Shown here: positions 1 to 64,000 of the stretch, in pieces | Position numbering within the stretch: the stretch's first letter is position 1 | How the letters are laid out: every line of letters begins with the position of its first letter | Source of the DNA: Arthrobacter crystallopoietes BAB-32 | GTDB taxonomy: Bacteria; Actinomycetota; Actinomycetes; Actinomycetales; Micrococcaceae | Assembly: GCF_000328305.2 (NCBI RefSeq) | Contig: NZ_ANPE02000079.1 | Span: 1-64,000, forward strand | Length of the DNA stretch: 64,000 nucleotides | Reading direction: 5' to 3' | Position numbers and translations under genes: made by a program | Notes under the pieces: model-generated | The model's input: only the letters and a program-made list of their open reading frames with translations | Databases searched by the model: none | Told to the model about the DNA's origin: nothing

Positions 1-1
1 T

Positions 2-166
2 GAGGACTTCTTCTCGATTCTCGATACGTCGAAGGTGTCCAAAACGTCTGTCAATTCGGCTGACGTCATAACGCTCGACTGGAAACTCGTATCCGCGCGG
101 GCTGCATTGCCGCGTAGCTTGAGCAATTTCGATGATTTGCTGGAAGCCTTCCCGCAGACTTGGTAG
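2..166 (+). CDS. 3' end of an unidentified CDS (partial)
   Basis: The frame that begins at base 2 stays open for 54 codons and stops at TAG 164-166. No start is visible, so the gene would begin left of the window. The peptide ends in SNFDDLLEAFPQTW and reads like ordinary protein with mostly G/C third positions. It has no motif I recognise. It would run convergently with the acyltransferase gene that ends at 313, with a perfect palindrome between the two that could terminate both. Given the neighbours it may belong to the surface-polymer locus, but that is inference only. A chance open frame of this length is possible in GC-rich DNA. Confidence 0.5.
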   Translation, partial: EDFFSILDTSKVSKTSVNSADVITLDWKLVSARAALPRSLSNFDDLLEAFPQTW

Positions 167-255
167 TAGGTTCCAGGAGCCACGGCCGGGAAGCGTTGGG
201 TCCGCGGCAAAGCCTGTACCAAGCAGCGTCGGCGGTGTGACCCGACAAATCCGCC

Positions 256-281
256 GCCCGGCGGGCAATTGCCCGCCGGGC
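256..281. terminator. Perfect 26-bp palindrome, probable bidirectional terminator
   Basis: The arm GCCCGGCGGGCAA (256-268) is followed directly by its exact reverse complement (269-281). It sits between a probable plus-strand gene ending at 166 and the minus-strand acyltransferase ending at 313. As RNA it would fold into a GC-rich hairpin with an AATT tip. No strong U-run follows on either side, so termination is inferred from position. A palindromic protein-binding site is the alternative. Confidence 0.5.
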
Positions 282-312
282 ATCCCTCCTCGATGCTGCT
301 GGGTTCCTTCGG

Positions 313-2409
313 TTACCCCTGGAGAGCGGACGTAATTTTCTGTTCCAGGAAGGGAGCCAGGGTCCTGGCATAGGCAGTTGTCAGGTGGGACCCGTCGAAG
401 TAGGTAATGAGGCCACCGTTGACGCCGTAGCATCTGCCATCCCGGCACAACAGCTCCGTGAGGTCAGCGACACTGATGTCGGCATCTCCAAGAGCGTCCG
501 CTGCCTCGGCCATCGGATCAGGCTTCAGCCAGGAATCGCTTAAGCCCGAACATACGTCGGTGCGGTCAGGGTTTTCGGCGACACAATCCGGTATGGACGG
601 AATTTCAGTCTTCGGATAGGGAGTATCCCGCAGGACCAGGACGTTCGTTCCGTTGTCGGCCCAGTCTTTCAGATAACTCGAGTAGCCATCGAACGCCAGT
701 TTCTTCTGCTCGCTGGCTGAACCGCCTCCCTGCAAGGGAATGGAGAGCTGGGATGAGATGACCAGGTCAAACTTGTCGCCGGAAGTTGCCTCTTGGGCCC
801 AGTCACCGAGCTCGGTGCAACCAGCCGTCTTCGCCGGAGTATCAAATTTAACTTTTGCATCCGTGAAATTGCATGCGCTGGCGAGAAAGGTGGTAATCGT
901 CCAATCCCGGTCTTTTGCGATTTCCTGGAGCGCCGGTAGCCAGTGTCCGGCGTGGGAGTTTCCTACCAGGGCTATTTCAGTATCACCATCGCCGTAGGTA
1001 CAGGTGACTCTGCTTCCGAAAGGCGGATGATTCCAGCAGCCGTCGGCATAGGCGGCAGGCTTGTCCTCCTTCGCCACGGCGGGATCGGTGAGTATTTCTT
1101 GATTGCTGCCGCAGTCCGGATCGGCCAACGCCGCAGCACCAAGGCAAGCAGAGCCGCTGTTCGTCTCGGCAGCAAGACGCTCATCAGCACGCAGGGAGCG
1201 CTGCCCAACCTCGACTAACTGCAGACTCCCAATGATTACCAAAACGATCATGCCGCCAACGGCGAACCTATATGTCGAAGCCGTCCTTCGGAACCAACCG
1301 GCCGATCGTGCTTTGTCTTCAACGAGGGTTTTCGTCGCTGCCGCGAGCAGGAGGGAAAGGGCCAGTATGGCCAATTTGCCGGCCAGGCCGATCTCGTCGC
1401 CGGCGGCGAAGGGTGCCAGCACGATCAGGGGCCAGTGCCACAAATAGATGGAGTAGGACACGCCGCCTAGCCATTGGATGGGTTTCGCCCGCAGGAATGT
1501 TGTCGGAGAACCCGATGCCGTCGAATTAGCGCCAATGACCAACACTGTTGCCACGACGGGCAAGAGGGCGGCATATCCAGGAAAGGCTGTCTCGCTGGTA
1601 AAGGCGGTTCCAGCAGCAACAATGCCTGCAATGCCTATCCAAGCCATGCCGGCCCGCAGCCGCGGATGGAAACTGTAAATCCGGTTGCCGGCCAGCGCGA
1701 TTAGTCCGCCAAGACCGAGCTCCCAGATCCGCGTCGGAGTGATGAAGTAGGCACTTCCGGGTTCGGCGGCTGTGGCGGCGACGGAATAGGCGAAGGACGC
1801 GACCACTGTGGTCAGCAACGCCGCGAACAAGGCAGACTTCTGACGCCACCTGGTCCGCCTGGTCAGCCAGACTACTGCCGCTATCAGAAGTGGCCAAAAC
1901 AAATAGAACTGCTCTTCGACCGACAGCGACCAGAAATGCTGGACAGGCGTCTGGGCGTTCTCGGCTGCCAGGTAATCGACAGAACTTCCCGCCAGAAGCC
2001 AGTTCTGCACATAGAGTCCCGAGGCGATTACCTCCTTGGCGATCTGCGCCCATTGAGTGGATGGAGCGACGAGCCGCGCCGCAATGCTGGTTGCCAGCAG
2101 GACAAGGAATGCCGCTGGCAGGAGGCGCCTGATCCGGCGCGCCCAGAACCGGCCTAGATCTCGCCAGGATACCGGGGGTTGCCGAACTAGATGAGAGGTG
2201 ATCAGGAAGCCGGAGATCACAAAGAAGACGTCCACGCCCACATACCCGCCATGGAGGTGGTCCGGCCATAGGTGATAGAGAACTACCAGGGCGACTGCCA
2301 CAGCCCGAAGACCCTGTATGTCCAAACGGAAGCCGGACTCGACATTTTGACGTTTCGACAGAGTCTCCATTGCAGAGGGTGCGGGGGATGTGATTGCGAT
2401 TTCTCCCAT
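313..2409 (-). CDS. Acyltransferase-3 family protein with C-terminal SGNH domain
   Basis: This 698-residue membrane protein fits the OafA/YrhL group that O-acylates surface glycans. The N-terminal acyltransferase-3 domain (about residues 28-375) opens with RLDIQGLRAVAV and LYHLWPD, which contain the Arg and His typical of the family, and continues through about ten hydrophobic helices. The C-terminal extracytoplasmic SGNH hydrolase-like domain has VGNSHAGHW (near 478) and DGSHLT near the end, the expected Ser and Asp-His catalytic elements. ATG 2409 was chosen; a TTG lies one codon upstream and another ATG 13 codons downstream, and none has a strong ribosome site. It is divergent from the tagD-like gene. 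The likely role is acetylation of the wall polymer made by the neighbouring genes; the exact acceptor cannot be read from sequence. Confidence 0.88.
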   Translation of the reverse strand: MGEIAITSPAPSAMETLSKRQNVESGFRLDIQGLRAVAVALVVLYHLWPDHLHGGYVGVDVFFVISGFLITSHLVRQPPVSWRDLGRFWARRIRRLLPAAFLVLLATSIAARLVAPSTQWAQIAKEVIASGLYVQNWLLAGSSVDYLAAENAQTPVQHFWSLSVEEQFYLFWPLLIAAVVWLTRRTRWRQKSALFAALLTTVVASFAYSVAATAAEPGSAYFITPTRIWELGLGGLIALAGNRIYSFHPRLRAGMAWIGIAGIVAAGTAFTSETAFPGYAALLPVVATVLVIGANSTASGSPTTFLRAKPIQWLGGVSYSIYLWHWPLIVLAPFAAGDEIGLAGKLAILALSLLLAAATKTLVEDKARSAGWFRRTASTYRFAVGGMIVLVIIGSLQLVEVGQRSLRADERLAAETNSGSACLGAAALADPDCGSNQEILTDPAVAKEDKPAAYADGCWNHPPFGSRVTCTYGDGDTEIALVGNSHAGHWLPALQEIAKDRDWTITTFLASACNFTDAKVKFDTPAKTAGCTELGDWAQEATSGDKFDLVISSQLSIPLQGGGSASEQKKLAFDGYSSYLKDWADNGTNVLVLRDTPYPKTEIPSIPDCVAENPDRTDVCSGLSDSWLKPDPMAEAADALGDADISVADLTELLCRDGRCYGVNGGLITYFDGSHLTTAYARTLAPFLEQKITSALQG

Positions 2410-2574
2410 CAATCGACGTCAGTCGCCGGAGGTATCCGGTACTCTCTCCTGACTTATCGTTTACCCAATGTTCATTTACACGATAGAGGGTTCAGGGGCT
2501 GTGAGCGCAATTGCCTCCCTGCCTGTTCCGGACGATCGCGATTTGTTCAGGCAGGTCGCTTCTTGGGACTGCCC

Positions 2575-2580
2575 TAGACT
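2575..2580 (+). promoter_or_regulatory. -10 element TAGACT upstream of the tagD-like operon
   Basis: CTAGACTGA here is identical to the -10 region in front of the Stealth gene (6725-6730), and TAGACT also precedes tRNA-Pro. Transcription would start near 2587, giving a leader of about 40 bases before GTG 2626. No good -35 hexamer is visible. Confidence 0.4.
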
Positions 2581-2625
2581 GAACTGTAGGTAAACACCAG
2601 CTGAAGCAAAGGTCTGTGGTAGCAC

Positions 2626-3087
2626 GTGGGCAAGACGGTCCTCACATATGGAACATTCGATCTCTTCCACATCGGACATCTGAACATCCTGAAACGTCTT
2701 AGTGCACTCGGTGATCGGCTTATCGTGGGCGTTTCGACTGACGAATTTAACGCAATCAAGGGTAAGAAGCCTGTGGTGCCCTTTGAACAGCGCATCGAGA
2801 TTGTCCGGTCCATCCGCTATGTCGATGAGGCGATTCCCGAAGACCGGTGGGAGCAGAAACGTGAAGACATCGAAAAGTACAGTGTGGATGTTTTTGGGAT
2901 CGGCGAGGACTGGAAAGGGAAGTTCGACGATCTTGGCGACAGGGTCGAAGTTGTTTACCTGCCGAGGACTTCCGGTATTTCCACCACGGAAATGAAGCGT
3001 GTCCTGAGCGCCTTCGACGAACGGCATGTCGAGGAGCTCAAACGGACCCTGGACAGCATCAGCCAGATCGTCAAGGAGCTCAGCTAG
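2626..3087 (+). CDS. tagD: Glycerol-3-phosphate cytidylyltransferase-like protein (TagD family)
   Basis: This 153-residue cytoplasmic nucleotidyltransferase probably makes CDP-glycerol (or a related CDP-polyol) from CTP and glycerol 3-phosphate, the activated donor for teichoic-acid-type polymers. The HxGH motif HIGH is at residues 15-18 inside YGTFDLFHIGH, and the second signature RTSGISTT is at 114-121, both characteristic of TagD/GCT enzymes. It is about 20 residues longer than classic TagD because of a charged C-terminal helix. The start is GTG; no other start gives an intact Rossmann N-terminus. It is the first gene of a plus-strand run with the beta-rich protein and the GT4 enzyme, which supports a wall-polymer role. 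Substrate specificity is inferred. Confidence 0.9.
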   Translation: MGKTVLTYGTFDLFHIGHLNILKRLSALGDRLIVGVSTDEFNAIKGKKPVVPFEQRIEIVRSIRYVDEAIPEDRWEQKREDIEKYSVDVFGIGEDWKGKFDDLGDRVEVVYLPRTSGISTTEMKRVLSAFDERHVEELKRTLDSISQIVKELS

Positions 3088-3149
3088 GGTCTGGGCAACT
3101 ACCGAATGACGTCTTGACCCCAAACTGTAGGGTTGAGGACAGCAGACAG

Positions 3150-3572
3150 GTGTCCGGCGCCACTTTGATGGCCTATCGCGAGAAAGACTTGGGTATACGG
3201 ATGTCCGGCGATTTCGAATTTGCCAAAGCCCGCATTACCGCAGCAGGGGAGCTGATTCTGACGGGCACAGTCTGCCTGCCGGAAGGCGGGAATGCGGTGT
3301 CGGCGTCGTTCGTCGTCGTTGGCAGGAAAACGCAAATTGAGACAATATTCCCGGCCGAGTGGAGCGAAGGCAGGCAGCCGCTGGAGGTCACTGGGAGGAT
3401 CCCGCTTCAGGCACTGGAACTGGAAGGCGAAACGTTAGCCAATGTCTACTTTGTCAGTGACGGCTCCGATCGGGAGAATCGCGCCAGAGTTGTATGGGAT
3501 CCAGAGGCCGTCCACTGGCTTCCATACCCCACGAAGTTCGGCAACCTCAGCCTGAAAAGGATGGAATCTTGA
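3150..3572 (+). CDS. Small beta-rich protein of the wall-polymer cluster, function unknown
   Basis: About 140 residues, with no signal peptide or membrane segment. The sequence is rich in alternating hydrophobic strands with motifs GELILTGTV, SFVVVGR and a C-terminal PYPTKFGNLSLK. A similar pattern is visible at the C-terminus of the next protein (PFATAHAAMSLK after an LVVGR strand) and in the N-terminal half of the TagF-like protein at 8304, so it looks like a free-standing copy of an accessory beta-sandwich module. GTG 3150 is preferred because GAGGAC lies nine bases upstream; TTG 3114 and ATG 3168 are alternatives. Its stop overlaps the start of the GT4 gene, so the two are translationally coupled. 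No enzymatic residues can be named. Confidence 0.7.
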   Translation: MSGATLMAYREKDLGIRMSGDFEFAKARITAAGELILTGTVCLPEGGNAVSASFVVVGRKTQIETIFPAEWSEGRQPLEVTGRIPLQALELEGETLANVYFVSDGSDRENRARVVWDPEAVHWLPYPTKFGNLSLKRMES

Positions 3573-5419
3573 GCGGTACAGACTCCGTGGCCAGGCCGCT
3601 GCTGCCGGCCATGAAGTATTTCATGGTGTTGTGGGGCATTGCCGACAATTTCGGCGGCATGACCACGATGAGCCTTCACCGTGCGGGTGCTTTTGGCGAA
3701 GCGGGACGGTCGGCCACCGTCGTAACTTTTGATCCCAAACCCAGCTATGAGGCGACCACCAAACGGCTGCGTGTCCAAGGCAAGCTTGCCGAAGACGCGA
3801 AAGTGGTCAACGTCTTCCAGCACTATCGCACTGCCGACGCCGGCAGCGTGGGCGGCCCGGCACCGGTCAAGGTGCCCGAAGACGAAGGGGAACGCGGGCT
3901 GCCGGGAGTAGTGCTGGATCCTGCCGGCAGCATCTTCTCCCGCACCTTTTTGCGTCCGGACGGAACCACCGTAGCGGCCAGGCATTTTTACCGTCCGGAC
4001 GGGTCGGAGTACCTTCGGGATGAGGCGCCGCAAACCACGGCCGGCATCTCCAAGGGGCGCTTTCTGACCCTGGTCGATGAATCTGGTGCTGACGTGGCTC
4101 AGTGGCGGAGGGCCGGGGACTTTTACCGGTTCTGGATGGCGGACCTTGCGGCGGGCCAGCCTGCTGCCTTCATCGTGGACAGTTCATTTGCCAGCTCCGT
4201 CGTCGCACCGTTGGAGCGGCCCAACATCATCAAACTCATGGTGTTGCACAACAGCCACATCTCCGGAGGCGGAAACCCGTTCCTGGGCAAGCTTGCCGCA
4301 GGACAGCGACGCATCCACGAGAACAGCCTTGCCTGGGACGGGCTGGTGTTCCTGACGCACAAACAGCGCCAGGACTACGAGGCACGCTTCGGGACTTCCT
4401 CTAACCTCTTCACGGTCTCAAACCCCAAACCCAGAGCGGCCGCCCTGCCCGATTTTGCATACCGGGTGCCGGGACGCGGCGTCATGGTCTGCCGTCTGGA
4501 GGCCCAGAAGAACGTTCCGCACGCCATCGACGTCATGGCACGGGTCCACCAGGAGCGGCCGGAGGTGACACTGGATATCTATGGAACCGGCTCGTTGCGC
4601 GAGGAATTGCAGGAAAAAATCGACCTGCTCGGTCTCAGGAACGTCGTCCGTCTGCACGGCCACACTCCCAATGCTGCCGACCAGTTCGAGACGGCGCGGT
4701 TCTCTCTGCTGACCAGCCGGAACGAGGGGCAGCCGCTGTCCCTGATGGAAAGTTTGGGACGCGGCTGTCCGCCGATTGCCTACGACATCCGTTACGGACC
4801 CAGCGACGTCATCGAGGATGGAGTCAATGGGTTCCTGGTGCCGGCACAGGACGTCGGAGCCGCCGCCGCACGCACCATCCAAATGTGCGACGACGACGAC
4901 TTGGCGCGCCGGATGGGGGAGGCGGCGTGGGAGCGCAGCGAGCGGTTCTCTGATGAAGCTGTTGTTGCACAGTGGGCCCGGACCATCGAAGGAGCCTGGA
5001 ACCAGCGGACTGATCGACTCGTACTGAACGACCTGGACTTCCGTCTTAGCGAGCTCTTCTACACAGCAGCTGGTGGCTTTGGGCTGGCCGGCGACGTGGT
5101 GTGGAGCCAGCAGTCCGGGCCCCCTGCCGAGAACGTGTTGAAGGCCAATCTGGTCGTCGGACGGCGCTCCGGAGGGGCTCCCGCTTTCTATCCCATGGAA
5201 ATCGTCGGGAAGGGGCCGGGCCTTCTGAGCCTTGAAGCCGAGATGACTGCGGATGACATCGCCAACGGAGTACCTGATGACAATAACGAGCTTGATATTT
5301 TCCTGCAGATCCATGGCAACAATGTCCTGAAATCCGTTCGGATCGGCTTTCCCGGGAAGAGTCCTTCATGGAAACCGTTCGCGACGGCACATGCGGCGAT
5401 GAGCCTGAAGCTCGTTTAG
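3569..5419 (+). CDS. GT4 family glycosyltransferase, TagE-like, with C-terminal beta-rich module
   Basis: This 616-residue GT-B retaining glycosyltransferase resembles poly(glycerol-phosphate) alpha-glucosyltransferase TagE. The catalytic core carries the donor-binding EGQPLSLMESLGRG (from about residue 385), followed by YGPSDVIEDG. After about residue 470 comes a beta-rich tail ending in PFATAHAAMSLK that resembles the preceding small protein. TTG 3569 is chosen because it overlaps the upstream stop (TTGA) and has AAGGA eight bases upstream; the open frame extends to 3494 but lacks a ribosome site there. Its TAG overlaps the TAA of the convergent downstream gene by four bases. Role: probably adds sugars to the polyol-phosphate polymer. 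Confidence 0.85.
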   Translation: MSGTDSVARPLLPAMKYFMVLWGIADNFGGMTTMSLHRAGAFGEAGRSATVVTFDPKPSYEATTKRLRVQGKLAEDAKVVNVFQHYRTADAGSVGGPAPVKVPEDEGERGLPGVVLDPAGSIFSRTFLRPDGTTVAARHFYRPDGSEYLRDEAPQTTAGISKGRFLTLVDESGADVAQWRRAGDFYRFWMADLAAGQPAAFIVDSSFASSVVAPLERPNIIKLMVLHNSHISGGGNPFLGKLAAGQRRIHENSLAWDGLVFLTHKQRQDYEARFGTSSNLFTVSNPKPRAAALPDFAYRVPGRGVMVCRLEAQKNVPHAIDVMARVHQERPEVTLDIYGTGSLREELQEKIDLLGLRNVVRLHGHTPNAADQFETARFSLLTSRNEGQPLSLMESLGRGCPPIAYDIRYGPSDVIEDGVNGFLVPAQDVGAAAARTIQMCDDDDLARRMGEAAWERSERFSDEAVVAQWARTIEGAWNQRTDRLVLNDLDFRLSELFYTAAGGFGLAGDVVWSQQSGPPAENVLKANLVVGRRSGGAPAFYPMEIVGKGPGLLSLEAEMTADDIANGVPDDNNELDIFLQIHGNNVLKSVRIGFPGKSPSWKPFATAHAAMSLKLV

Positions 5420-6624
5420 GTTGGGCGGCTGGCCTCCGCCAAGGCCTTTTCGACCGCGTCGATAAAGCGTCTGGTACTAGCTCCGGGAGCGATGTCACCG
5501 AAGTGCCGGTCGATCAGAGCAAGCTGCTCCTGACCGACCGGTTGCGCCAAGAGCTCGCGCAGTTTGGATGGGACAAGGCGGCTGTCACGAGCGTTCAGCA
5601 AAGGGACGACGGCGGCAATTCCGTTTTCGTCCACGGCGGCGTCGGGTTCCACAGGCCGGGTAACCAGTAGCGGCTTCCTGCGTGGCAGCCAGTCCATGGC
5701 CATGGCGGAAATATCGCAGATGCATATGTCCGCTTCGCCTATGGAAACGCTGAAGTCCGTCCGTGTATCCACATAATGACCCGCGGCAGGGTTCTTTGTC
5801 GCCGCAGCAGCAATCATGGAGGTGATTTGCCGGACAGCCTGGCGGTGTGCCGGCAAGCGCGACCCGCTTCGCGGGTGCGGTCGGAACACCAGACGGAACT
5901 GGCCGCTGGCGAGAATCGACTCGACGAGGGCGGTTCCGTGGGATACCAGTGAACCGTAGGCCATGGCTGGACGGTCCCCTTCCCAAGTTGGCGCATAAAG
6001 GACCGTTGGCCTGGCACCAGGGGCGAAGCCGGTGGCTGTGTCGGTATCGTCAAGTTGCGGCCTGCCGATTTCCACGAGGCTGCCGGGGCGCATGTTCCTG
6101 AGCGCTGTTTCTATCCGTCGGCGGGAAGCTTCACCTGCTATGAAGCAGTAGTCGTAGGCCTTCAACTGGTTGGAGGCCATCGAGACCTTGTCACTCTCGC
6201 CATGGCTGAGGTGGATGTGGACCAGCGACGTCAGCCTAAGGACAGTAAAGTTCGCCTGATTATTGTTGACGTAAAAGACCACGCGGGAGCCGTGGGTTCT
6301 GATGAACTTTTCCACTTGGCCAATGCCTGTGGCCAAATAAACCGGGAGCGGTGAGTCCTCCAGCAAGGCAGCGGCAGTGGAGGGCCGATGGCATAGCACG
6401 GCGACAGGATGCTGTTGTGCGAGCCGTGACATTGGCCCGAACCACTGGCGTACCTGGTACGCGCTGGAAGAATCGTCCGCGAAGTAGATAACGGCGTCGT
6501 ACTCCTGACCCGAAGGCGGCGTGGCCGCCGCCAACTGCCGCCGCACCTTGCGCTCCAGGCGGAGGTTGGATGCGTGGTCGGCGAAGACTTTCAGAGCACG
6601 CCGGATCTGCTCGGTACGCGGCAC
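5416..6624 (-). CDS. CDP-glycerol glycerophosphotransferase family protein (TagB-like, divergent)
   Basis: This 402-residue protein matches the GT-B fold of the TagB/TagF family in VLYAPTWEGDRP and VFRPHPRSG, which are typical of the nucleotide-binding half. The usual HGTP motif is replaced by SHGESDK (near residue 140), and the usual DYSS near the C-terminus reads DISAMAMDWL, so this is a divergent branch whose substrate may not be CDP-glycerol. GTG 6624 is preferred because AGGAG lies seven bases upstream; the open frame runs 11 codons further. It is the only minus-strand gene between two plus-strand blocks of the cluster and shares its stop with the convergent GT4 gene. It likely acts at the cytoplasmic membrane face in polymer priming or extension. 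Confidence 0.8.
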   Translation of the reverse strand: MPRTEQIRRALKVFADHASNLRLERKVRRQLAAATPPSGQEYDAVIYFADDSSSAYQVRQWFGPMSRLAQQHPVAVLCHRPSTAAALLEDSPLPVYLATGIGQVEKFIRTHGSRVVFYVNNNQANFTVLRLTSLVHIHLSHGESDKVSMASNQLKAYDYCFIAGEASRRRIETALRNMRPGSLVEIGRPQLDDTDTATGFAPGARPTVLYAPTWEGDRPAMAYGSLVSHGTALVESILASGQFRLVFRPHPRSGSRLPAHRQAVRQITSMIAAAATKNPAAGHYVDTRTDFSVSIGEADICICDISAMAMDWLPRRKPLLVTRPVEPDAAVDENGIAAVVPLLNARDSRLVPSKLRELLAQPVGQEQLALIDRHFGDIAPGASTRRFIDAVEKALAEASRPT

Positions 6625-6724
6625 GGGGGACTCCTGTCGACGTGGTTTGCGGTGCAATCCAGCTTAACGAATGCCGCGGACGACGTGCTGCTTATGCTTT
6701 TCCTGGTGTGACCTCGGCGGTTGC

Positions 6725-6730
6725 TAGACT
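6725..6730 (+). promoter_or_regulatory. Extended -10 (TGC-TAGACT) for the Stealth-tagF-like operon
   Basis: TAGACT is preceded by TGC, giving an extended -10. A start of transcription near 6737 would leave about 40 bases of leader containing GAGAGGAG before ATG 6778. The region lies between divergent genes, as expected for a promoter. The -35 is not recognisable. Confidence 0.4.
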
Positions 6731-6777
6731 GAGACATCCCTTCACTGCCTTCAGGGGGCCAGCGCAGAGAGGAGCGT

Positions 6778-8307
6778 ATGATCGCAGGATTGAACGGGAG
6801 GATCGCCCGTCGTCTGCCTCAACCGGTCCTCCGGGCAGCGTTCGACCTTCTGGAAAACCGTACATCCGTCCAACGTTCAATATCCGGGCAGCTTGGCAGG
6901 ATCCGCGCCGGCCAGGCTTGGGCGGGTCTGGACCCGTGCTATGTTTCCTTGCGCTCAGGGCGCACCAGTGTCCTTGCTCGGACGGTACACCGTTTTTCGG
7001 CTGTTGAGGCCGCCGCGGAGAATGCTGCGTTTGCTTCCGCGGCGGCCGAGTCCGCAGGTGTTCCATACCGGATCGAAGCGGATGCGCCCCGACACGGCCT
7101 GCGTCTTGTCGCCGCCGCTCAGGACCTTCGTCTCATCGAGCGCGAGCTGACGCGCCAGGGCATCCAGCGGCCGCTCTACATGACCGGCGGAAACGCGGGC
7201 GACGCTATGCTGGTGCGGAACGGATCATCTGACCAGGGAGTGCCGGACGTATTCGAATACCTTGCTGCCGAACGGCTGATCCTGGCAGGTCCGGAGCTTG
7301 CCTGCAGACTCGTGGCTGCCGGAGCAGAACGGACGCACCCCGGCTTGGCTGAAGTTCTCCAACCTGTGGACCTCGTCTATACGTGGGTGGACGGTAGCGA
7401 CCCCGAATGGATGCGGGAACGCGATCGAGCCTGGGCAAGGATCCATCCGGAAGAGGTGAATCCATACGCTGCCAACGCGGAGCGCTACCGGAACCACGAG
7501 GAACTGCGCTACTCGCTGCGTTCAGTCGACTACTTTGCTCCCTGGATCAACCACATTTACCTGGTTACTGCCGGTCAGGTCCCCGGGTGGCTTAATTGTG
7601 CCAACTCCCGGATCACGGTCGTCGACCACCGGGAGATCTTCCCGGCGGATGCCCTGCCAACATTCAATTCCCACGCGATCGAGGCGAGGCTGCATCGCAT
7701 TCCCGGATTGAGCGAGCACTTCCTGTATTTGAACGATGACGTGTTCTTCGGCCGGCATGTTGGACCGGAGCGGTTTTTCCACGGGAACGGGCTGCCGAAG
7801 TTCTTTCAATCCGAGAACCGCATCCCGGCAGGAGAAGTTTCGATCGCGGACCTGCCGGTGGATAGTGCGGCCAAACGGAACAGGCAACTGCTGCAGCACA
7901 AATTCGGCAGGACCGTTGAGTTCAAATTCAAGCACGCGGCACATGCGCAGCGAAGGAGTACCCTGCAACGGATTGAGGAGGAGTTCCCGGCGGAGCATGC
8001 AAACACGACCCATTCGCGTTTCCGGAATCCGCAGGACATTTCCATCCCATCCTCGCTTGCACACTATTACGGCTTTGCCACCGGAGCGGCCGTTGCCGGT
8101 ACGATTTCCTACCGCTTTTGCGACATCTCCGAGCCCGACGCGCTGGTAAAACTGCTGCGGCTGCTTCGCGACAGGAGCGCCGACGTTTTCTGCCTGAACG
8201 AAACGGGGCCATCGGCGCTCGACTGGGAACGGCTGGACAGGATGCTGGAGGACTTTCTCGAGGCATATTTTCCGGTGCCCAGTTCGTTCGAACGTGGATC
8301 TGAATGA
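6778..8307 (+). CDS. Stealth family protein, sugar-1-phosphate (phospho)transferase
   Basis: This 509-residue protein carries the four conserved regions of the Stealth family, which transfers hexose-1-phosphate from nucleotide sugars to build phosphodiester-linked surface glycans. Region 1 is the VDLVYTWVDGSDPEW stretch from about residue 197. Region 2 includes ELRYSLRSVDYFAPW and FLYLNDDVFFG (near 316). Region 3 contains KHAAHAQRRS (near 385), and region 4 is the C-terminal ALDWERLDRMLEDFLEAYFP. About 190 N-terminal residues are outside the conserved core. Start ATG is preceded by GAGAGGAG. Its TGA overlaps the ATG of the TagF-like gene (ATGA), so the two are co-translated and probably act on the same polymer. 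Confidence 0.9.
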   Translation: MIAGLNGRIARRLPQPVLRAAFDLLENRTSVQRSISGQLGRIRAGQAWAGLDPCYVSLRSGRTSVLARTVHRFSAVEAAAENAAFASAAAESAGVPYRIEADAPRHGLRLVAAAQDLRLIERELTRQGIQRPLYMTGGNAGDAMLVRNGSSDQGVPDVFEYLAAERLILAGPELACRLVAAGAERTHPGLAEVLQPVDLVYTWVDGSDPEWMRERDRAWARIHPEEVNPYAANAERYRNHEELRYSLRSVDYFAPWINHIYLVTAGQVPGWLNCANSRITVVDHREIFPADALPTFNSHAIEARLHRIPGLSEHFLYLNDDVFFGRHVGPERFFHGNGLPKFFQSENRIPAGEVSIADLPVDSAAKRNRQLLQHKFGRTVEFKFKHAAHAQRRSTLQRIEEEFPAEHANTTHSRFRNPQDISIPSSLAHYYGFATGAAVAGTISYRFCDISEPDALVKLLRLLRDRSADVFCLNETGPSALDWERLDRMLEDFLEAYFPVPSSFERGSE

Positions 8308-11300
8308 ATACGCCGGCATTTATCTCGAGGGCGAAGATGAAGGCCGGGAGGATGCTGAATCCAGGATCGGGTTCCGTCCGACGGGAGCTGCGCAGGCTTT
8401 CCATAGTGCAGTCTGGCCCACGCGTCAGCATCGGGGTCACGGTCGCCAACAGCTTGACCCCGATCAGTATCTGGGCGCTTGAGGAGAACAACCAGTGGGT
8501 TCATCTGGCCGATTTCGCCCCTGCCGTGCAACAGAAGCACGGTCAGGCTCGTACAGCGGAGGCCGCGTACGAGGCGGATCTTAACCTAGTCGAGCTCGCG
8601 CGGGAACTGCCTCCCCGGGCGGAGGGCGAACAAGGTGCCACGCTGACACTGTTCATCGAGTTCTCAGCCGCCGCAGCGGATGTTCCGTGGTACAGCCGCG
8701 ACATTAGTTGGGGCGCTGCTGTACAAGGGCTGAGCTTCGCGGAGTTCAGGCAGCTGGGCGAAGTTCAGGGGCCGGGTTCCGCGAGCTGCCGGGCAAAGCT
8801 GGGTCTGGGCCGTTTCCTGAGGACCGATACTGGTGCCTTTGAGCCGGTTGAAGCCGAGGAGAACCGAGCCGAGCTGTACATTAGCCGCAGGGGCTTCCTT
8901 ACGCTGGCGATTAACCGAACGCTGAAGCCGTACAACGCCGTATACGTTCACCGCCTTCGGGTAGACGGCGGCGTTGTGGCCTTCACCGGACGGTTGGTGA
9001 CGCGGCACGGCCAGGCCAGCCATGCCGCCCTCGTCTTGCTCGGCCGCGACAGTGGCTGCCGGTTCGTCTCTGCAGCGGACATTAGCCTGAATGAAAAAGC
9101 AACTGCCCGCCGCTTCGGCCTGCGCGAGTACACGTTCCAGACCAGGCTTGACCTCGGGGGCTACTCCGATGATCAGCTGGCCGAAGAAAGCATTTTGGAT
9201 GCCTGGCTCGAGGTCTACAGCGGGGCCGCCGCCGACCCAGTCCGGACCCGGATCGGCAGGACCAAGTATGTCGCGCGTAAGCTGTCTCGTGCTGGCTGGC
9301 AGCAACGTGGCACCAAGACACTACTGCTCACGCCCTATTACACCTTCAAGGCCCAGAAGACCTGCTTCCACCTGGAGCTGCTGGACACGGCGACTTTCAA
9401 CCACCTGAGGCGCCGCACACGAATCCCCCTCCAGCCGCAGCGGTTTCCCGGAAGCAAGCCCGTGTGGCTGGTGGGCGAGCGGCCCTACAAAGCGCAGGAC
9501 ACCGGACTTCACTTCTTCCGGTACTTGCGGACTAAGCATCCGGAGATCGACGCGTACTACGTGATCGACCCGAAGTCGCCTGAACGCCGCAATCTCGACG
9601 GCCTGGGGAACGTGGTCGCATTTGGATCGCGGCACCATTTCGACCTAGCCCTGCGGGCTGAACGCTTTATTGGCTCGCATCATCCCGATTTCCTGTATCC
9701 GACCTGGATGCCGCAGTTCCGGCGCGCGGCTGGAGGCATCAAGGTGTTCCTGCAGCACGGGGTCATGGGGACAAAATGGATGGTTCCAAATTATGGCAAG
9801 AAGGCCCCAGGGTTTGACACAGATCTGTTCATTGTCAGTTCCGAGCGAGAAAAAGAATACATAGTCGACGACTTCGGTTATCCGGCCAAAGATGTCGTCG
9901 TCACAGGGCTTTCCCGGTTCGACGCGCTGTTCGCCGGCGATGTCGAGGTCAAGAAGAACCAGATACTGGTCATACCCACTTGGCGGGACTGGCTATTCCT
10001 CCCGGAGCTGTTTACGGAATCGGAATACTTCCAAACCTGGAGCGGCTTGCTCCACGACGAACGCCTGCGGACGCTTGCGACAGAACACAATGCCGAGATC
10101 GTCTTCTGTCTGCACCCGAACATGCAGCAGTATCGAAGTTACTTCGCCGATGCCCCTGCCCGGGTCATCTCCCAAGGGGAAATCGATGTACAGCACCTGC
10201 TCAAGGAAAGCGCTGTCCTGGTCACGGACTACTCTAGCGTCGGCTTCGACTTCAGTTTCCTTGACAAGCCGGTCCATTACTTCCAATTCGACCGGGAGCG
10301 TTTCCTCGGTCCCAAGGGATCGCATCTGGACCTGGACGCTGAACTGCCCGGTCGCATCTCCTTCAACGCGCAAGCACTGCTGGCCGGCCTCGAACAGACG
10401 CTGGATTCCGGCTGTACCGTGCCGGACGAGTATGTACGGCGTTCCCGCCGGTTCCTTAAGTTCAAGGACCGCAGCAACTCCGCCCGCATCTTTGAAGCGG
10501 TTCGCGACGCGAAACCGGCAACATCAAGGATCCGCAGGATCATCGACCCGGAGCTGGGGGAACGGCTCTTCGGCAAGTATCGGCGCAGCCGGTTCTATTT
10601 CCCTTCTATGCGCCGCTTTTATGCTGCCGCACGCCGCCTGCCCATGGACGAAAACCTGATTGTCTTCGAGAGCGGGCTGGGGAAGCAGTATGCGGACAGC
10701 CCGAGGTACATTTACGAAGAACTGGTCCGGCGGAAGGACCCGCGCCGCAAGGTGTGGGTGTATACCGGAAAACTGCCGGTCAAAGACCCGAATACCAAGG
10801 TAGTCAAGCGGCTTTCGCCTCAGTACTACTGGTATCTTGCCCGCGCCAAGTATTGGGTCAATAACCAGAATTTCCCATACTACATCCGGCGTCGTTCCGA
10901 CGGCATCATGGTCCAAACATGGCACGGCACTCCGTTGAAGCGAATGCTGCATGACCTGAACTCAGTGCACGGCCGGGACGAATGGTATCTGGATCGGGTC
11001 AGCCAGGCGGTGAGGCAATGGAGCGTGCTGCTCTCGCCGAGTCCCTATGCCACAGCGGCTTTCCGCAGTGCCTTCCGGTTCCGCGGCCCGGTTTTGGAAA
11101 CGGGCTATCCGCGCAATGACCCTGTCGCAGGGGAGGGCACAGCCGAGTTGGGCGCCGAAGTGCGGCGCCGACTCGGCATCCCGGAAGATAAGCGCGTGGT
11201 CCTCTATGCCCCGACGTTCCGGGATTCCCAGAGCAGCGGTGCAGGTCGTTTCCATTTCGAAATGCCCTTCGACCTGCAGGCATACCATGAGCGTTTCGGC

Positions 11301-11786
11301 ACCGACACCATGCTGCTGTTGCGTATGCATGTGCTGGTCAGCGACAAGATCGCCATCCCCGACAGTGTCAGGGGATCCGTCATGGACGTATCAGGTTATC
11401 CGGAGATTCAGGAACTGTGCCTTGCCAGCGACGTTCTGGTCACCGACTACTCGTCAGTATTCTTCGACTACGCAATCTTGCGGCGTCCAATCGTCTTCTA
11501 CGCCTATGACCTTGAGCTATACAGGGATACGCTTCGTGGCTTCTACCTGGATTACGGCACCGAATTGCCTGGCCCGGTGGTGGAATCGGAAGCGGACCTC
11601 CACGCAGCGCTGGAAGAGGCTTTGAAACCTGACGTGGTGCGGGAAGGCCGGCTGGCGGAATTTGCCGCGACTTACGCTCCGCACGACGACGGTCATGCGG
11701 CAGCACGGGTTGTGGACGATGTGTTCTTCCCTGCAGGGGATGTCCAGCGCCCCGGACAGGAATCGAACCTGCGACCAAGAGATTAG
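8304..11786 (+). CDS. Tandem CDP-glycerol glycerophosphotransferase-like protein (two TagF domains)
   Basis: This 1160-residue protein has two consecutive TagF-type GT-B domains. The first has LQHGVMGTKW (near residue 483), IPTWRDW and VTDYSSVGFDFSF (near 640). The second has QTWHGTPLKR (near 871), YAPTFRDS and VTDYSSVFFDYA (near 1045). A beta-rich N-terminal region of about 400 residues resembles the small protein at 3150. Two active sites could add two different units or extend processively. The last residues (from about 1148) are encoded by the antisense of tRNA-Arg, ending in GQESNLRPRD, so the natural C-terminus was probably lost or the coding end was remodelled. Start ATG overlaps the Stealth stop. 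Confidence 0.88.
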   Translation: MNTPAFISRAKMKAGRMLNPGSGSVRRELRRLSIVQSGPRVSIGVTVANSLTPISIWALEENNQWVHLADFAPAVQQKHGQARTAEAAYEADLNLVELARELPPRAEGEQGATLTLFIEFSAAAADVPWYSRDISWGAAVQGLSFAEFRQLGEVQGPGSASCRAKLGLGRFLRTDTGAFEPVEAEENRAELYISRRGFLTLAINRTLKPYNAVYVHRLRVDGGVVAFTGRLVTRHGQASHAALVLLGRDSGCRFVSAADISLNEKATARRFGLREYTFQTRLDLGGYSDDQLAEESILDAWLEVYSGAAADPVRTRIGRTKYVARKLSRAGWQQRGTKTLLLTPYYTFKAQKTCFHLELLDTATFNHLRRRTRIPLQPQRFPGSKPVWLVGERPYKAQDTGLHFFRYLRTKHPEIDAYYVIDPKSPERRNLDGLGNVVAFGSRHHFDLALRAERFIGSHHPDFLYPTWMPQFRRAAGGIKVFLQHGVMGTKWMVPNYGKKAPGFDTDLFIVSSEREKEYIVDDFGYPAKDVVVTGLSRFDALFAGDVEVKKNQILVIPTWRDWLFLPELFTESEYFQTWSGLLHDERLRTLATEHNAEIVFCLHPNMQQYRSYFADAPARVISQGEIDVQHLLKESAVLVTDYSSVGFDFSFLDKPVHYFQFDRERFLGPKGSHLDLDAELPGRISFNAQALLAGLEQTLDSGCTVPDEYVRRSRRFLKFKDRSNSARIFEAVRDAKPATSRIRRIIDPELGERLFGKYRRSRFYFPSMRRFYAAARRLPMDENLIVFESGLGKQYADSPRYIYEELVRRKDPRRKVWVYTGKLPVKDPNTKVVKRLSPQYYWYLARAKYWVNNQNFPYYIRRRSDGIMVQTWHGTPLKRMLHDLNSVHGRDEWYLDRVSQAVRQWSVLLSPSPYATAAFRSAFRFRGPVLETGYPRNDPVAGEGTAELGAEVRRRLGIPEDKRVVLYAPTFRDSQSSGAGRFHFEMPFDLQAYHERFGTDTMLLLRMHVLVSDKIAIPDSVRGSVMDVSGYPEIQELCLASDVLVTDYSSVFFDYAILRRPIVFYAYDLELYRDTLRGFYLDYGTELPGPVVESEADLHAALEEALKPDVVREGRLAEFAATYAPHDDGHAAARVVDDVFFPAGDVQRPGQESNLRPRD

Positions 11787-11820
11787 AAGGCTCCTGCTCT
11801 ATCCGCTGAGCTACCGAGGC
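11748..11820 (-). tRNA. tRNA-Arg (anticodon TCT)
   Basis: Read on the minus strand, the 73-nt cloverleaf starts GCCTCGG, pairs with CCGGGGC at the acceptor end, and has anticodon loop CTTCTAA (anticodon TCT) and a GGTTCGATTCC T-arm. No CCA is encoded. The 3' half overlaps the last 39 bases of the TagF-like coding frame on the plus strand. tRNA-Arg 3' ends are common integration sites, and here the 3' end faces the surface-polymer cluster. Confidence 0.96.
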
Positions 11821-11845
11821 TTGGCGGAAACTCCGCCAGTCAGCA

Positions 11846-11851
11846 AGTTTA
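11846..11851 (-). promoter_or_regulatory. -10 element TAAACT for tRNA-Arg
   Basis: On the minus strand CGCTAAACTTG lies 26 bases upstream of the tRNA. The same 11-base string precedes the ileS leader. Between promoter and tRNA is a small hairpin (TGGCGGA/TCCGCCA, 11822-11838), which would lie in the 5' leader removed by RNase P. Confidence 0.45.
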
Positions 11852-12016
11852 GCGTGATCGCCCGACTTTCCGGAAAGTGTTCGGCCCTGCCTCCACAGAG
11901 GCGTCACCGACATGGGTTGTCCACAGAACCGATAGCGGCGGGTCCCTATTGATACGCGAGCCAACAGACTGAAGGTGCCGGCAACACGGCCGGCCCGATA
12001 GAAAGAGGTCTGGAAG

Positions 12017-12598
12017 ATGGCCGAGTACATTACGGTCCGGGGTGTTGTGGGGACGGAAATAGAAACAAGGCTCACGAACGGCGGCACGCAGACGGCGAAC
12101 TTTCGGCTCGCTTCCTCTGAACGGAAGCTCGAAAACGACCAGTGGGTAGACAAATCCACCAATTGGTACCGGGTGGAGGCCTATCGCTATCTGGCCAACA
12201 ACATCACGCACAGCCTCAAGAAGGGCGACCGCGTGATCGTGACCGGCAAGCTGCGGCTTCGCCAGTGGGTGCGCGATGATGGCCACCAGGTCACATCGCC
12301 GGAAATCGACGCCGAGTCCATCGGCCATGATTTGAAGTGGGGTACCGCGAAGTACAGCCGGAATACATCTACGCGGACTTCAGCGGCTCAAAACGCTGCT
12401 CCCGACAACTATCACGAGATGGAGCCCGACGGGAATGGACCCGCACTCCCGGTGACGGCTTTGGAGTATGGGACGCACATGCCCGATGAATACGACAGGG
12501 ACCCCGGAGCGTTTGGCCACGGGGTGAAACGTTCGGGATATGAGGCTGGCGAGGCTGCGGACGTGGAGCGGACGGAACATGAAACAATGACGGCGTGA
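12017..12598 (+). CDS. ssb: Single-stranded DNA-binding protein, second-type paralogue
   Basis: This 193-residue protein has an N-terminal OB fold of about 115 residues beginning MAEYITVRGVVGTEIETR, with NWYRVEAYRYLANN and KKGDRVIVTGKLR as in bacterial SSB. It binds single-stranded DNA in replication or repair. The C-terminal half is low in conservation and ends without the acidic DDDIPF-type tip that recruits partner proteins, so it is likely an accessory SSB and not the essential one. Start ATG has GAAAGAGG eight bases upstream. The next gene starts within its stop codon. An ssb paralogue next to ettA is also found in mycobacteria (Rv2478c next to Rv2477c). Confidence 0.9.
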   Translation: MAEYITVRGVVGTEIETRLTNGGTQTANFRLASSERKLENDQWVDKSTNWYRVEAYRYLANNITHSLKKGDRVIVTGKLRLRQWVRDDGHQVTSPEIDAESIGHDLKWGTAKYSRNTSTRTSAAQNAAPDNYHEMEPDGNGPALPVTALEYGTHMPDEYDRDPGAFGHGVKRSGYEAGEAADVERTEHETMTA

Positions 12599-13089
12599 CT
12601 CCACCCCTTCAAGCCTCAGTGCCCCCACGCCTGGTCCGCCTGATCTGTGTCTTAGCCGTCGGTATTGCTCTGGCCGCGTGCTCACCAGATTCCGGGCAAC
12701 CCGGATCGGATACTACGGGAGCATCCGCCTCCGCTCCGGCACCATCGGTGCAGCCGGAGGCGGATGCTGGCAGGACGATCGCTGAAGCTCCTTCCGCCAT
12801 CGAGGAAACTGAGCGTGAAGTGCGACGTGCGATGGAAAAACTGGCTGCGTCGTCGCCCAGGCCTTCCAGTGAACAAATGGTCAAGGCAATGACCGATGCC
12901 GGTTTGCCGGAGAATGCCGTCGAAGTTTCGGCCGACATTACCCCGACAGGACTGGCGGTCGATGCCATCGAAGCTGCTGCTCCGGTGGAGGACAGTTGCA
13001 TCATCGGCCAGGTCCGTGACGGCGAGGTGGCAATTTCCGTCCTTCCGGTCCTCGATAGCGGGAAGTGCTTCGTCGGCGGAGGCGCTTAG
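12595..13089 (+). CDS. Putative lipoprotein, DUF6993-like
   Basis: The 164-residue product has a signal peptide with a lipobox LAAC (Cys29) after a hydrophobic stretch at residues 13-28, so it should be lipid-anchored on the outer face of the membrane. An Ala/Pro/Ser-rich linker is followed by a compact domain with ADITPTGLAVDAIEAA and a pair of cysteines (SCIIGQVRDG and GKCFVG) that could form a disulfide. The C-terminal part resembles the actinobacterial DUF6993 domain, from memory of the family. GTG overlaps the ssb stop (GTGA), implying translational coupling. Function unknown. Confidence 0.8.
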   Translation: MTPPLQASVPPRLVRLICVLAVGIALAACSPDSGQPGSDTTGASASAPAPSVQPEADAGRTIAEAPSAIEETEREVRRAMEKLAASSPRPSSEQMVKAMTDAGLPENAVEVSADITPTGLAVDAIEAAAPVEDSCIIGQVRDGEVAISVLPVLDSGKCFVGGGA

Positions 13090-13144
13090 GGAAGTCCGGG
13101 CAAATGCGGACGCCGTCGAATATGAGTTCCGGCTACCCAAGCAC

Positions 13145-13150
13145 TAGCCT
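13145..13150 (+). promoter_or_regulatory. -10 element TAGCCT for leaderless ettA transcript
   Basis: TAGCCT ends seven bases before ATG 13158 and no ribosome-binding sequence precedes the ATG, the arrangement expected for a leaderless mRNA in actinobacteria. Confidence 0.5.
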
Positions 13151-13157
13151 TAGGTGC

Positions 13158-14840
13158 ATGGCGGAATTCATTTACACAATGACCAAGGCCCGCAAGGCCG
13201 TTGGTGACAAGGTCATCCTCGATGACGTGAGCATGTCCTTCTATCCTGGTGCCAAGATCGGCGTGGTCGGCCCGAACGGTGCAGGTAAGTCCACCATTCT
13301 GAAGATCATGGCCGGCCTGGATACGCCGTCGAACGGTGAAGCCAGGCTCAGCCCCGGCTACAGTGTCGGCATCCTGCTCCAGGAGCCGCCGCTGAACGAG
13401 GACAAGACCGTCCTGGGCAACGTCCAGGAGGGCGTCGGCGAGATCTACGCCAAAATCCAGCGGTTCAACCAGATCTCGGAAGAGATGGCCAGCCCGGACG
13501 CGGATTACGATGCGCTGCTCGAAGAGATGGGCAAGCTGCAGGAAGCTATTGACGCCGCTGACGCCTGGGATATTGATTCCCAGCTGGAACAGGCGATGGA
13601 TGCACTGCGCTGCCCTCCGGGCGATGCGGATGTCAGCGTTCTCTCCGGTGGCGAACGCCGCCGTGTCGCGCTGTGCAAGCTTCTGCTGCAGAAGCCTGAC
13701 CTGCTGCTGCTCGACGAGCCGACTAACCATCTCGACGCCGAAAGCGTCCTCTGGCTGGAACAGCACCTCAAGAACTACCCCGGGGCTGTCCTCGCAGTAA
13801 CCCACGACCGTTACTTCCTGGACCATGTTGCCGAGTGGATTGCCGAGGTGGACCGCGGCCACCTCTACCCGTATGAGGGCAACTACTCGACCTACCTGGA
13901 AAAGAAGCGTGCGAGGCTGGAAGTCCAAGGCAAGAAGGACGCCAAGCTCGCCAAGCGGCTCACCGAGGAGCTGGACTGGGTCCGCTCCAATGCCAAGGGC
14001 CGGCAGACGAAGTCCAAGGCACGCCTTGCCCGCTATGAGGAAATGGCTGCAGAGGCTGAGCGAACCCGCAAGCTGGATTTCGAAGAGATCCAGATTCCGC
14101 CGGGTCCGCGCCTGGGACAGCTGGTTATTGAGGCCACGGACCTCAGGAAGGGCTTCGATGATCGTCAGCTGATCGACGGGCTTTCTTTTTCACTGCCGCG
14201 CAACGGCATTGTGGGCGTGATCGGTCCCAACGGCGTGGGTAAGTCCACTCTGTTCAAGACGATCGTGGGCATGGAGCCGCTGGATGGCGGAGAGCTGAAG
14301 ATCGGTGATTCCGTCAAGATCTCCTATGTTGACCAGAGCCGGGCCGGGATCGACCCTGAGAAGTCGCTGTGGGAGGTTGTCTCCGGCGGCCACGACTACA
14401 TCCAGGTCGGCCAGGTTGAGATGCCGTCCCGCGCGTACGTTTCAGCCTTCGGGTTCAAGGGCCCGGACCAGCAGAAGAAGGCCGGTGTGCTCTCCGGTGG
14501 TGAGCGGAACCGGCTGAACCTCGCGCTCACCCTGAAGCAGGGTGGAAACCTGCTGCTGCTCGACGAGCCGACGAACGATCTGGACGTGGAAACCCTGTCC
14601 AGCCTGGAGAACGCCCTGCTGGAGTTCCCCGGCTGTGCTGTGGTCATCTCCCACGACCGCTGGTTCCTGGACCGGGTTGCCACCCATATCCTCGCCTACG
14701 AGGGAACCGAGGAAGATCCGGCGAACTGGTACTGGTTCGAAGGAAACTTTGAGGCCTACGAACAGAATAAGATCGAGCGACTGGGCCCGGATGCGGCAAA
14801 GCCCCACCGCGTGACCCACCGCAAGCTGACCCGAGACTGA
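13158..14840 (+). CDS. ettA: Energy-dependent translational throttle protein EttA (ABC-F)
   Basis: This 560-residue ABC-F ATPase binds the ribosomal E site and gates the first elongation steps according to ATP/ADP ratio. Two ATPase domains are visible: Walker A GPNGAGKST (38-46) with LSGGERRRVALCKLL and LLLLDEPTNHLDAES, then GPNGVGKST (about 356-364) with LSGGERNRLNLALTL and LLLLDEPTNDLDVET. The charged linker between them (WVRSNAKGRQTKSKAR) matches the P-site tRNA-interaction motif region. Length matches E. coli EttA (555). ATG 13158 is chosen because MAEFIYTM is the usual N-terminus and it sits seven bases after a -10 box; the open frame continues upstream but without family similarity. A strong terminator follows. 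Confidence 0.96.
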   Translation: MAEFIYTMTKARKAVGDKVILDDVSMSFYPGAKIGVVGPNGAGKSTILKIMAGLDTPSNGEARLSPGYSVGILLQEPPLNEDKTVLGNVQEGVGEIYAKIQRFNQISEEMASPDADYDALLEEMGKLQEAIDAADAWDIDSQLEQAMDALRCPPGDADVSVLSGGERRRVALCKLLLQKPDLLLLDEPTNHLDAESVLWLEQHLKNYPGAVLAVTHDRYFLDHVAEWIAEVDRGHLYPYEGNYSTYLEKKRARLEVQGKKDAKLAKRLTEELDWVRSNAKGRQTKSKARLARYEEMAAEAERTRKLDFEEIQIPPGPRLGQLVIEATDLRKGFDDRQLIDGLSFSLPRNGIVGVIGPNGVGKSTLFKTIVGMEPLDGGELKIGDSVKISYVDQSRAGIDPEKSLWEVVSGGHDYIQVGQVEMPSRAYVSAFGFKGPDQQKKAGVLSGGERNRLNLALTLKQGGNLLLLDEPTNDLDVETLSSLENALLEFPGCAVVISHDRWFLDRVATHILAYEGTEEDPANWYWFEGNFEAYEQNKIERLGPDAAKPHRVTHRKLTRD

Positions 14841-14865
14841 AAGCCAGCCAAGGGGTTGCAGCAGA

Positions 14866-14915
14866 TAAGAGGAAGGGGCCGAACGGCAGGTGTGCCGTTC
14901 GGCCCCTTCCTCTTA
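14866..14915. terminator. Bidirectional terminator between ettA and tesB
   Basis: A perfect 23-bp stem (14866-14888 and 14893-14915) closes on a GGTG loop between two convergent genes. The flanking TAAGA/TCTTA ends supply short A/T tracts on each side. Confidence 0.9.
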
Positions 14916-14931
14916 CGGAGCAAGAACCTAG

Positions 14932-15834
14932 CTAGACGTCCACAGCTTCAGTCGGTACGCGCATCATGCCCTCCTGCGCGACCGTTGCGACGAGCTCTCC
15001 GGCCCGGCTGAAGATGCGGCCGACGCCCAGGCCACGGGCGCCCGAGGCGCTGGGCGAGTTCTGGACATACAGCAGCCATTCGTCGGCGCGGAAGGGGCGG
15101 TGCCACCACATCGCGTGGTCAAGGCTGGCGAACTTCATTCCGGGGCTGATCCAGGCCACCCCGTGCCGCCGGAGGATGGGCTCCAGCAGTGTGTAGTCGC
15201 TCGCGTAGGCCAAAGCGGCGCGGTGCAGGTTGAGGTCATCGGGCAGTGGGCCCTTCGCCTTCATCCAGACCGCATTCGTGGGCTCCTTCTCGCCCTCGGC
15301 GCTGAGATACAGCGGACTCTGGACGTGGCGGATGTCGAAGGGGCGCTGGAACGCCCACTGCTGCGCGATCGGGTGGTCGAATTCGCCGAGCAGGTCGGCA
15401 GTGCTTGGCAGGGACTCGGGCTTGGGAATGCCAGCAGGAAATGCTTCCTGATGGTCCAGCCCCGGCGCGGGAGCCTGGAACGAGGCGATCATGGACAAGA
15501 TCGGCACACCGTTCTGGTACGCATGCGTGCGCCGGGCAGAGAAGGACCGTCCGTCCCGCAGCCGCTGCACGCCGAACGTGATCGGTGCAGACGCGTCGCC
15601 GGGCCGCAGGAAATAGCCATGCATGGAATGGATATCGCGGTCATCGGAGACCGTGCGGACTGCGGCCAGAATGGACTGGGCAAGCACCTGGCCCCCGAAG
15701 ACGCGCCCATGCGGCTGCGGCTCGGAGATGCCAACGAAGATCTCCTCATCCGTGTTCGCGCCGTCGGCGTCTGACAATTCGAGCAGCTTCAGCAAGGCTG
15801 CTATCGGATCAACGCGTTGCTCAGAAGCTGTCAT
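14932..15834 (-). CDS. tesB: Acyl-CoA thioesterase II (TesB family)
   Basis: This 300-residue double-hotdog enzyme hydrolyses medium to long acyl-CoA to free acid and CoA in the cytoplasm. GRVFGGQVLAQSILAA and HSMHGYFLRPGD mark the first hotdog; SLDHAMWWHRPFRADEWLLY carries the C-terminal hotdog with the Asp typical of the family. ATG 15834 is chosen because AAGGAG precedes it by six bases; the open frame continues 20 codons upstream without a ribosome site. It is divergent from a second thioesterase gene at 15959 and convergent with ettA. Confidence 0.92.
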   Translation of the reverse strand: MTASEQRVDPIAALLKLLELSDADGANTDEEIFVGISEPQPHGRVFGGQVLAQSILAAVRTVSDDRDIHSMHGYFLRPGDASAPITFGVQRLRDGRSFSARRTHAYQNGVPILSMIASFQAPAPGLDHQEAFPAGIPKPESLPSTADLLGEFDHPIAQQWAFQRPFDIRHVQSPLYLSAEGEKEPTNAVWMKAKGPLPDDLNLHRAALAYASDYTLLEPILRRHGVAWISPGMKFASLDHAMWWHRPFRADEWLLYVQNSPSASGARGLGVGRIFSRAGELVATVAQEGMMRVPTEAVDV

Positions 15835-15958
15835 CAAATCTCCTTGCGGTGTTACCCGGGGGTAATGGGCTGCTATCGAGCCTAGTTTCTCCAACAGGCC
15901 TGCTCAACCGTGCCCTGCGGGTTCGCGCGGGGAAAGAGGTTCTTGAGAGGATGGGGGC

Positions 15959-16489
15959 ATGGTCCCCGCAATGCGTCTCCCGCTCCAGCTTCGCTTCGGC
16001 GATATCGACTCCTACGGCCATGTGAACAACGTGACCTTCTTGAGCCTGCTCGAGACTGCCAGGGTCCGACTGCATAACCAGACTTCGGCTAAGGGCACCA
16101 TAGCCGACGCCGGCGGTCCGGCTTCCGGGGGCGAACTTGCGGATGATGGGCCGGAGGCATCGTTGCGGGTTCTGGCGGGCAGCGGGAACTTCACTTTGGT
16201 CGGACGGCAGGAGATCGAGTACCTGGCACCGCTGCACTACCGCGACGAGCCCGTGTACGTCCACGTGTGGGTGACCGGGGTCGGCCGTTCCAGTTTCGAG
16301 CTGGGCTATTCAGTCACCGAGGAGGACGAATCCACGGTTTACGCGGTCGCGGCCACGACGATGGTCCTTGTCAGCCGGGAGTCGGGCCGGCCGGTGGCAC
16401 TGCCGGAGGCTTACCGCAGTTCGCTGGAACAGCACCTGGGTCCGGAAGTCCCGTTCCGGCGTCGTACTCATCAGGCTGCGGGGGCGTAG
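15959..16489 (+). CDS. 4-hydroxybenzoyl-CoA-type acyl-CoA thioesterase (YbgC/FadM-like)
   Basis: The 176-residue single hotdog protein has the motif RFGDIDSYGHVNNVTFLSLLETAR near the N-terminus, where the Asp and the following His-Val-Asn-Asn are characteristic of the 4HBT subgroup. It likely hydrolyses acyl- or aryl-CoA esters. ATG 15959 has AGAGGA a few bases upstream. It faces away from tesB across about 124 bases that must hold both promoters, and the following gene starts five bases after its stop, suggesting an operon. Exact substrate unknown. Confidence 0.87.
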   Translation: MVPAMRLPLQLRFGDIDSYGHVNNVTFLSLLETARVRLHNQTSAKGTIADAGGPASGGELADDGPEASLRVLAGSGNFTLVGRQEIEYLAPLHYRDEPVYVHVWVTGVGRSSFELGYSVTEEDESTVYAVAATTMVLVSRESGRPVALPEAYRSSLEQHLGPEVPFRRRTHQAAGA

Positions 16490-16493
16490 CGCT

Positions 16494-17165
16494 GTGGGAC
16501 ATCCTGAGCATTTGGTGCTGGCCGATCCGCAGGTCACAGCCGATTTCCGGACCTTTGTCAGCCGGGCGAGGTCGGTCAACGACGGTGCGGTGCACCTGCA
16601 GGCGTGGGACCAGGTGCTGGCAGCCTACGTCTCCATCATGAAGCCGGCCTTTTTGGGGGACGGCACGCCGACGATCCTGGGGCTTCGCACCATGATGCTC
16701 GGAGAGCGGGCGCAGGCCGAACTCACGGTTGCGCTGGGTGCAATGGCGGACCGGCTGGCGCGCATGGGCAGCAATGATGTGCTGTTGCCGGTCCCGCCGA
16801 TGGAAGTGCGCGAGTCATGGACCGGCGTGCTCCCGCCGCGTTCCGGCTGGGTAGCGGAGGGAACCCTGGCTGCGGAGGCCTTGAATGAGGCGGCTGCGGC
16901 GGGGATCAGGGAAATTTCGCAGGCGGTCCCTGCCAATCCCGGCAAGGCAATCGTCGACAATGCCCGGAGTGCGGTATGGGGTCGGGACTTGGAGCTGCCT
17001 GCGGCGGATATTCCGGCCGGAGCTGCCTTCGCTGCCTTTTCGCTGGGATTTCTGGGGGAGGAGCCCGCGGCGGTGTTCCGCAATGGCCGGTGGCTCCGGG
17101 TCAGCACGCCACGCGGCCATGTGCTGGTGCGCCGGGCCGCGTCGCTGCACGAAAGAGCCGGCTAG
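16494..17165 (+). CDS. Conserved hypothetical protein
   Basis: About 223 residues, soluble, Ala-rich, with no recognised domain. Features include [18 protein letters not shown] in the middle and [17 protein letters not shown] at the C-terminus. GTG 16494 is chosen as the first in-frame start after the upstream thioesterase stop, with a G-rich stretch upstream; the frame stays open further inside that gene, where codon content is that of the thioesterase. Position directly behind the thioesterase suggests co-expression. Its TAG overlaps the TAG of the convergent globin gene within a CTAG palindrome at 17162-17165. No function proposed. Confidence 0.75.
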
Positions 17166-17685
17166 GCGCTGTTCACCATGGAGTGGGCAGCGCGTTCGAA
17201 GTAATCCCAGAGGGTCTGCTCGTACAGCGGCGGAAGTTCCAGCGAGTCCACGGCCTTGCGCATGTGCCGCAGCCAGCGGTCACGGGCATCGAAATCCACC
17301 TTGAAGGGCTGGTGGCGCATCCGCAGCCGGGGGTGGCCCCGCAACTGGCTGTAAGTGCCCGGGCCGCCCCAGTACTGCTCGAGGAACATTCTCATCCGTT
17401 CGGCCGCCGGTCCCAGGTCTTCCTCCGGGTACATCGCCCGCAGAACCTCGTCTTCTGCAATGCCCTGGTAGAAAACGTCGACCAGCTTGGCGAAGGTTTC
17501 GTGGCCGCCGACGGCGTCGTAAAAGTTGTCCGTAAACTCCGGCTGGCTGAACGCTTGGCAGCCGAGGCAGACGGAGTCAGCGTGGCCAGCGGCCTGCCCA
17601 GTCCGTTGCGTCCCGTTCCATCGGCCGCAGCCGGCACGCTGCCGGACGCCGCCTGGCTTTCGGCAGGTTGCTGGTTGGTCATCAT
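17162..17685 (-). CDS. glbO: Group II truncated haemoglobin, with an apparent frame break near the N-terminus
   Basis: The core [40 protein letters not shown] and the C-terminal SMVNSA match actinobacterial GlbO-type group II truncated globins, haem proteins involved in O2/NO/peroxide chemistry. The core frame has no plausible start near it. Instead GAGGAG followed by ATG-ATG at 17685/17682 opens a different frame ([14 protein letters not shown]...), which stays open across a disordered Ala-rich stretch and would join the globin core if one base were inserted or skipped between about 17640 and 17545. This is either a sequence error, a recent frameshift, or an unrecognised start. The gene is the last of a minus-strand series with osmC. 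Confidence 0.8.
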
Positions 17686-17775
17686 GCTCCTCGCAGGGTG
17701 TCGGTGCTGTCTCCCATTGTCCCAACCAGCCGCGGGGTCCTCCAATTCCCGTACGCACGCGCACAGGCCGGAGGT

Positions 17776-18261
17776 TCAGGACACGGCTTGTGCGGTGCGG
17801 ATGGTTGGTTGGTGATGCACGGGAAAATTGACGGAGCGGGCGATGAAGCACAGCTTGTTGGCTTCGGCATGCAGCTGCCGCGCGAGGTCGGCTTGCTCAC
17901 GATCGCTGATGGTCACGGTGGGGCGCAGCGTTGCGGAAGTCAGCTCCCCGCTTCCGTCGCGGTTCACGTGAAGGTTCGCCTCGGCGTCGTCCGTGTACTC
18001 GGTGACCACGACGCCGCGGTTCACGGCGACGTGGAGGTAGGAGAGCATGTGGCACTGCATCAGCGCGGTCAGCAGCAGCTGTTCCGGATTCCAGCGGTCC
18101 TTGTCGCCGTGGAAGACCGGGTCGGCAGTACCGGCAAGATCTGGCAGGCCCTGGGCGCGGATGATGTGGTCCCGACCGTAGCCGCGGTAGCTGGTTGTGC
18201 CTGCGCCGCGGTTGCCGGTCCACTGCAGGGAGACATGGTAGCGATGGTTGCTGAGGTCCAT
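17776..18261 (-). CDS. OsmC family peroxiredoxin-like protein
   Basis: The 161-residue protein belongs to the OsmC/Ohr family that reduces organic hydroperoxides with a cysteine pair. [16 protein letters not shown] carries the first Cys after the family's helix, and [15 protein letters not shown] carries the second. ATG 18261 is chosen because [18 protein letters not shown] is the normal N-terminal strand; the open frame upstream lies inside the neighbouring membrane protein gene. It starts 9 bases from the end of the DUF6541-like gene, so the two overlap slightly and may be co-transcribed. The OsmC-globin pair fits oxidative or nitrosative defence. Confidence 0.87.
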
Positions 18262-18269
18262 ACACCCAT

Positions 18270-20269
18270 TCAACCAGTCCCGAGGGGCGAGCGGCAGGCA
18301 TCGATGCGGTAGAGTGCGGCGGTTCCCTGGGTATCGATGAGCTTGAAGCCCTGGGTGTAATCGGTCTCGTAGAATCCGGTCCACGCACGCTTCTTGAGCC
18401 TCTTATGGGCGGGATCCGCGTGGTCGGCGTACAAATAGTCCGCGCCGATGCGGTCCAGCGCCCGGCAAACCTCCGGGTCGGTTAGGATGTTCTGGAGATT
18501 GTGGCGGATGTACTCCTGGTCAGGAGTTCCTTTGCTGGCTACCAGCCGCGGAAAAACGACTTCGTGCCCGGTGAGAGCGTACAGGTGCGGCAGCCCGTTG
18601 AACGGATCCCCGATCACGATGGCATCGTCCGGCAGTTGCGCGTCGAGGGAGCGCATGAAGTCCTCTTCACCGGCAGTCAGCGAGCGGCCTTGCGGGCGCG
18701 GCTCCACGGAGTAGGGCGCCTCCACCGCGTTGTAGCGCTGTTGGTAGCGGAACTCGCCCGAGGCCGGATAGATGGCCGCCACCGCAGCGATACCAATGAG
18801 TGCCGCAGCCAAGTGCTTCCGCCCCGACGTCCGCTGCAGGGCCTCGAAAGGCTTCGCCAGCAGCCTGCCGGCCAAGGCCAGGGCCAGGGCGGCGAAGACG
18901 GCGCCGACCATCAGCACGAGCGGCAGGATTCTGGCCGGCTCTTTGTACCAGAAGCCGGACAGCCATCGGAAGGGCTTCTCGTCCCCGGCGGCCAGCACGA
19001 AGATGATGGCTGCGACCAGCATGCCGGCCACGGCGGGCCTGGCGCGTTTGCTCCAGAGCGCGATCACGGTGCCGGCGACCATCAGGATCCCGATGAGGTA
19101 GTTGTAGGCCCCCGGAACCGAGAACGTATGGCCCGGCTGGTTCGGCAGATCGAACACGGCCCAAAGGATCGCGTCCTGCCACGGGGCGTAGGGATTGCGC
19201 TGATAGTTGATCATCCCCTCGAGCACATTCGAGTGCGTCAGGAACAGCGCTATGCCAACGACGAACCCTATGGTCGCGGCGGTCCAGGCCCCGCCGCGGA
19301 TCCAGCCGCGACGCCATTCGTGACGGAGAGCCAGAACGACGAAGCGGATCATGTAGGCACCGCCCAGCGCGAGCAGCGCGAACAGGGCGGAGGGATGGAT
19401 CCAGATGGTGCCGGTGGTAGCGACGAGCAGCGCCAGCAGATCGGTGCCGAGACGGCGCGAGGCTCCGGGCTGTTGGCGGCGGCGGAACTGCATCTCGATC
19501 CCCAGGGCCAGCACCGCCGGGACGAGCGCGGTTGCGAACCCGTTGGGCCACTGGCCCTTGGTGCCGAGCTGGAGGTAGGGGAAGGCGACCAGCGCCGATC
19601 CGACCAGCGGCGCCAGCACCATCACGGCCGGCAGCTGCGGGAACAATGCCCGGCCGAGGTACGCCAGCGAAACGGGCCAGACGATGGCGGCGATGACGAG
19701 GCAGGCGACGTTGCCCGCAACGATCACGTCTCCCGGTGCGAGCGAGACAAGGGCGTGCCAGCCCGAGGGGTAGAACGACGGCGGTCCATCGTCGAAGATC
19801 GGCAGGATGCTCCACGGGCTCGCCTGGCCGCTGTCCTTGATCCATTGGAGGGCATTGGCGTGGTAGGTGGGATCCAGGCCTGGGAGACCCGATCAGGCCG
19901 GCCGATTCCGGCCATCATCGTGGCAGCGATGACCACTCCGGCGACGGCCAGCGTGCCAAGAGCCAGCAGCTTGACCGGCGCCGGCACGGGGTGCTCCGGC
20001 TCCAGGGCCGGCGGACGGATCCAACGCCCGAGCAGGAAGGCGGCGGCTGCTGCGAGGATCGTGGCGGCGGCAGCGCTGATCGGCGTCCACTCGATTCCGG
20101 TGGCCAGGCAGGCCATGGTGCCCGCGGCGGCCACGGCGGCCGAAGCGGCTGGTGCCAGGGCAATGGCTGCCAGCAGCGGCAGGCGCAGGCCCGAGAGGAC
20201 CAACAAGCCCGGCACGTAGAAGCTCGCCAGGACTGCCAAAGCGGGCCAGAGCGCATCCGGCCACGTCAT
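18270..20269 (-). pseudogene. Frameshifted DUF6541-like polytopic membrane protein
   Basis: Two adjoining frames together encode one protein of about 665 residues. The upstream frame (start ATG 20269, with AAGGAA upstream) gives several membrane helices and ends its meaningful part at GIGRPDRVSQAW. The downstream frame picks up exactly there with DPTYHANALQWIKDSGQ and FDDGPPSFYPSGWHALVSL, then about eight further helices and a soluble C-terminus with IVIGDPFNGLPHLYALTG. Restoring one base near 19873-19876 (GG to GGG on the coding strand) rejoins them. The family is an actinobacterial integral membrane group, probably GT-C glycosyltransferase-like. It may be a real pseudogene or a base-call error in a G run. 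Confidence 0.85.
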
Positions 20270-20363
20270 CGGGAGCGTTCCTTCCGGTCATCCGGGGATG
20301 GCTGCACGCGCGGCTGGACCTGCCGGGATCGAAGGACGTCCACACTGCACAGTGTAGGCAGAA

Positions 20364-20396
20364 CTTGCCTGCCGGAAAGGAATCCCGGCAGGCAAG
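20364..20396 (-). terminator. Terminator downstream of pepN
   Basis: Arms CTTGCCTGCCGG (20364-20375) and CCGGCAGGCAAG (20385-20396) form a 12-bp stem 14 bases after the pepN stop at 20410. T-richness downstream on the minus strand is modest. Confidence 0.75.
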
Positions 20397-20409
20397 CTTT
20401 GTTCGCCGC

Positions 20410-22971
20410 TTAGCGGTCGGCCGCCTGGGCCCGCAGCGCGCGCTCGATGCCGTCCCGGTTTTCCAGCACCAGGCGGCGCAGTGCAGGCGAGTCCGGGCCA
20501 ACGCGGTCCAGGAATTCGTCCGTCCGCGCGACGGTGTCCTCGGTGGTCAACAGGGAGGGGTAAAGCCCGACGACGATCTGCTGGGCGATCTCATGGGTGC
20601 GGGTGTTCCACACATCCTGGATTGAGGCGAAGTAGGCGGCGGCATAGGGCTCCAGCAGCTTCCGGTCATGGAGACGGTTGAAGCCGGCGATGATGGACTG
20701 CTGCGTCGCGTTGGGGAGATCTCCTTCAACGACGACGGCGTTCCACGCTTCGGCTTTGGCGCTCGCCGTGGGGATGGCGGCTTTGGCCAGGGCCGCGGCG
20801 CGGGCGCCGGTGGCCGTCTTGTCGCGTTCCAGTTCGGCATCGATTTCCGGTTGGCCGAATTCGCCGCCAGCCACCAGGGACGTGAGCAGCTCCCACCGGA
20901 GGTCCGCGTCCACGGTCAGCCCCTCCAGCGTGCGCTCGCCGGAGAGCAGCGAGGCCACAGTCTGCAGGTGCCGCTCGGACCGGGCATGGGTGGCGAACGC
21001 CTTGACGAACTGGAGCTGGTTGTCCGATCCGGCGTCCGCTCCTTCGCTCAAATCCCAGAGGCGCTGCGCAGTGCGTTCGGTCAGCTCGTCGCGGTAGTCG
21101 GGGCTGACATAGAAGGCCAGCGTGGTGGCCAGCTGGCGCAGCAGGACCAAGACGACCGAAGAGTCTGTCTCATAGGCAATGTTGTTCAGGACCAGCTCGA
21201 CATACTCGCGGGCCGGCGCCTCGCCGTCGCGGGTGGCGTCCCAGGCCGAAGCCATCACGAGGGTGCGCGGCAGCGACTGGCTGATGTCCTTCAGCCGGGC
21301 CGTGGAAGTGGCGAGGGAACGCTCGTCCAGCCGGATCTTGGCGTAGGCGAGGTCGTCGTCGTTGAGCAGCACGAGCTCCGGCTGCCGCAGGCCGGCCAGC
21401 GCCGGCACCTCGGTGCGCTCCCCGTCGACGTCGAGCTCTTCACGGTGAGTGCGCACCAGCTTGCCCTCGGCGTCGGAGTTGTAGAAGCCCACCGCCAGAC
21501 GGTGCGGACGGATCGTCGGGAAGTCCGGAACCGCGGACTGAAGGATCGCGAAAGAGGTGATCGTGCCGCCGTCGTCCGTTTGGATCTCCGGCTTGAGGGT
21601 GTTCACGCCTGCAGTCTCCAGCCACTTGGCGGCCCAGTCCTTGAGGTCGCGGCCGCTGGATACTTCCAGTTCAGCGAGGAGGTCCTCCAACTCGGTGTTG
21701 CCCCAGGCATGCTTGCCGAAGTACTCGCGCACGCCGGCCATGAACTCCTCCTGGCCAACCCAGGCCACCAGCTGGCGCAGCACGGAGGCGCCCTTGGCGT
21801 AGGTAATGCCGTCGAAGTTGACCTGGACCGCTTCCAGGTCCGGAATCTCCGCGACAATCGGATGGGTGGACGGCAGCTGGTCCTGGCGGTACGCCCAGGA
21901 CTTCTCCATCGACGCGAAGGTGGTCCAGGCCTGCTTCCACTCCGTGGCTTCGGCCGCGCAGAGGGTGGACATGAACTCGGCGAAGGATTCGTTGAGCCAG
22001 AGGTCGTTCCACCAGCGCATGGTCACCAGGTCGCCGAACCACATATGCGCCAGCTCGTGCAGGATGGTGATGGCGCGGCGCTCCACCATCGCCTCGGTGG
22101 GCCGCGAACGGAAGACGTAGTTCTCCAAGAAGGTCACCGCGCCGGCATTTTCCATGGCGCCAGCATTGAACTCCGGAACGAAGAGCTGGTCGTACTTGGC
22201 GAACGGATACGCGGTGCCGAACTGCTTCTCGAAGAACTCGAAGCCTTGCCGGGTCAGCTCGAAAATGTTCTCCGCATCCATGTACTGCATCAGGGACTTG
22301 CGGGCGAAGACACCGAGCGGGATGGTGCGGCCGTCCGAACTGGTCAGCTCGCTCCGCACGGACTGGTAGGGGCCGGCCACCAGCGCCGTGATGTACGACG
22401 AGATGCGCGGCGTCGGTTCGAAGGACCACGTGGACCGGGCACCGCCGTCCTCGGCGGAGCCGGCGGGCACCGGTTCGGGCGTGGGGGAGTTGGAGATGAC
22501 GTCCCAGTGGGAGGGCGCCGTGACATTGAAGCGGAAGGTGGCCTTCAAGTCCGGCTGCTCGAAGACGGCGAACATGCGGCGGGAGTCGGGGACCTCGAAC
22601 TGCGAGTACAGGTAGACCTCGTTGTCCACCGGGTCCACGAAGCGGTGCAGCCCCTCGCCGGTGTTCATGTAGAGGGCGTCGGCTTCAACCACCAGGACGT
22701 TGGACGCCGCCAACCGGGGCAACTGGATCCGCACGCCATCGGAAACTTCCGCCGGATCGAGCTCGACGCCGTTGAGCGTCACCTTGCGTACGGTCTCGGT
22801 GACCGCGTCAATGAAGCTGGAGACTCCGGCGGACGCCGAGAACCGCACCACGGTGGTCGAACCGAAGACCTTGTCGCCGCGGGTGAGGTCCAAGGTGACG
22901 TCGTAGGACTGGACCTCCAGCAGCGCGGCGCGCTCGCGGGCTTCGTCACGGGTGAGATTCAAACCTGGCAC
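20410..22971 (-). CDS. pepN: Aminopeptidase N (M1 family zinc metallopeptidase)
   Basis: This 853-residue cytosolic enzyme removes N-terminal residues from peptides. It has the substrate-anchoring GAMENAGAVTF (near 268) and the zinc site HELAHMWFG (near 303) with the third ligand Glu in LWLNESFAEF (near 325). Length and domain order (beta N-terminal domain, thermolysin-like catalytic domain, long helical C-terminal domain) fit actinobacterial PepN. GTG 22971 is chosen because GGAGG lies seven bases upstream; the frame is open 42 codons further without a ribosome site. It is divergent from rpiB. Confidence 0.95.
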   Translation of the reverse strand: MPGLNLTRDEARERAALLEVQSYDVTLDLTRGDKVFGSTTVVRFSASAGVSSFIDAVTETVRKVTLNGVELDPAEVSDGVRIQLPRLAASNVLVVEADALYMNTGEGLHRFVDPVDNEVYLYSQFEVPDSRRMFAVFEQPDLKATFRFNVTAPSHWDVISNSPTPEPVPAGSAEDGGARSTWSFEPTPRISSYITALVAGPYQSVRSELTSSDGRTIPLGVFARKSLMQYMDAENIFELTRQGFEFFEKQFGTAYPFAKYDQLFVPEFNAGAMENAGAVTFLENYVFRSRPTEAMVERRAITILHELAHMWFGDLVTMRWWNDLWLNESFAEFMSTLCAAEATEWKQAWTTFASMEKSWAYRQDQLPSTHPIVAEIPDLEAVQVNFDGITYAKGASVLRQLVAWVGQEEFMAGVREYFGKHAWGNTELEDLLAELEVSSGRDLKDWAAKWLETAGVNTLKPEIQTDDGGTITSFAILQSAVPDFPTIRPHRLAVGFYNSDAEGKLVRTHREELDVDGERTEVPALAGLRQPELVLLNDDDLAYAKIRLDERSLATSTARLKDISQSLPRTLVMASAWDATRDGEAPAREYVELVLNNIAYETDSSVVLVLLRQLATTLAFYVSPDYRDELTERTAQRLWDLSEGADAGSDNQLQFVKAFATHARSERHLQTVASLLSGERTLEGLTVDADLRWELLTSLVAGGEFGQPEIDAELERDKTATGARAAALAKAAIPTASAKAEAWNAVVVEGDLPNATQQSIIAGFNRLHDRKLLEPYAAAYFASIQDVWNTRTHEIAQQIVVGLYPSLLTTEDTVARTDEFLDRVGPDSPALRRLVLENRDGIERALRAQAADR

Positions 22972-23203
22972 GGTCAGGCCTCCAATGTCGCGGTGTGGCG
23001 GGCCTTTCGCCGGGAAGTCTGAAAGAACCCCTGAATAAGGCGCCATTGTCTCACTGCCGGCCGCCCATGTGCAGTACCGGCGCGAAGCCGACTCCAATGT
23101 TGCGCTGCTGCTCCGGCGGCGTCCCGCTCCCGGCCGGGGTCAACGGGCGGGACGACCTAGTAGTCTTGATGCCGAGTTTCCCCTTGCCTGACGAAGGATT
23201 TCC

Positions 23204-23677
23204 ATGCGCGTTCACATTGCCACCGACCATGCCGGACTCGAACTGAGCCACCACCTCATCAAGCACTTGGCCGGGAAGGGGTTCGACGTCGTCGACCATG
23301 GCCCGCAGGAATACGACGCGGAAGACGATTACCCCTCGTTCTGCATCAATGCCGCGCTCGCCGTCGTTGCGGACCAGGCGGCCGGCACGGAAGCGCTGGG
23401 CATCGTGCTCGGTGGCTCCGGCAACGGGGAGCAGATCGCCGCGAACAAGGTCAAGGGCATCCGCGCCGCCCTGGCCTGGAACCTCGAGACCGCGAAGCTG
23501 GCCCGCGAGCACAACGATGCGAATGTCGTGGCAGTCGGCGGCCGGCAGCACAGCGTGGAAGAGGCCACCGCCATCATCGAAGCCTTCCTGGCCGAGCCGT
23601 TCAGCAACGCGGAGCGCCATGTCCGCCGGATCGGGAAGATCGCACACTACGAATCCACTGGCGAAGTGCTGGCGTAA
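23204..23677 (+). CDS. rpiB: Ribose-5-phosphate isomerase B
   Basis: This 157-residue enzyme interconverts ribose 5-phosphate and ribulose 5-phosphate in the pentose phosphate pathway. MRVHIATDHAG gives the N-terminal strand with Asp8/His9. The active-site loop is GGSGNGEQIAANK with Glu76, matching the mycobacterial RpiB type that uses Glu as the base instead of the Cys of E. coli RpiB. ATG 23204 has GAAGGA upstream and a TAGTCT -10 at 23161-23166. Twelve bases separate it from nei. It could alternatively act on allose 6-phosphate. Confidence 0.95.
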   Translation: MRVHIATDHAGLELSHHLIKHLAGKGFDVVDHGPQEYDAEDDYPSFCINAALAVVADQAAGTEALGIVLGGSGNGEQIAANKVKGIRAALAWNLETAKLAREHNDANVVAVGGRQHSVEEATAIIEAFLAEPFSNAERHVRRIGKIAHYESTGEVLA

Positions 23678-23689
23678 GTCCCGGCCGAC

Positions 23690-24574
23690 ATGCCTGAAGG
23701 CCATTCCATCCACCGGCTCGCCGCACAGTTCAACTCGGTTTTCGCGGGGGAGCGCCTTGCCGTCAGCAGCCCGCAGGGGCGCTTCGCGGCCGGCGCCGCG
23801 CTGATCGACGGCGAGAAGCTTGAGGCCGCGCATGCCCACGGCAAGCAGTTGTTCCTGGAGTTTTCGAACGGCTTGGTCCTGCGGGTCCACCTCGGCCTGT
23901 ACGGAGCGTGGGATTTCGGGGGAGACAGCACTTTCCGCGGCTCCTCGAGCATTGGCGCTCCGCGCCGCGTGGGGGAGCGGGAAATGTACGACGACGGTGC
24001 TCCGGTTGCATACAGCGGCCCGCCCGAGCCTGTGGGCCAGGTCCGGGCGAGGCTGGTATCCAGCCATGGCTGGGCGGACCTTCGGGGTCCGACTGCCTGC
24101 GAAGTCCTCACCGGCGCCGAGCGCGACGCGGTCGTCGGCCGGCTCGGTCCTGATCCGCTGGATCCTGGAGCCGACGCCCAGTCATTCATCGAGCGCGTGC
24201 GCGCCAAAAAGACCGCAGTCGGAACGCTGCTGATGGACCAGTCCGTCGTGGCCGGCGTCGGCAATATCTACCGGGCCGAAAGCCTCTTCCGCCAAGGGAT
24301 CAGCCCCTACGCGCCGGGAAAGTCCTTGTCAGCCGACGAGGTCCAGGCTCTCTGGCAGGACCTCGTCGGCCTGCTGCAGGACGGAGTCCGCGACGGCCGG
24401 ATCGTGACCACGCGACCGTCGGACCGCTTTGAACCGGAGGGCGCTGCTGCTGCCACGGATGCGCACTATGTCTACCAGCGGCAGGGGCAGGACTGCAGGG
24501 TCTGCACGGCCGGCATCCGGCTCGACGACATGGGCGGAAGGAAACTTTACTGGTGCCCGGGCTGCCAGCAGTGA
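23690..24574 (+). CDS. nei: Fpg/Nei family DNA glycosylase (endonuclease VIII-like)
   Basis: This 294-residue bifunctional glycosylase/AP lyase removes oxidised bases. It begins MPEGHSIHRLA, where Pro2 is the catalytic nucleophile after Met removal and Glu3 assists. The helix-two-turn-helix lies around MDQSVVAGVGNIYRAE. A C-terminal zinc finger has two Cys-X2-Cys pairs (CRVC and CPGC). The PEGHSIHR start is characteristic of the actinobacterial Nei branch, in contrast to MutM, which starts PELPEVE. Short spacing from rpiB suggests co-transcription. Confidence 0.94.
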   Translation: MPEGHSIHRLAAQFNSVFAGERLAVSSPQGRFAAGAALIDGEKLEAAHAHGKQLFLEFSNGLVLRVHLGLYGAWDFGGDSTFRGSSSIGAPRRVGEREMYDDGAPVAYSGPPEPVGQVRARLVSSHGWADLRGPTACEVLTGAERDAVVGRLGPDPLDPGADAQSFIERVRAKKTAVGTLLMDQSVVAGVGNIYRAESLFRQGISPYAPGKSLSADEVQALWQDLVGLLQDGVRDGRIVTTRPSDRFEPEGAAAATDAHYVYQRQGQDCRVCTAGIRLDDMGGRKLYWCPGCQQ

Positions 24575-24601
24575 ACGTAACTGCCGGCTGAGTTGGCTGA
24601 T

Positions 24602-24632
24602 TTGTCAATGTGGCCGGGCGGCGTGCTAAAGT
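24602..24632 (+). promoter_or_regulatory. Promoter of tRNA-Gly (TTGTCA-19-TAAAGT)
   Basis: A -35 TTGTCA at 24602-24607 and a -10 TAAAGT at 24627-24632 precede the tRNA by 12 bases. Spacing is slightly long. Confidence 0.55.
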
Positions 24633-24644
24633 TTCAACGTCCTT

Positions 24645-24715
24645 GGGGATGTAGCTCAATGGTAGAGCCTCAGTCTTCCAAACTGATTACGCGGGTTCGA
24701 TTCCCGTCATCCCCT
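24645..24715 (+). tRNA. tRNA-Gly (anticodon TCC)
   Basis: A 71-nt cloverleaf with acceptor stem GGGGATG/CATCCCC, anticodon loop CTTCCAA (anticodon TCC) and T-arm GGGTTCGATTCCC. No CCA is encoded. It is followed within ten bases by a strong hairpin-T6 terminator. Confidence 0.97.
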
Positions 24716-24723
24716 CTGCACGA

Positions 24724-24751
24724 GGCGGGTCCGCAAGGGCCCGCCTTTTTT
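24724..24751 (+). terminator. Intrinsic terminator after tRNA-Gly
   Basis: A 9-bp stem GGCGGGTCC/GGGCCCGCC with a GCAA tetraloop (24724-24745) is followed by six Ts. Confidence 0.92.
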
Positions 24752-24775
24752 GCAGGCGGCAATTGCCGCAGCCAA

Positions 24776-24817
24776 TTGTGCACAGGTGCGGCTTTGGCCG
24801 TAGACTTGCCTGTGCAC
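24776..24817 (+). promoter_or_regulatory. tRNA-Pro promoter flanked by an inverted repeat
   Basis: TTGTGC (24776-24781) and TAGACT (24801-24806) form a plausible promoter with 19-bp spacing. GTGCACAGG (24778-24786) and its exact reverse complement CCTGTGCAC (24809-24817) flank the spacer and -10, one arm overlapping the -35. Confidence 0.45.
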
Positions 24818-24819
24818 TA

Positions 24820-24891
24820 CGGGGCGTAGCGTAGTGGCTAGCGCGCTGCTTTGGGAGCAGGAGATCGCAGGTTCGAGTCCTGTCGCCCCGA
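24820..24891 (+). tRNA. tRNA-Pro (anticodon TGG)
   Basis: A 72-nt cloverleaf with acceptor stem CGGGGCG/CGCCCCG, the C1-G72 pair typical of bacterial tRNA-Pro, anticodon loop TTTGGGA (anticodon TGG) and T-arm GCAGGTTCGAGTCCTGT. The outermost anticodon-stem pair appears mismatched. tig begins 54 bases downstream. Confidence 0.95.
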
Positions 24892-24944
24892 CTCTGTATT
24901 TTTGGTGCAGATCCCATCCAAATAACAACAGGAGTTCCAACGCT

Positions 24945-26339
24945 GTGAAGAGCGCCGTCGAAAACCTCACCCCGACCCGGGTCAAGCTCAATGTTGAGGT
25001 TCCCTTTGAGGAACTCAAGCCCAGCATCGATGAGGCCTACAAGACAATTGCTTCCCAGATCCAGGTCCCGGGCTTCCGCAAGGGTAAGGTTCCGGCGCGT
25101 CTGATCGACCAGCGTGTTGGCCGTGGTTACGTCATCGAGACGGCCATCAACGAAGGCCTTAATGGCTTTTACCAGAACGCGGTGCAGGAGAGCGGCATCC
25201 GACCGCTGAGCCGCCCGGAGGTGGAAATCACCGAGGTTCCGGATCCGTCCGCCACCGAAGGCCAGCTCGCCTTCCATGTCGAGGTCGACATCCGCCCGGA
25301 GATCGAACTGCCCGAGTACTCAGGTCTTGAGGTCACCGTCGAGGCCGCAGAAGCCGGCGACGCCGACGTCGAGAAGGCATTGGATGACCTGCGCGGCCGT
25401 TTCGGCACTCTCAAGACCGTGGACCGCCCGGCTGCCGCCGATGACTTCATCACCATCGACCTCAGCGCCAAGATCGACGGCGAAGAGGTCGACTCCGCTG
25501 CGGACCTTTCCTACCAGGTGGGCGCCGGCACCATGCTCGAGGGCATGGATGAGGCAGTGACCGGCCTGAGCACCGGCGAGGACGCAACCTTCATGACCAA
25601 GCTGGCAGGCGGCGAGCACGCGGGCCAGGAGGCTGAGGTCAAGGTCGTGCTGAAGGCCGTGAAGGAGCGCGAGCTTCCGGAGGCGAACGACGACTTCGCC
25701 CAGCTCGCCAGTGAGTTCGACACCATTGCCGAGCTCAAGGAAGACCTCGCGAAGCAGGCTGCGGACAGCAAGGTCATGGAGCAGGGCATCGAGGCACGCG
25801 ACAAGGTCCTCGACAAGCTCGTGGAGCTCATCGAGGTACCCGTCCCGGAATCCGTGATTGAAGAGCAGCTGGAGCAGCACTTCCGCCCGGAGAACAGCCA
25901 CGGCGAAGACCATGACACCGAGGAGCACCGGGCCGAGGTCCGCGAGAACACCGAGCGTGCGTTCCGCAACGAAATCATTCTCGATGCCGTAGCCGACAAG
26001 GAAGAGGTCGGGGTCAGCCAGGCCGAGCTGATCGACTACATCGTTTCGTCCGCCAGCCAGTACGGCATGGATCCCAACCAGTTCGCCCAGCTGATCGACC
26101 AGAGCGGTCAGGTCCCGATGATGGTCTCCGAGGTGCGCCGCCGCAAGGCCCTGGCCAAGGTGCTGGAACTGGCCAAGGTCACTGACAGCAACGGCTCCGA
26201 GGTCGACCTGAGCGATTTCGTCCGCCCGGCAGGTGCCGAGGAAGAGGACAACGTCGAGGACATGATCGAAGCCGCCGAAGCTGAGGCCGCCAAGGCCAGC
26301 CCGGAGGACGCTGAGGAGTCCGCAGAGTCCAAGGCGTAA
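24945..26339 (+). CDS. tig: Trigger factor (ribosome-associated chaperone, PPIase)
   Basis: This 464-residue chaperone binds nascent chains at the ribosomal exit tunnel. The ribosome-docking signature GFRKGKVP is at residues 43-50. An FKBP-type prolyl isomerase domain follows (about 155-240, with [17 protein letters not shown] and [14 protein letters not shown]), then the helical C-terminal substrate cradle, ending in an acidic Glu/Ala-rich tail common in actinobacteria. GTG 24945 is chosen because [14 protein letters not shown] is the family N-terminus and AGGAG lies about ten bases upstream; the frame is open into tRNA-Pro, which cannot be coding. It precedes clpP1P2 and clpX, the conserved quality-control block. 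Confidence 0.96.
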
Positions 26340-26352
26340 GTACGCCTGAGCG

Positions 26353-26382
26353 GCCGCCCGTTCCCAATGGGAAGCGGGCGGC
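26353..26382 (+). terminator. Terminator downstream of tig
   Basis: GCCGCCCGTTCCC and GGGAAGCGGGCGGC pair into a 13-bp stem with a single bulge and an AAT loop, followed by a weak T-containing stretch. It starts 14 bases after the tig stop. Confidence 0.7.
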
Positions 26383-26425
26383 TGCTGCGTTTAAGGCGCT
26401 TGTTGACCCAGGGCCCCCGGCTATG

Positions 26426-26436
26426 CGCCGTCAGCG
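26426..26436. promoter_or_regulatory. Possible ClgR-type operator upstream of clpP1P2
   Basis: CGC-CGTCA-GCG, followed by AAC, approximates the CGC(N5)GCG core recalled for ClgR, the activator of clpP1P2 in several actinobacteria. It lies about 125 bases upstream of clpP1. The inner spacer does not fully match, so it is a candidate only. Confidence 0.3.
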
Positions 26437-26559
26437 AACAGCCCCGGAAATAGGCAGAAACGAGCGCGGATCCGCGTTACTGTCCAAGAAGGAAAAAGAA
26501 CCTTCGGCCCCGGCCGGGAACCGGCTGGGCCAGTGGTGAGAATCGAGAGGTATTTCGGA

Positions 26560-27189
26560 ATGTCCAGTGAATCAGCCACTCCCAAGATGGCCACGACCGT
26601 TGACCCGGCGAGCCGCGAAGACTACATCTACAACCGGTTGCTGAAGGAACGGATTATCTGGCTGGGTTCAGAGGTCCGGGACGAGAATGCCAATGCGATC
26701 TGCTCCCAGCTGCTGCTGCTTTCGGCCGAAGATCCTGAGAAGGACATCTACCTCTACATCAACTCGCCCGGCGGTTCCGTCACGGCGGGCATGGCCATCT
26801 ACGACACCATGCAGTTCATTCCCAATGACGTGGTCACCGTGGCGACCGGCCTGGCTGCGTCCATGGGGCAGTTCCTGCTGTCGTCCGGCACGAAGGGCAA
26901 GCGGTACGCCACGCCCCACGCACGTATCCTGATGCACCAGCCCTCCGGGGGCATTGGCGGCACGGCTTCGGACATCAAGATCCAGGCCGAGCTGATCCTG
27001 CACATGAAGCGGGTGATGGCGGAGCTGACGGCGGAGCAGACCGGACAGACCGTTGAAACGATCCTCAAGGACAATGACCGGGACAAGTGGTTCACGGCTG
27101 AGGAAGGCCTGGAGTACGGCTTCTTCGACCATATCTCGGCTCATGCCGGCGGGGTCACCGGCGGCGGCGGAACGTCGCAGAATTCGTAG
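26560..27189 (+). CDS. clpP1: ATP-dependent Clp protease proteolytic subunit ClpP1
   Basis: This 209-residue serine protease subunit forms, with ClpP2, the mixed tetradecameric chamber served by ClpX or ClpC. The catalytic triad is visible as Ser101 (GLAASMGQ), His126 (ILMHQPSGG) and Asp175 ([11 protein letters not shown]). YINSPGGSV forms the oxyanion/handle region. ATG 26560 has AGAGG nine bases upstream; a GTG nine codons earlier also keeps the frame. clpP2 follows after about 50 bases, the usual tandem arrangement in actinobacteria. Confidence 0.96.
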
Positions 27190-27240
27190 GATCCGGCTGC
27201 TGCCGACCGCTAACAGAACATCACAAGCAGGAGCATGAAC

Positions 27241-27915
27241 ATGAACCCCAACTTCGCAGCCGCGGCTGGCGGCTACGCCCGCAACCTTCCTACGAGCCGT
27301 TATGTACTGCCGCAGTTCGAAGAGCGGACGCCGTATGGCTTCAAGCGCCAGGACCCGTACACCAAGCTCTTCGAAGACCGCATTATCTTCCTGGGAGTGC
27401 AGGTCGACGATGCCTCGGCCGACGACATCATGGCGCAGCTGCTGGTGCTTGAATCGACCGATCCGGATCGGGACATCACGCTGTACATCAACTCTCCGGG
27501 CGGGTCCTTCACGGCCATGACGGCGATCTACGACACGATGCAGTACATCCGCCCGGAAATCCAGACGGTCTGCCTTGGCCAGGCCGCCAGCGCCGCTGCC
27601 GTGCTGCTTGCGGCAGGCACTCCCGGGAAGCGGCTGGCACTGCCTAATGCCCGCGTGCTGATCCACCAGCCGGCACTTGGCGGCGGCGAACGCGGACAGG
27701 CTTCCGACCTGGAAATCCAGGCGGCGGAAGTCATGCGGATGCGCACCTGGCTGGAGGACACACTGGCACTGCACAGCGGAAAGACTTCGGTCGAGATCAA
27801 CCAGGACATCGAACGCGATAAGATCCTGACCGCGGAGGATGCCCTCTCCTACGGCTTGATCGACCAGGTGCTGGATTCGCGCAAGATCAACAAGCCTGCG
27901 ATCAACAAAGCGTAG
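27241..27915 (+). CDS. clpP2: ATP-dependent Clp protease proteolytic subunit ClpP2
   Basis: This 224-residue partner of ClpP1 has triad residues Ser117 (GQAASAAA), His142 ([10 protein letters not shown]) and Asp193 ([12 protein letters not shown]). The N-terminal extension [21 protein letters not shown] is typical of ClpP2, where it is processed. Two ATGs (27235 and 27241) follow AGGAG; the first is only one base away, so the second, seven bases away, is the better start. It is followed by a terminator, so clpX has its own promoter. Confidence 0.95.
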
Positions 27916-27937
27916 CTCTTGTGCCGACAGGCTGTCT

Positions 27938-27974
27938 GGGCCCGCGGGGCGTAACAACGTCCCGCGGGCCCTTT
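27938..27974 (+). terminator. Terminator downstream of clpP2
   Basis: Perfect 11-bp arms GGGCCCGCGGG (27938-27948) and CCCGCGGGCCC (27961-27971) are followed by TTTGGTT. It separates clpP1P2 from clpX. Confidence 0.85.
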
Positions 27975-28106
27975 GGTTACTGAAACTGTCAGTGAAGTGA
28001 ATTAGAGTGGAACCTAATCAGCAGCCTCCTCACTCAAAGGGGATATCCCATCCAGGGACGTTCCGGAGGTTGTTCGTTCCACTAGGACCAGGTAAGGGGA
28101 CCGATT

Positions 28107-29399
28107 ATGGCTCGCATTGGCGAGAGCGCTGATCTGCTCAAGTGCTCTTTCTGCGGCAAAAGCCAGAAGCAAGTCCGGAAACTGATTGCCGGCCCGGGCG
28201 TCTACATCTGCGACGAATGCATCGAGCTCTGCAACGAGATTATCGAAGAAGAGCTGTCCGAGGTCGCGGACCTGGGTTCGTTCGAACTTCCTAAGCCGCG
28301 CGAGATTTTCGATTTCCTGCAGGAGTACGTGATCGGGCAGGAGCCGGCCAAACGCGCCCTCGCCGTGGCTGTCTACAATCACTACAAGCGGATCCAGTCC
28401 GGCCATGCCCCGAAGGGGTCGGCGAACCTTTCGGACGCCAGTCCGCTTGAGGACGTCGAGGTCGCGAAGTCGAATATCCTGCTGATCGGTCCTACCGGAT
28501 GTGGCAAAACCTACTTGGCCCAAACGCTGGCCCGCCGCCTCAACGTCCCGTTCGCGGTGGCGGATGCTACTGCCTTGACGGAAGCCGGCTATGTCGGCGA
28601 GGACGTGGAGAACATCCTGCTCAAGCTGATCCAGGCCGCCGACTACGATGTGAAGAAGGCCGAGCAGGGCATCATCTACATCGACGAGATCGATAAGATT
28701 TCCCGCAAGAGCGAGAACCCGTCTATTACCCGGGATGTCTCGGGCGAGGGTGTCCAGCAGGCACTGCTGAAGATCCTGGAAGGAACGGTTGCCTCGGTGC
28801 CGCCGCAGGGCGGACGCAAGCATCCGCACCAGGAATTCATCCAGATCGACACCACCAACGTCCTCTTCATTGTTGCCGGCGCCTTCGCGGGATTGGAGGA
28901 GATCATCGGATCCCGCGCCGGTCGCAAGGGGATCGGGTTCGGTGCACCGCTCAGCGACGCCAGCAAGGACAAGGACGCGTACGGTGAGGTCATGCCCGAG
29001 GACCTGCTGAAATTCGGTTTGATTCCGGAGTTCATCGGCCGTCTGCCGGTCATTACGACGGTATCCAACCTCGACCGTCCCGCCCTGATCAGGATCCTCA
29101 CGGAACCCAAGAACGCGCTGATTAAGCAATACCAGAAGATGTTCCATCTGGACGGTGTTGAATTGTCCTTTGAACAGGACGCTCTGGATGCGGTAGCAGA
29201 CCTGGCGCTGGAACGGGGAACGGGTGCCCGGGGGCTCCGGGCCATCATTGAGGAAGCCCTGCTGCCCGTCATGTTCGACCTGCCCAGCCGGGACGATGTC
29301 GCCGCCGTGGTTATTACCGCAGACGTGGTAACCAGCAAGGCGGAACCCACACTCATTTCGCACGATGTCGTCGCCAAGCGAAGGAATAAGTCCGCCTAG
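28107..29399 (+). CDS. clpX: ATP-dependent Clp protease ATP-binding subunit ClpX
   Basis: This 430-residue AAA+ unfoldase delivers substrates to ClpP1P2. An N-terminal zinc-binding domain has KCSFCGKSQ and ICDECIELC (four Cys). The AAA+ domain has Walker A GPTGCGKT (near 128), Walker [11 protein letters not shown], and pore and sensor elements near RVLT/GFG-like and [10 protein letters not shown] segments. The C-terminal small domain ends in RRNKSA. ATG 28107 is supported by GGTAAGGGGA upstream. A -10-like TAGAGT at 28003-28008 suggests a separate promoter. Confidence 0.97.
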
Positions 29400-29451
29400 C
29401 GGAGCGCTGGGCAGGAAAGATCTATATCCACCGCTCTTGAGGAGTTACCGC

Positions 29452-30072
29452 ATGTCCGAAAGCAATGACGTTTCAACGGTTGATTTCTGGTTCGACCCGG
29501 CCTGTCCGTTCGCCTGGATTACTTCCCGGTGGATGCTTGAGGTCGAGAAGGTCCGGGAGCTCAAGGTCGAATGGCACGTCATGAGCCTGGCTGTCCTCAA
29601 CGATGGCCGCGACGAACTGCCGGACAGCTACAAGGAATTCCTGAAGACGGCCTGGGGCCCGGTCCGCGTAATCATTGCCGCACGGGAGCAGCATGGCAAT
29701 GAGTACGTCAAGAGGCTCTACGATGCCATGGGTACCCGGATCCACAATGAGGGTAACAAGGACACCAGCGCAGTCATCGCTGCTGCCTTGGCGGAGGCCG
29801 GCTTGCCGTCCGAGCTGGCAGCCTACGCCACCTCGAGTGAATTCGACGAGCAGCTGCGGGCCAGCCACGAGGAGGGAATCTCCCTGGTCGGCGACGAAGT
29901 CGGGACACCGGTCGTCTCGTTCAACGGGACGGCGTTCTTCGGTCCGGTCCTGACCAGGATTCCCCGCGGCGAACAGGCGGGGCGGATCTTCGACGGAGCG
30001 GTGGCCCTCGCCGACTTCCCGTACTTCTACGAAATCAAGCGCTCACGGACCACGAGCCCGGAATTTGACTGA
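29452..30072 (+). CDS. DsbA-family thioredoxin-fold protein, Rv2466c-like, single active-site Cys
   Basis: The 206-residue protein aligns by eye with mycobacterial Rv2466c, a mycothiol-dependent reductase of the DsbA fold: [41 protein letters not shown] (cis-Pro loop) and [12 protein letters not shown]. Rv2466c has a CPWC active site; here residues 18-21 read CPFA, so the resolving Cys is missing and chemistry would be monothiol or need mycothiol. ATG 29452 has GAGGAG upstream. It follows clpX by 52 bases and faces convergently toward valS. Cytoplasmic: no signal peptide. It may act as a mycothiol S-conjugate handling enzyme or FrnE-like protein. Confidence 0.85.
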
Positions 30073-30082
30073 TTGATCACGC

Positions 30083-30116
30083 CATAGGTTTTCCAGAAAT
30101 TTTTGGAATACCTATG
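30083..30116. repeat. AT-rich inverted repeat, 13-bp arms
   Basis: CATAGGTTTTCCA (30083-30095) and TGGAATACCTATG (30104-30116) are reverse complements with one mismatch, with an 8-base A/T loop. It starts 10 bases after the DsbA-like stop and is far more AT-rich than its surroundings. It could be a terminator for that gene, a regulator site, or part of the structured element that follows. Confidence 0.6.
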
Positions 30117-30119
30117 CGT

Positions 30120-30345
30120 GTCGGCTTGCATGAGAGTATAAATATCTATACGCATCCCCCGAAAGATGCGGGAACGAACACCAAAGATTCAGAGACAAGC
30201 CAAGTGGACCCAGTTCCACTGACTGCCAGTCCGTGACGGGACTCGGAAGACCTGAAGATCCGAGGAGTTCGCGAGATTCCAAACGTCACTAGGAGTCATA
30301 GAGTCGAAGCCCCACCAACGGCTACACGCTGATGGGGCTTCCCCT
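30120..30345 (+). ncRNA. Candidate structured noncoding RNA
   Basis: This gene-free stretch between convergent genes begins with an AT-rich promoter-like segment (GTATA-AATATC-TATAC, 30136-30151). It continues with a series of hairpins: CGCATC/GATGCG with loop CCCCGAAA (30151-30170), AGTGGA/TCCACT (30203-30220), AGTCC/GGACT (30228-30243), and a terminator-like GAAGCCCCA/TGGGGCTTC (30306-30341). No ORF of meaningful length with a ribosome site is present. The layout fits a small RNA of about 190-200 nt read on the plus strand, but transcription is not proven and no Rfam family was recognised. Confidence 0.35.
30306..30341. terminator. Terminator hairpin between the 30.1-kb element and valS
   Basis: GAAGCCCCA (30306-30314) and TGGGGCTTC (30333-30341) form a 9-bp stem with an 18-base loop; CCCCTATTT follows on the plus strand. 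It lies 19 bases past the valS stop (minus strand), so it can serve valS as well as anything transcribed rightward. Confidence 0.7.
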
Positions 30346-30359
30346 ATTTAACCGCCGCC

Positions 30360-32990
30360 TCAGGCCGGCGTCTCCGCCGGCGCGAGCTCCACTCCGTAGA
30401 CAGTCAGCTCACCATCGGCTTCGACAATCTTCAGTTCCCGCGCGTTGCCCGCAGCCTTGAGGTCACCGATACCGGCCTGCAACTGCGCCACCTGGGCAGC
30501 AGAGCCACTGATGACGGCAGTGAGCACTTCGGTGCGCTGCTTGACCTTCGCCTCCGACTTCGCCTTGCGAATCCCGCCCAAAGCCTGGCCGACAGTGCCA
30601 AGAAGATCCTTGTCAGCACCGGCCGCGATGGGGGCCAAAGCCGTGCTGGCGGGCCATGCCGACTGGTGCACCGACCCGGCGCGCCACCAGCTCCAGACTT
30701 CCTCGGTTGCGAACGGCAGGAACGGTGCGAAGAGCCGCAGCAGGGTATCGAGGGTAGTGGCAAGAGTCGCCAGAACGGAGGCCTGCTCCTCGGCGCCGGC
30801 AGCACCGTAGGCCCGGTCCTTGACCAGTTCGACGTAATCGTCGGTAAAGGACCAGAAGAACGTCTCGGTGATTTGCAGGGCCCGAGCGTAGTCATAGTTC
30901 TCGAAGGCCGCACTCGCCTGGTCCACCACATCGGACAGCTGACCGAGCAGCGAAGTGTCCAGTGGATTGATGACGGCTGCTGCGTCCTTGGTGATCACCG
31001 AGTCCTGCGTTGCACCGAGGTTAAGGACGAACTTGGAGGCGTTCAGCAGCTTGATGGCCAGGCGGCGGCCGATCTTCATCTGCGCAACCTCGTAGGCGGT
31101 ATCAGCGCCCAGCCGTGCCGAGGCAGCCCAGTACCGTACAGCATCTGCGCCGAACTGCTCCAGAACATCGGTGGGCACCACAACGTTGCCCTTGGACTTG
31201 GACATCTTCTTCCGGTCCGGGTCCAGGATCCATCCGGAAATCGCTGCGTGCTTCCAAGGGGCACAGGACTGCAGCGCGTCACCCCTGACGACCGTCGAGA
31301 ACAACCAGGTCCGGATGATGTCGTGGCCCTGCGGGCGCAGGTCGAAGGGGAAGACCTTGCCGAAGAATTCCTCGTCGCGGCTCCAGCGACCCACAATCTG
31401 TGGCGTCAGCGACGATGTGGCCCACGTGTCGAGGACGTCGGTATCGCCGGTGAAGCCGCCGGGCACGCCGCGCTGGTCTTCGCTGTAGCCTGGCGCAGCG
31501 TCAGCCGCGGGATCCACCGGCAGCATGTCGTCGGCGGGCAGGATCGGGTTGTCGTGATCCGGATTGCCGGCGCCGTCGAGGGGGTACCAGACTGGAATCG
31601 GCACGCCGAAGAACCGCTGCCGGGATACCAGCCAGTCCCCATTGAGGCCTTCGATCCAGTTTTCGTACCGCGACCGCATGAAGGCTGGGTGGAAATCGAT
31701 GTCACGGCCGCGTTCGATCAGACGTTCGCGCCGGTCGGCGTCCCGTCCGCCGTTGCGGATGTACCACTGGCGTGAGGTGACAACTTCCAGCGGCTTGTCG
31801 CCCTTTTCGAAGAAGTTGACGCTGTGCATCATCGTCTTCGGCTCGCCGTCCAGCTCCCCGGCGCCAGCCAGGAGTTCGACGACCTTTTCCTTCGCGGAGA
31901 AGACCGTCTTGCCTGCAAGTTCGGCAAAGTGCGCTTTGCCTTCCTCGGAGGTGATCCACTCGGGCGTGTCCGGGACGATGCGGCCGTCGCGGCCGACGAT
32001 GGCTCGGGTGGGCAGCTGAAGTTCACGCCACCAGGTGACGTCGGTCAGGTCGCCAAAGGTGCAGACCATGGCAATGCCTGCGCCCTTGTCCGGCTTGGCC
32101 AGCGGATGCGCCTTGACCTCCACCTCCACGCCGAAGAGCGGCGAGGTCACCTTGGTGCCGAAGAGCTTCTGGTACCGCTCGTCATCCGGGTGGGCCACGA
32201 GGGCCACGCAGGCCGGCAGCAGCTCGGGCCGGGTGGTCTCGATATGGACCTGCTCGCCGCCGGCCGTCCGGAAGGGGTACCGGTAGTAGGCACCGGGCAT
32301 CTCGCGGTCTTCCAGCTCGGCCTGGGCAACGGCGGTCCGGAACGTCACGTCCCAGAGAGTCGGGGCTTCTGCCATATAGGCATCGCCGGCGGCGAGGTTG
32401 GCCAGGAAGGCCCGCTGCGACACGGCGCGGGATACGTCGTCGATAGTGCGATAGGTCAGGTCCCAGTCGACCGACAGGCCCAGGGTGCTGAACAGGTTCT
32501 CGAAGACCTTCTCGTCCTCGACCGCCAGCTGCTCGCAGAGCTCAATGAAGTTGCGGCGGGACACGACATCGAAATCACGCTGGTTCTTCGCTGGCTTGGC
32601 CGGCGGCTGGTAGTCCGGGTCGTAGCCCACCGCCGGATCGCAGCGGACGCCGTAGTAGTTCTGCACACGCCGCTCGGTGGGCAGGCCGTTGTCGTCCCAG
32701 CCCATCGGGTAGAACACGTTCTTGCCCCGCATCCGCTGGTAGCGCGCCAGGACGTCGGTCTGCGTGTAGGAGAACATGTGTCCCACGTGGAGCGAACCGG
32801 AGGCGGTCGGCGGAGGAGTGTCGATCGAGTAGACCTGGCTGCGGTCGGTGTCCGGGTTGAACTTGTAGGTCCCCTCCTCGCGCCAGCGGCGGGACAGGGC
32901 ATCCTCGAGCCCTTCGAGGGCGGGCTTGTCGGGGACGTTTACGGAAACGGGCGTGTCTGTGCCCGGGGAATGTTCTGCCATGCCAGCCAT
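30360..32990 (-). CDS. valS: Valyl-tRNA synthetase
   Basis: This 876-residue class I synthetase charges tRNA-Val. The HIGH-type motif is HVGH (68-71) in PPPTASGSLHVGH, and KMSKS occurs as KKMSKSKGN near 595. The editing (CP1) domain and the anticodon-binding helical domain (DYVELVKDRAYG) are present, and the C-terminus ends in a short tail without the long coiled coil of E. coli ValS, as in other actinobacteria. ATG 32990 is used; a second ATG three codons later is equally possible, and neither has a clear ribosome site. It is convergent with the DsbA-like gene and divergent from the DUF488 gene. Confidence 0.95.
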   Translation of the reverse strand: MAGMAEHSPGTDTPVSVNVPDKPALEGLEDALSRRWREEGTYKFNPDTDRSQVYSIDTPPPTASGSLHVGHMFSYTQTDVLARYQRMRGKNVFYPMGWDDNGLPTERRVQNYYGVRCDPAVGYDPDYQPPAKPAKNQRDFDVVSRRNFIELCEQLAVEDEKVFENLFSTLGLSVDWDLTYRTIDDVSRAVSQRAFLANLAAGDAYMAEAPTLWDVTFRTAVAQAELEDREMPGAYYRYPFRTAGGEQVHIETTRPELLPACVALVAHPDDERYQKLFGTKVTSPLFGVEVEVKAHPLAKPDKGAGIAMVCTFGDLTDVTWWRELQLPTRAIVGRDGRIVPDTPEWITSEEGKAHFAELAGKTVFSAKEKVVELLAGAGELDGEPKTMMHSVNFFEKGDKPLEVVTSRQWYIRNGGRDADRRERLIERGRDIDFHPAFMRSRYENWIEGLNGDWLVSRQRFFGVPIPVWYPLDGAGNPDHDNPILPADDMLPVDPAADAAPGYSEDQRGVPGGFTGDTDVLDTWATSSLTPQIVGRWSRDEEFFGKVFPFDLRPQGHDIIRTWLFSTVVRGDALQSCAPWKHAAISGWILDPDRKKMSKSKGNVVVPTDVLEQFGADAVRYWAASARLGADTAYEVAQMKIGRRLAIKLLNASKFVLNLGATQDSVITKDAAAVINPLDTSLLGQLSDVVDQASAAFENYDYARALQITETFFWSFTDDYVELVKDRAYGAAGAEEQASVLATLATTLDTLLRLFAPFLPFATEEVWSWWRAGSVHQSAWPASTALAPIAAGADKDLLGTVGQALGGIRKAKSEAKVKQRTEVLTAVISGSAAQVAQLQAGIGDLKAAGNARELKIVEADGELTVYGVELAPAETPA

Positions 32991-33071
32991 TCTTTCATGC
33001 GCCGGCAGGCCCCTTCACATCCGTAAGCTCAGTGCGGCAATTCAGGGGGTGCCGCCGGCGTGTCCTCCGCG

Positions 33072-33077
33072 TAGGAT
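33072..33077 (+). promoter_or_regulatory. -10 element TAGGAT for leaderless DUF488 transcript
   Basis: TAGGAT ends seven bases before ATG 33085 with no ribosome-binding sequence between, so the transcript probably starts at or next to the ATG. Confidence 0.5.
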
Positions 33078-33084
33078 GCCCGTT

Positions 33085-33459
33085 ATGGCTGCCATTCGGA
33101 TCAAGCGGATCTACGAAGAGCGCACGGAGGACGACGGGTACCGGGTCCTGGTGGACCGGTTGTGGCCGCGCGGGGTATCCAAGGAGGCCGCCCACCTTGA
33201 TCTGTGGTTGAAGGAGATCGCGCCCTCGCCCGAGCTGCGCAAGGAGTTTGGCCACAAGGAAGACAATTTCGATGCCTTCACCCATGCCTACCGCGCCGAA
33301 CTCGACGATTCCGCGGCCGTGGAGCGCGCGGTGGCACTGGTGCACGAACACGGTACCGTGACCCTCTTGTACGCCGCCCGGGAAACCCGAATGAACCATA
33401 CGGTGGTGCTGCGGGACTACCTGGAGGAGAGGCTGGAAGCCGAGCGCCGCCGTCGTTAG
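33085..33459 (+). CDS. DUF488 family protein
   Basis: The 124-residue soluble protein has the family hallmarks IKRIYEER near the N-terminus, VLVDRLWPRGVSKE in the middle and LLYAARE-like strand with MNHTVVLRDYL at the C-terminus. DUF488 proteins have no settled biochemical role. ATG 33085 is preferred over ATG 33076 because the earlier one lies inside the predicted -10 box. It is monocistronic by appearance, with an SDR gene starting 57 bases downstream under its own -10. Confidence 0.87.
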   Translation: MAAIRIKRIYEERTEDDGYRVLVDRLWPRGVSKEAAHLDLWLKEIAPSPELRKEFGHKEDNFDAFTHAYRAELDDSAAVERAVALVHEHGTVTLLYAARETRMNHTVVLRDYLEERLEAERRRR

Positions 33460-33504
33460 CCGCCCGATCCGGCACCGGCGACTGAAGGCCCCTGCCCTTC
33501 CCAC

Positions 33505-33510
33505 TACGCT
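33505..33510 (+). promoter_or_regulatory. -10 element TACGCT for leaderless SDR transcript
   Basis: TACGCT ends six bases before ATG 33517, with no ribosome site between. Confidence 0.42.
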
Positions 33511-33516
33511 GAAGGC

Positions 33517-34266
33517 ATGACCAAGCGAGCAGTAGTAACCGGAGCAAGTTCTGGGATCGGTGCAGCCTCGGTGCGGGCGCTGCGCAAGAGCGGCTGGGAG
33601 GTCGTCGCCGTGGCCCGGCGTGCGGACCGCCTCGCCGAGCTGGCCGCGGAAACCGGCGCTGTCGCCATGGCCGCCGACGTTACCGATGCCGGAGCCGTGG
33701 AACGGCTGGTGGGGGAGGTGCTGGCCGGTGGCGGGATCGATGCCCTGGTCAACATCGCGGGCGGTGCCTTTGGCGTGGACACGATGGCTGCCGGGAAGCT
33801 CGCCGACTGGCAAAAGATGTATGACGTCAATGTGCTGGGAACGCTTCGGATGATCCAGGGCTTCCTGCCGGCCCTGCGGGAGAACGGCGAAGGTTCGGTG
33901 CTGCTGCTGACCTCGACCGCGGGCCTGGTTGCCTATGAAGGCGGAGGCGGCTACGTGGCAGCTAAGTCCGCCGAGCATTCCATGGCCGGCACGCTGCGAC
34001 TCGAGGAGGCGCAGCACAATGTGCGCGTGATCGAGATTGCGCCCGGCCTGGTGCACACCGAGGAGTTTTCGCTCAACCGCCTCGGCGGCGACCGGGAGGC
34101 GGCGGACCGGGTCTACGCCGGCGTCGAGAAGCCGCTGCTGGCAGAGGACGTGGCCGATGTCGTTGCCTATTCGCTGAACCTGCCGCATCACGTGAACCTG
34201 GACCAGATCGTGATCCGCCCAGTGGCCCAGGCCGCGGCGCACAAACTTATCCGGTCCCAGGCATGA
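33517..34266 (+). CDS. Short-chain dehydrogenase/reductase
   Basis: This 249-residue classical SDR has NAD(P)-binding TGASSGIG (8-15), the ALVNIAG strand and catalytic Ser133, Tyr146 and Lys150 (YVAAK). The Arg pair after the second strand (ARRADR) suggests NADP preference. The substrate cannot be predicted. Its stop overlaps the ATG of the cbiX-like gene by four bases, an arrangement that suggests co-translation although a functional link with sirohaem synthesis is not obvious. Confidence 0.9.
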   Translation: MTKRAVVTGASSGIGAASVRALRKSGWEVVAVARRADRLAELAAETGAVAMAADVTDAGAVERLVGEVLAGGGIDALVNIAGGAFGVDTMAAGKLADWQKMYDVNVLGTLRMIQGFLPALRENGEGSVLLLTSTAGLVAYEGGGGYVAAKSAEHSMAGTLRLEEAQHNVRVIEIAPGLVHTEEFSLNRLGGDREAADRVYAGVEKPLLAEDVADVVAYSLNLPHHVNLDQIVIRPVAQAAAHKLIRSQA

Positions 34267-34979
34267 CCGGGCTTGGGTCACAGCTGCATGTGGTGGCCTG
34301 TGCCCACGGCACCGACAACGTCAGCGGGAGGGAACTGATCGACGGACTACGCGCTGACGTCGCTTCGGCCCTTGCGGCACGCGGGCTGCGGGCGCAGCTC
34401 CATGAGGCGTACGTCGACGTGCAGGAGCCGGCACTCGACCATATTGTCGCAGCGCTGCCGCCAGGAGAACCTGCAGTCGTGGTGCCGCTGCTGCTATCCA
34501 CCGGATTCCATACCAGTGTCGACATCAGGCAGGCAGTCGACAGCCGTCCGGAAACGCGCGCCGCCCGCGCAATTGGCCCGGACCACAGGCTGGCGGAAGC
34601 GTTGGCCCGCCGCCTGGCCGATGTTGGCCTCGGCGAGGGCGACCGTGTCGTCGTCGCCTCTGCCGGGACGCGCGTGGAAGAGGGGCTCAAGGAGGTGCGG
34701 CAGGTGGCCGAGTGGTTGGCGGTAGAAGCCGGGCGCCCGGTGACTGTTGGATTCGGCGCCGCTGCGGAGCCTTCCGTGCAGGCAGCGGTGGCGGCTGCGC
34801 GCTCGGAGCCGGGGTGCCGGCGGGTGCTGGTGGCTGCCTATTTGCTGGCGCCCGGATACTTCCATTCCCAGCTTGCTAAGGCAGGGGCAGATGCCGTCGC
34901 GGCTCCGCTGCTGCCTGATCCGGCTGTTGCGGAATGTGTCGTCGAACGCCTGCTGGAGGCGCTTAACATGACGCCATAA
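34263..34979 (+). CDS. sirB: Sirohydrochlorin chelatase (CbiX/SirB family)
   Basis: This 238-residue protein has two CbiX-type half domains and inserts Fe2+ into sirohydrochlorin to make sirohaem. His15 in VVACAHGT and His83 in STGFHTSVD are the expected metal-handling residues; a second repeat has YLLAPGYFHSQL. A cobalt chelatase role is possible by family, but the adjacent sirohaem-dependent reductase operon and downstream sirohaem synthase favour iron. It starts within the SDR stop and ends about 100 bases before the sulfur operon promoter. Confidence 0.9.
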   Translation: MTGLGSQLHVVACAHGTDNVSGRELIDGLRADVASALAARGLRAQLHEAYVDVQEPALDHIVAALPPGEPAVVVPLLLSTGFHTSVDIRQAVDSRPETRAARAIGPDHRLAEALARRLADVGLGEGDRVVVASAGTRVEEGLKEVRQVAEWLAVEAGRPVTVGFGAAAEPSVQAAVAAARSEPGCRRVLVAAYLLAPGYFHSQLAKAGADAVAAPLLPDPAVAECVVERLLEALNMTP

Positions 34980-35000
34980 GTCCCCGGGCTTTGCCATTTG

Positions 35001-35071
35001 TTGAGCGGTATTGAGCGGTGGGTCGCCGTATGAGGTCACAGTTGAAGGCGCTCGCAGGCCGCCCCTACGGT
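35001..35071 (+). promoter_or_regulatory. Sulfur operon promoter with upstream direct repeats
   Basis: A -35 TTGAAG (35042-35047) and -10 TACGGT (35066-35071) with 18-bp spacing end seven bases before ATG 35079, giving a leaderless transcript. Upstream, TTGAGCGGT occurs twice at 35001-35009 and 35011-35019, exactly one helical turn apart, as expected for a regulator binding one face of DNA. A sulfur-responsive activator or repressor is the likely ligand. Confidence 0.55.
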
Positions 35072-35078
35072 GGCTGCC

Positions 35079-36794
35079 ATGACTCAGGCGATCGAGACTT
35101 CGACGGCTACGCAAACCAAGCGGCGTCCGTCCGCGAAGCCCCACGGACAGTGGAAAGTGGACGGTACGGCTCCGCTGAACCACAACGAGGAGTTCAAGCA
35201 GTTCGACAACGGCTTGAATGTCCGCGAGCGCATCGAGACGATTTACGCCAAAGAAGGCTTCGACTCGATCCCTTCGGACGACCTGCATGGCCGGTTCCGC
35301 TGGTGGGGTCTGTACACCCAGCGCAAACCCGGGATCGACGGCGGCAAGACGGCCACTCTTGAACCCCACGAGCTGGAAGACCGGTACTTCATGCTCCGGG
35401 TCCGGATCGACGGCGGGGCGTTGACCACCGAGCAGCTGCGGGTGATCGGCGGCATCTCCACCGAATTCGGCCGGGACACCGCCGATGTCACCGACCGCCA
35501 GAACATCCAGCTGCACTGGATCGATATTGCCGACGTGCCGGAGATCTGGCGCCGACTGGAGGCGGTGGGACTGTCCACCACCGAAGCCTGCGGCGACGTG
35601 CCCAGGGTGATCCTCGGCTCGCCCGTCGCCGGTATCGCCAAGGACGAGATCATCGATCCGACCCCGGTCATCCGCGAAATCTCCGACCGGTTCATCGGCG
35701 ATGCGGAGCTGGCCAACCTTCCGCGCAAGTTCAAGTCAGCCATCACCGGCCACCCGTCGCAGGACGTGGTGCACGAGATCAACGACATTTCACTGGTCGG
35801 CGTGGTCCACCCCGAACTGGGTCCCGGCTACGACCTTTGGGTCGGCGGAGGATTGTCCACCAACGCCCGGCTCGCCGAACGTCTCGGGGCCTTCGTCAGT
35901 GAGGAGAACGCTGCGGCAGTCTGGCACGGCGTCGTCGCAATCTTCCGCGATTACGGCTACCGGCGGCTGCGGAACAAGGCACGCCTCAAGTTCCTGATGA
36001 AGGACTGGGGCGCGGAGAAGTTCCGCCGGGTCCTGGAGGAGGAGTACCTCGGGTTCGCCCTGCCGGACGGCCCTGCCCCTGCCCGGCCGAGCCAGCCGGG
36101 CGACCATGTCGGCGTGCACGAGCAAAAGGACGGTCAGTTCTACATCGGTGCCGCACCGGTCGTCGGCCGGGTCTCCGGGACGGTGCTCACCCGGCTCGCG
36201 GACCTGCTCGAGAGCCAGGGGTCCTACCGCCTCCGTACCACTCCGCACCAGAAGATCGTGGTGCTCGACGTGGCACGGGACAAGGTCGACGCCGTCGTTG
36301 CCGGCTTGGCGGAGCTCGGGCTGAGCAGCAGCCCGTCGGTCTTCCACCGGTCGACCATCGCCTGCACCGGCCTGGAATTCTGCAAGCTTGCCATCGTCGA
36401 CACCAAGGACACTGCGGGACGGACCGTCGCCGGCCTTGAGGACCGCCTCGCCGACATCTCGGAGCGGCTGCCGGCGCAGCTGAGCCTGCACATCAATGGC
36501 TGCCCGAACTCCTGCGCCCGGATCCAGACAGCCGACATCGGCCTGAAGGGGCAGCTGCTGCCGGATCCGGACGGCGGACAGACCCCGGGATTCCAAGTGC
36601 ACCTGGGCGGCGGCTTGGCCTCGACCGATAGGGACGAAGCCGGCCTGGGCCGCACCGTGCGCGGCCTGAAGGTCACCGCCGACGGGCTCGTCGAGTACGT
36701 GGACCGCGTGGTTCGCCGCTACGACGGACAGCACGTTGAAGGCGAGACCTTTGCCGAGTGGGCGCATCGGGCGGACGAGGAGGACCTGAAATGA
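35079..36794 (+). CDS. sirA: Sirohaem-dependent sulfite/nitrite reductase
   Basis: This 571-residue ferredoxin-dependent enzyme performs six-electron reduction of sulfite to sulfide (or nitrite to ammonia). Two ferredoxin-like repeats surround the sirohaem core. The Fe4S4-sirohaem ligands are Cys429 and Cys435 (CTGLEFC) and Cys475 and Cys479 (GCPNSC). Genomic context with cysH and cysDN points to sulfite. ATG 35079 is chosen because it follows a -10 by seven bases; a GTG nine bases upstream overlaps that element. Its stop overlaps the ATG of cysH. It heads an operon of nine genes. Confidence 0.93.
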   Translation: MTQAIETSTATQTKRRPSAKPHGQWKVDGTAPLNHNEEFKQFDNGLNVRERIETIYAKEGFDSIPSDDLHGRFRWWGLYTQRKPGIDGGKTATLEPHELEDRYFMLRVRIDGGALTTEQLRVIGGISTEFGRDTADVTDRQNIQLHWIDIADVPEIWRRLEAVGLSTTEACGDVPRVILGSPVAGIAKDEIIDPTPVIREISDRFIGDAELANLPRKFKSAITGHPSQDVVHEINDISLVGVVHPELGPGYDLWVGGGLSTNARLAERLGAFVSEENAAAVWHGVVAIFRDYGYRRLRNKARLKFLMKDWGAEKFRRVLEEEYLGFALPDGPAPARPSQPGDHVGVHEQKDGQFYIGAAPVVGRVSGTVLTRLADLLESQGSYRLRTTPHQKIVVLDVARDKVDAVVAGLAELGLSSSPSVFHRSTIACTGLEFCKLAIVDTKDTAGRTVAGLEDRLADISERLPAQLSLHINGCPNSCARIQTADIGLKGQLLPDPDGGQTPGFQVHLGGGLASTDRDEAGLGRTVRGLKVTADGLVEYVDRVVRRYDGQHVEGETFAEWAHRADEEDLK

Positions 36795-37531
36795 GCTTGG
36801 ACAACAAGCAGGTGGCCCGGCCTGCGCGCTCAACCGAGGAAACGCAGGCCCTGAAGGAACTCGCGGCGGCCGGTGCCGAAAAGCTTGGCTGGGATGCCCC
36901 CGCCGAACAGGTCGTGGCGTGGGTGCGGGAGAATTTCGGCCTGCGGGAGGCTGCCGTGGCCTGCTCGATGGCCGACGCAGCACTGCCGCACCTGGTCGCC
37001 GAGCAGCTGCCCGGCGTCGATGTCCTGTTCCTGGAGACTGGCTACCACTTCACCGAGACCCACGCCACGAGGACCGAAGTCGCCCGGGCGCTGGACGTCA
37101 GGATCGTGGACGTGCTGCCGGACCAGACCGTCGCCGAGCAGGACGAAGCCCACGGCCCCGAACTGTTCTCCCGTGATCCTGCCCTCTGCTGCCAGCTGCG
37201 GAAGATGGACCCGCTGCGCAAGGCACTGGCCCGCTACAAGGTCTGGTTCACCGGCGTCCGCCGGGATGAAGCCCCGACCCGGACCAATACCCCGCTCGTG
37301 GCTTGGGACGAGGCGCATGGCCTGGTCAAAGTGAATCCGGTCGCGCCGTGGAGCTTCGAAGACCTGACCGGCTACGCCGCCCGGCATGCCGTTCCGCTGA
37401 ATCTGCTGCTGCAGCAGGGTTACCCGTCCATCGGCTGCCGGCCCTGCACCAGGCCCGTGGCGCCGGGTGAGGATCCGCGCGCCGGCCGCTGGGCAGGCCT
37501 GGCCAAGACCGAATGCGGCATCCACGCCTGA
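36791..37531 (+). CDS. cysH: Adenylyl-sulfate (APS) reductase, CysH family, Fe-S type
   Basis: This 246-residue enzyme reduces activated sulfate to sulfite. It has the paired cysteines CC (133-134) and C-X2-C (216 and 219) that bind a [4Fe-4S] cluster, plus the C-terminal catalytic Cys242 in ECGIHA. Those cluster cysteines distinguish APS reductases from the PAPS-specific enzyme, which fits the absence of cysC in this operon. ATG 36791 overlaps the upstream stop (ATGA) and has GAGGA nearby; upstream in-frame starts lie inside sirA. Confidence 0.94.
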   Translation: MSLDNKQVARPARSTEETQALKELAAAGAEKLGWDAPAEQVVAWVRENFGLREAAVACSMADAALPHLVAEQLPGVDVLFLETGYHFTETHATRTEVARALDVRIVDVLPDQTVAEQDEAHGPELFSRDPALCCQLRKMDPLRKALARYKVWFTGVRRDEAPTRTNTPLVAWDEAHGLVKVNPVAPWSFEDLTGYAARHAVPLNLLLQQGYPSIGCRPCTRPVAPGEDPRAGRWAGLAKTECGIHA

Positions 37532-37565
37532 AGACCCGACCAGATCCATGACACGAGGACCGATC

Positions 37566-38501
37566 ATGACCCTGACCCCCTTACACGACACCGCTGCGCC
37601 CGGACTGCAGGCATCCGGCGTCCTCGACACGCTGGAGGCCGAATCCATCCACATCATCCGGGAAGTGGTGGCCGAGTTTGAGCGCCCGGCCATGCTGTTC
37701 TCCGGCGGCAAGGACTCCGTGGTCATGCTGCAGCTGGCGGCCAAGGCCTTCTGGCCGGCCCGCATCCCCTTTCCCGTTGTGCACGTGGACACCGGCCACA
37801 ACTTCCCGGAGGTCCTGGACTTCCGGGACCAGACCGTGGAGCGGCTCGGCCTGAAGCTCATCGTCGGCTCCGTCCAGGAGTACATCGACCGGGGCGAACT
37901 GCAGGAGCGCGCCGACGGGACGCGCAATCCGCTCCAGACCACGCCGCTGCTGGACACCATCGCCGCCAACCGCTTCGATGCTGTCTTTGGCGGCGGCCGG
38001 CGCGACGAGGACAAGGCCCGGGCCAAGGAGCGGATCCTGAGCCTCCGGGACGAATTCGGCCAGTGGGACCCGCGCAACCAGCGGCCCGAGCTGTGGAACC
38101 TCTACAACGGCCGCCATACGGTTGGCCAGCATGTCAGGGCGTTCCCCATCAGCAACTGGACCGAACTGGACATCTGGCGCTACATCGCGCGTGAAGGCAT
38201 CGAGTTGCCGTCGATCTACTACGCGCATGCCCGCCAGGTCTTCCGCCGCGACGGGATGTGGCGCGCCGTCGGGGAATTCTCCCAGCCGGACCGCGGCGAA
38301 GAGGTCTCGGTCCGCACGGTCCGCTACCGCACGGTCGGCGACATGTCCTGCACCGGCGCCGTCCTCTCCGAGGCGCGCACCGTTGACGACGTCGTGCTCG
38401 AAGTTGCGGCGTCCACCCTCACTGAGCGCGGGGCCACTCGCGCCGACGATCGAATTTCCGAAGCGGCCATGGAAGACCGCAAGAAGGACGGGTACTTCTA
38501 A
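37566..38501 (+). CDS. cysD: Sulfate adenylyltransferase subunit 2
   Basis: The 311-residue ATP-sulfurylase catalytic subunit makes APS from ATP and sulfate, driven by CysN GTPase. The PP-loop SGGKDS is at 46-51, with VVHVDTGHNFPEV and GGGRRDEDKARAKER typical of CysD. The C-terminus EDRKKDGYF is conserved. ATG 37566 is chosen because GAGGAC lies eight bases upstream; another ATG six codons earlier is possible. Its TAA overlaps the ATG of cysN (TAATG). Confidence 0.95.
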   Translation: MTLTPLHDTAAPGLQASGVLDTLEAESIHIIREVVAEFERPAMLFSGGKDSVVMLQLAAKAFWPARIPFPVVHVDTGHNFPEVLDFRDQTVERLGLKLIVGSVQEYIDRGELQERADGTRNPLQTTPLLDTIAANRFDAVFGGGRRDEDKARAKERILSLRDEFGQWDPRNQRPELWNLYNGRHTVGQHVRAFPISNWTELDIWRYIAREGIELPSIYYAHARQVFRRDGMWRAVGEFSQPDRGEEVSVRTVRYRTVGDMSCTGAVLSEARTVDDVVLEVAASTLTERGATRADDRISEAAMEDRKKDGYF

Positions 38502-39844
38502 TGACCACCGAAATCCTGGACCGGCAGCGCCCGGCCACCGGCACGCTGTTCCGATTCGCCACCGCCGGATCGGTCGACGACGGCAAGTCCACCCTCGTCG
38601 GCCGGCTGCTTCACGATGCCAAGGCGATCCTCGCGGACCAGCTCGAGTCCGTCGCCCGCACGTCCTTGGACCGCGGTTTCGGCGGCGCCGAGGGCGGACT
38701 CGACCTGGCGCTGCTGACCGACGGCCTGCGGGCGGAGCGGGAACAGGGCATCACGATCGACGTGGCCTACCGGTACTTCGCCACCGACCGGCGCACCTTC
38801 ATCCTGGCGGACTGCCCCGGCCATGTGCAGTACACGCGCAACACCGTGACCGGCGCGTCGACGGCCGACGCCGTGGTTGTCCTCGTCGATGCCCGCAAAG
38901 GCCTGCTCGAGCAGACCCGCCGCCACCTCGGCGTCGTCGCCCTGCTGCGGGTGCCGCACGTGGTGGTCGCCGTCAACAAGATCGATCTGGTCGGCTATTC
39001 CGAGGACGTCTTCGCGCAGATCGACGCTGACGTGCGCCGTGTGGCCGGTGAGCTGGGCCTCCATCACGCGGTCAGCATCCCGGTCTCCGCGCTGGTCGGG
39101 GACAACGTCGTCGAACGCTCGGTCCGGACACCCTGGTATGCCGGCCCGACGCTGCTGGAGCTCTTGGAGACGCTGCCTGCAGCGGACCAGGAGGACGACG
39201 ACGCTGCGTCCTTCCGTTTCCCGGTCCAGTTGGTGCTTCGCCCGCAGGGGGCGCTGGCACCCGGGCTCCCGGCCGAGTCCTTCAGGGACTACCGCTCCTA
39301 CGCAGGGCAGGTTGTGTCCGGCACGGTGCGCGTGGGCGACGATGTCACAGTCCAGACCCCCGGGCAGGAGCCCCGGACGACAACGGTGGTAGGCATCGAT
39401 GCCGCGGGCCGGGACCTGGACACTGCGGTTGCGCCGCAGTCCGTCGCCCTGCGCCTGGCTGATGAGTTCGATGTCGCCCGCGGTGACCTGATCGGCGCCG
39501 CGGGTTCGTTGCCGGTGCCGGCCTCCAACCTGTCCGCTTCCTTGTGCTGGCTGTCGCCAAAGCCGCTGCTGCCGGGGGCGAAAGTCCTGGTCAAGCACGG
39601 TACCGCCACTGTCCGGGCGCTGGTCCAGTCGGTCAAGGGGCGGCTCGACCTGGACTCATTCGAGGAAGCCCCGGCAGGGACGCTGCAGCTGAACGACATC
39701 GGCCACGCGCTCCTGCGCCTGTCAGCCCCGCTGCCGCTGGAGCCCTACGCGGTCCACCGCCGGACGGGTGCGTTCCTGGTGATCGATCCCCAGGACGGCG
39801 GCACGCTGGCCGCCGGCATGATCCGGAACGGAGCCGGGCAATGA
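38501..39844 (+). CDS. cysN: Sulfate adenylyltransferase subunit 1 (GTPase)
   Basis: This 447-residue elongation-factor-like GTPase has G1 GSVDDGKST (23-31), switch region AEREQGITIDVAYRYF, G3 DCPGH and G4 NKID, followed by two beta-barrel domains. It couples GTP hydrolysis to APS formation by CysD. It ends without an APS kinase (CysC) domain, unlike the CysNC fusion of mycobacteria. It overlaps cysD at its start and the transporter gene at its end. Confidence 0.95.
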   Translation: MTTEILDRQRPATGTLFRFATAGSVDDGKSTLVGRLLHDAKAILADQLESVARTSLDRGFGGAEGGLDLALLTDGLRAEREQGITIDVAYRYFATDRRTFILADCPGHVQYTRNTVTGASTADAVVVLVDARKGLLEQTRRHLGVVALLRVPHVVVAVNKIDLVGYSEDVFAQIDADVRRVAGELGLHHAVSIPVSALVGDNVVERSVRTPWYAGPTLLELLETLPAADQEDDDAASFRFPVQLVLRPQGALAPGLPAESFRDYRSYAGQVVSGTVRVGDDVTVQTPGQEPRTTTVVGIDAAGRDLDTAVAPQSVALRLADEFDVARGDLIGAAGSLPVPASNLSASLCWLSPKPLLPGAKVLVKHGTATVRALVQSVKGRLDLDSFEEAPAGTLQLNDIGHALLRLSAPLPLEPYAVHRRTGAFLVIDPQDGGTLAAGMIRNGAGQ

Positions 39845-41013
39845 GCGGCCGCCGGCCGGATCCCGGGACGGTCCGGATCACCGCCGGCGAACAGCCGGCA
39901 CGGCGGGGCTGGGAGGTCTGGCTGGCCGTAATCCTGGCCGCAGCCATCGCCGGCACCTCGGCGGCGGCCTTTGCGGCTTCCGGCAATGGTTCACGGACTG
40001 AGGCGGAAACGGCCGCCGACGCACCGGCCAGCGAACTGCGGCTCGGCTACTTCGGCAACGTCACGCACGCACCGGCGCTCGCAGGGGTGCAGAACGGCTT
40101 CCTTGCTGAGCGGCTGCGGGCGCAAGGCGGCACGAAGCTAAGCACCCAGGTTTTCAATGCCGGCCCGGCGGCGATCGAGGCGCTCAATGCCGGCGCCATC
40201 GATGCGGCCTACCTGGGGCCCAACCCTGCCATCAACTCCTTCGTCCAAAGCGGCGGCGAATCCATCTCCGTCATCGCCGGTGCCACCGCTGGAGGAGCCC
40301 AGCTCGTCGCCAAGCCGGAAATCGTTTCCGGAACGCAGCTGAAGGACAAGGTTTTGGCCACACCGCAGCTCGGCGGAACCCAGGACGTCGCGCTGAGGGC
40401 CTACCTGCGGTCGCAGGGCCTGTCTTTCGGACCGGACGACGGGGACGTGACTATCAACCCGACCGAGAACGCCCAGACTCTCAAGCTGTTCCAAGACGGC
40501 AAGCTGGACGGCGCCTGGCTGCCCGAACCCTGGGCTTCACGGCTGGTCCTGGAGGCCGGCGCCAAGGTGCTCGTCGATGAGGCGGACCTCTGGGACGGCA
40601 CGCTGGCAGGCAAGCCGGGCCAGTTCAGCACTACGGTGCTGGTGGTGAACCGGGAGTTCGCCGCCGCGCACCCGCAGGCTGTCGACGCGCTGCTGCAGGG
40701 CCACGTAGACGCGATCGGCTGGCTCAACGACGCTCCGGCCGGGGAACAGGCGGCAGTGGTCAACGCCGGCCTGAAGGAAGCCGCCGGAGCGGCCCTGCCC
40801 GAGAACGTCGTCACCAGGGCGCTCGGGAACATCGAGTTCACCCCCGACCCGCTGGCGGGCAGCTATCCGAAACTCCTGCAGGACGGCGTCGATGCAGGCC
40901 TTTCCAAACCGGCGGACCTCACCGGTCTCTTCGACCTCGCTGCCCTGAACCGCATCCTGGCGGCCGGGTCCACCCACGAACCGGTCACTGCTGCCGGACT
41001 CGGCGCGGAGTAG
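39841..41013 (+). CDS. ABC transporter substrate-binding protein, sulfonate/taurine type
   Basis: This 390-residue exported binding protein resembles SsuA/TauA-like proteins: LRLGYFGNVTHAPALAG, VFNAGPAAIEALNAGAIDAAYLGPNPAIN and LDGAWLPEPWASRL. An N-terminal hydrophobic segment (about residues 24-47) ends in AAAFAAS without a lipobox cysteine, so it is secreted by a signal peptide or tethered by the helix. ATG 39841 overlaps the cysN stop. The open frame extends upstream inside cysN and is not used. The operon lacks a sulfonate mono-oxygenase, so the transported compound could be sulfate or an organosulfur compound processed elsewhere. Confidence 0.87.
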   Translation: MSGRRPDPGTVRITAGEQPARRGWEVWLAVILAAAIAGTSAAAFAASGNGSRTEAETAADAPASELRLGYFGNVTHAPALAGVQNGFLAERLRAQGGTKLSTQVFNAGPAAIEALNAGAIDAAYLGPNPAINSFVQSGGESISVIAGATAGGAQLVAKPEIVSGTQLKDKVLATPQLGGTQDVALRAYLRSQGLSFGPDDGDVTINPTENAQTLKLFQDGKLDGAWLPEPWASRLVLEAGAKVLVDEADLWDGTLAGKPGQFSTTVLVVNREFAAAHPQAVDALLQGHVDAIGWLNDAPAGEQAAVVNAGLKEAAGAALPENVVTRALGNIEFTPDPLAGSYPKLLQDGVDAGLSKPADLTGLFDLAALNRILAAGSTHEPVTAAGLGAE

Positions 41014-41025
41014 GGAGGGAAGACG

Positions 41026-41751
41026 ATGAGCGTAGTGCTTGAGAACCTCGGCAAACGGTTCGGGGACGGTCCTGCCGTGCTGGACGGCGTAAACGCCCGG
41101 ATCGCCCGGGGCGAGTTCGTGGCGCTCGTCGGAGCCTCCGGCTGCGGCAAGTCCACCCTGCTGAACATCATCGCCGGCCTGGAGCGCCCGTCCGTCGGAG
41201 CGCTGGAAGTGCCGGCCGATGGCGCCGCCTTCATGTTCCAGGACGCCGCGCTCTACCCGTGGCTGACCGCGCGCGGGAACGTGGAGCTGGCCCTGAAGCT
41301 GCGCGGGGTGGACAACGCTACTCGCCGCAGCCGGGCAATGGAGCTGCTGGAACTGGTACACCTGGCGGAGGCGGCGGACAAACGCCCGCACGAGCTCTCC
41401 GGCGGCATGCGGCAGCGGGTGGCACTGGCCCGGGCCTTGAGCCAGGCCCGGCAGCTGCTGCTCATGGACGAACCCTTCGCCGCCCTCGACGCCATTACCC
41501 GGGATCTGCTGCATGAGGAGCTCGAGCGGATCTGGCGCGAGACCGGCTGCACCATCATCTTCGTCACCCACAACGTCCGCGAAGCCGTCCGGCTCGGACA
41601 GCGCGTCCTGCTGCTGTCCTCGCGCCCCGGCCGCGTGGTGCGGGAGTGGACGGTAGGGCCGGAGGCCAAGTCCGACGCCGCGGCTGCCGCGGCCTTGACC
41701 GGGCAGGTCACCACACGCCTCAGGGAAGAGATCCGCCGCCATGGAAAGTAA
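41026..41751 (+). CDS. ABC transporter ATP-binding protein, SsuB-like
   Basis: This 241-residue ATPase has Walker A GASGCGKST (36-44), Q-loop FMFQDAALYPW, signature LSGGMRQRVALARAL and Walker B LLLMDEPFAALD, followed by the H-loop FVTHNVREAV typical of nitrate/sulfonate/taurine importers. GGAGGGAAG precedes the ATG. It overlaps the permease gene by 11 bases, so the three transporter genes form one unit. Confidence 0.92.
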   Translation: MSVVLENLGKRFGDGPAVLDGVNARIARGEFVALVGASGCGKSTLLNIIAGLERPSVGALEVPADGAAFMFQDAALYPWLTARGNVELALKLRGVDNATRRSRAMELLELVHLAEAADKRPHELSGGMRQRVALARALSQARQLLLMDEPFAALDAITRDLLHEELERIWRETGCTIIFVTHNVREAVRLGQRVLLLSSRPGRVVREWTVGPEAKSDAAAAAALTGQVTTRLREEIRRHGK

Positions 41752-42661
41752 AGTCGCCGACCTCGCACCGGCTCCTGCCGCCGAAGCTGCCCGGGCTACG
41801 GCCGAGGATAATGATGAACTCCGCGCGCTTGAAGCCGGGCTGGATGAACTCCAGGCGGAGAAAACCTCCTCCCGGCGGGACTGGGGCCGCGCGCTGCTGC
41901 CGCTCGGCGCCGTCGTACTTCTCCTGCTCGCCTGGCACCTGCTGGTCTCGCTGGACCTCAAGCGCCGGGACTTGCTGCCCGGCCCGCTGGACGTCTTCAC
42001 CTCGCTCGGCGGGCTTTGGGGCGAGGGGCTCGTCCAGGAGTCCGTAGGCACTTCGCTGCAGCGGGCGCTGGTCGGGTTCGCCGTTTCCGTGGCCGTCGGG
42101 ACACCGCTCGGACTGCTGCTCGGCCAAGTCAGGACGGTGCGCCGCGCCTTCGGTCCCTTGGTGTCCGGCCTGCAGGTCCTGCCCTCGGTGGCATGGGTTC
42201 CTGCCGCGATCATCTGGTTCGGCCTCACCGATGCGACCGCCTACTTCGTGGTCCTGATGGGCGCCATTCCGTCCATCGTCAACGGGCTGGTCGCCGGCAT
42301 CGACCAGATCCCGCCGCAATACCGCAGAGTCGGGCAGGTGCTCGGTGCGTCCCGCCTGGAACTGGCACTGCTGGTGGTCCTGCCCGCTGCGCTGCCCGGC
42401 TTCCTCGCCGGCCTCAAGCAGGGCTGGGCCTTCTCCTGGCGTTCGCTGATGGCCGCCGAAATCATCGCCGTCGGCGGCACCATGGGCTTCGGCCTGGGCT
42501 CGCTGCTGGACCAGGGGCGGACCTTGTCCGACATGGGGATCGTGATGAGCGCGGTCCTGGTCATTCTGGCCGTCGGCATCCTGGTTGAACTGTTGGTTTT
42601 CGGTCCGGTGGAGCGCAGGCTGCTGCGCGGCCGCGGCCTGCTTGAAGGGAGCACAAGATGA
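41741..42661 (+). CDS. ABC transporter permease, SsuC-like
   Basis: The 306-residue membrane protein has a charged N-terminal extension of about 48 residues, then about six membrane helices. The cytoplasmic coupling loop EAA-type segment reads QVLGASRLELALLVVLPAALPG. It matches the SsuC/TauC/NrtB permease group. Start ATG lies inside the ATPase gene. The stop overlaps the ATG of the sirohaem synthase gene (ATGA). Confidence 0.91.
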   Translation: MESKVADLAPAPAAEAARATAEDNDELRALEAGLDELQAEKTSSRRDWGRALLPLGAVVLLLLAWHLLVSLDLKRRDLLPGPLDVFTSLGGLWGEGLVQESVGTSLQRALVGFAVSVAVGTPLGLLLGQVRTVRRAFGPLVSGLQVLPSVAWVPAAIIWFGLTDATAYFVVLMGAIPSIVNGLVAGIDQIPPQYRRVGQVLGASRLELALLVVLPAALPGFLAGLKQGWAFSWRSLMAAEIIAVGGTMGFGLGSLLDQGRTLSDMGIVMSAVLVILAVGILVELLVFGPVERRLLRGRGLLEGSTR

Positions 42662-43905
42662 GCGGCCTTGATCTGTACCCGGTTTCGCTGCGGCTGCTGG
42701 GGAAGCCCGTGCTGGTTGTGGGAGGCGGAGAGGTAGCGGGGCGCCGGGCCAAGGCCTTACTGGATGCCGGTGCCGTGGTCACCGTCGTCGCGCTGGAGGC
42801 CGGGGACGACGTCGGACGCCTCGCCGAAGCGGGCCTGCTCACTTGGGAACGGCGCGGCTATGCGACCGCCGACCTGGAAGGCGTGTGGCTGGTACAGACC
42901 GCTACCGGGGTGCCCGCGGTGGACGAGAGGGTCGCCGCAGAGGCAGAGGAGCGGCGCGTTTGGTGCGTCAACGCTGCCGACCGGGAAGCCTCGGGCGCCT
43001 GGCTGCCCGCGGTCGGACGATTGGACGACGTCGCGCTCGCGGTCAATGCCGGGGGAGACCCGCGGCGGGCCAAGGCGCTGCGCGACGCGATGCTGCTGGC
43101 CTTGAAGACCGGCAGGCTCCCGCTGCGCCGGCACCGCCGCCGTCCCGGTGCGGGGCGTGTGGCACTGGTCGGTGGCGGTCCCGGCGACTCCGGACTGATC
43201 ACCGTCCGGGGCCGGCAGCTGCTGGCCGAAGCGGACGTGGTGGTGGCAGACCGGCTCGGTCCGCGCGAACTGCTGGAGGAGCTCGACACCGGCGTGCGGG
43301 TCATCGAGGTTGGCAAGGCGCCGGGCAACCATCTGGCTGGCCAGGACGAGATTAACCGGATCCTGGTCCGCGAGGCCCGGGCCGGACACCTGGTGGTCCG
43401 GCTCAAGGGCGGCGACCCCTATGTGCTGGGCCGCGGCGGCGAGGAAGCGCGCTTCTGCCGGGACCACGGAGTGGACGTCGAGGTCGTGCCGGGAGTGACC
43501 AGCGCGATCTCGGTTCCGGCCGCCGCGGGGATCCCGGTGACCCACCGCGGAGCTGCGACCGGTTTCAGCGTCGCCACCGGCCACGAAGAACTTGCCGAGC
43601 TGCCGGCCCGTCCGGACCACACGCTCGTGCTGCTCATGGGGGTCCGGCGGCTGGCCCAATCCGCCGCGGCGCTGCGCTCGCGGGGACTGGGACCGCAGAC
43701 CCCCGTCGCCATCGTCGAGGGGGGCTGGATGCCGGACCAGCGCGTGACCATCGGCACGCTGGCAACCATCGCCGGCCAGGCCGAACGGGCCGGGGTCCGC
43801 AACCCGGCGGTCATCGTGGTCGGCGATGTCGTCCGGCTCAGCCCCTACGCCCTGGCGGACCTGGGTCAGCAGGCTGAGCCGGACTGCAGCCCCTCGATCC
43901 ACTGA
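42658..43905 (+). CDS. cysG: Sirohaem synthase-like fusion: precorrin-2 dehydrogenase plus uroporphyrinogen-III methyltransferase
   Basis: The 415-residue protein has an N-terminal NAD-binding domain ([18 protein letters not shown], about residues 1-150) of the precorrin-2 dehydrogenase type. The C-terminal SUMT domain (from about 160) has [35 protein letters not shown] and [21 protein letters not shown]. It should convert uroporphyrinogen III to precorrin-2 and then sirohydrochlorin; iron insertion would be done by the CbiX-like protein at 34263, since the Ser-containing chelatase region of full CysG is not obvious. It supplies cofactor for the first gene of the operon. Confidence 0.92.
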
Positions 43906-43949
43906 CGCCCACTGCCAACGAATCAACCGACTTCCACAAGGAGCCATCC

Positions 43950-45437
43950 ATGACCGACAGCACCACCCCCAACACCGCACAGCCGCGCGCCCTGCGCGTC
44001 GCCGTCGTTGGCGCCGGTCCAGCCGGGGTCTATGCCGCCGACCTGCTCACTAAGAGCGAAGCCGCCGTGTCCGGCCAGCTGGAACTGAGCATCGACCTCT
44101 TCGACAGGTACCCGGCACCCTACGGGCTGATCCGGTACGGTGTCGCGCCGGACCATCCGCGGATCAAGGGGATCGTCACTGCGCTGCACAAGGTGCTCGA
44201 CCGCGGCGACATCCGGTTCTTCGGCAACGTCGACTACGGCACTGACCTGGACCTGGCCGACCTGCGCGAGCACTACGACGCGGTCATCTTCGCCACCGGA
44301 GCGATCAAGGACGCCGACCTGAACATCCCGGGCGTGGAGCTGGCGGGATCCTTCGGCGCCGCGGACTTCGTCTCCTGGTATGACGGGCATCCCGATGTTC
44401 CCCGGGAGTGGCCGCTTGAGGCGAAGGAAATCGCGGTGATCGGCAACGGAAACGTCGCCCTCGACGTCGCACGTGTCCTCTCCAAGCACGCCGACGACCT
44501 GCTGACCACCGAAATCCCCGAGAACGTCTACCGCGGGCTGAAAAACTCGCCGGTGACCGATGTGCATGTCTTCGGCCGCCGCGGCCCGGCGCAGGTGAAG
44601 TTCACTCCGCTGGAACTGCGCGAGCTCTCCCACAGCCACGACGTCGACATCGTGCTCTACCCGGAGGACTTCGAATTCGACGAGGCCTCGGACCAGGCTG
44701 TGCGCACCAACAACCAGACCAAGACCATGGTCGGGACACTCACCAACTGGCTCGTCGAGCAGGAGGACCGCGAAGGAAAACCCGGAGCCTCCCGGCGGCT
44801 GCACCTGCACTTCCTGCACGCTCCGGTCGAAATCACCGCCGGCAGCGGCGGGCAGGACGGGCAGGTGGCCGGCATCAAGTTTGAGCGCCAGGAGCTGGAC
44901 GGCACCGGCCAAGTCCGCGGCACCGGCGAATTCGTCGAGTATCCGGTGCAGGCCGTGTACCGGGCGGTCGGCTACTTCGGCTCGGCACTCCCTGACGTCG
45001 AATATGACGGCAGCCGGGGCGTGATCCCCAATGACGAGGGGCGGGTGCTGGACGCGGCAGGCCGAGCCGTTTCAGGGCTCTACGCAACGGGGTGGATCAA
45101 GCGCGGTCCGGTCGGCCTGATCGGCCACACGAAGGGCGACGCCCTGGAGACGGTCAATCACCTGCTCTCCGATCGCGAGGCCTTGCCGGCGGCGCAGCGG
45201 CCGGAAGAAGAGTCGGTGGTCCAGCTGCTGGAGGCGCGGGGCGTCGAATACACCACGTGGGAAGGCTGGCTGAAGCTGGACGAGCACGAGAAGGAACTCG
45301 GAGCCGCTTATGGCCCGGTCGAAACTCCGCGGGGACCGGCAGAACGTGAGCGCGTCAAGGTCGTGGCACGCGAGCATATGGTTGCCGTGTCCAGGCCGGC
45401 TGCTGCGGCAGCGCTGGCCGCGGACAACGTCCTCTAG
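43950..45437 (+). CDS. fprA: Ferredoxin-NADP+ reductase, FprA type
   Basis: This 495-residue flavoprotein of the adrenodoxin-reductase family moves electrons between NADPH and ferredoxin. FAD-binding GAGPAGVYAA is at 21-30, with DRYPAPYGLIRYGVAPDH and the NADP-binding IGNGNVALDVARVL segment; the C-terminal ATGWIKRGPVGLIGHTK is characteristic. ATG 43950 has AAGGAG upstream. As the last gene of the sulfur operon it probably reduces the ferredoxin used by the sirohaem reductase. A strong terminator follows. Confidence 0.94.
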   Translation: MTDSTTPNTAQPRALRVAVVGAGPAGVYAADLLTKSEAAVSGQLELSIDLFDRYPAPYGLIRYGVAPDHPRIKGIVTALHKVLDRGDIRFFGNVDYGTDLDLADLREHYDAVIFATGAIKDADLNIPGVELAGSFGAADFVSWYDGHPDVPREWPLEAKEIAVIGNGNVALDVARVLSKHADDLLTTEIPENVYRGLKNSPVTDVHVFGRRGPAQVKFTPLELRELSHSHDVDIVLYPEDFEFDEASDQAVRTNNQTKTMVGTLTNWLVEQEDREGKPGASRRLHLHFLHAPVEITAGSGGQDGQVAGIKFERQELDGTGQVRGTGEFVEYPVQAVYRAVGYFGSALPDVEYDGSRGVIPNDEGRVLDAAGRAVSGLYATGWIKRGPVGLIGHTKGDALETVNHLLSDREALPAAQRPEEESVVQLLEARGVEYTTWEGWLKLDEHEKELGAAYGPVETPRGPAERERVKVVAREHMVAVSRPAAAAALAADNVL

Positions 45438-45457
45438 CGGCCCCATCGGCCGATCAA

Positions 45458-45502
45458 CGCCAGGCCCCGGGTCCGGTAAATGCGCCGGCCCGGGGCCTGG
45501 CG
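45458..45502 (+). terminator. Terminator of the sulfur operon
   Basis: 14-bp perfect arms CGCCAGGCCCCGGG (45458-45471) and CCCGGGGCCTGGCG (45489-45502) with a CCGG/CCGG inner extension lie 20 bases after the fprA stop. There is no T tract. Confidence 0.8.
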
Positions 45503-45513
45503 CCGCTCTGCGC

Positions 45514-45519
45514 TAAACT
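45514..45519 (+). promoter_or_regulatory. -10 element TAAACT for the ileS leader
   Basis: CGCTAAACTTG matches the tRNA-Arg promoter string exactly. A start near 45526 would produce a leader of about 260 bases containing the T-box. Confidence 0.5.
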
Positions 45520-45528
45520 TGTTCCAGA

Positions 45529-45779
45529 AGCACTGACCCGGCCATCACCGGCGAGCTTCCGGAAGAACGGCGCAAGCCAAGTAGAACCGGACGGGTAAGC
45601 CCGTGACAGCAGTGAATGAGTGGCAGCCCTGGCGCGCGCATCGAGTGCGGCAGCGGCGGCAAGTGAGGTGGTACCGCGGGCTCGAAGCCCCCGGCAGCCG
45701 GGACCGGGACAGCCGGCCGGCCTGCCAGGGCAAGGGCACGTCCTCGCATGAAGTGTCCACGCTCCCAGCCGCTTCCAGG
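45529..45779 (+). promoter_or_regulatory. T-box riboswitch (Ile), short stem I type, in the ileS leader
   Basis: The T-box core TGGTACCGCG is at 45669-45678 within a GAGGTGGTACCGCGGGCTC bulge-stem. Upstream, ATC (45544-45546) sits in a CCGG-bounded loop as an isoleucine specifier, followed by the GAGCTTCCGGAAGAACGG segment and an ACGGG-TAAG-CCCGT hairpin (45591-45604). This order matches actinobacterial ileS T-boxes with ultrashort stem I, which bind uncharged tRNA-Ile. No U-rich terminator follows, so control is probably translational, through access to the ribosome site near 45777. Confidence 0.9.
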
Positions 45780-45788
45780 ATGACCAAC

Positions 45789-48700
45789 ATGCCGCAGATC
45801 TACCCCAAGGCCACTGCCGCCGGCGCAGCCGCAGCCCAGAGTTCCCCGAAGTTCCCCGAGATCGAGGAACTGGTGCTCAAATACTGGCAGCAGGACGGCA
45901 CCTTCCAGGCTTCCATCGACGCCCGCGACGCCGGCCGGAACGGCTCCAACGAGTTCGTCTTCTACGATGGTCCGCCCTTCGCCAACGGCCTGCCGCACTA
46001 CGGCCACCTGCTGACCGGCTACGTCAAGGACATCGTCGGCCGGTACCAGACGCAGCGCGGCAAGCGCGTGGAGCGCCGCTTCGGCTGGGACACCCACGGC
46101 CTGCCAGCCGAGCTGGAAGCCATGAAGCAGCTGGGCATGACGGACAAGGCCCAGATCGAGGCCATGGGCATCGACAAGTTCAACGACGCCTGCCGTTCCT
46201 CGGTGCTCAAGTACACCCGCGAGTGGGAAGAGTACGTCACCCGCCAGGCCCGCTGGGTGGACTTCGAGAACGACTACAAGACGCTCAACGTCGAGTACAT
46301 GGAGTCGGTCATCTGGGCGTTTAAGCAGCTGCACTCCAAGGGGCTGACCTACAACGGCTACCGCGTCCTGCCCTACTGCTGGAAGGACGAGACTCCGCTG
46401 TCCAACCACGAGCTGCGGATGGACGACGACGTCTACAAGAACCGCCAGGACCAGACGGTCACGGTGACCTTCCCGATCCTCGCCGGCGACTCGGACCTCA
46501 GCCGCGAGCTGGCCGGCGTGAATGCCCTGGCCTGGACCACCACCCCCTGGACCCTGCCCACCAACGCTGCCCTCGCCGTCGGACCCGAAATCACCTATGC
46601 GGTGGTGCCGTCCGGTCCCAACGGAACCACGGCGTCGGGGGAGCGGTTCCTGCTGGCCCAGGACCTGCTGCACACCTACGCCAAGGATTTGGGGTACGAC
46701 GACGGCGCTGCCGCGGCGGAGGCGGTGACGGCCACCTATGCGGGCGCCCAGCTGGAGGACCTGCGGTACGAGCCGCTCTGGGACTACTATGCCGACACGG
46801 AAAAGTGGGGCATGCAGAACGCGTGGCGGATCGTCATCGCCGACTACGTGACCACCACGGACGGTACCGGCCTGGTGCACCAGGCGCCGGCCTACGGCGA
46901 GGACGACCAGAAGGTCTGCGAAGCCAACGGCATCCCCGTGATCGTCTCCGTGGACGAAGGCGCGAAGTTCCTGCCCTACTTCGGCGACGGCCCGCTGGCG
47001 GAAATCGCCGGGCTGCAGGTCTTCGAGGCGAACAAACCGATCACCAAGGTGCTCAAGGCCCAGGGCCGGCTGCTGCGGCAGGCCAGCTACGAGCACTCCT
47101 ACCCGCACTGCTGGCGTTGCCGGACCCCGCTGATCTACCGGGCGATCTCGTCCTGGTATGTCGAGGTGACCAAGTTCAAGGACCGGATGGTCGAGCTGAA
47201 CCAGCAGATCAACTGGATCCCGGGCAACGTCAAGGACGGCCAGTTCGGCAAGTGGCTGGAGAACGCCCGCGACTGGTCGATCAGCCGCAACCGCTACTGG
47301 GGCAGCCCGATCCCGGTCTGGGAGTCGGACAATCCGGACTATCCGCGCCAGGACGTCTATGGTTCGCTGGCCGAGCTCGAGGCGGACTTCGGGCGGTTGC
47401 CGCTGAACGAGCGGGGCGAGCCGGACCTGCACCGGCCCTACATCGACGACCTCACCCGGCCCAACCCGGACGATCCGACCGGGCAGTCCACCATGCGCCG
47501 CGTGCCGGATGTGCTGGATGTCTGGTTCGATTCAGGCTCGATGCCGTATGCCCAGGTGCACTATCCGCACGAGAACCAGGACTGGTTCGAGCATCACAAC
47601 CCGGGCGACTTCATCGTCGAATACATCGGCCAGACCCGCGGCTGGTTCTACACGCTGCACGTCCTGGCGACCGCGCTGTTCGACCGCCCGGCCTTCCGGA
47701 ACGTGATCAGCCATGGCATCGTGCTCGGCTCGGACGGGCAGAAGATGTCCAAGAGCCTGCAGAACTACCCGGACGTGTCGGAGGTGCTGGACCGGGACGG
47801 CTCCGACGCGATGCGCTGGTTCCTGATGTCCTCGCCGATCCTGCGGGGCGGCAACCTGATCGTCACCGAGCAGGGCATCCGGGACGGCGTCCGCCAGGTG
47901 ATCCTGCCGCTGTGGAACGTCTGGCATTTCTTCAAGCTCTACACGAACACCGCCAATAACGGCGCCGGCTACGAGGCGAAGTCCGTCGCCGGGGACGCGG
48001 CCCGCATCGACGCCCTGGACTCGCTGGACCGGTACATCCTCGCGCACACCGGGCAGCTGGTCCGCGACATCACGGCGAGCCTTGACTCGTACGATGTCAG
48101 CGGCGCCTGCGATGCGCTGCGCGAGTACCTGGACACGCTGACCAACTGGTACGTGCGCCGCAGCCGGCAGCGCTTCTTCGATGAGGATGCCGACGCCTTC
48201 GACGTGCTCTACACCTGCCTGGAGACTGTCTGCCGCAGCGCCGCCTCGCTGCTGCCGCTGGTCACGGAGGAGATCTGGCGCGGCCTCACCGGCGAACGCT
48301 CCGTTCATCTGACCGACTGGCCGGAGCCCGCCCTGTTCCCCGAGCAGGCCGACCTGGTCGCCCGGATGGAGAGCACCCGCAGCATCTGCTCGGCTGGTTC
48401 CAGCCTGCGCAAGGCTGCCAACCTCAGGGTCCGACTGCCGCTGTCCGAACTGACCGTCGTTGCGGCCGGCGCCGAAGAGCTGACCGGCGGCTACGAGGAG
48501 ATCATCAAGGACGAGCTGAACATCAAGTCGGTCCGCCTGGTCGATGCAGGCAGCGCCTCGCCCGAGGAGTTCGGCATCGAGCAGAAGCTCGTGGTCAATG
48601 CCCGTGCCGCCGGTCCCCGCCTGGGCAAGAACGTCCAGACTGCCATCAAGGCCTCCAAGTCGGGGGACTGGTCGGTGGACGACGCCGGCACGGTCACCGC

Positions 48701-49073
48701 TGGAGGACTCGAGCTGGAGCCGCAGGAATACACGCTGGAGACCGTGGTGGCCGACCAGGCAGGTGCCGGCTCGGCCGCCGTGACCATGCTGCCGGGCGGC
48801 GGCTTCGTGGTGCTCAACACCGAGGTCACTCCGGAGCTGGAAGCCGAAGGCATGGCCCGCGATTTCGTCCGCACCATCCAGCAGGCCCGCAAGGACGCTG
48901 ATCTGGTGGTCAGCGACCGGATCCGGACCACCGTCGCCGCCGGCCCGGAGGTGCTGGAGGCGCTCAGCACCCACCAGGACCTGGTGACGGAGGAAACCCT
49001 GACCGTCGAACTGGTCCTGCTGCCGGGCGAGGGCCAGCAGGTCACTGTCGAGAAGGTGGAGGCACAGCCATGA
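45789..49073 (+). CDS. ileS: Isoleucyl-tRNA synthetase
   Basis: This 1094-residue class I enzyme charges tRNA-Ile. HIGH appears as HYGH (70-73) in [14 protein letters not shown], and KMSKS at 652-656 ([10 protein letters not shown]). The large CP1 editing domain and C-terminal anticodon-binding domain are present; length fits the actinobacterial/eukaryote-like IleS branch, which is often less sensitive to mupirocin. ATG 45789 is chosen because AGGA lies about eight bases upstream; ATG 45780 is possible. The open frame upstream runs through the T-box and is not coding. folC starts inside the stop (ATGA). Confidence 0.96.
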
Positions 49074-50422
49074 GCGACGAATTCGGCGTCGAAAGCGTCT
49101 ACGCGGAACTGCTGAGCCGAGCTCCGGAGAACAAGATGGAGCCGCGGATGGAGCCCTTGTTCCGTGCCATGGAGATCCTCGGCGAGCCCCAGAAGGCGTT
49201 CGCGAGCATCCACCTCACCGGCACGAACGGCAAGACCTCGACCGCACGGATGATCGAGGCCGGACTGCGCGCACACGGGCTGCGCACCGGCCGCTACACC
49301 AGTCCGCACCTGAGCAAGGTGACGGAGCGGATCAGCATCGACGGCGAACCGGTCGCCGATGAGACCTTCGTGCGGATCTGGGACGAAATCCGCCCGTACC
49401 TCGAGATCGTGGATACGGAGCTGGCCGGAAGCGGCGAGCCCCGGCTGACCTACTTCGAATGCGTCACGATCCTGGCCATCGCGATCTTCGCCGATGAGCC
49501 CGTGGAGGTCGCCGTGATCGAGGTCGGCCTTGGCGGCGTCACCGACGCCACCAATGTGGTGGACGGCCAGGTCGCCGTCGTGACCCCGATCTCGCTGGAC
49601 CACACCGATCTGTTGGGCGACACCGTGGAGGACATCGCCACGGAAAAGGCCGGGATCATCAAGCCCGGCGGGTTCCTGGTCAGCGCCGCGCAGCCGCCCG
49701 AGGCGGCCCAGGTGCTGCTGGAGAAGGCCCGGGATACCGGCGTCCCCTTCCGTTTCGAAGGCGTCGAGTTCGGAGTGGAGTCCAGACTCGTAGCCGTCGG
49801 CGGCCAGCAGTTGACCATCTCCGGGCTGGCCGGCCGCTACGAGGACCTCCTGCTGCCGCTGCATGGCGCGCACCAGGCGCAGAACGCGGCGGTCGCCGTC
49901 GCTGCGCTGGAGGCATTCCTGGGCGGCGGCACCAAGGAACTCGACATCGAGGTCCTGCGTGAAGGCTTCCGCCAGGTCACTTCGCCAGGCCGGCTCGAGG
50001 TCGTCCGCACGGCGCCGACCATCATTGTGGACGCGGCGCACAACCCGGACGGAATGAAGGCCTCGGCCGTCGCCCTGAAGGAAGCGTTCAACTTCACGCG
50101 ACTGGTGCCGGTCGTTGGCGTGCTGCACGAGAAGGATGCCGTGGCCGTGCTCGAACAGCTGCGCGAGGAGCTTGGCGACCTGGTCGACCAGATCTGCGTC
50201 ACCGCCTCCAACTCACCGCGTGCCATTGCCCCCGAGGACCTGGCCGAGGACGCCATGGCCGCCGGTTTCGCCGAGGAGTCCATCCACGTCGCGGACAAAC
50301 TCGACGACGCTATCGAATGGGCAGTGGAACGGGCTGAAGAGCTCAACGACCTCGCTGGCGGCATCCTGATCACCGGCTCCATCACCTTGGTGGCGGACGC
50401 CCGAATCCTGCTCGGAAAGTAG
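49070..50422 (+). CDS. folC: Bifunctional folylpolyglutamate synthase/dihydrofolate synthase
   Basis: The 450-residue Mur-ligase-like enzyme adds glutamate to folates. P-loop GTNGKTSTA is at 51-59, with [13 protein letters not shown], the metal-binding region [23 protein letters not shown] and the C-terminal domain motif [14 protein letters not shown]. It overlaps ileS by four bases and is followed two bases later by the DUF4233 gene, matching the conserved actinobacterial folC-DUF4233-ndk order. Confidence 0.95.
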
Positions 50423-50424
50423 AC

Positions 50425-50874
50425 ATGGCACGACTGACCAAAGCCCAGCGCGAATGGCGCCCGGACATGCCCAAGAAGCGCCGGTCCATCAAGGTGAGCT
50501 TCTGCTCGATGGTGCTGACGCTGGAGGCCTTTGTGGTCTTCTTCGCCACCCTCGTGGCTTTCGGCCTGCACAAAGACCGCTTCCCGCAGCCCGTGGTCCT
50601 GGGCGTCGGCATCGCGCTGAGCGTCTTCCTGGTCCTCAACTGCGCCCTGCTGCGCAAGCCGGCCGGCTACGCCATCGGCTGGATCCTGCAGCTGGTGATC
50701 ATCGCCACCGGCTTCGTGGAGCCCATGATGTTCGTCGTGGGAATCCTGTTCGCCCTGTCCTGGTGGTATGCGGTCAGGACCGGGAGCCGGCTGGACCGGG
50801 AAAACGCGGCCCGCGATGCAGAGCAGGCCGAATGGGAGCGCAACAACCCGCCGGCCCCGGAGCCGGAATCCTGA
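50425..50874 (+). CDS. DUF4233 family membrane protein
   Basis: The 149-residue protein has a basic N-terminal segment, then about four membrane helices (roughly residues 26-46, 55-75, 80-100 and 103-118), and an acidic/proline C-terminal tail in the cytoplasm. It matches the small actinobacterial family placed between folC and ndk (Rv2446c position in M. tuberculosis). Function unknown. ATG follows the folC stop by two bases. Confidence 0.88.
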   Translation: MARLTKAQREWRPDMPKKRRSIKVSFCSMVLTLEAFVVFFATLVAFGLHKDRFPQPVVLGVGIALSVFLVLNCALLRKPAGYAIGWILQLVIIATGFVEPMMFVVGILFALSWWYAVRTGSRLDRENAARDAEQAEWERNNPPAPEPES

Positions 50875-50950
50875 CCGGATCGCTGCGCCCGTTCACATAG
50901 GATGGACGGGGAACTTTGCAGCCGTACGGAAGCTAATTGAGGAGAGTTAC

Positions 50951-51367
50951 GTGAGCGTTGAGCGCACTTTGGTACTGGTAAAGCCCGACGGCGTTGCACG
51001 GGGTCTGACCGGAACCATCCTTGCCCGGGTGGAGGCAAAGGGGTACAAGCTGGTCCAGCTGAAGCTGGTCGATGCTACCCGCGAGCTGCTGGAACGCCAT
51101 TATGAAGAGCACATCGGCAAGCCGTTCTACGAGCCGCTCGTGGAATTCATGCTGAGCGGACCCACGGCAGCGGCCGTGTTCGAAGGCCAGCGTGTGATCG
51201 AGGGCTTCCGCTCGCTGGCGGGCACCACGGAACCCACTCTGGCAGCGCCCGGCACTATCCGTGGCGACTTCGGGCGCGACTGGGGCCTGAAGGTCCAGCA
51301 GAACCTGGTGCACGGCTCGGACTCCCCGGAGTCGGCCGCGCGCGAAATCGGTATCTGGTTCGGCTGA
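50951..51367 (+). CDS. ndk: Nucleoside diphosphate kinase
   Basis: This 138-residue enzyme transfers the gamma-phosphate between nucleotides through a phosphohistidine. The catalytic His121 lies in QQNLVHGSDSPESA, and VLVKPDGVARGL is the N-terminal family motif. GTG 50951 has GAGGAGAG upstream. A TAGGAT -10 at about 50898-50903 suggests its own promoter. It is convergent with the VKOR gene across a shared terminator. Confidence 0.96.
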   Translation: MSVERTLVLVKPDGVARGLTGTILARVEAKGYKLVQLKLVDATRELLERHYEEHIGKPFYEPLVEFMLSGPTAAAVFEGQRVIEGFRSLAGTTEPTLAAPGTIRGDFGRDWGLKVQQNLVHGSDSPESAAREIGIWFG

Positions 51368-51387
51368 GCTTTTACGCCGGACAAAGG

Positions 51388-51428
51388 AAAGGCCGCCTGC
51401 ATCGATCGCAACGGTGCAGGCGGCCTTT
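51388..51428. terminator. Bidirectional terminator between ndk and the VKOR gene
   Basis: Perfect 14-bp arms AAAGGCCGCCTGCA (51388-51401) and TGCAGGCGGCCTTT (51415-51428) lie between convergent genes and carry A/T ends for both directions. Confidence 0.9.
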
Positions 51429-51450
51429 CGCATATCCGGCGGGCCCCGGA

Positions 51451-52107
51451 TCAGCCGCCAAGGAAGGCGTTCATGAAGCGGATGAATACGCTGGCGGCGG
51501 TGGCGATCCAGAGGACGGCGGTGATGGTCCAGGCCCAGTCGCTGGCGAAACGGACGACGCCTTCCGGAGCCCTGATGACGCCGTGCGCCAGGTTGCGCAC
51601 GGTGACCATCACGAACATCGGAATCATCATGGCCCAGACGACCATGCAGTAGATGCAGAGAATGAAGATGTCGAACAGGGCCTGGCTCCAGAGCCAGACG
51701 ACAAAGATGAAGCCGAGGGTTACGCCGGTCTGGAGACCCAGCCAGTACCAGCGCCGGAACCTCGCCCCGGCAAGGAGTGCCATCGCCGTCGTAATGGGAA
51801 CGGCAAAGGCAACGATGCCGATCAGCGGATTCGGGAAGCCGAACAGCGCGGCCTGCCAAGTCTGGAAGACTGCGCCGCAGGAGACCCAGGGGCTGACATC
51901 GCAACTGGTGACATAGCTCGGGTCGACATACGTGGCGATACGTTCCAGGACCAGGATTGACGACGCGATCCACCCGATGGCGCCCGTCACCAGCAAGAGC
52001 CAGGCGAAGGGCCGTTGGCGGGCATGCCCGGCCACATCGCTATCGCTACGGTGGGCCGAGGGAACGGTGGCCGTTCCAGCCCCGGCCTGATCAGGAATTC
52101 TATTCAC
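51451..52107 (-). CDS. Vitamin K epoxide reductase (VKOR) family membrane protein
   Basis: This 218-residue four- to five-helix protein carries the VKOR cysteines: Cys69 and Cys77 in the loop TSCDVSPWVSCG, and the CIYC active-site pair Cys151/Cys154 facing a quinone site. Bacterial VKOR reoxidises DsbA-like partners to drive disulfide formation in exported proteins, replacing DsbB in actinobacteria. GTG 52107 is chosen for AAGGA six bases upstream; the frame continues 19 codons further. No exported DsbA partner is adjacent. Confidence 0.92.
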   Translation of the reverse strand: MNRIPDQAGAGTATVPSAHRSDSDVAGHARQRPFAWLLLVTGAIGWIASSILVLERIATYVDPSYVTSCDVSPWVSCGAVFQTWQAALFGFPNPLIGIVAFAVPITTAMALLAGARFRRWYWLGLQTGVTLGFIFVVWLWSQALFDIFILCIYCMVVWAMMIPMFVMVTVRNLAHGVIRAPEGVVRFASDWAWTITAVLWIATAASVFIRFMNAFLGG

Positions 52108-52139
52108 CGAAAGTCCTTTTCCCTCATGGCTTTTGTCTG

Positions 52140-52145
52140 ATTCTA
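52140..52145 (-). promoter_or_regulatory. -10 element TAGAAT for the VKOR gene
   Basis: Read on the minus strand TAGAAT lies 32 bases upstream of GTG 52107, leaving a short leader with AAAGGA. No -35 is clear. Confidence 0.45.
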
Positions 52146-52532
52146 GCCACAGCGGAGCCGGCAAATAATAACCAAAGCCCGGCCTGTATGAGAGAATGGC
52201 TCATGGCTGGTAATGGAACCACATGCCACTACCGGTCCAGCGACAGGCTTCCAGGTTTGTCGGCGATGCTTCCGGTTTGCAAGGCCCATCATCCGGATGG
52301 GTCCCGCGGAATCCGCCTGACGACCCTACCGATGAAGAGAATATACGCGGTAGTAGGAAAAGCGCCGCTGGTCCCCGGGTGTGCCGCGCTCCTCAGATGG
52401 CGTGAGCCCGGGCGATATAACAACGACTTCCGGTGACGGGAGGCCGCAAGGCCCGAAGAATAACCGGCAAACCGCCCTTGGGGGCGCCGGAATGTGGCCG
52501 GTGCCGGAGGGGGCTGGAGTGCAGATTTACAG
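52146..52532 (+). other. Long rne upstream region, no gene seen
   Basis: This 387-base stretch between the VKOR promoter and rne contains no convincing gene. Short open frames across it lack ribosome sites and family similarity. Possible -10 boxes are TATACG (52342-52347) and TATAAC (52417-52422). The last 110 bases are rich in GGCC/CCGG segments able to fold (for example GGCC-GCAA-GGCC), so rne probably has a structured 5' leader; RNase E autoregulates through its leader in other bacteria. Confidence 0.5.
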
Positions 52533-55500
52533 ATGGATATTGAACAGCAGAACCCGGAAACACAACCGGAAGAAGCAGCCGGCACAGCCCAGGCGCCAGC
52601 GAAGCGTGCAGTGCGGACCCGCCGGAAGGTAGCGGTCGACCAGGACCTCGCGGCCTCGGCCGAAGAGTTGCCCATGGAAATGCCGGAGCCGCCCAAGACC
52701 CGCGCACGCCGTACACGTAAGGCCGCCGAGCCGGCCGGGGGAGCGGACAGCACTGCAGCCGTCACGCCTTCCGCCGGGCAACCCGGGATCGAAGCGGCCG
52801 CAGAACCGGCCGGCACTGAGGCGGCCAGCGTCGAGACAGCCGGCACCGAAGCTCCGCCGGCCGCAGACGAACCGCAGGCAAAGGCCCGGACCACACGGCG
52901 CAGAAAGGCAGCCCCCAAGGCAGCTGCCCCCGCAGCGGAAGACGCTGACGCCACAGGTGCGGCTGCAGCCGAAGCACCGGCCGAAGCCCCCGCTCCGCCA
53001 GCAGAAGCCGCTCCGGCGGGGCCGGATGGCCAGGAAGCTGCCGACGCTGCCGAACCGGCCGCCTCCACTGCTGCCCCGGCCCGCACGCGGCGCACGCGGA
53101 CCGCAACGAGGAAGACCGCCGCCGGAACCGGAACCCCCGAACCAGCAGCCACGGAAGAGACCCGTCCGGCTACCGGCGAGCCCGCCGGCCAGGAGCCCGC
53201 TGCCGCAGCGCCCGTGCACACCGAACAGACCACCGAAGCTGCGGGCCAGGAATCGGCCGCCGCACCGGCCGCCGAAGCTGCCAGCCAGGAGCCGACCGCC
53301 GAAGCTGCCAGCCAGGAGCCGGCAGCCCAGGAGCCGGTGCTGAACCCGTTTGCCGTGCCCGAATCGCCGGTGTCGTTGCTCTTCCACGCCCCCGATCTCA
53401 CGGCCGTCCGGCCAGTCCGTCCGGCCGAGGAAGCGGAAGAAGAAACCACCGACGAAGAAGAGGGCGGACGCCGCCGCAGCCGCCGGAACCGCCGGTCAAA
53501 GGCGAAGACCCGCGTCGAGGGAACAGACGAGGCGGCGGCGGAAGAAGCCCCGGCGGACGAAGAAGCAGCTGCGGCCCCCGAGTCCGGCGACGGTGTCACT
53601 GCACGCCGACGGCGCCGCCGCCGGCGGGGCGACCAGGACATGGAGCTCTCGGGCGGCCATGATGACGATCCGCCGAACACGATTACCCGGGTCCGGGCGC
53701 CCCGGCCGGTCAGCGAAACGGCTCCCAGCGACCGGGTCTCCTCGGTCAAGGGCTCGACCCGGCTCGAGGCCAAGAAGCAGCGCCGGCGCGAATCGCGCGA
53801 ATCCGGCCGCCGCCGCCAGGTGATTACCGAGGCCGAGTTCCTGGCCCGCCGGGAGTCCGTGGACCGCCAGATGGTGGTGCGGCAGCGGGAAGACCGGATC
53901 CAGATCGCGGTGCTGGAAGACGGCGTCCTGGCGGAACACTTCGTCTCGAAGACCCAGCAGGACTCGCTCATCGGCAACGTGTACCTCGGCAAGGTCCAGA
54001 ACGTGCTGCCCAGCATGGAAGCCGCCTTCGTGGACATCGGCCGCGGCCGCAATGCCGTGCTCTACGCCGGCGAGGTCAACTGGGACGCAGCGCACCTGGA
54101 CGGCCAGCCGCGCCGGATCGAGAACGCCCTCAAGTCGGGCGACTCCGTGCTGGTCCAGGTGACCAAGGACCCGGTGGGCCACAAGGGAGCACGGTTGACC
54201 AGCCAGATCTCGCTGCCCGGCCGCTTCCTGGTTTACGTTCCGGGCGGATCCATGACCGGCATCTCGCGCAAGCTGCCGGATGTCGAGCGCAACCGGCTGA
54301 AGAAGATCCTCAAGGAGCACGTGCCGGACGGCGCCGGTGTCATTGTGCGCACCGCCGCCGAGGGCGCCAGCGAAGAAGAGTTGATGAACGACATCAACCG
54401 CCTCCGCGCCCAGTGGGAGGAAATCGAGCGCAGGTCCAAATCGAACAAGACCCTGGCGCCCGAGATGCTGTACGCGGAGCCGGACCTGACGATCAAGGTG
54501 GTCCGCGACGTCTTCAACGAGGATTTCTCCAAGCTCATCGTTTCGGGCGAGGAAGCCTGGGACACGGTCGAAGCCTACGTCACTTATGTCGCACCTGACC
54601 TGGTGGACCGGCTGGAGAAGTGGGTGGCGGACGAGGACATCTTCGCAGCCAACCGGATTGACGAGCAGATCCACAAAGCACTCGAACGGAAGGTCTTCCT
54701 GCCCTCCGGCGGCTCCCTGGTGATCGACCGCACTGAGGCGATGACGGTGGTGGATGTCAACACCGGCAAGTTCACTGGCTCGGGCGGAAACCTCGAGGAG
54801 ACGGTCACCAAGAACAACCTGGAAGCGGCGGAAGAAGTTGTCCGGCAGCTGCGTCTGCGGGACATCGGCGGCATCATCGTCATCGACTTCATCGACATGG
54901 TGCTTGAAGCCAACCGCGACCTTGTGCTGCGGCGGCTCGTGGAGTGCCTGGGCCGCGACCGGACGAAGCATCAGGTAGCCGAAGTCACCTCCTTGGGCCT
55001 CGTCCAGATGACGCGGAAGCGGATGGGCACCGGCCTGCTGGAAGTCTTCGGTGAGAGCTGCGAACACTGCGGTGGCCGCGGCGTGGTGACCCACGACGAG
55101 CCGATTGAGCACCGTCGGGCAGCGGTTGCAGCCGAACACCATCAGCACCATCTGCGCACGGAGAAGCCGGGCCGGCCGGAACGGCCCTCACGCAGCGAGA
55201 AGCGCCGGAACCGCAACCAGGCTGCGGCAGCACCGGCGGAGACAAGCGCTGAGGCGGGGCAGGCCGATGAGGCCGAGCGCCAGGCCAAGGCGCAGGCGGC
55301 CAGGGCAGCGCTGGCGAACATCGCTGCAGCCGCGCAGGCAGCTCATGAGGCCGAGGACCATGCCCATGAGCTGAAAGCCGAAGCGGAAGCTGCGCCTGCC
55401 GGACCGGTACTGACCATCAACGGCGAGGAAGTGGCGCTGCCCCGGGCTGAACACAGTCCGGCAGCTGCCAAGGAACAGCCGGCATTGACCTTGGCGAATC

Positions 55501-55853
55501 TCACCGAGGCCTTTGACCGGGTCAGTCCGGAGGCCAAGCCGGAGCAGGTCGGAGTCCAGGAGATTCCGGCAGCGGCCGGGCGTGCCCGGGATGAGCAGGC
55601 CGAGGTGCCGGAGCACGCGGAGCAGGCCGCAGGCGGACGGCGGCGCCGCCGCCATCGGGCAGCAACCCGTCCGCAGGGCGCAGCGAATGCCGAACCGGTG
55701 CAGCAGCGTGCCGAGGAGCCCGCGGCGGCATCCGGGGGCACCACGCACTCCGCGGCTGCCCCGTCGCCGGCCGCCAAGGAATCCGCCGCTGCGGCAAAGA
55801 AGGCAGCTGAGCCGGTGATCCTGGGGGTCGGGGTTCCGGCTTCCGAACTCTGA
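52533..55853 (+). CDS. rne: Ribonuclease E/G family protein
   Basis: This 1106-residue endoribonuclease initiates mRNA decay and rRNA/tRNA processing. The conserved catalytic part spans about 430-860: an S1-type strand set GNVYLGKVQNVLPSMEAAFVD (near 480), the catalytic Asp residues in VVDVNTGKF (near 741) and IIVIDFIDM (near 785), and the zinc-link CEHCGGRG (near 843). Long Ala/Glu/Pro-rich disordered arms flank it on both sides (about 1-430 and 870-1106) with basic patches, the actinobacterial layout in which the core sits in the middle. A 27-base tandem repeat lies in the N-terminal arm. ATG 52533 has a distant GGAG; the start is less certain than the product. Confidence 0.95.
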   Translation: MDIEQQNPETQPEEAAGTAQAPAKRAVRTRRKVAVDQDLAASAEELPMEMPEPPKTRARRTRKAAEPAGGADSTAAVTPSAGQPGIEAAAEPAGTEAASVETAGTEAPPAADEPQAKARTTRRRKAAPKAAAPAAEDADATGAAAAEAPAEAPAPPAEAAPAGPDGQEAADAAEPAASTAAPARTRRTRTATRKTAAGTGTPEPAATEETRPATGEPAGQEPAAAAPVHTEQTTEAAGQESAAAPAAEAASQEPTAEAASQEPAAQEPVLNPFAVPESPVSLLFHAPDLTAVRPVRPAEEAEEETTDEEEGGRRRSRRNRRSKAKTRVEGTDEAAAEEAPADEEAAAAPESGDGVTARRRRRRRRGDQDMELSGGHDDDPPNTITRVRAPRPVSETAPSDRVSSVKGSTRLEAKKQRRRESRESGRRRQVITEAEFLARRESVDRQMVVRQREDRIQIAVLEDGVLAEHFVSKTQQDSLIGNVYLGKVQNVLPSMEAAFVDIGRGRNAVLYAGEVNWDAAHLDGQPRRIENALKSGDSVLVQVTKDPVGHKGARLTSQISLPGRFLVYVPGGSMTGISRKLPDVERNRLKKILKEHVPDGAGVIVRTAAEGASEEELMNDINRLRAQWEEIERRSKSNKTLAPEMLYAEPDLTIKVVRDVFNEDFSKLIVSGEEAWDTVEAYVTYVAPDLVDRLEKWVADEDIFAANRIDEQIHKALERKVFLPSGGSLVIDRTEAMTVVDVNTGKFTGSGGNLEETVTKNNLEAAEEVVRQLRLRDIGGIIVIDFIDMVLEANRDLVLRRLVECLGRDRTKHQVAEVTSLGLVQMTRKRMGTGLLEVFGESCEHCGGRGVVTHDEPIEHRRAAVAAEHHQHHLRTEKPGRPERPSRSEKRRNRNQAAAAPAETSAEAGQADEAERQAKAQAARAALANIAAAAQAAHEAEDHAHELKAEAEAAPAGPVLTINGEEVALPRAEHSPAAAKEQPALTLANLTEAFDRVSPEAKPEQVGVQEIPAAAGRARDEQAEVPEHAEQAAGGRRRRRHRAATRPQGAANAEPVQQRAEEPAAASGGTTHSAAAPSPAAKESAAAAKKAAEPVILGVGVPASEL
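53271..53336 (+). repeat. 27-bp tandem repeat within rne
   Basis: Two nearly identical 27-base units (53271-53297, 53298-53324) plus a 12-base partial copy encode AEAASQEP(T/A). They lie in the disordered N-terminal arm and keep the frame, so copy number can vary without disrupting the enzyme. Confidence 0.85.
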
Positions 55854-55869
55854 TTCCGGCAAGTCGACA

Positions 55870-55908
55870 CGCCGCCGGACGCCTCATGCGGGCGTCCGGC
55901 GGCGTTTT
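55870..55908 (+). terminator. Intrinsic terminator of rne
   Basis: 14-bp arms CGCCGCCGGACGCC and GGCGTCCGGCGGCG with a seven-base loop are followed by TTTT, 16 bases after the rne stop. Confidence 0.92.
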
Positions 55909-55924
55909 GCTATGCTGGCGGCAA

Positions 55925-56006
55925 GTGACACGGGGTGCCGGCTGGGCCGGCTGAGATGGATACCCGTTGAACCTGAACCAGTTAGGACTGGCGGAGGGAA
56001 TGTCAC
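55925..56006 (+). promoter_or_regulatory. TPP riboswitch (THI element)
   Basis: P1 is GTGACA/TGTCAC. The conserved CGGGGTGCC, GGCTGAGATGGATACCCGT, TTGAACCTGA and CCAGTTAGGACTGGCGGAGGGAA segments are all present in order. It controls the thiD-tenA gene starting 80 bases downstream. A 9-bp hairpin CATCGTTCA/TGAACGATG (56052-56077) directly abuts the GGAG ribosome site (56077-56080) and is a plausible expression platform acting on translation. Confidence 0.96.
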
Positions 56007-56085
56007 ATGGCTCCATCGCCGGTCCGCTACTGCGGATTCGGCGCCGCCATGCATCGTTCACTCCGTCCTGAACGATGGAGCCAGC

Positions 56086-57576
56086 ATGAAAACCCGCAGT
56101 ATTCCCCGGGTCCTGAGCATCGCGGGAACCGACCCCTCCGGCGGCGCCGGTATCCAGGCAGACCTGAAGAGCATCGCCGCCAATGGCGGCTACGGCATGG
56201 CAGCTGTTACCGCCTTGGTCGCACAGAATACCCGCGGGGTTCGGAGCGTCCATACACCCCCGGCGGCATTCCTTCTGGAGCAGCTGGATGCGGTTAGTGA
56301 TGACGTTGCTATCGACGCGGTCAAAATCGGCATGCTTGGTTCTGCTGACATTATTGGCACGGTGGGTAAGTGGCTGGTGAAGACTGCTCCCGCCGTCGTC
56401 GTCGTTGATCCCGTGATGGTGGCCACCAGCGGCGACCGGCTGCTGGAAGCCAGCGCCGAAGAAGCCCTGCGATCGCTGCTCCAGCATGCCGATCTGGTTA
56501 CCCCCAACCTGCCCGAGCTCGGCGTGCTGCTGAATGAACCCGCCGCGCAGGACTGGGAAACGGCGCTGGCCCAGGGCCGCGAACTGTCCCGCCGATACGA
56601 CGTGACGGTGCTGGTGAAGGGGGGCCATCTGCCGGGCGGCGACTGCCCGGATGCCCTGGTGGATGTGCACGGCAGGCTCGCCGAGGAGACCGTCGAATTC
56701 CGCACCGAGCGGGTCGCGACCGCCAACACCCACGGCACCGGGTGCTCCCTGTCGGCGGCCGTCGCCACGGTCCAGGCGCGCACTGGGGACTGGACGGAGT
56801 CCCTGAAGCAGGTTAAAGACTGGCTGTACGGGGCATTGCTGCGCGCCGACGAACTCGAAGTCGGCCAGGGCAACGGCCCAATCCATCATTTCCACCATCA
56901 TGTGGCACCGCCGCGGTCCGCCTTCAGCCAGCAGTGCTGGGACCGGACTGCCGGGCTCCGCAAGGGTATTTTCGACTTGCCCTTCATCCGGCAGCTGGCC
57001 GACGGCACGTTGCCGGAGGCGGACTTTGCCTATTACCTCGCTCAGGACGCGCTGTACCTGGCGGACTATTCCCGGGCGCTGGCACGGGCCAGCAGTATGG
57101 CTCCGACGGCGGCCGAACAGCTTTTCTGGGCCAAGGGCGCCTACAACTGCATCGAGGTGGAAGCTGCACTGCACCGTGAATGGCTGACCGGCCGCGATGT
57201 CACGGACCGGCAGGGGCCGGTTACCAAGCAGTATGTCGACCACCTGCTCAGCGCGGGCACATCGGGCGGCTACGCCGAGCTCGTTGCTGCTGTCATTCCG
57301 TGTTTCTGGCTCTATGCGCACGTGGGGGAGGTGCTGCACGCGCAGTATCGTGGCACCGGGGCGGCAGACCATCCGTACGGCGCGTGGCTTGATACCTACG
57401 CTGATGAGGAGTTCGCCGAAGCGACCCGGCAGGCTGTGGGTATCATGGACGACGTCGCCGCCCGGTCCTCCGCGGAGGAGCGCCGGCGGATGCTCGCGGC
57501 CTTCGAAGAGTCTTCGCTCTACGAACTGCGTTTCTTCGACGCGCCGAGGTTGTACGCCGCGGCTTCGGCCGAGTGA
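56086..57576 (+). CDS. thiD: Fused hydroxymethylpyrimidine (phosphate) kinase and TenA family protein
   Basis: The 496-residue fusion serves thiamin biosynthesis and salvage. The N-terminal ThiD domain (about 1-265) has VLSIAGTDPSGGAGIQADLK, GMLG, VDPVMVATSG and the ATP-site GTGCSLSAAVA. The C-terminal TenA-type domain (about 285-496) has FIRQLADGTLPEADFAYYLAQDALYL and LFWAKGAYNCIEVEA, typical of aminopyrimidine aminohydrolase or its relatives. Phosphorylation and salvage of the pyrimidine moiety are thus joined in one protein. ATG 56086 follows GGAG by five bases; the open frame upstream crosses the TPP riboswitch and is not coding. Confidence 0.94.
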   Translation: MKTRSIPRVLSIAGTDPSGGAGIQADLKSIAANGGYGMAAVTALVAQNTRGVRSVHTPPAAFLLEQLDAVSDDVAIDAVKIGMLGSADIIGTVGKWLVKTAPAVVVVDPVMVATSGDRLLEASAEEALRSLLQHADLVTPNLPELGVLLNEPAAQDWETALAQGRELSRRYDVTVLVKGGHLPGGDCPDALVDVHGRLAEETVEFRTERVATANTHGTGCSLSAAVATVQARTGDWTESLKQVKDWLYGALLRADELEVGQGNGPIHHFHHHVAPPRSAFSQQCWDRTAGLRKGIFDLPFIRQLADGTLPEADFAYYLAQDALYLADYSRALARASSMAPTAAEQLFWAKGAYNCIEVEAALHREWLTGRDVTDRQGPVTKQYVDHLLSAGTSGGYAELVAAVIPCFWLYAHVGEVLHAQYRGTGAADHPYGAWLDTYADEEFAEATRQAVGIMDDVAARSSAEERRRMLAAFEESSLYELRFFDAPRLYAAASAE

Positions 57577-57686
57577 TGCACTGGATGCGGCCGCCACGCC
57601 GTGCAGCGCGTATTTGCGGGTTGGAGCGGAAATAGCGTAATCTAGATCTTCGGTGCGAACGCCTTTGAAGGGATCATCCCGCTGGC

Positions 57687-57764
57687 GTGACTGCACAGCG
57701 CTGGCGGGGAGCTATCGAAGCCCGCATCAAAGCGCGTAAAGGTATCAAACGTCGAGAGAAGTGA
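57687..57764 (+). CDS. Candidate 25-residue basic leader peptide upstream of rplU
   Basis: GTG 57687 opens a short frame ending at TGA 57762-57764, eight bases before the rplU start. The product is very basic in its second half ([14 protein letters not shown]) and contains TAQRWRGAI near the N-terminus. A weak GAAGGGA lies about 13 bases upstream. Its last codons form the purine-rich stretch that serves as the rplU ribosome site, so translation of the two could be coupled. It resembles no family I know and may be chance. Confidence 0.3.
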
Positions 57765-57772
57765 GTTCCCAA

Positions 57773-58081
57773 GTGGTGTACGCGATTGTCCGCGCAGGCG
57801 GCCGCCAAGAAAAGGTTTCCGTCGGAGACCTCGTAACCCTTGACCGCGTCCCCGGTGGAGCCGGCAGCACCTTCGAGCTGCCCGCATTGCTCCTGGTCGA
57901 TGGCGACAAGGTCACCTCTGCAGCTGATGAACTGGCCAAGGTCAAGGTCACTGCAGAGATCGTTGAGAATCTTCGTGGCCCGAAGATTGTCATCCAGAAG
58001 TTCAAGAACAAGACCGGCTACAAGAAGCGCCAGGGCTACCGTTCCGAACTGACCAAGGTCAAGGTCACCTCCATCGCTTAA
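57773..58081 (+). CDS. rplU: 50S ribosomal protein L21 (bL21)
   Basis: This 102-residue large-subunit protein begins (M)[18 protein letters not shown] and ends with [19 protein letters not shown], with [15 protein letters not shown] binding 23S rRNA. GTG 57773 gives the usual bL21 N-terminus and length; three codons upstream the frame is still open but unlike the family. It is followed by rpmA and obg, the universal order. Confidence 0.96.
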
Positions 58082-58135
58082 TTGCGATCGGCAGGCTTCC
58101 AGCAGATTCCAGAGACATAAAGGTAGGCATAGCAA

Positions 58136-58399
58136 ATGGCACATAAGAAAGGTGCGAGCTCCACTCGCAACGGTCGCGATTCCAACGCTCAGCGTCTGGG
58201 AGTCAAGCGCTTCGGTGGCCAGGTGGTCTCCGCTGGTGAGATCATCGTGCGCCAGCGCGGCACCCACTTCCACCCGGGCGCCAACGTGGGCCGTGGCGGC
58301 GACGACACCCTGTTCGCCCTCGAGGCCGGCGCCGTTGAATTCGGCACCCGCCGCGGGCGTCGTGTGGTGAACGTGGTTGCTGCCGCAGCTGCTGAGTAA
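58136..58399 (+). CDS. rpmA: 50S ribosomal protein L27 (bL27)
   Basis: The 87-residue protein begins [20 protein letters not shown], whose N-terminal tail reaches the peptidyl transferase centre, and contains [31 protein letters not shown] precedes the ATG. There is no N-terminal cleavage extension of the Firmicutes type. Confidence 0.98.
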
Positions 58400-58420
58400 T
58401 CACCAGCGCTGAACAGCTTT

Positions 58421-58454
58421 CCAGTGAGGCGGGCCGGAAGGTCCGCCTCACTGG
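58421..58454 (+). terminator. Terminator of rplU-rpmA
   Basis: 12-bp arms CCAGTGAGGCGG (58421-58432) and CCGCCTCACTGG (58443-58454) are followed by TATTTA, 21 bases after the rpmA stop. Confidence 0.85.
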
Positions 58455-58527
58455 TATTTAACCCGACTAGAATCACTCATGGGGCTTCCGGACGTGGAGC
58501 CCTGCCGCATGCAAGAGGAGTTTGAAC

Positions 58528-60090
58528 GTGGCAACTTTCGTTGACCGGGTTGTGCTGCACGTATCCGGTGGAGACGGCGGCCACGGTTGCGTTTCCATCA
58601 AGCGTGAAAAGTTCAAGCCTTTGGGCGGTCCCGACGGCGGCAATGGCGGCGACGGCGGCAACGTGATCCTGCGGGTCGATTCGCAGACGACCACCCTGCT
58701 TTCCTACCACCATGCTCCCCACCGCCATGCCAGCAACGGCGACTTTGGCAAGGGCGACCTGCGCCACGGGCGCAACGGCGAAACTTTGGTCCTGCCAGTC
58801 CCCGACGGGACAGTCGTCAAGACCAAGGATGGAGAGGTCCTCGCGGACCTGGTGGGAGAAGGCGCCGAATACGTGGTGGCTGCCGGTGGCCAGGGAGGTT
58901 TGGGCAATGCGGCGTTGTCGTCGCAGAAGCGGAAGGCGCCCGGCTTTGCCCTGCTCGGTGTTCCGGGTGATGCACGCGACGTGCTGCTGGAACTGAAGAC
59001 CATCGCCGACGTGGCTCTCGTTGGCTATCCGTCGGCGGGCAAGTCCAGCCTGATTGCCGCCCTGAGCGCAGCCCGCCCCAAGATCGCCGACTATCCGTTC
59101 ACCACATTGGTGCCCAACCTCGGCGTTGTTCAGGCCGGCGACGTCCGTTTCACCATCGCCGACGTCCCCGGGCTGATCCCCGGCGCCAGCGAAGGCAAGG
59201 GCCTCGGCCACGAATTCCTGCGGCACGTGGAGCGCTGCGCCGCGCTCGTGCATGTGCTTGATTGCGCCAGCCTGGAGTCGGACCGTGACCCGATCACGGA
59301 CCTGGAAGTCATCGAGGCTGAGCTGGCCGCCTACGCGGTCGATATGAGCTATGCCGGAACCGAAGGAGTGGTTCCGCTCAACGAGCGTCCGCGACTGGTC
59401 GCTCTTAATAAGGTTGATGTCCCGGACGGACGGGACATGGCCGAATACGTCCGCCCGGAACTTGAACGCCGCGGATACCAGGTCTTCGAGATCTCCGCCG
59501 TCAGCCATGAGGGCCTGCGCCCGCTCAGCTTTGCCATGGCTGGAATCGTGTCGGCCGCTCGGCAGAAGGCCGCCGAGACCCCCGCACCGGCGAAGATCGT
59601 ACTGCGGCCCAGGGCGGTCAACGAGGCCGGCTTCACCATCCGCAAGGAGGAGAAGAACCTCGAGCCGCTCTACCGGGTGCTGGGGGAGAAGCCCGAACGC
59701 TGGGTCAAGCAGACGGACTTCAACAACGACGAGGCGGTTGGCTACCTCTCCGACCGGCTGGCCAAGCTCGGCGTCGAAGACAAGCTCTTCAAAGCCGGGG
59801 CTGTCCCGGGTTCCACCGTGGTGATCGGGGAAGACGACGCCGTGGTCTTCGATTGGGAGCCGACCATGATGGGCGGCGCGGAACTGCTGGGCTCGCCCCG
59901 GGGTACCGACCTGCGGCTGGAGGACTTCGGCAGCCGCCCCACGCGCAACCAGAAGCGGCAGGAGCAACAGGAGCGCAAGGAAGCCAAGGCCGCCGCCCGA
60001 GCCGAGCTTGAGGCTGAGCGCAAGGCCGGCATCTGGACCGAGTCCGCCAACTACAAGGGAACCGCCGCGGAAGATCGCGATGACGAGTAG
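58528..60090 (+). CDS. obgE: GTPase Obg (CgtA)
   Basis: This 520-residue ribosome-associated GTPase works in 50S assembly and stress control. The glycine-rich Obg fold (about 1-160) includes [20 protein letters not shown]. The G domain has GYPSAGKSS (166-174), DVPGLI and NKVD, and a C-terminal OCT domain (about 350-430) follows, with a charged tail characteristic of actinobacteria. GTG 58528 is chosen because AGAGGAG is seven bases upstream; TTG 58522 is too close. A TAGAAT-like -10 sits near 58469. The end overlaps proB by 11 bases. Confidence 0.95.
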
Positions 60091-61210
60091 GCACAATGCG
60101 GCGGACCGGTCCATGCTGCGCACCGCGTCCCGCCTTGTGGTCAAAGTGGGCTCATCGTCGCTGACCTCGGTGGCAGGGGGCATCGCGGAGGACGCCCTGC
60201 TGGACCTGGTGGAGGTCCTGGCCGCCCGGCGCAACCGCGGTACGGAACTGATCCTGGTGTCCTCCGGCGCAATTGCTGCCGGACTTGCACCGCTGGGCCT
60301 CGGACGCCGGCCGCGCGACCTCGCCACCCAGCAGGCGGCCGCCAGCGTGGGGCAGGGGCTGCTGATGGCCCGCTACACCCAGGCCTTCGGTGCGCACGGC
60401 ATCGCCGTCAGCCAGGTCCTGCTGACGGCCGAGGACCTGATGCGCCGCCAGCAGTACGCCAATGCGTACCGTGCGCTGAACCGCTTGCTGCACCTCGGCG
60501 TCGTACCCATTGTCAACGAAAACGATACGGTTGCCACCCACGAAATCCGCTTTGGGGACAACGACCGGCTCGCGGCGCTGGTTGCGCACCTGGTCAAGGC
60601 GGACGCGCTGGTGCTGCTCTCCGACGTCGACGCGCTCTATGACGGTCCGCCCAAAGCCGGCGCCAAGCGGATTCCCCAGGTTTCCGGCCCGGCAGACCTC
60701 GAGGGCGTCAGCATCGGCCGCACCGGCAAGGCCGGAGTCGGTACCGGCGGCATGGTCACCAAGGTCGAGGCCGCCACGATCGCGGCTGAATCCGGCATTC
60801 CCGCGCTGGTCACCTCCACCGCCAATGCCTCCCAGGCGCTGGACGGGAACGACGTCGGAACCTGGTTCAGCGTCAACGGTTCCCGCCGTCCGGTGCGGCT
60901 CCTGTGGCTGGCGCACCTGGCCACCGTGCAGGGCCGCCTGACCCTTGACGACGGCGCCGTGCAGGCCGTGCGCGACCGTCACCGGTCGCTGCTGCCGGCC
61001 GGCATCACAACGGTCAAAGGCACTTTCGAACCGGGCGACCCTGTGGAACTCGCGGACGTTGAGGGGCATGTCGTGGCGCGGGGTCTGGTCAACTTCTCCT
61101 CCTACGAACTGCCGCGGATGCTCGGCCGGTCAACCAAGGAACTCAGCGCCAGCCTGGGCCGGCAGTACGAGCGTGAAGTTGTGCACGTCGATGACCTCGT
61201 GGTCTTGTAG
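60080..61210 (+). CDS. proB: Glutamate 5-kinase
   Basis: This 376-residue enzyme phosphorylates glutamate in the first step of proline synthesis. The amino-acid kinase domain has [27 protein letters not shown] and [23 protein letters not shown] is near the ATP site. A C-terminal PUA domain follows (about 280-376, with [17 protein letters not shown]). ATG 60080 lies within the end of obg, the only start that gives a normal N-terminus. proA follows under its own apparent -10. Confidence 0.94.
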
Positions 61211-61249
61211 CCGTCCGTAACCCGGGACGGTCCACCCGCGCGCAGCGGC

Positions 61250-61255
61250 TAAAAT
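61250..61255 (+). promoter_or_regulatory. -10 element TAAAAT for leaderless proA transcript
   Basis: TAAAAT ends seven bases before ATG 61263 with no ribosome site. A short CCGTCC/GGACGG hairpin (61211-61230) after proB may end the upstream transcript. Confidence 0.55.
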
Positions 61256-61262
61256 CGACTGT

Positions 61263-62582
61263 ATGACCCAGACAGCTTCTTCCCAGGCAACTTCCGGTAC
61301 CGAGCTCGCGGCCGCCGAAAAGCCGGACGTCGTTGCTGCCGTCCACGCCACCGCGGACCGCGCACGCACCGCATCGCGACGGATGGCCAGAGCCAACCGC
61401 GCCTGGAAGGACAAGGCGCTGCTGGAAATCGCCGATGCCCTGGTCGCGAAACGGGACCTGGTCCTGCGCGCCAACCGCAAGGACGTCGAAGCCGGGCGGG
61501 AAAACGGCACCAGCAAGGCCCTGCTGGACAGGCTGAGCCTGAACCCGCAGCGCATCGATTCACTGGCCAACGCGCTGCGGGACCTTGCCGCGTTGCCGGA
61601 TCCGGTGGGTACCGTGATGCGCGGGCAGACGCTGCCGAACGGGCTGCGGCTGCGCCAGATCCACGTGCCGATGGGCGTGGTCGCCGCCATCTACGAGGCT
61701 CGGCCGAATGTCACGGTGGACATCGCCGGACTGGCCCTCAAGAGCGGCAACGCCGTGATCCTGCGCGGCGGCAGTGCTGCCGCGCAGACGAACGTTGCCC
61801 TGATCGGCATCATCCGCGATGCGCTGGACCAGGCCGGTCTGCCGGCCGATGCCGTGCAGAGCGTGGACGAGTACGGCCGGGACGGTGCCAACGCCCTGAT
61901 GCAGGCGCGCGGACGGATCGACGTCCTGATTCCGCGCGGCGGACGGGAACTGATCCAGACTGTGGTCAACAACGCCAAGGTGCCGGTGATCGAAACCGGC
62001 GAAGGCAACGTGCACATCTACCTGGACGAGTCCGCCGACACCCAGATGGCCATCGACATCCTGCTCAACGCCAAGACGCAGCGTCCTTCAGTCTGCAACA
62101 CGGTGGAGACGCTGCTCCTGCACTCCGGCGCGGAGGCCAGCCGCGAGGTGCTGCGGTCGCTGGCCGAGGCGGGAGTCCGCCTGCACACAGACCAGCGGGC
62201 CACCCAACTGCTGCCTGAGGGCGCCGCGGCGGCTCCTGCTACCGACGAGGACTGGGCGCAGGAATACATGGACCTCGACCTGGCTGTCGGCGTGGTCGAT
62301 TCGATGGATGATGCGTTGGAGCACATCCGCCGCTGGACCACCGGCCACACCGAGGCCATCATCACCAACAACCTGGCCAATGCAGAACGGTTCATCGCCG
62401 AGATCGATTCGGCCGCTGTGATCGTCAACGCCTCCACCCGGTTTACCGACGGCGGCGAGCTTGGTCTGGGAGCGGAAGTGGGCATTTCGACGCAGAAGAT
62501 GCATGCCCGCGGGCCGATGGGACTGCGCGAGCTGACCACCACCAAGTGGATCGTCCAAGGCGACGGACAGGTCAGGGGCTGA
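61263..62582 (+). CDS. proA: Gamma-glutamyl phosphate reductase
   Basis: This 439-residue aldehyde-dehydrogenase-fold enzyme reduces glutamyl 5-phosphate to the semialdehyde with NADPH. Catalytic Cys278 is in QRPSVCNTVETLL, and VPMGVVAAIYEARPNVT, LIPRGGRELI and ARGPMGLRELTTTKW are family motifs. The first 30 residues are an Ala/Thr-rich extension. It forms the proline pair with proB, separated by 52 bases. Confidence 0.95.
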   Translation: MTQTASSQATSGTELAAAEKPDVVAAVHATADRARTASRRMARANRAWKDKALLEIADALVAKRDLVLRANRKDVEAGRENGTSKALLDRLSLNPQRIDSLANALRDLAALPDPVGTVMRGQTLPNGLRLRQIHVPMGVVAAIYEARPNVTVDIAGLALKSGNAVILRGGSAAAQTNVALIGIIRDALDQAGLPADAVQSVDEYGRDGANALMQARGRIDVLIPRGGRELIQTVVNNAKVPVIETGEGNVHIYLDESADTQMAIDILLNAKTQRPSVCNTVETLLLHSGAEASREVLRSLAEAGVRLHTDQRATQLLPEGAAAAPATDEDWAQEYMDLDLAVGVVDSMDDALEHIRRWTTGHTEAIITNNLANAERFIAEIDSAAVIVNASTRFTDGGELGLGAEVGISTQKMHARGPMGLRELTTTKWIVQGDGQVRG

Positions 62583-62698
62583 TCGGGGGCCCACCCCGCC
62601 GCGCAGCAGCCGATGCGGGCTTGCTGCCCTTCAACGCGTACGATTAGACGAGAGCAGAACTGCGCCGCTGCGGCGCGCCACGCACCAAAGGGAGAACC

Positions 62699-62926
62699 AT
62701 GCTGACTCAGGTATACAGCGCCGCGCTGGCGGCGACCGAAGCACACGTCGAACCGGCCGTTCCCGCCGAAGCGATCGGCTGGGGGATTTTCGCAGCCTTC
62801 CTGATCATGATGTTCGCCACCATGGCTTTCACGAGCGTCGGCCACCGCCACTCCGCGGTCGAGGAACACATCGACCCGCACCGCCAGCACCCGAACAAGC
62901 ACGACCACGGCCAGGCCCGCCACTAG
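62699..62926 (+). CDS. Small membrane protein with histidine-rich tail
   Basis: The 75-residue product has one membrane helix (about residues 27-47, [19 protein letters not shown]) and a C-terminal tail of about 27 residues with eight histidines. AAAGGGAG lies close upstream of the ATG. The gene sits between proA and nadD and its stop is one base before the nadD start, so the two are probably co-transcribed. The tail could bind metal, but no family is recognised. Confidence 0.75.
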
Positions 62927-62927
62927 C

Positions 62928-63590
62928 ATGCCCTTCGCTTCCCCTGCGGGGGCGGCGGCCGGATCCAAGACGGAGATCGGCCGGCGCTTCCGGCTCGGCG
63001 TGATGGGCGGAACCTTCGATCCGATCCACCACGGCCACCTGGTTGCCGCCAGCGAGGTCGCCGCCGTCTTCGACCTGGACGAAGTGGTCTTTGTCCCCAC
63101 CGGGCAGCCGTGGCAGAAGTCCTCGCGCGCCGTGTCCCCGGCTGAACACCGGTACCTGATGACCGTCATCGCGACGGCGTCCAACCCCCGGTTCACAGTG
63201 AGCCGCGTGGACATCGACCGTCCGGGCCTGACATACACCATTGACACCCTGCGCGATCTGCGTGAGGCCCGGCCTGACGCAGAGCTGTTCTTCATCACTG
63301 GCGCGGACGCCATGGCGCAGATCCTGTCGTGGAAGGACATCGACGAGTTGTGGTCCCTGGCCCACTTCGTGGGGGTGACCCGGCCCGGGCATGTCCTGCA
63401 CGACCTCGGGCGCAAGGACGTCAGCCTGCTGGAGGTGCCGGCCATGGCCATCTCCTCCACGGACTGCCGCGAACGCGTTGCCGATGATGAGCCGGTCTGG
63501 TACCTCGTTCCGGACGGCGTAGTACAGTACATAGCCAAGTACGGTCTTTACCGCTCCGACTCGCAGGGAGCATCAGAATCACAGAACTAG
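62928..63590 (+). CDS. nadD: Nicotinate-nucleotide adenylyltransferase
   Basis: This 220-residue enzyme makes deamido-NAD from nicotinate mononucleotide and ATP. The nucleotidyltransferase motif [12 protein letters not shown] is at 27-38, and the second motif SSTDCRERV is in the C-terminal part, where MAISSTD is the ISSTxIR-like element. About 22 extra residues precede the core, so a start closer to [10 protein letters not shown] is possible, but ATG 62928 directly follows the upstream stop, consistent with coupling. The downstream gene starts 33 bases after its stop. Confidence 0.93.
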
Positions 63591-63623
63591 CCGCAGACGA
63601 GACCATTGGGTGATTAGCAGAGC

Positions 63624-64000
63624 ATGAGCAAGGAATCGCAGCCGCCCCGCAGCCGGAGGGAACTCCGGATGCAGCGCAGCGAAGCCGGCGGCCTGCCGCA
63701 GGACCGGGCCGAGGCAGACGCCGGAGCACCCGAGATTCCTCCTCGGCCGCCTGCCGATCCCCGGTCCGGCGAGCAGCGTTCGCCAGAGCGGTCGTCCCAG
63801 GCAAGGGCCCGTGACCGCGAAGCGCACCAGGCCTACAAGGCGCTGACTGAAGCCTTGCCCAAGGTGCCGGTGCCGGACGATAAGCAGAATCCGCCCACTC
63901 GGCGCCAGCTCCGCCGGCAACAGCTGGAGCGGGAACGCAGGGAACCTGCCGTTGGGGAACTGCAGGCGCCGCAAGGGCAGGAGTCGTCAGGCGATGATGC
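63624..64000 (+). CDS. N-terminal part of a hypothetical protein (runs off the window)
   Basis: The frame from ATG 63624 stays open to the last base, 125 codons. The sequence is strongly charged and disordered: PPRSRRELRMQRSEAGG near the start, later PTRRQLRRQQLERERRE, both with a T/S-RRxLR motif separated by Pro/Glu/Gln-rich stretches. No domain is recognisable in the visible part. Many actinobacteria have such a low-complexity N-terminus on a membrane-associated protein between nadD and rsfS, but identity here is not certain. Confidence 0.65.
   Translation, partial: MSKESQPPRSRRELRMQRSEAGGLPQDRAEADAGAPEIPPRPPADPRSGEQRSPERSSQARARDREAHQAYKALTEALPKVPVPDDKQNPPTRRQLRRQQLERERREPAVGELQAPQGQESSGDD

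Follow-up and report, generated by a model that had tools for sequence, protein, structure and literature searches.

The window, i.e. the whole stretch of 64,000 nt from Arthrobacter crystallopoietes BAB-32 that was analysed, carries a wall polymer cluster of the teichoic acid type. It comprises, in this order, genes for a TagD-like cytidylyltransferase, a small protein designated S, a TarM-like GT4 glycosyltransferase (G), a small Glyphos_transf protein on the minus strand, a Stealth-type phosphotransferase and TagF (Table 1). The TagD-like protein reaches 156.6 bits with TIGR01518, slightly below the cut-off of 165.4, and its presence suggests that the wall polymer is a poly(glycerol-phosphate). 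The end of the Stealth gene and the start of tagF overlap at 8304-8307. The closest named relatives with the same GT4 are Arthrobacter mangrovi, A. mobilis, A. hankyongi and A. castelli.

Table 1. Genes and domains in and around the wall polymer cluster (window coordinates)
Feature	Position	Strand	Basis or remark
Acyltransferase/SGNH gene	313-2412	minus	
Glycerol-3-phosphate cytidylyltransferase (TagD-like)	2626..3087	+	TIGR01518, E 3e-46
S, free-standing TarS_C1-like (Ig/CBM48-like) domain protein	3168..3572	+	134 aa from ATG 3168
S closing motif W-L-P-Y-P-T-K-F-G-N-L-S-L-K-R	3516..3560	+	S alignment
G, TarM-like GT4 glycosyltransferase with C-terminal TarS_C1-like tail	3569..5419	+	Pfam Glycos_transf_1
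N-terminal beta-meander of G, model residues 98-165	3902..4105	+	TarM-aligned region including hub domain
G tail, TarS_C1-like, homologue of S	about 5015..5416	+	profiles
Small Glyphos_transf protein	5416-6657	minus	
Stealth-type phosphotransferase	6778..8307	+	PF11380, E 8e-46
TagF-type CDP-glycerol glycerophosphotransferase	8304..11786	+	PF04464, E 5e-150; two Glyphos_transf stretches
TarS_C1 (PF18674), N-terminal part of TagF, residues 213-357	8940..9374	+	Pfam, E 1.3e-44

S is a real gene under purifying selection. Its dN/dS is 0.18-0.28 (about 0.2), that of the GT4 0.09-0.14; in the wider pairs, synonymous sites are close to saturation. Alternative starts are ATG 3201 and TTG 3114, the latter yielding the longest frame; the stop codon ends at 3572. 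Homologues of S were found at eight loci besides the window, and 13 columns are invariant among eight diverged rows. Within the closing motif, W, Y, P, T, G, N, S and K do not vary in the 8-row S alignment, and the motif of the Arthrobacter copies (WLPYPTKFGNLSLKR) is nearly invariant. A first scan of the genome contigs with S alone yielded no relatives. Neither Pfam (threshold for S: E up to 1) nor NCBIfam matches S or the GT4 tail, be it as single sequences or as families, and the curated PF18674 model recognizes none of the 21 S and tail rows.

The gene for G most likely starts with TTG 3569, rather than with ATG 3494 or ATG 3611, because the stop codon of S (3570-3572) overlaps a possible start as xTGA there. 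In the full-length model of G (pLDDT 85), residues 1-461 match TarM, the GT4 wall teichoic acid alpha-GlcNAc transferase (PDB 4x7r), with a Z of 39.8, and 431 residues can be aligned at 26% identity. The whole-chain structure search covered residues 1-467, i.e. G up to its tail. The likeness includes the beta-meander, whose region we infer to be a DUF1975-type hub domain. E372, E380, R295 and K300, which represent the EX7E motif and the donor-site R/K, are invariant in the GT4 family (10 rows), and we take them to be equivalent to the catalytic residues of TarM. By its modelled fold, G belongs to the TarM/SdgB/GtfA group, that is, to the GT-B enzymes of family GT4 with a TarM-like hub. In NCBIfam, SdgA and SdgB rank best for G, yet far below their cut-offs. 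TarM ends where the tail of G begins and has neither a tail nor a known S partner. The tail is modelled as beta-rich, with strands in 471-577, and its last 23 residues have a pLDDT below 50.

The TagF copy is an ordinary fused TarS_C1 domain: It scores 152 bits against a PF18674 cut-off of 26.3, and a further search gave an E of 7.3e-46. TagF residues 25-208 (window 8376-8927) vary in length among relatives. Pfam does not recognize them, in profile comparisons they resemble neither C1 nor S nor the tail, and they were ruled out as an extra copy of the module (hhalign Prob below 1). No PDB sequence matches the N-terminal part of TagF. At its other end, the tagF reading frame (protein end ...RPGQESNLRPRD) enters an antisense tRNA-Arg gene (window 11747-11820), and relatives can be aligned to residue 1141 of 1160, no further. 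Next to the tRNA gene, tagF has therefore probably had its 3' end remodelled.

The sequence-only reading had claimed that S, the C-terminus of the GT4 and the N-terminal part of TagF share one beta-rich module, and the coordinates it gave for the three segments were good (Table 1). S and the GT4 tail are clearly homologous, as judged from three comparisons. A single-pair alignment yielded z = 10.3, which none of 1000 shuffles equalled; the hhalign comparison of the S and tail families gave Prob 99.1, score 110 and E 9e-19; and an HMM built on S only picks up the GT4 tail of the window with an E of 3.7e-8, while the tail HMM picks up S with 2e-4. Compared as a single sequence, the TagF segment gave no signal with either of the other two (z 1.3 and -0.3), a result that was not counted as evidence in either direction. 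Family profiles were compared instead, with S and tail homologues gathered from related genomes and C1 homologues from the TarS_C1 family. S versus C1 yielded Prob 94 and score 50, and the tail versus C1 Prob 77 and score 37. In the controls, column-shuffled profiles had a mean of 11-13 and a maximum of 19, and reversed profiles scored 13. Of 400 real 140-aa segments used as a null set against the C1 profile, two exceeded 19. Both are TarS-type GT2s with a TarS_linker domain and are likely to be true relatives. Above the same value of 19 lie eight of nine single S sequences and six of 17 tails, including that of the window. Since so few single tails pass, the tail-C1 link is carried mainly by the tail profile, whose support is moderate, and by the homology of the tail to S. 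By their profiles, S and the GT4 tail are more distant homologues of TarS_C1 than of each other. A combined S and tail HMM run against all PDB sequences had S. aureus TarS on top, in its C1 region, though with an E of just 0.07. In the same database, nothing significant was obtained with the separate profiles: TarS was best for S (E 0.76) but not for the tail. One tail match, in G454, was dropped; a longer antisense ORF overlaps the one in which it lies, and the latter resembles none of the GT4s.

The sharing of one known domain among the three segments is thus shown by family profile scores above shuffled, reversed and real-segment controls. The two strands described as GxLxLxGxV and A(x)LV(V/L)xGR are in register across all three. 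The closing segment P(Y/F)xT...(S/H)L fared less uniformly: S and the tail share it with good support, and in TagF it takes the same place, at low confidence, only in a forced full-length alignment.

An AlphaFold2 model of S (mean pLDDT 81.6, residues 1-12 below 50) shows a nine-strand Ig sandwich. Foldseek returned no match below E 0.001; its first row was the N-terminal domain of TarK, and the best query TM-scores (0.56-0.57) were those with TarS. In VIA-align, the model matched TarS C1 (350-447) with Z 9.4 over 94 residues at an rmsd of 2.5, RmlT equally with Z 9.4 and the TarL N-domain with Z 7.7. CBM21/CBM48-like starch-binding Ig domains of amylases and PTG lie within 1 Z unit of TarS. 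Since these are tied with TarS, the fold speaks for a CBM48-like Ig sandwich, and it is the sequence profile that indicates the branch. The predicted fold of S is, therefore, an Ig/CBM48-like sandwich that matches TarS C1. Profiles, fold and synteny together support the idea that a common beta-sandwich is used three times in the cluster, once as a free-standing copy.

S is located directly 5' of a tailed GT4 gene in nine loci from two families of the order; L056 represents the other family. In seven of the nine, the S stop and the GT4 start overlap as xTGA. Tailed GT4s without S are found eight times (L025, the second one of L027, and L057-L062). TagF is syntenic with S and the GT4 in most loci, e.g. 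L020-L024 and L056. In a tree that left out the C1 rows and two long rows, all S rows form one clade with moderate support (85/83) instead of grouping each with its own GT4; when these rows are included, weakly supported branches break the clade. The single clade makes S a probable old paralogue of the GT4 tail, kept and inherited with its GT4. On closer reading, S belongs with the adjacent GT4, with which it overlaps and is inherited as a pair, and its link to TagF consists only in the common superfamily.

What such a module can do is known from S. aureus TarS (PDB 5u02, 5tz8). There, C1 and C2 form the trimerisation domain, are CBM-like and have basic grooves leading to the active site, for which polymer binding was proposed (PMC5156392). 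Catalysis itself requires neither C1 nor C2, but their removal lowers processivity; by the authors' measure, intrinsic processivity is about 133 without and 2400 with them (PMC5156392). The docking or glycan-binding role that had been suggested for the module fits these data. S likewise has the Ig/CBM48-like fold, HMM and fold match TarS C1 in register, and the context of a wall polymer glycosyltransferase is common to both. In TarS, however, C1 is attached to a GT2, with C2 after it, whereas in the window it is free-standing or fused to a GT4 without C2, and Pfam's own TarS_C1 model misses both of these copies. The same kind of Ig-like domain is present in RmlT, the Listeria wall teichoic acid rhamnosyltransferase, and in the N-domains of TarK and TarL, but there it is part of larger catalytic enzymes, whereas S is a separate protein.

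S probably serves the TarM-like GT4 as a detached subunit for acceptor binding or oligomerisation. The two would associate through homotypic C1-type contacts of the sort that hold the TarS trimer together, and/or S would hold the chain of a putative polyol phosphate. As a non-catalytic subunit, S would raise affinity and processivity while the transferase adds its presumed sugar to the wall polymer. The many tailed GT4s that occur without S count against such a subunit. Furthermore, the activity of TarM is independent of trimerisation (PMC5156392), so additional oligomerisation may be dispensable. S of the window is net acidic (charge -4.7), unlike the basic TarS grooves, and some of its relatives are basic.

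Alternatively, and in line with the sequence-only reading, S might be a scaffold of the cluster: The C1-type domains of S, the GT4 and TagF would bind each other or the same chain and so couple polymerisation to glycosylation. All three proteins carry a domain of the same superfamily, the synteny includes TagF in most loci, and single S sequences outscore most tails against the TagF-type C1. But S is tied to the GT4 and not to TagF, since wherever it is found it precedes a tailed GT4, mostly with an overlap, and G005, G006 and G007 have a TarS_C1 match but no S or tail match. We regard such a scaffold as unlikely, and docking of TagF and the GT4 on one chain through the module as possible. Less probable still is that S acts as a specificity factor which alters the sugar or the acceptor, instead of clamping the polymer. 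GtfA, a member of the same fold group as G, works with the co-activator GtfB (PMC5156392), and this pair of a TarM-fold GT4 and a partner protein resembles the one proposed for G and S. GtfB, however, is large and has its own extended beta-sheet (DUF1975) domain, through which, and not through a C1-type domain, it contacts GtfA (PMC5156392), whereas S, at about 120 aa, consists of one Ig-like domain. It is very improbable that S merely arose from domain duplication or gene fission and does little by itself, despite its small size, the lack of a catalytic part and its absence beside eight other tailed GT4s, because it is under selection (dN/dS and invariant columns, see above), its place and overlap are conserved and its rows form an old single clade instead of reflecting repeated local fission.

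The subunit reading can be extended. Tentatively, and with somewhat less than even confidence, TarM-type transferases of Arthrobacter relatives could be two-component enzymes that depend on S, a dedicated single-domain subunit, translationally coupled and an old paralogue of the tail, to capture the polymer or to modify it processively; S would then be a cytoplasmic carbohydrate-binding module acting in trans. The TarS_C1 domain and its fusion to teichoic acid enzymes are already known. By contrast, a conserved copy that stands alone and is coupled to an enzyme with a copy of its own appears to be undescribed, and apparently a TarM-type enzyme joined with a TarS-type module has no description either; a literature search for free-standing TarS_C1 or PF18674 found none, which is weak evidence as many journals lie outside its coverage. 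The pair widens the TarS_C1 family to sequences missed by Pfam and links TarM-type catalysis with a TarS-type module. The roles of C1 in oligomerisation, polymer binding and processivity are hard to separate in TarS because C1 is fused to the enzyme. Where a separate module exists beside a module-bearing enzyme, each of these roles can be probed by supplying the module or taking it away. For the contribution of S, the Arthrobacter castelli genome (L027) offers a natural comparison: One of its clusters has two tailed GT4s (6191-8029 and 11511-13307), with S only at the first.

Two further clusters are worth mentioning. At L058, TarS-type GT2s with a TarS_linker (11338-13356 and 15352-16986) are located in one cluster with a tailed TarM-like GT4, so that both S. 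aureus-type decorators occur together there. In the rest of the BAB-32 genome, a search for further copies of the module yielded none except a C1-containing protein on contig C283. This contig (L028) carries a second wall polymer cluster, in which the TarS_C1 protein has a frame of 925 aa and is accompanied by two ORFs, one of 879 aa resembling both TagF and GT4 and one of 808 aa in which GT4 and Stealth similarity are joined.

Follow-up and report, generated by a model that had tools for sequence, protein, structure and literature searches.

The question raised by this locus is whether the 287-base gap at positions 30073-30359 of the window (the whole 64,000-nucleotide stretch of Arthrobacter crystallopoietes BAB-32 DNA analysed here) is a mere spacer between two genes or encodes something itself. 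On its left side, the gap is bordered by a dsbA-like gene on the + strand, which stops at 30072, is assigned to the Rv2466c family (PF22234; mycothiol-dependent nitroreductase family) and follows clpP, clpP2 and clpX as the last gene. On its right side lies valS (30360-32990, - strand), which is convergent with the dsbA-like gene. A preliminary description made from the sequence alone had pointed to a gene-free gap between convergent genes with a sharply different composition, and this was confirmed (GC of 0.46-0.55 in the gap against about 0.60-0.69 in both flanks). The same description read the gap as a possible unannotated small RNA, with a regulatory or replication-related site as another option. 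The + strand of the gap has a folding 6 standard deviations more stable than that of dinucleotide shuffles, and the 201-nt segment which we regard as the RNA (30149-30349) gave a z score of -3.9 by itself. Elsewhere in the window, a TPP riboswitch was detected at 55921-56017 on the + strand (RF00059, 67.2 bits).

We constructed a covariance model from 30 sequences and searched 295 Micrococcaceae genomes from 32 genera, a search that the preliminary description had proposed. The model matched 88 genomes from 10 genera (E<=0.01), with a best E value of 5e-65; one of the 10 genera (g32) was reached by weak matches only, and the matches of genomes G117 and G191 were weak too. The g32 gaps, when inspected, were 59-63 nt long with an ordinary terminator. 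By BLAST alone, the RNA was detected in 68 of the 295 family genomes. When 396 genomes from the order and 297 from the class were searched with the model, strong scores were obtained in this family only, a result to be read with the filters of such large-set searches in mind, which drop weak matches; far relatives outside the family may be missed. A pattern search with the 3' hairpin (P7, below) gave carriers in Arthrobacter, Pseudarthrobacter, Paenarthrobacter, Sinomonas, Paeniglutamicibacter and Specibacter among the matches listed. The gene order dsbA - RNA - valS was kept in nearly all carriers examined, and no copies were found in phages, plasmids or viral contigs. In the genus of the window, all 10 genomes have the RNA, with 82-92% identity in the search that detected it there, and the segment 30149-30349 is 80-92% identical to those of the nine relatives. 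The coding DNA of dsbA is 78-83% identical within the genus (50-64% at third positions), mostly below the RNA, and the identity falls to 16-52% in the 5' part of the gap; the valS values, distorted by end gaps, were left out of this comparison.

The consensus structure was obtained with RNAalifold and by inspection, and consists of seven helices, P1 to P7, all on the + strand; P1 and most of P6 were missed by RNAalifold, added by hand and then tested. The 5' hairpin P1 (30151-30170, CGCATC/GATGCG) has the loop CCCCGAAA at 30157-30164, which is C-rich in the genus of the window only and is GAAA or similar in other genera; changes on both sides were found in the P1 pairs. P2 (30175-30271) is a long-range closing helix that pairs 30175-30179 with 30267-30271 and 30181-30182 with 30264-30265. 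Inside it, P3 (30188-30256) pairs 30188-30192 with 30252-30256 (UUCAG/CUGAA), as predicted by RNAalifold and by covariation. The hairpins P4 (30203-30220, AGUGGA/UCCACU) and P5 (30228-30243, AGUCC/GGACU, loop GUGACG at 30233-30238) follow, and P4 is longer and has an additional stem in other genera. P6 (30275-30297) has its stem at 30275-30280/30292-30297 and a loop that holds CGUCAC at 30284-30289. The last hairpin P7 (30300-30349) pairs 30306-30314 with 30333-30341 and has additional inner pairs, and its sequence is almost invariant. The three small hairpins recognized in the preliminary description thus correspond to P1, P4 and P5, and its final terminator hairpin to P7 (30306-30341). P2, P3, P6 and the contact between the P5 and P6 loops had been missed; these were visible only by comparing the relatives.

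We examined this structure in two alignments. In a clean alignment (A4), made from 30 sequences with MAFFT and without fitting to the structure, 92.7% of the cells pair (28-43% with the partners slid), double changes occur at 31 pairs (20.9 when shuffled) and the covariation score is 0.236 (0.105 in the control). In the wider alignment A5, whose 85 rows include 12 antisense ones and were fitted to the model, 92.2% of the cells pair, the double changes number 52 against 34.0 when shuffled, and the covariation score is 0.328 against 0.121 in the control; the shuffled and slid controls give no formal probability for any of these values, and the effect is large, also in the unfitted A4. For P2, 98.6% pairing and double changes in five of the seven pairs were found in A4, and double changes in all seven pairs in A5. 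Across 73 sequences, compensatory changes were found in almost every stem, with covariation far above the controls. Several unpaired positions are nearly invariant as well (AGA at 30185-30187, GA at 30194-30195, A30247 and G30249). A conserved structured RNA is thus almost certainly encoded at 30149-30349, and the small-RNA reading of the preliminary description gains support from both the homologues in 88 of 295 genomes and the compensatory changes in the stems. The covariation is of the RNA type, which makes the replication-related site unlikely.

The loops of P5 (GUGACG) and P6 (CGUCAC) are complementary. This pairing was not part of the covariance model, and the 73 sequences contain 58 distinct loop pairs. 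The longest Watson-Crick run between the two loops has a mean of 6.1, compared with 2.9 (maximum 3.2) in shuffled loops, and when G-U pairs are counted, 57 of the 58 distinct loop pairs can form an uninterrupted run of six or more pairs, the exception being L109. The variants include GUGACA/UGUCAC, GUGAUGC/GCAUCAC, GCAACGA/UCGUUGC, GCAGCG/CGCUGC and GGUGACAC/GUGUCACC, and paired changes occur in several genera. Judged from these sequences, the interaction between 30233-30238 and 30284-30289 is a kissing loop, whose complementarity has been kept through many paired changes.

The sequence from the window alone has a more stable alternative fold, in which GUGACG and CGUCAC form an ordinary helix (-68.4 kcal/mol, versus -61.2 kcal/mol for the consensus fold with the kissing pairs left out). 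This predicted minimum-energy fold may be a real second state, and the RNA could then be a switch in which a ligand or a protein selects between the ordinary helix and the kissing loop, both being permitted by the window sequence. However, there is no + strand gene downstream, since valS is convergent, and all the helices and the kissing loop are compatible with each other and covary together. We therefore consider such a two-state RNA improbable.

A promoter is expected upstream of a stand-alone RNA gene, and a motif of the form TTG-N3-N17-(C/A)A(C/T)A(A/C)T was found at a fixed distance before the RNA in 59 of the 73 sequences, compared with 1.75 in shuffles. These data support the assignment of the motif as a sigma-A-type promoter. 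A plain promoter scan of the window found no consensus promoter, because the genus of the window has TATAAA or TATATA as its -10 element and no TTG in its -35 element. The putative promoter in the window (30114-30142, + strand) consists of a weak -35 element ATGCGT (30114-30119), a 17-bp spacer and the -10 element TATAAA (30137-30142), and is supported by its position and by the relatives. The -10 element is included in the TATA-rich segment that the preliminary description had noticed, which is present at 30136-30149. The assignment to the + strand rests on this promoter, as the counts of G-U versus A-C pairs do not decide the strand. The start of the RNA is placed at about 30150 and its end at about 30349, giving an inferred length of about 200 nt. 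Downstream of P7 there is a weak U-tract, CCCCUAUUU or CCCCUUU, and the hairpin is predicted to be the terminator of the RNA; it probably also ends the transcription of valS on the - strand.

In most of the relatives, a strong hairpin is found upstream of the promoter, in some cases ending in a T-run that overlaps the -35 element, and the mean minimum free energy of the upstream 65 nt is -27.6 compared with -17.5 when shuffled. The place of this hairpin is occupied in the window by the AT-rich imperfect palindrome at 30083-30116. The inverted repeat of the preliminary description is real, with 17-nt arms (30083-30099/30100-30116, 88% complementary) instead of the 13 bp given there. Members of the genus differ in its sequence, and several of them have a weak hairpin. 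From its position, we read the palindrome as lying outside the RNA and as probably being the terminator of the clpP-clpX-dsbA operon. The proposed small-RNA make-up of promoter, hairpins and terminator, with a transcript of 190-200 nt, is supported as regards the hairpins and the promoter, which lies at a constant distance in the relatives, and P7 is the predicted terminator, but the palindrome is not a part of the RNA. In many genomes from genera g9, g7 and g19 (L018, L025, L029 and others), the upstream hairpin has a core of conserved sequence, GAAYTAC-N5-7-GTAGTTC, some 45-70 nt before the start of the RNA. Sinomonas (g7) keeps this core in part even where its halves pair imperfectly, and the core may be the operator of a regulator.

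The gap could also contain no RNA gene, but a DNA site, or the terminators of dsbA and valS with a structure arising by chance. Both ends of the gap are indeed terminator-like, and convergent genes need terminators. Against this stand the compensatory changes, which affect the kissing loop as well as the helices, the promoter at fixed spacing and a conservation above that of coding DNA. Furthermore, in relatives without the RNA the two genes make do with a short gap and share its terminator: in the family members which do not have the RNA and in which dsbA and valS are still adjacent, most gaps measure 56-190 nt and contain a single ordinary terminator, and three longer gaps (381-761 nt) were found among the genomes without a model match. 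The comparative data appear to have largely refuted this explanation already, and we regard it as barely credible.

Within genus g24, the dsbA-valS gap of G059 (L255) is 190 nt long with an ordinary terminator and the RNA is absent, whereas its close relative G032 has the RNA; this contrast is a natural loss or gain. On a DsbA tree, the presence of the RNA requires about ten changes, at least three of them on supported branches, in a tree that is based on a single short gene and has many weak forks. The RNA is either an old element with losses or one that was gained several times. From this patchy distribution, including the absence in the congeneric G059 and the several changes on the tree, the RNA is considered dispensable, which favours an accessory regulator over an essential RNA. 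Second, diverged copies at other loci were found in two strains, G226 and G176 (L102 7032-7224 and L103 7077-7269, both on the - strand), which are 96% identical to each other and keep the same fold and complementary loops. In one strain, the second copy lies next to genes for a universal stress protein and for a TPP enzyme; in the other, its neighbours are genes of the PucR type and with DUF4383, and Hsp20 is encoded close by. A paralogue search gave no further strains beyond these two, plus one 36-nt terminator match.

We compared the RNA with known families. No match to the 4227 families of Rfam 15 was obtained with the window RNA or with five diverse homologues, one of which gave a sub-threshold antisense match (ctRNA_pGA1, 25.7 versus 45 bits). 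The family is therefore new in the sense that it is not described in Rfam 15. No report of this transcript was found among papers on sRNAs in Arthrobacter; one of them describes four sRNAs on plasmid sequences, which, judging from its main text, do not include this one. In its length of about 200 nt, its own promoter and its stand-alone, single-copy gene, the RNA resembles 6S RNA. However, 6S RNA is a long interrupted rod with a large central bubble, whereas separate 5' and 3' hairpins, a branched core and a kissing loop are predicted here. A covariance search for 6S RNA (RF00013) found none at the locus or in the genome, and was positive in five control genomes, so that identity with 6S RNA was ruled out by both the search and the fold.

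Ms1 of Mycobacterium and Streptomyces is likewise an actinobacterial stand-alone structured RNA of a similar size class, which is recognized by its synteny with HAD-IB hydrolase/oxidoreductase genes and by its 6S-like fold (PMC9130861). The present RNA lies between dsbA (Rv2466c) and valS and has another fold; it shares neither the synteny nor the fold, and judged by these two features it is not Ms1. Arthrobacter is among the genera with a predicted Ms1 in the table of that study, and Ms1 may exist in some species named Arthrobacter. In the one HAD-IB locus of this genome that was checked, there is no Ms1-type gap but an ORF for a small basic protein (L299, about 1160-1266, + strand). This ORF is lysine/arginine-rich and well conserved in the genus, and its product looks like a small ribosomal-type protein. 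CoRP RNA, which is 516 nt long, lies between tRNA genes and occurs only in Corynebacterium (PMC11077062), is similar as a lineage-restricted structured RNA from an actinobacterial group where 6S RNA and Ms1 were not found, but the present RNA differs from it in flanks and length and is not CoRP. Kissing-loop RNAs in general likewise have two hairpin loops, complementary over 6-8 bases; unlike in those, the kissing here would take place within one RNA, between hairpins separated by the strands of long-range helices.

The RNA very probably has a real job in the cell. The explanation that we favour, with some reserve, is a stand-alone noncoding RNA gene of about 200 nt on the + strand, which has helices P1-P7 and the kissing loop, is transcribed by sigma-A RNA polymerase and acts in regulation by binding a protein. 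The polymerase would start the RNA near 30150, and the RNA would end at P7, the hairpin that would close valS transcription too. The kissing loop would lock the RNA into a single compact shape, and this shape, not an exposed pairing region, would do the work. From the compact fold as the working part, we infer that protein binding is the most likely mode of action.

Most described bacterial sRNAs act by antisense pairing, and the RNA could accordingly be a trans-acting antisense sRNA, in which the structure protects and mRNAs are bound by a single-stranded part, for example the P4 region, GAAGAC or the C-rich loop of P1. The nearly invariant unpaired positions would fit such a role. However, the conserved unpaired positions nowhere form a long stretch, the best-kept segments belong to the helices or to the kissing loop, and the C-rich P1 loop is peculiar to the genus of the window, so that we consider antisense pairing a rather unlikely mode.

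As to the partner in the protein-binding explanation, RNA polymerase or the transcription machinery is our first candidate, a guess with perhaps one chance in a few of being right. It is named because the genome gave no 6S RNA match and the checked HAD-IB locus is without Ms1, and because other stand-alone RNAs of this size bind the polymerase elsewhere, which is circumstantial. A special case of the favoured explanation, whose likelihood overlaps with it, is that the RNA replaces 6S RNA and Ms1 in the Arthrobacter group, the part that CoRP plays in Corynebacterium. Its size, its single copy and its promoter are in keeping with an abundant RNA. In Micrococcus luteus, neither 6S RNA nor Ms1 was found, and other RNA polymerase-binding RNAs were predicted in such bacteria (PMC11077062). 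On the other hand, the fold is not 6S-like, many family members live without the RNA, and so does one genome of the g24 pair; we regard this replacement as possible but doubtful. More speculative still is a new class of RNA polymerase-binding regulator that has a kissing-loop fold unlike 6S RNA and Ms1 and would serve the Arthrobacter group, for which 6S RNA and Ms1 have largely gone unreported.

Our analysis adds a well-supported RNA gene of common soil bacteria that is absent from the Rfam library and whose kissing-loop architecture is supported by numerous paired changes. The locus can be deleted, and would thereby allow a conserved stand-alone RNA to be probed among bacteria in which 6S RNA was not detected and little points to Ms1, with strains of the same genus with and without the RNA as natural comparisons.
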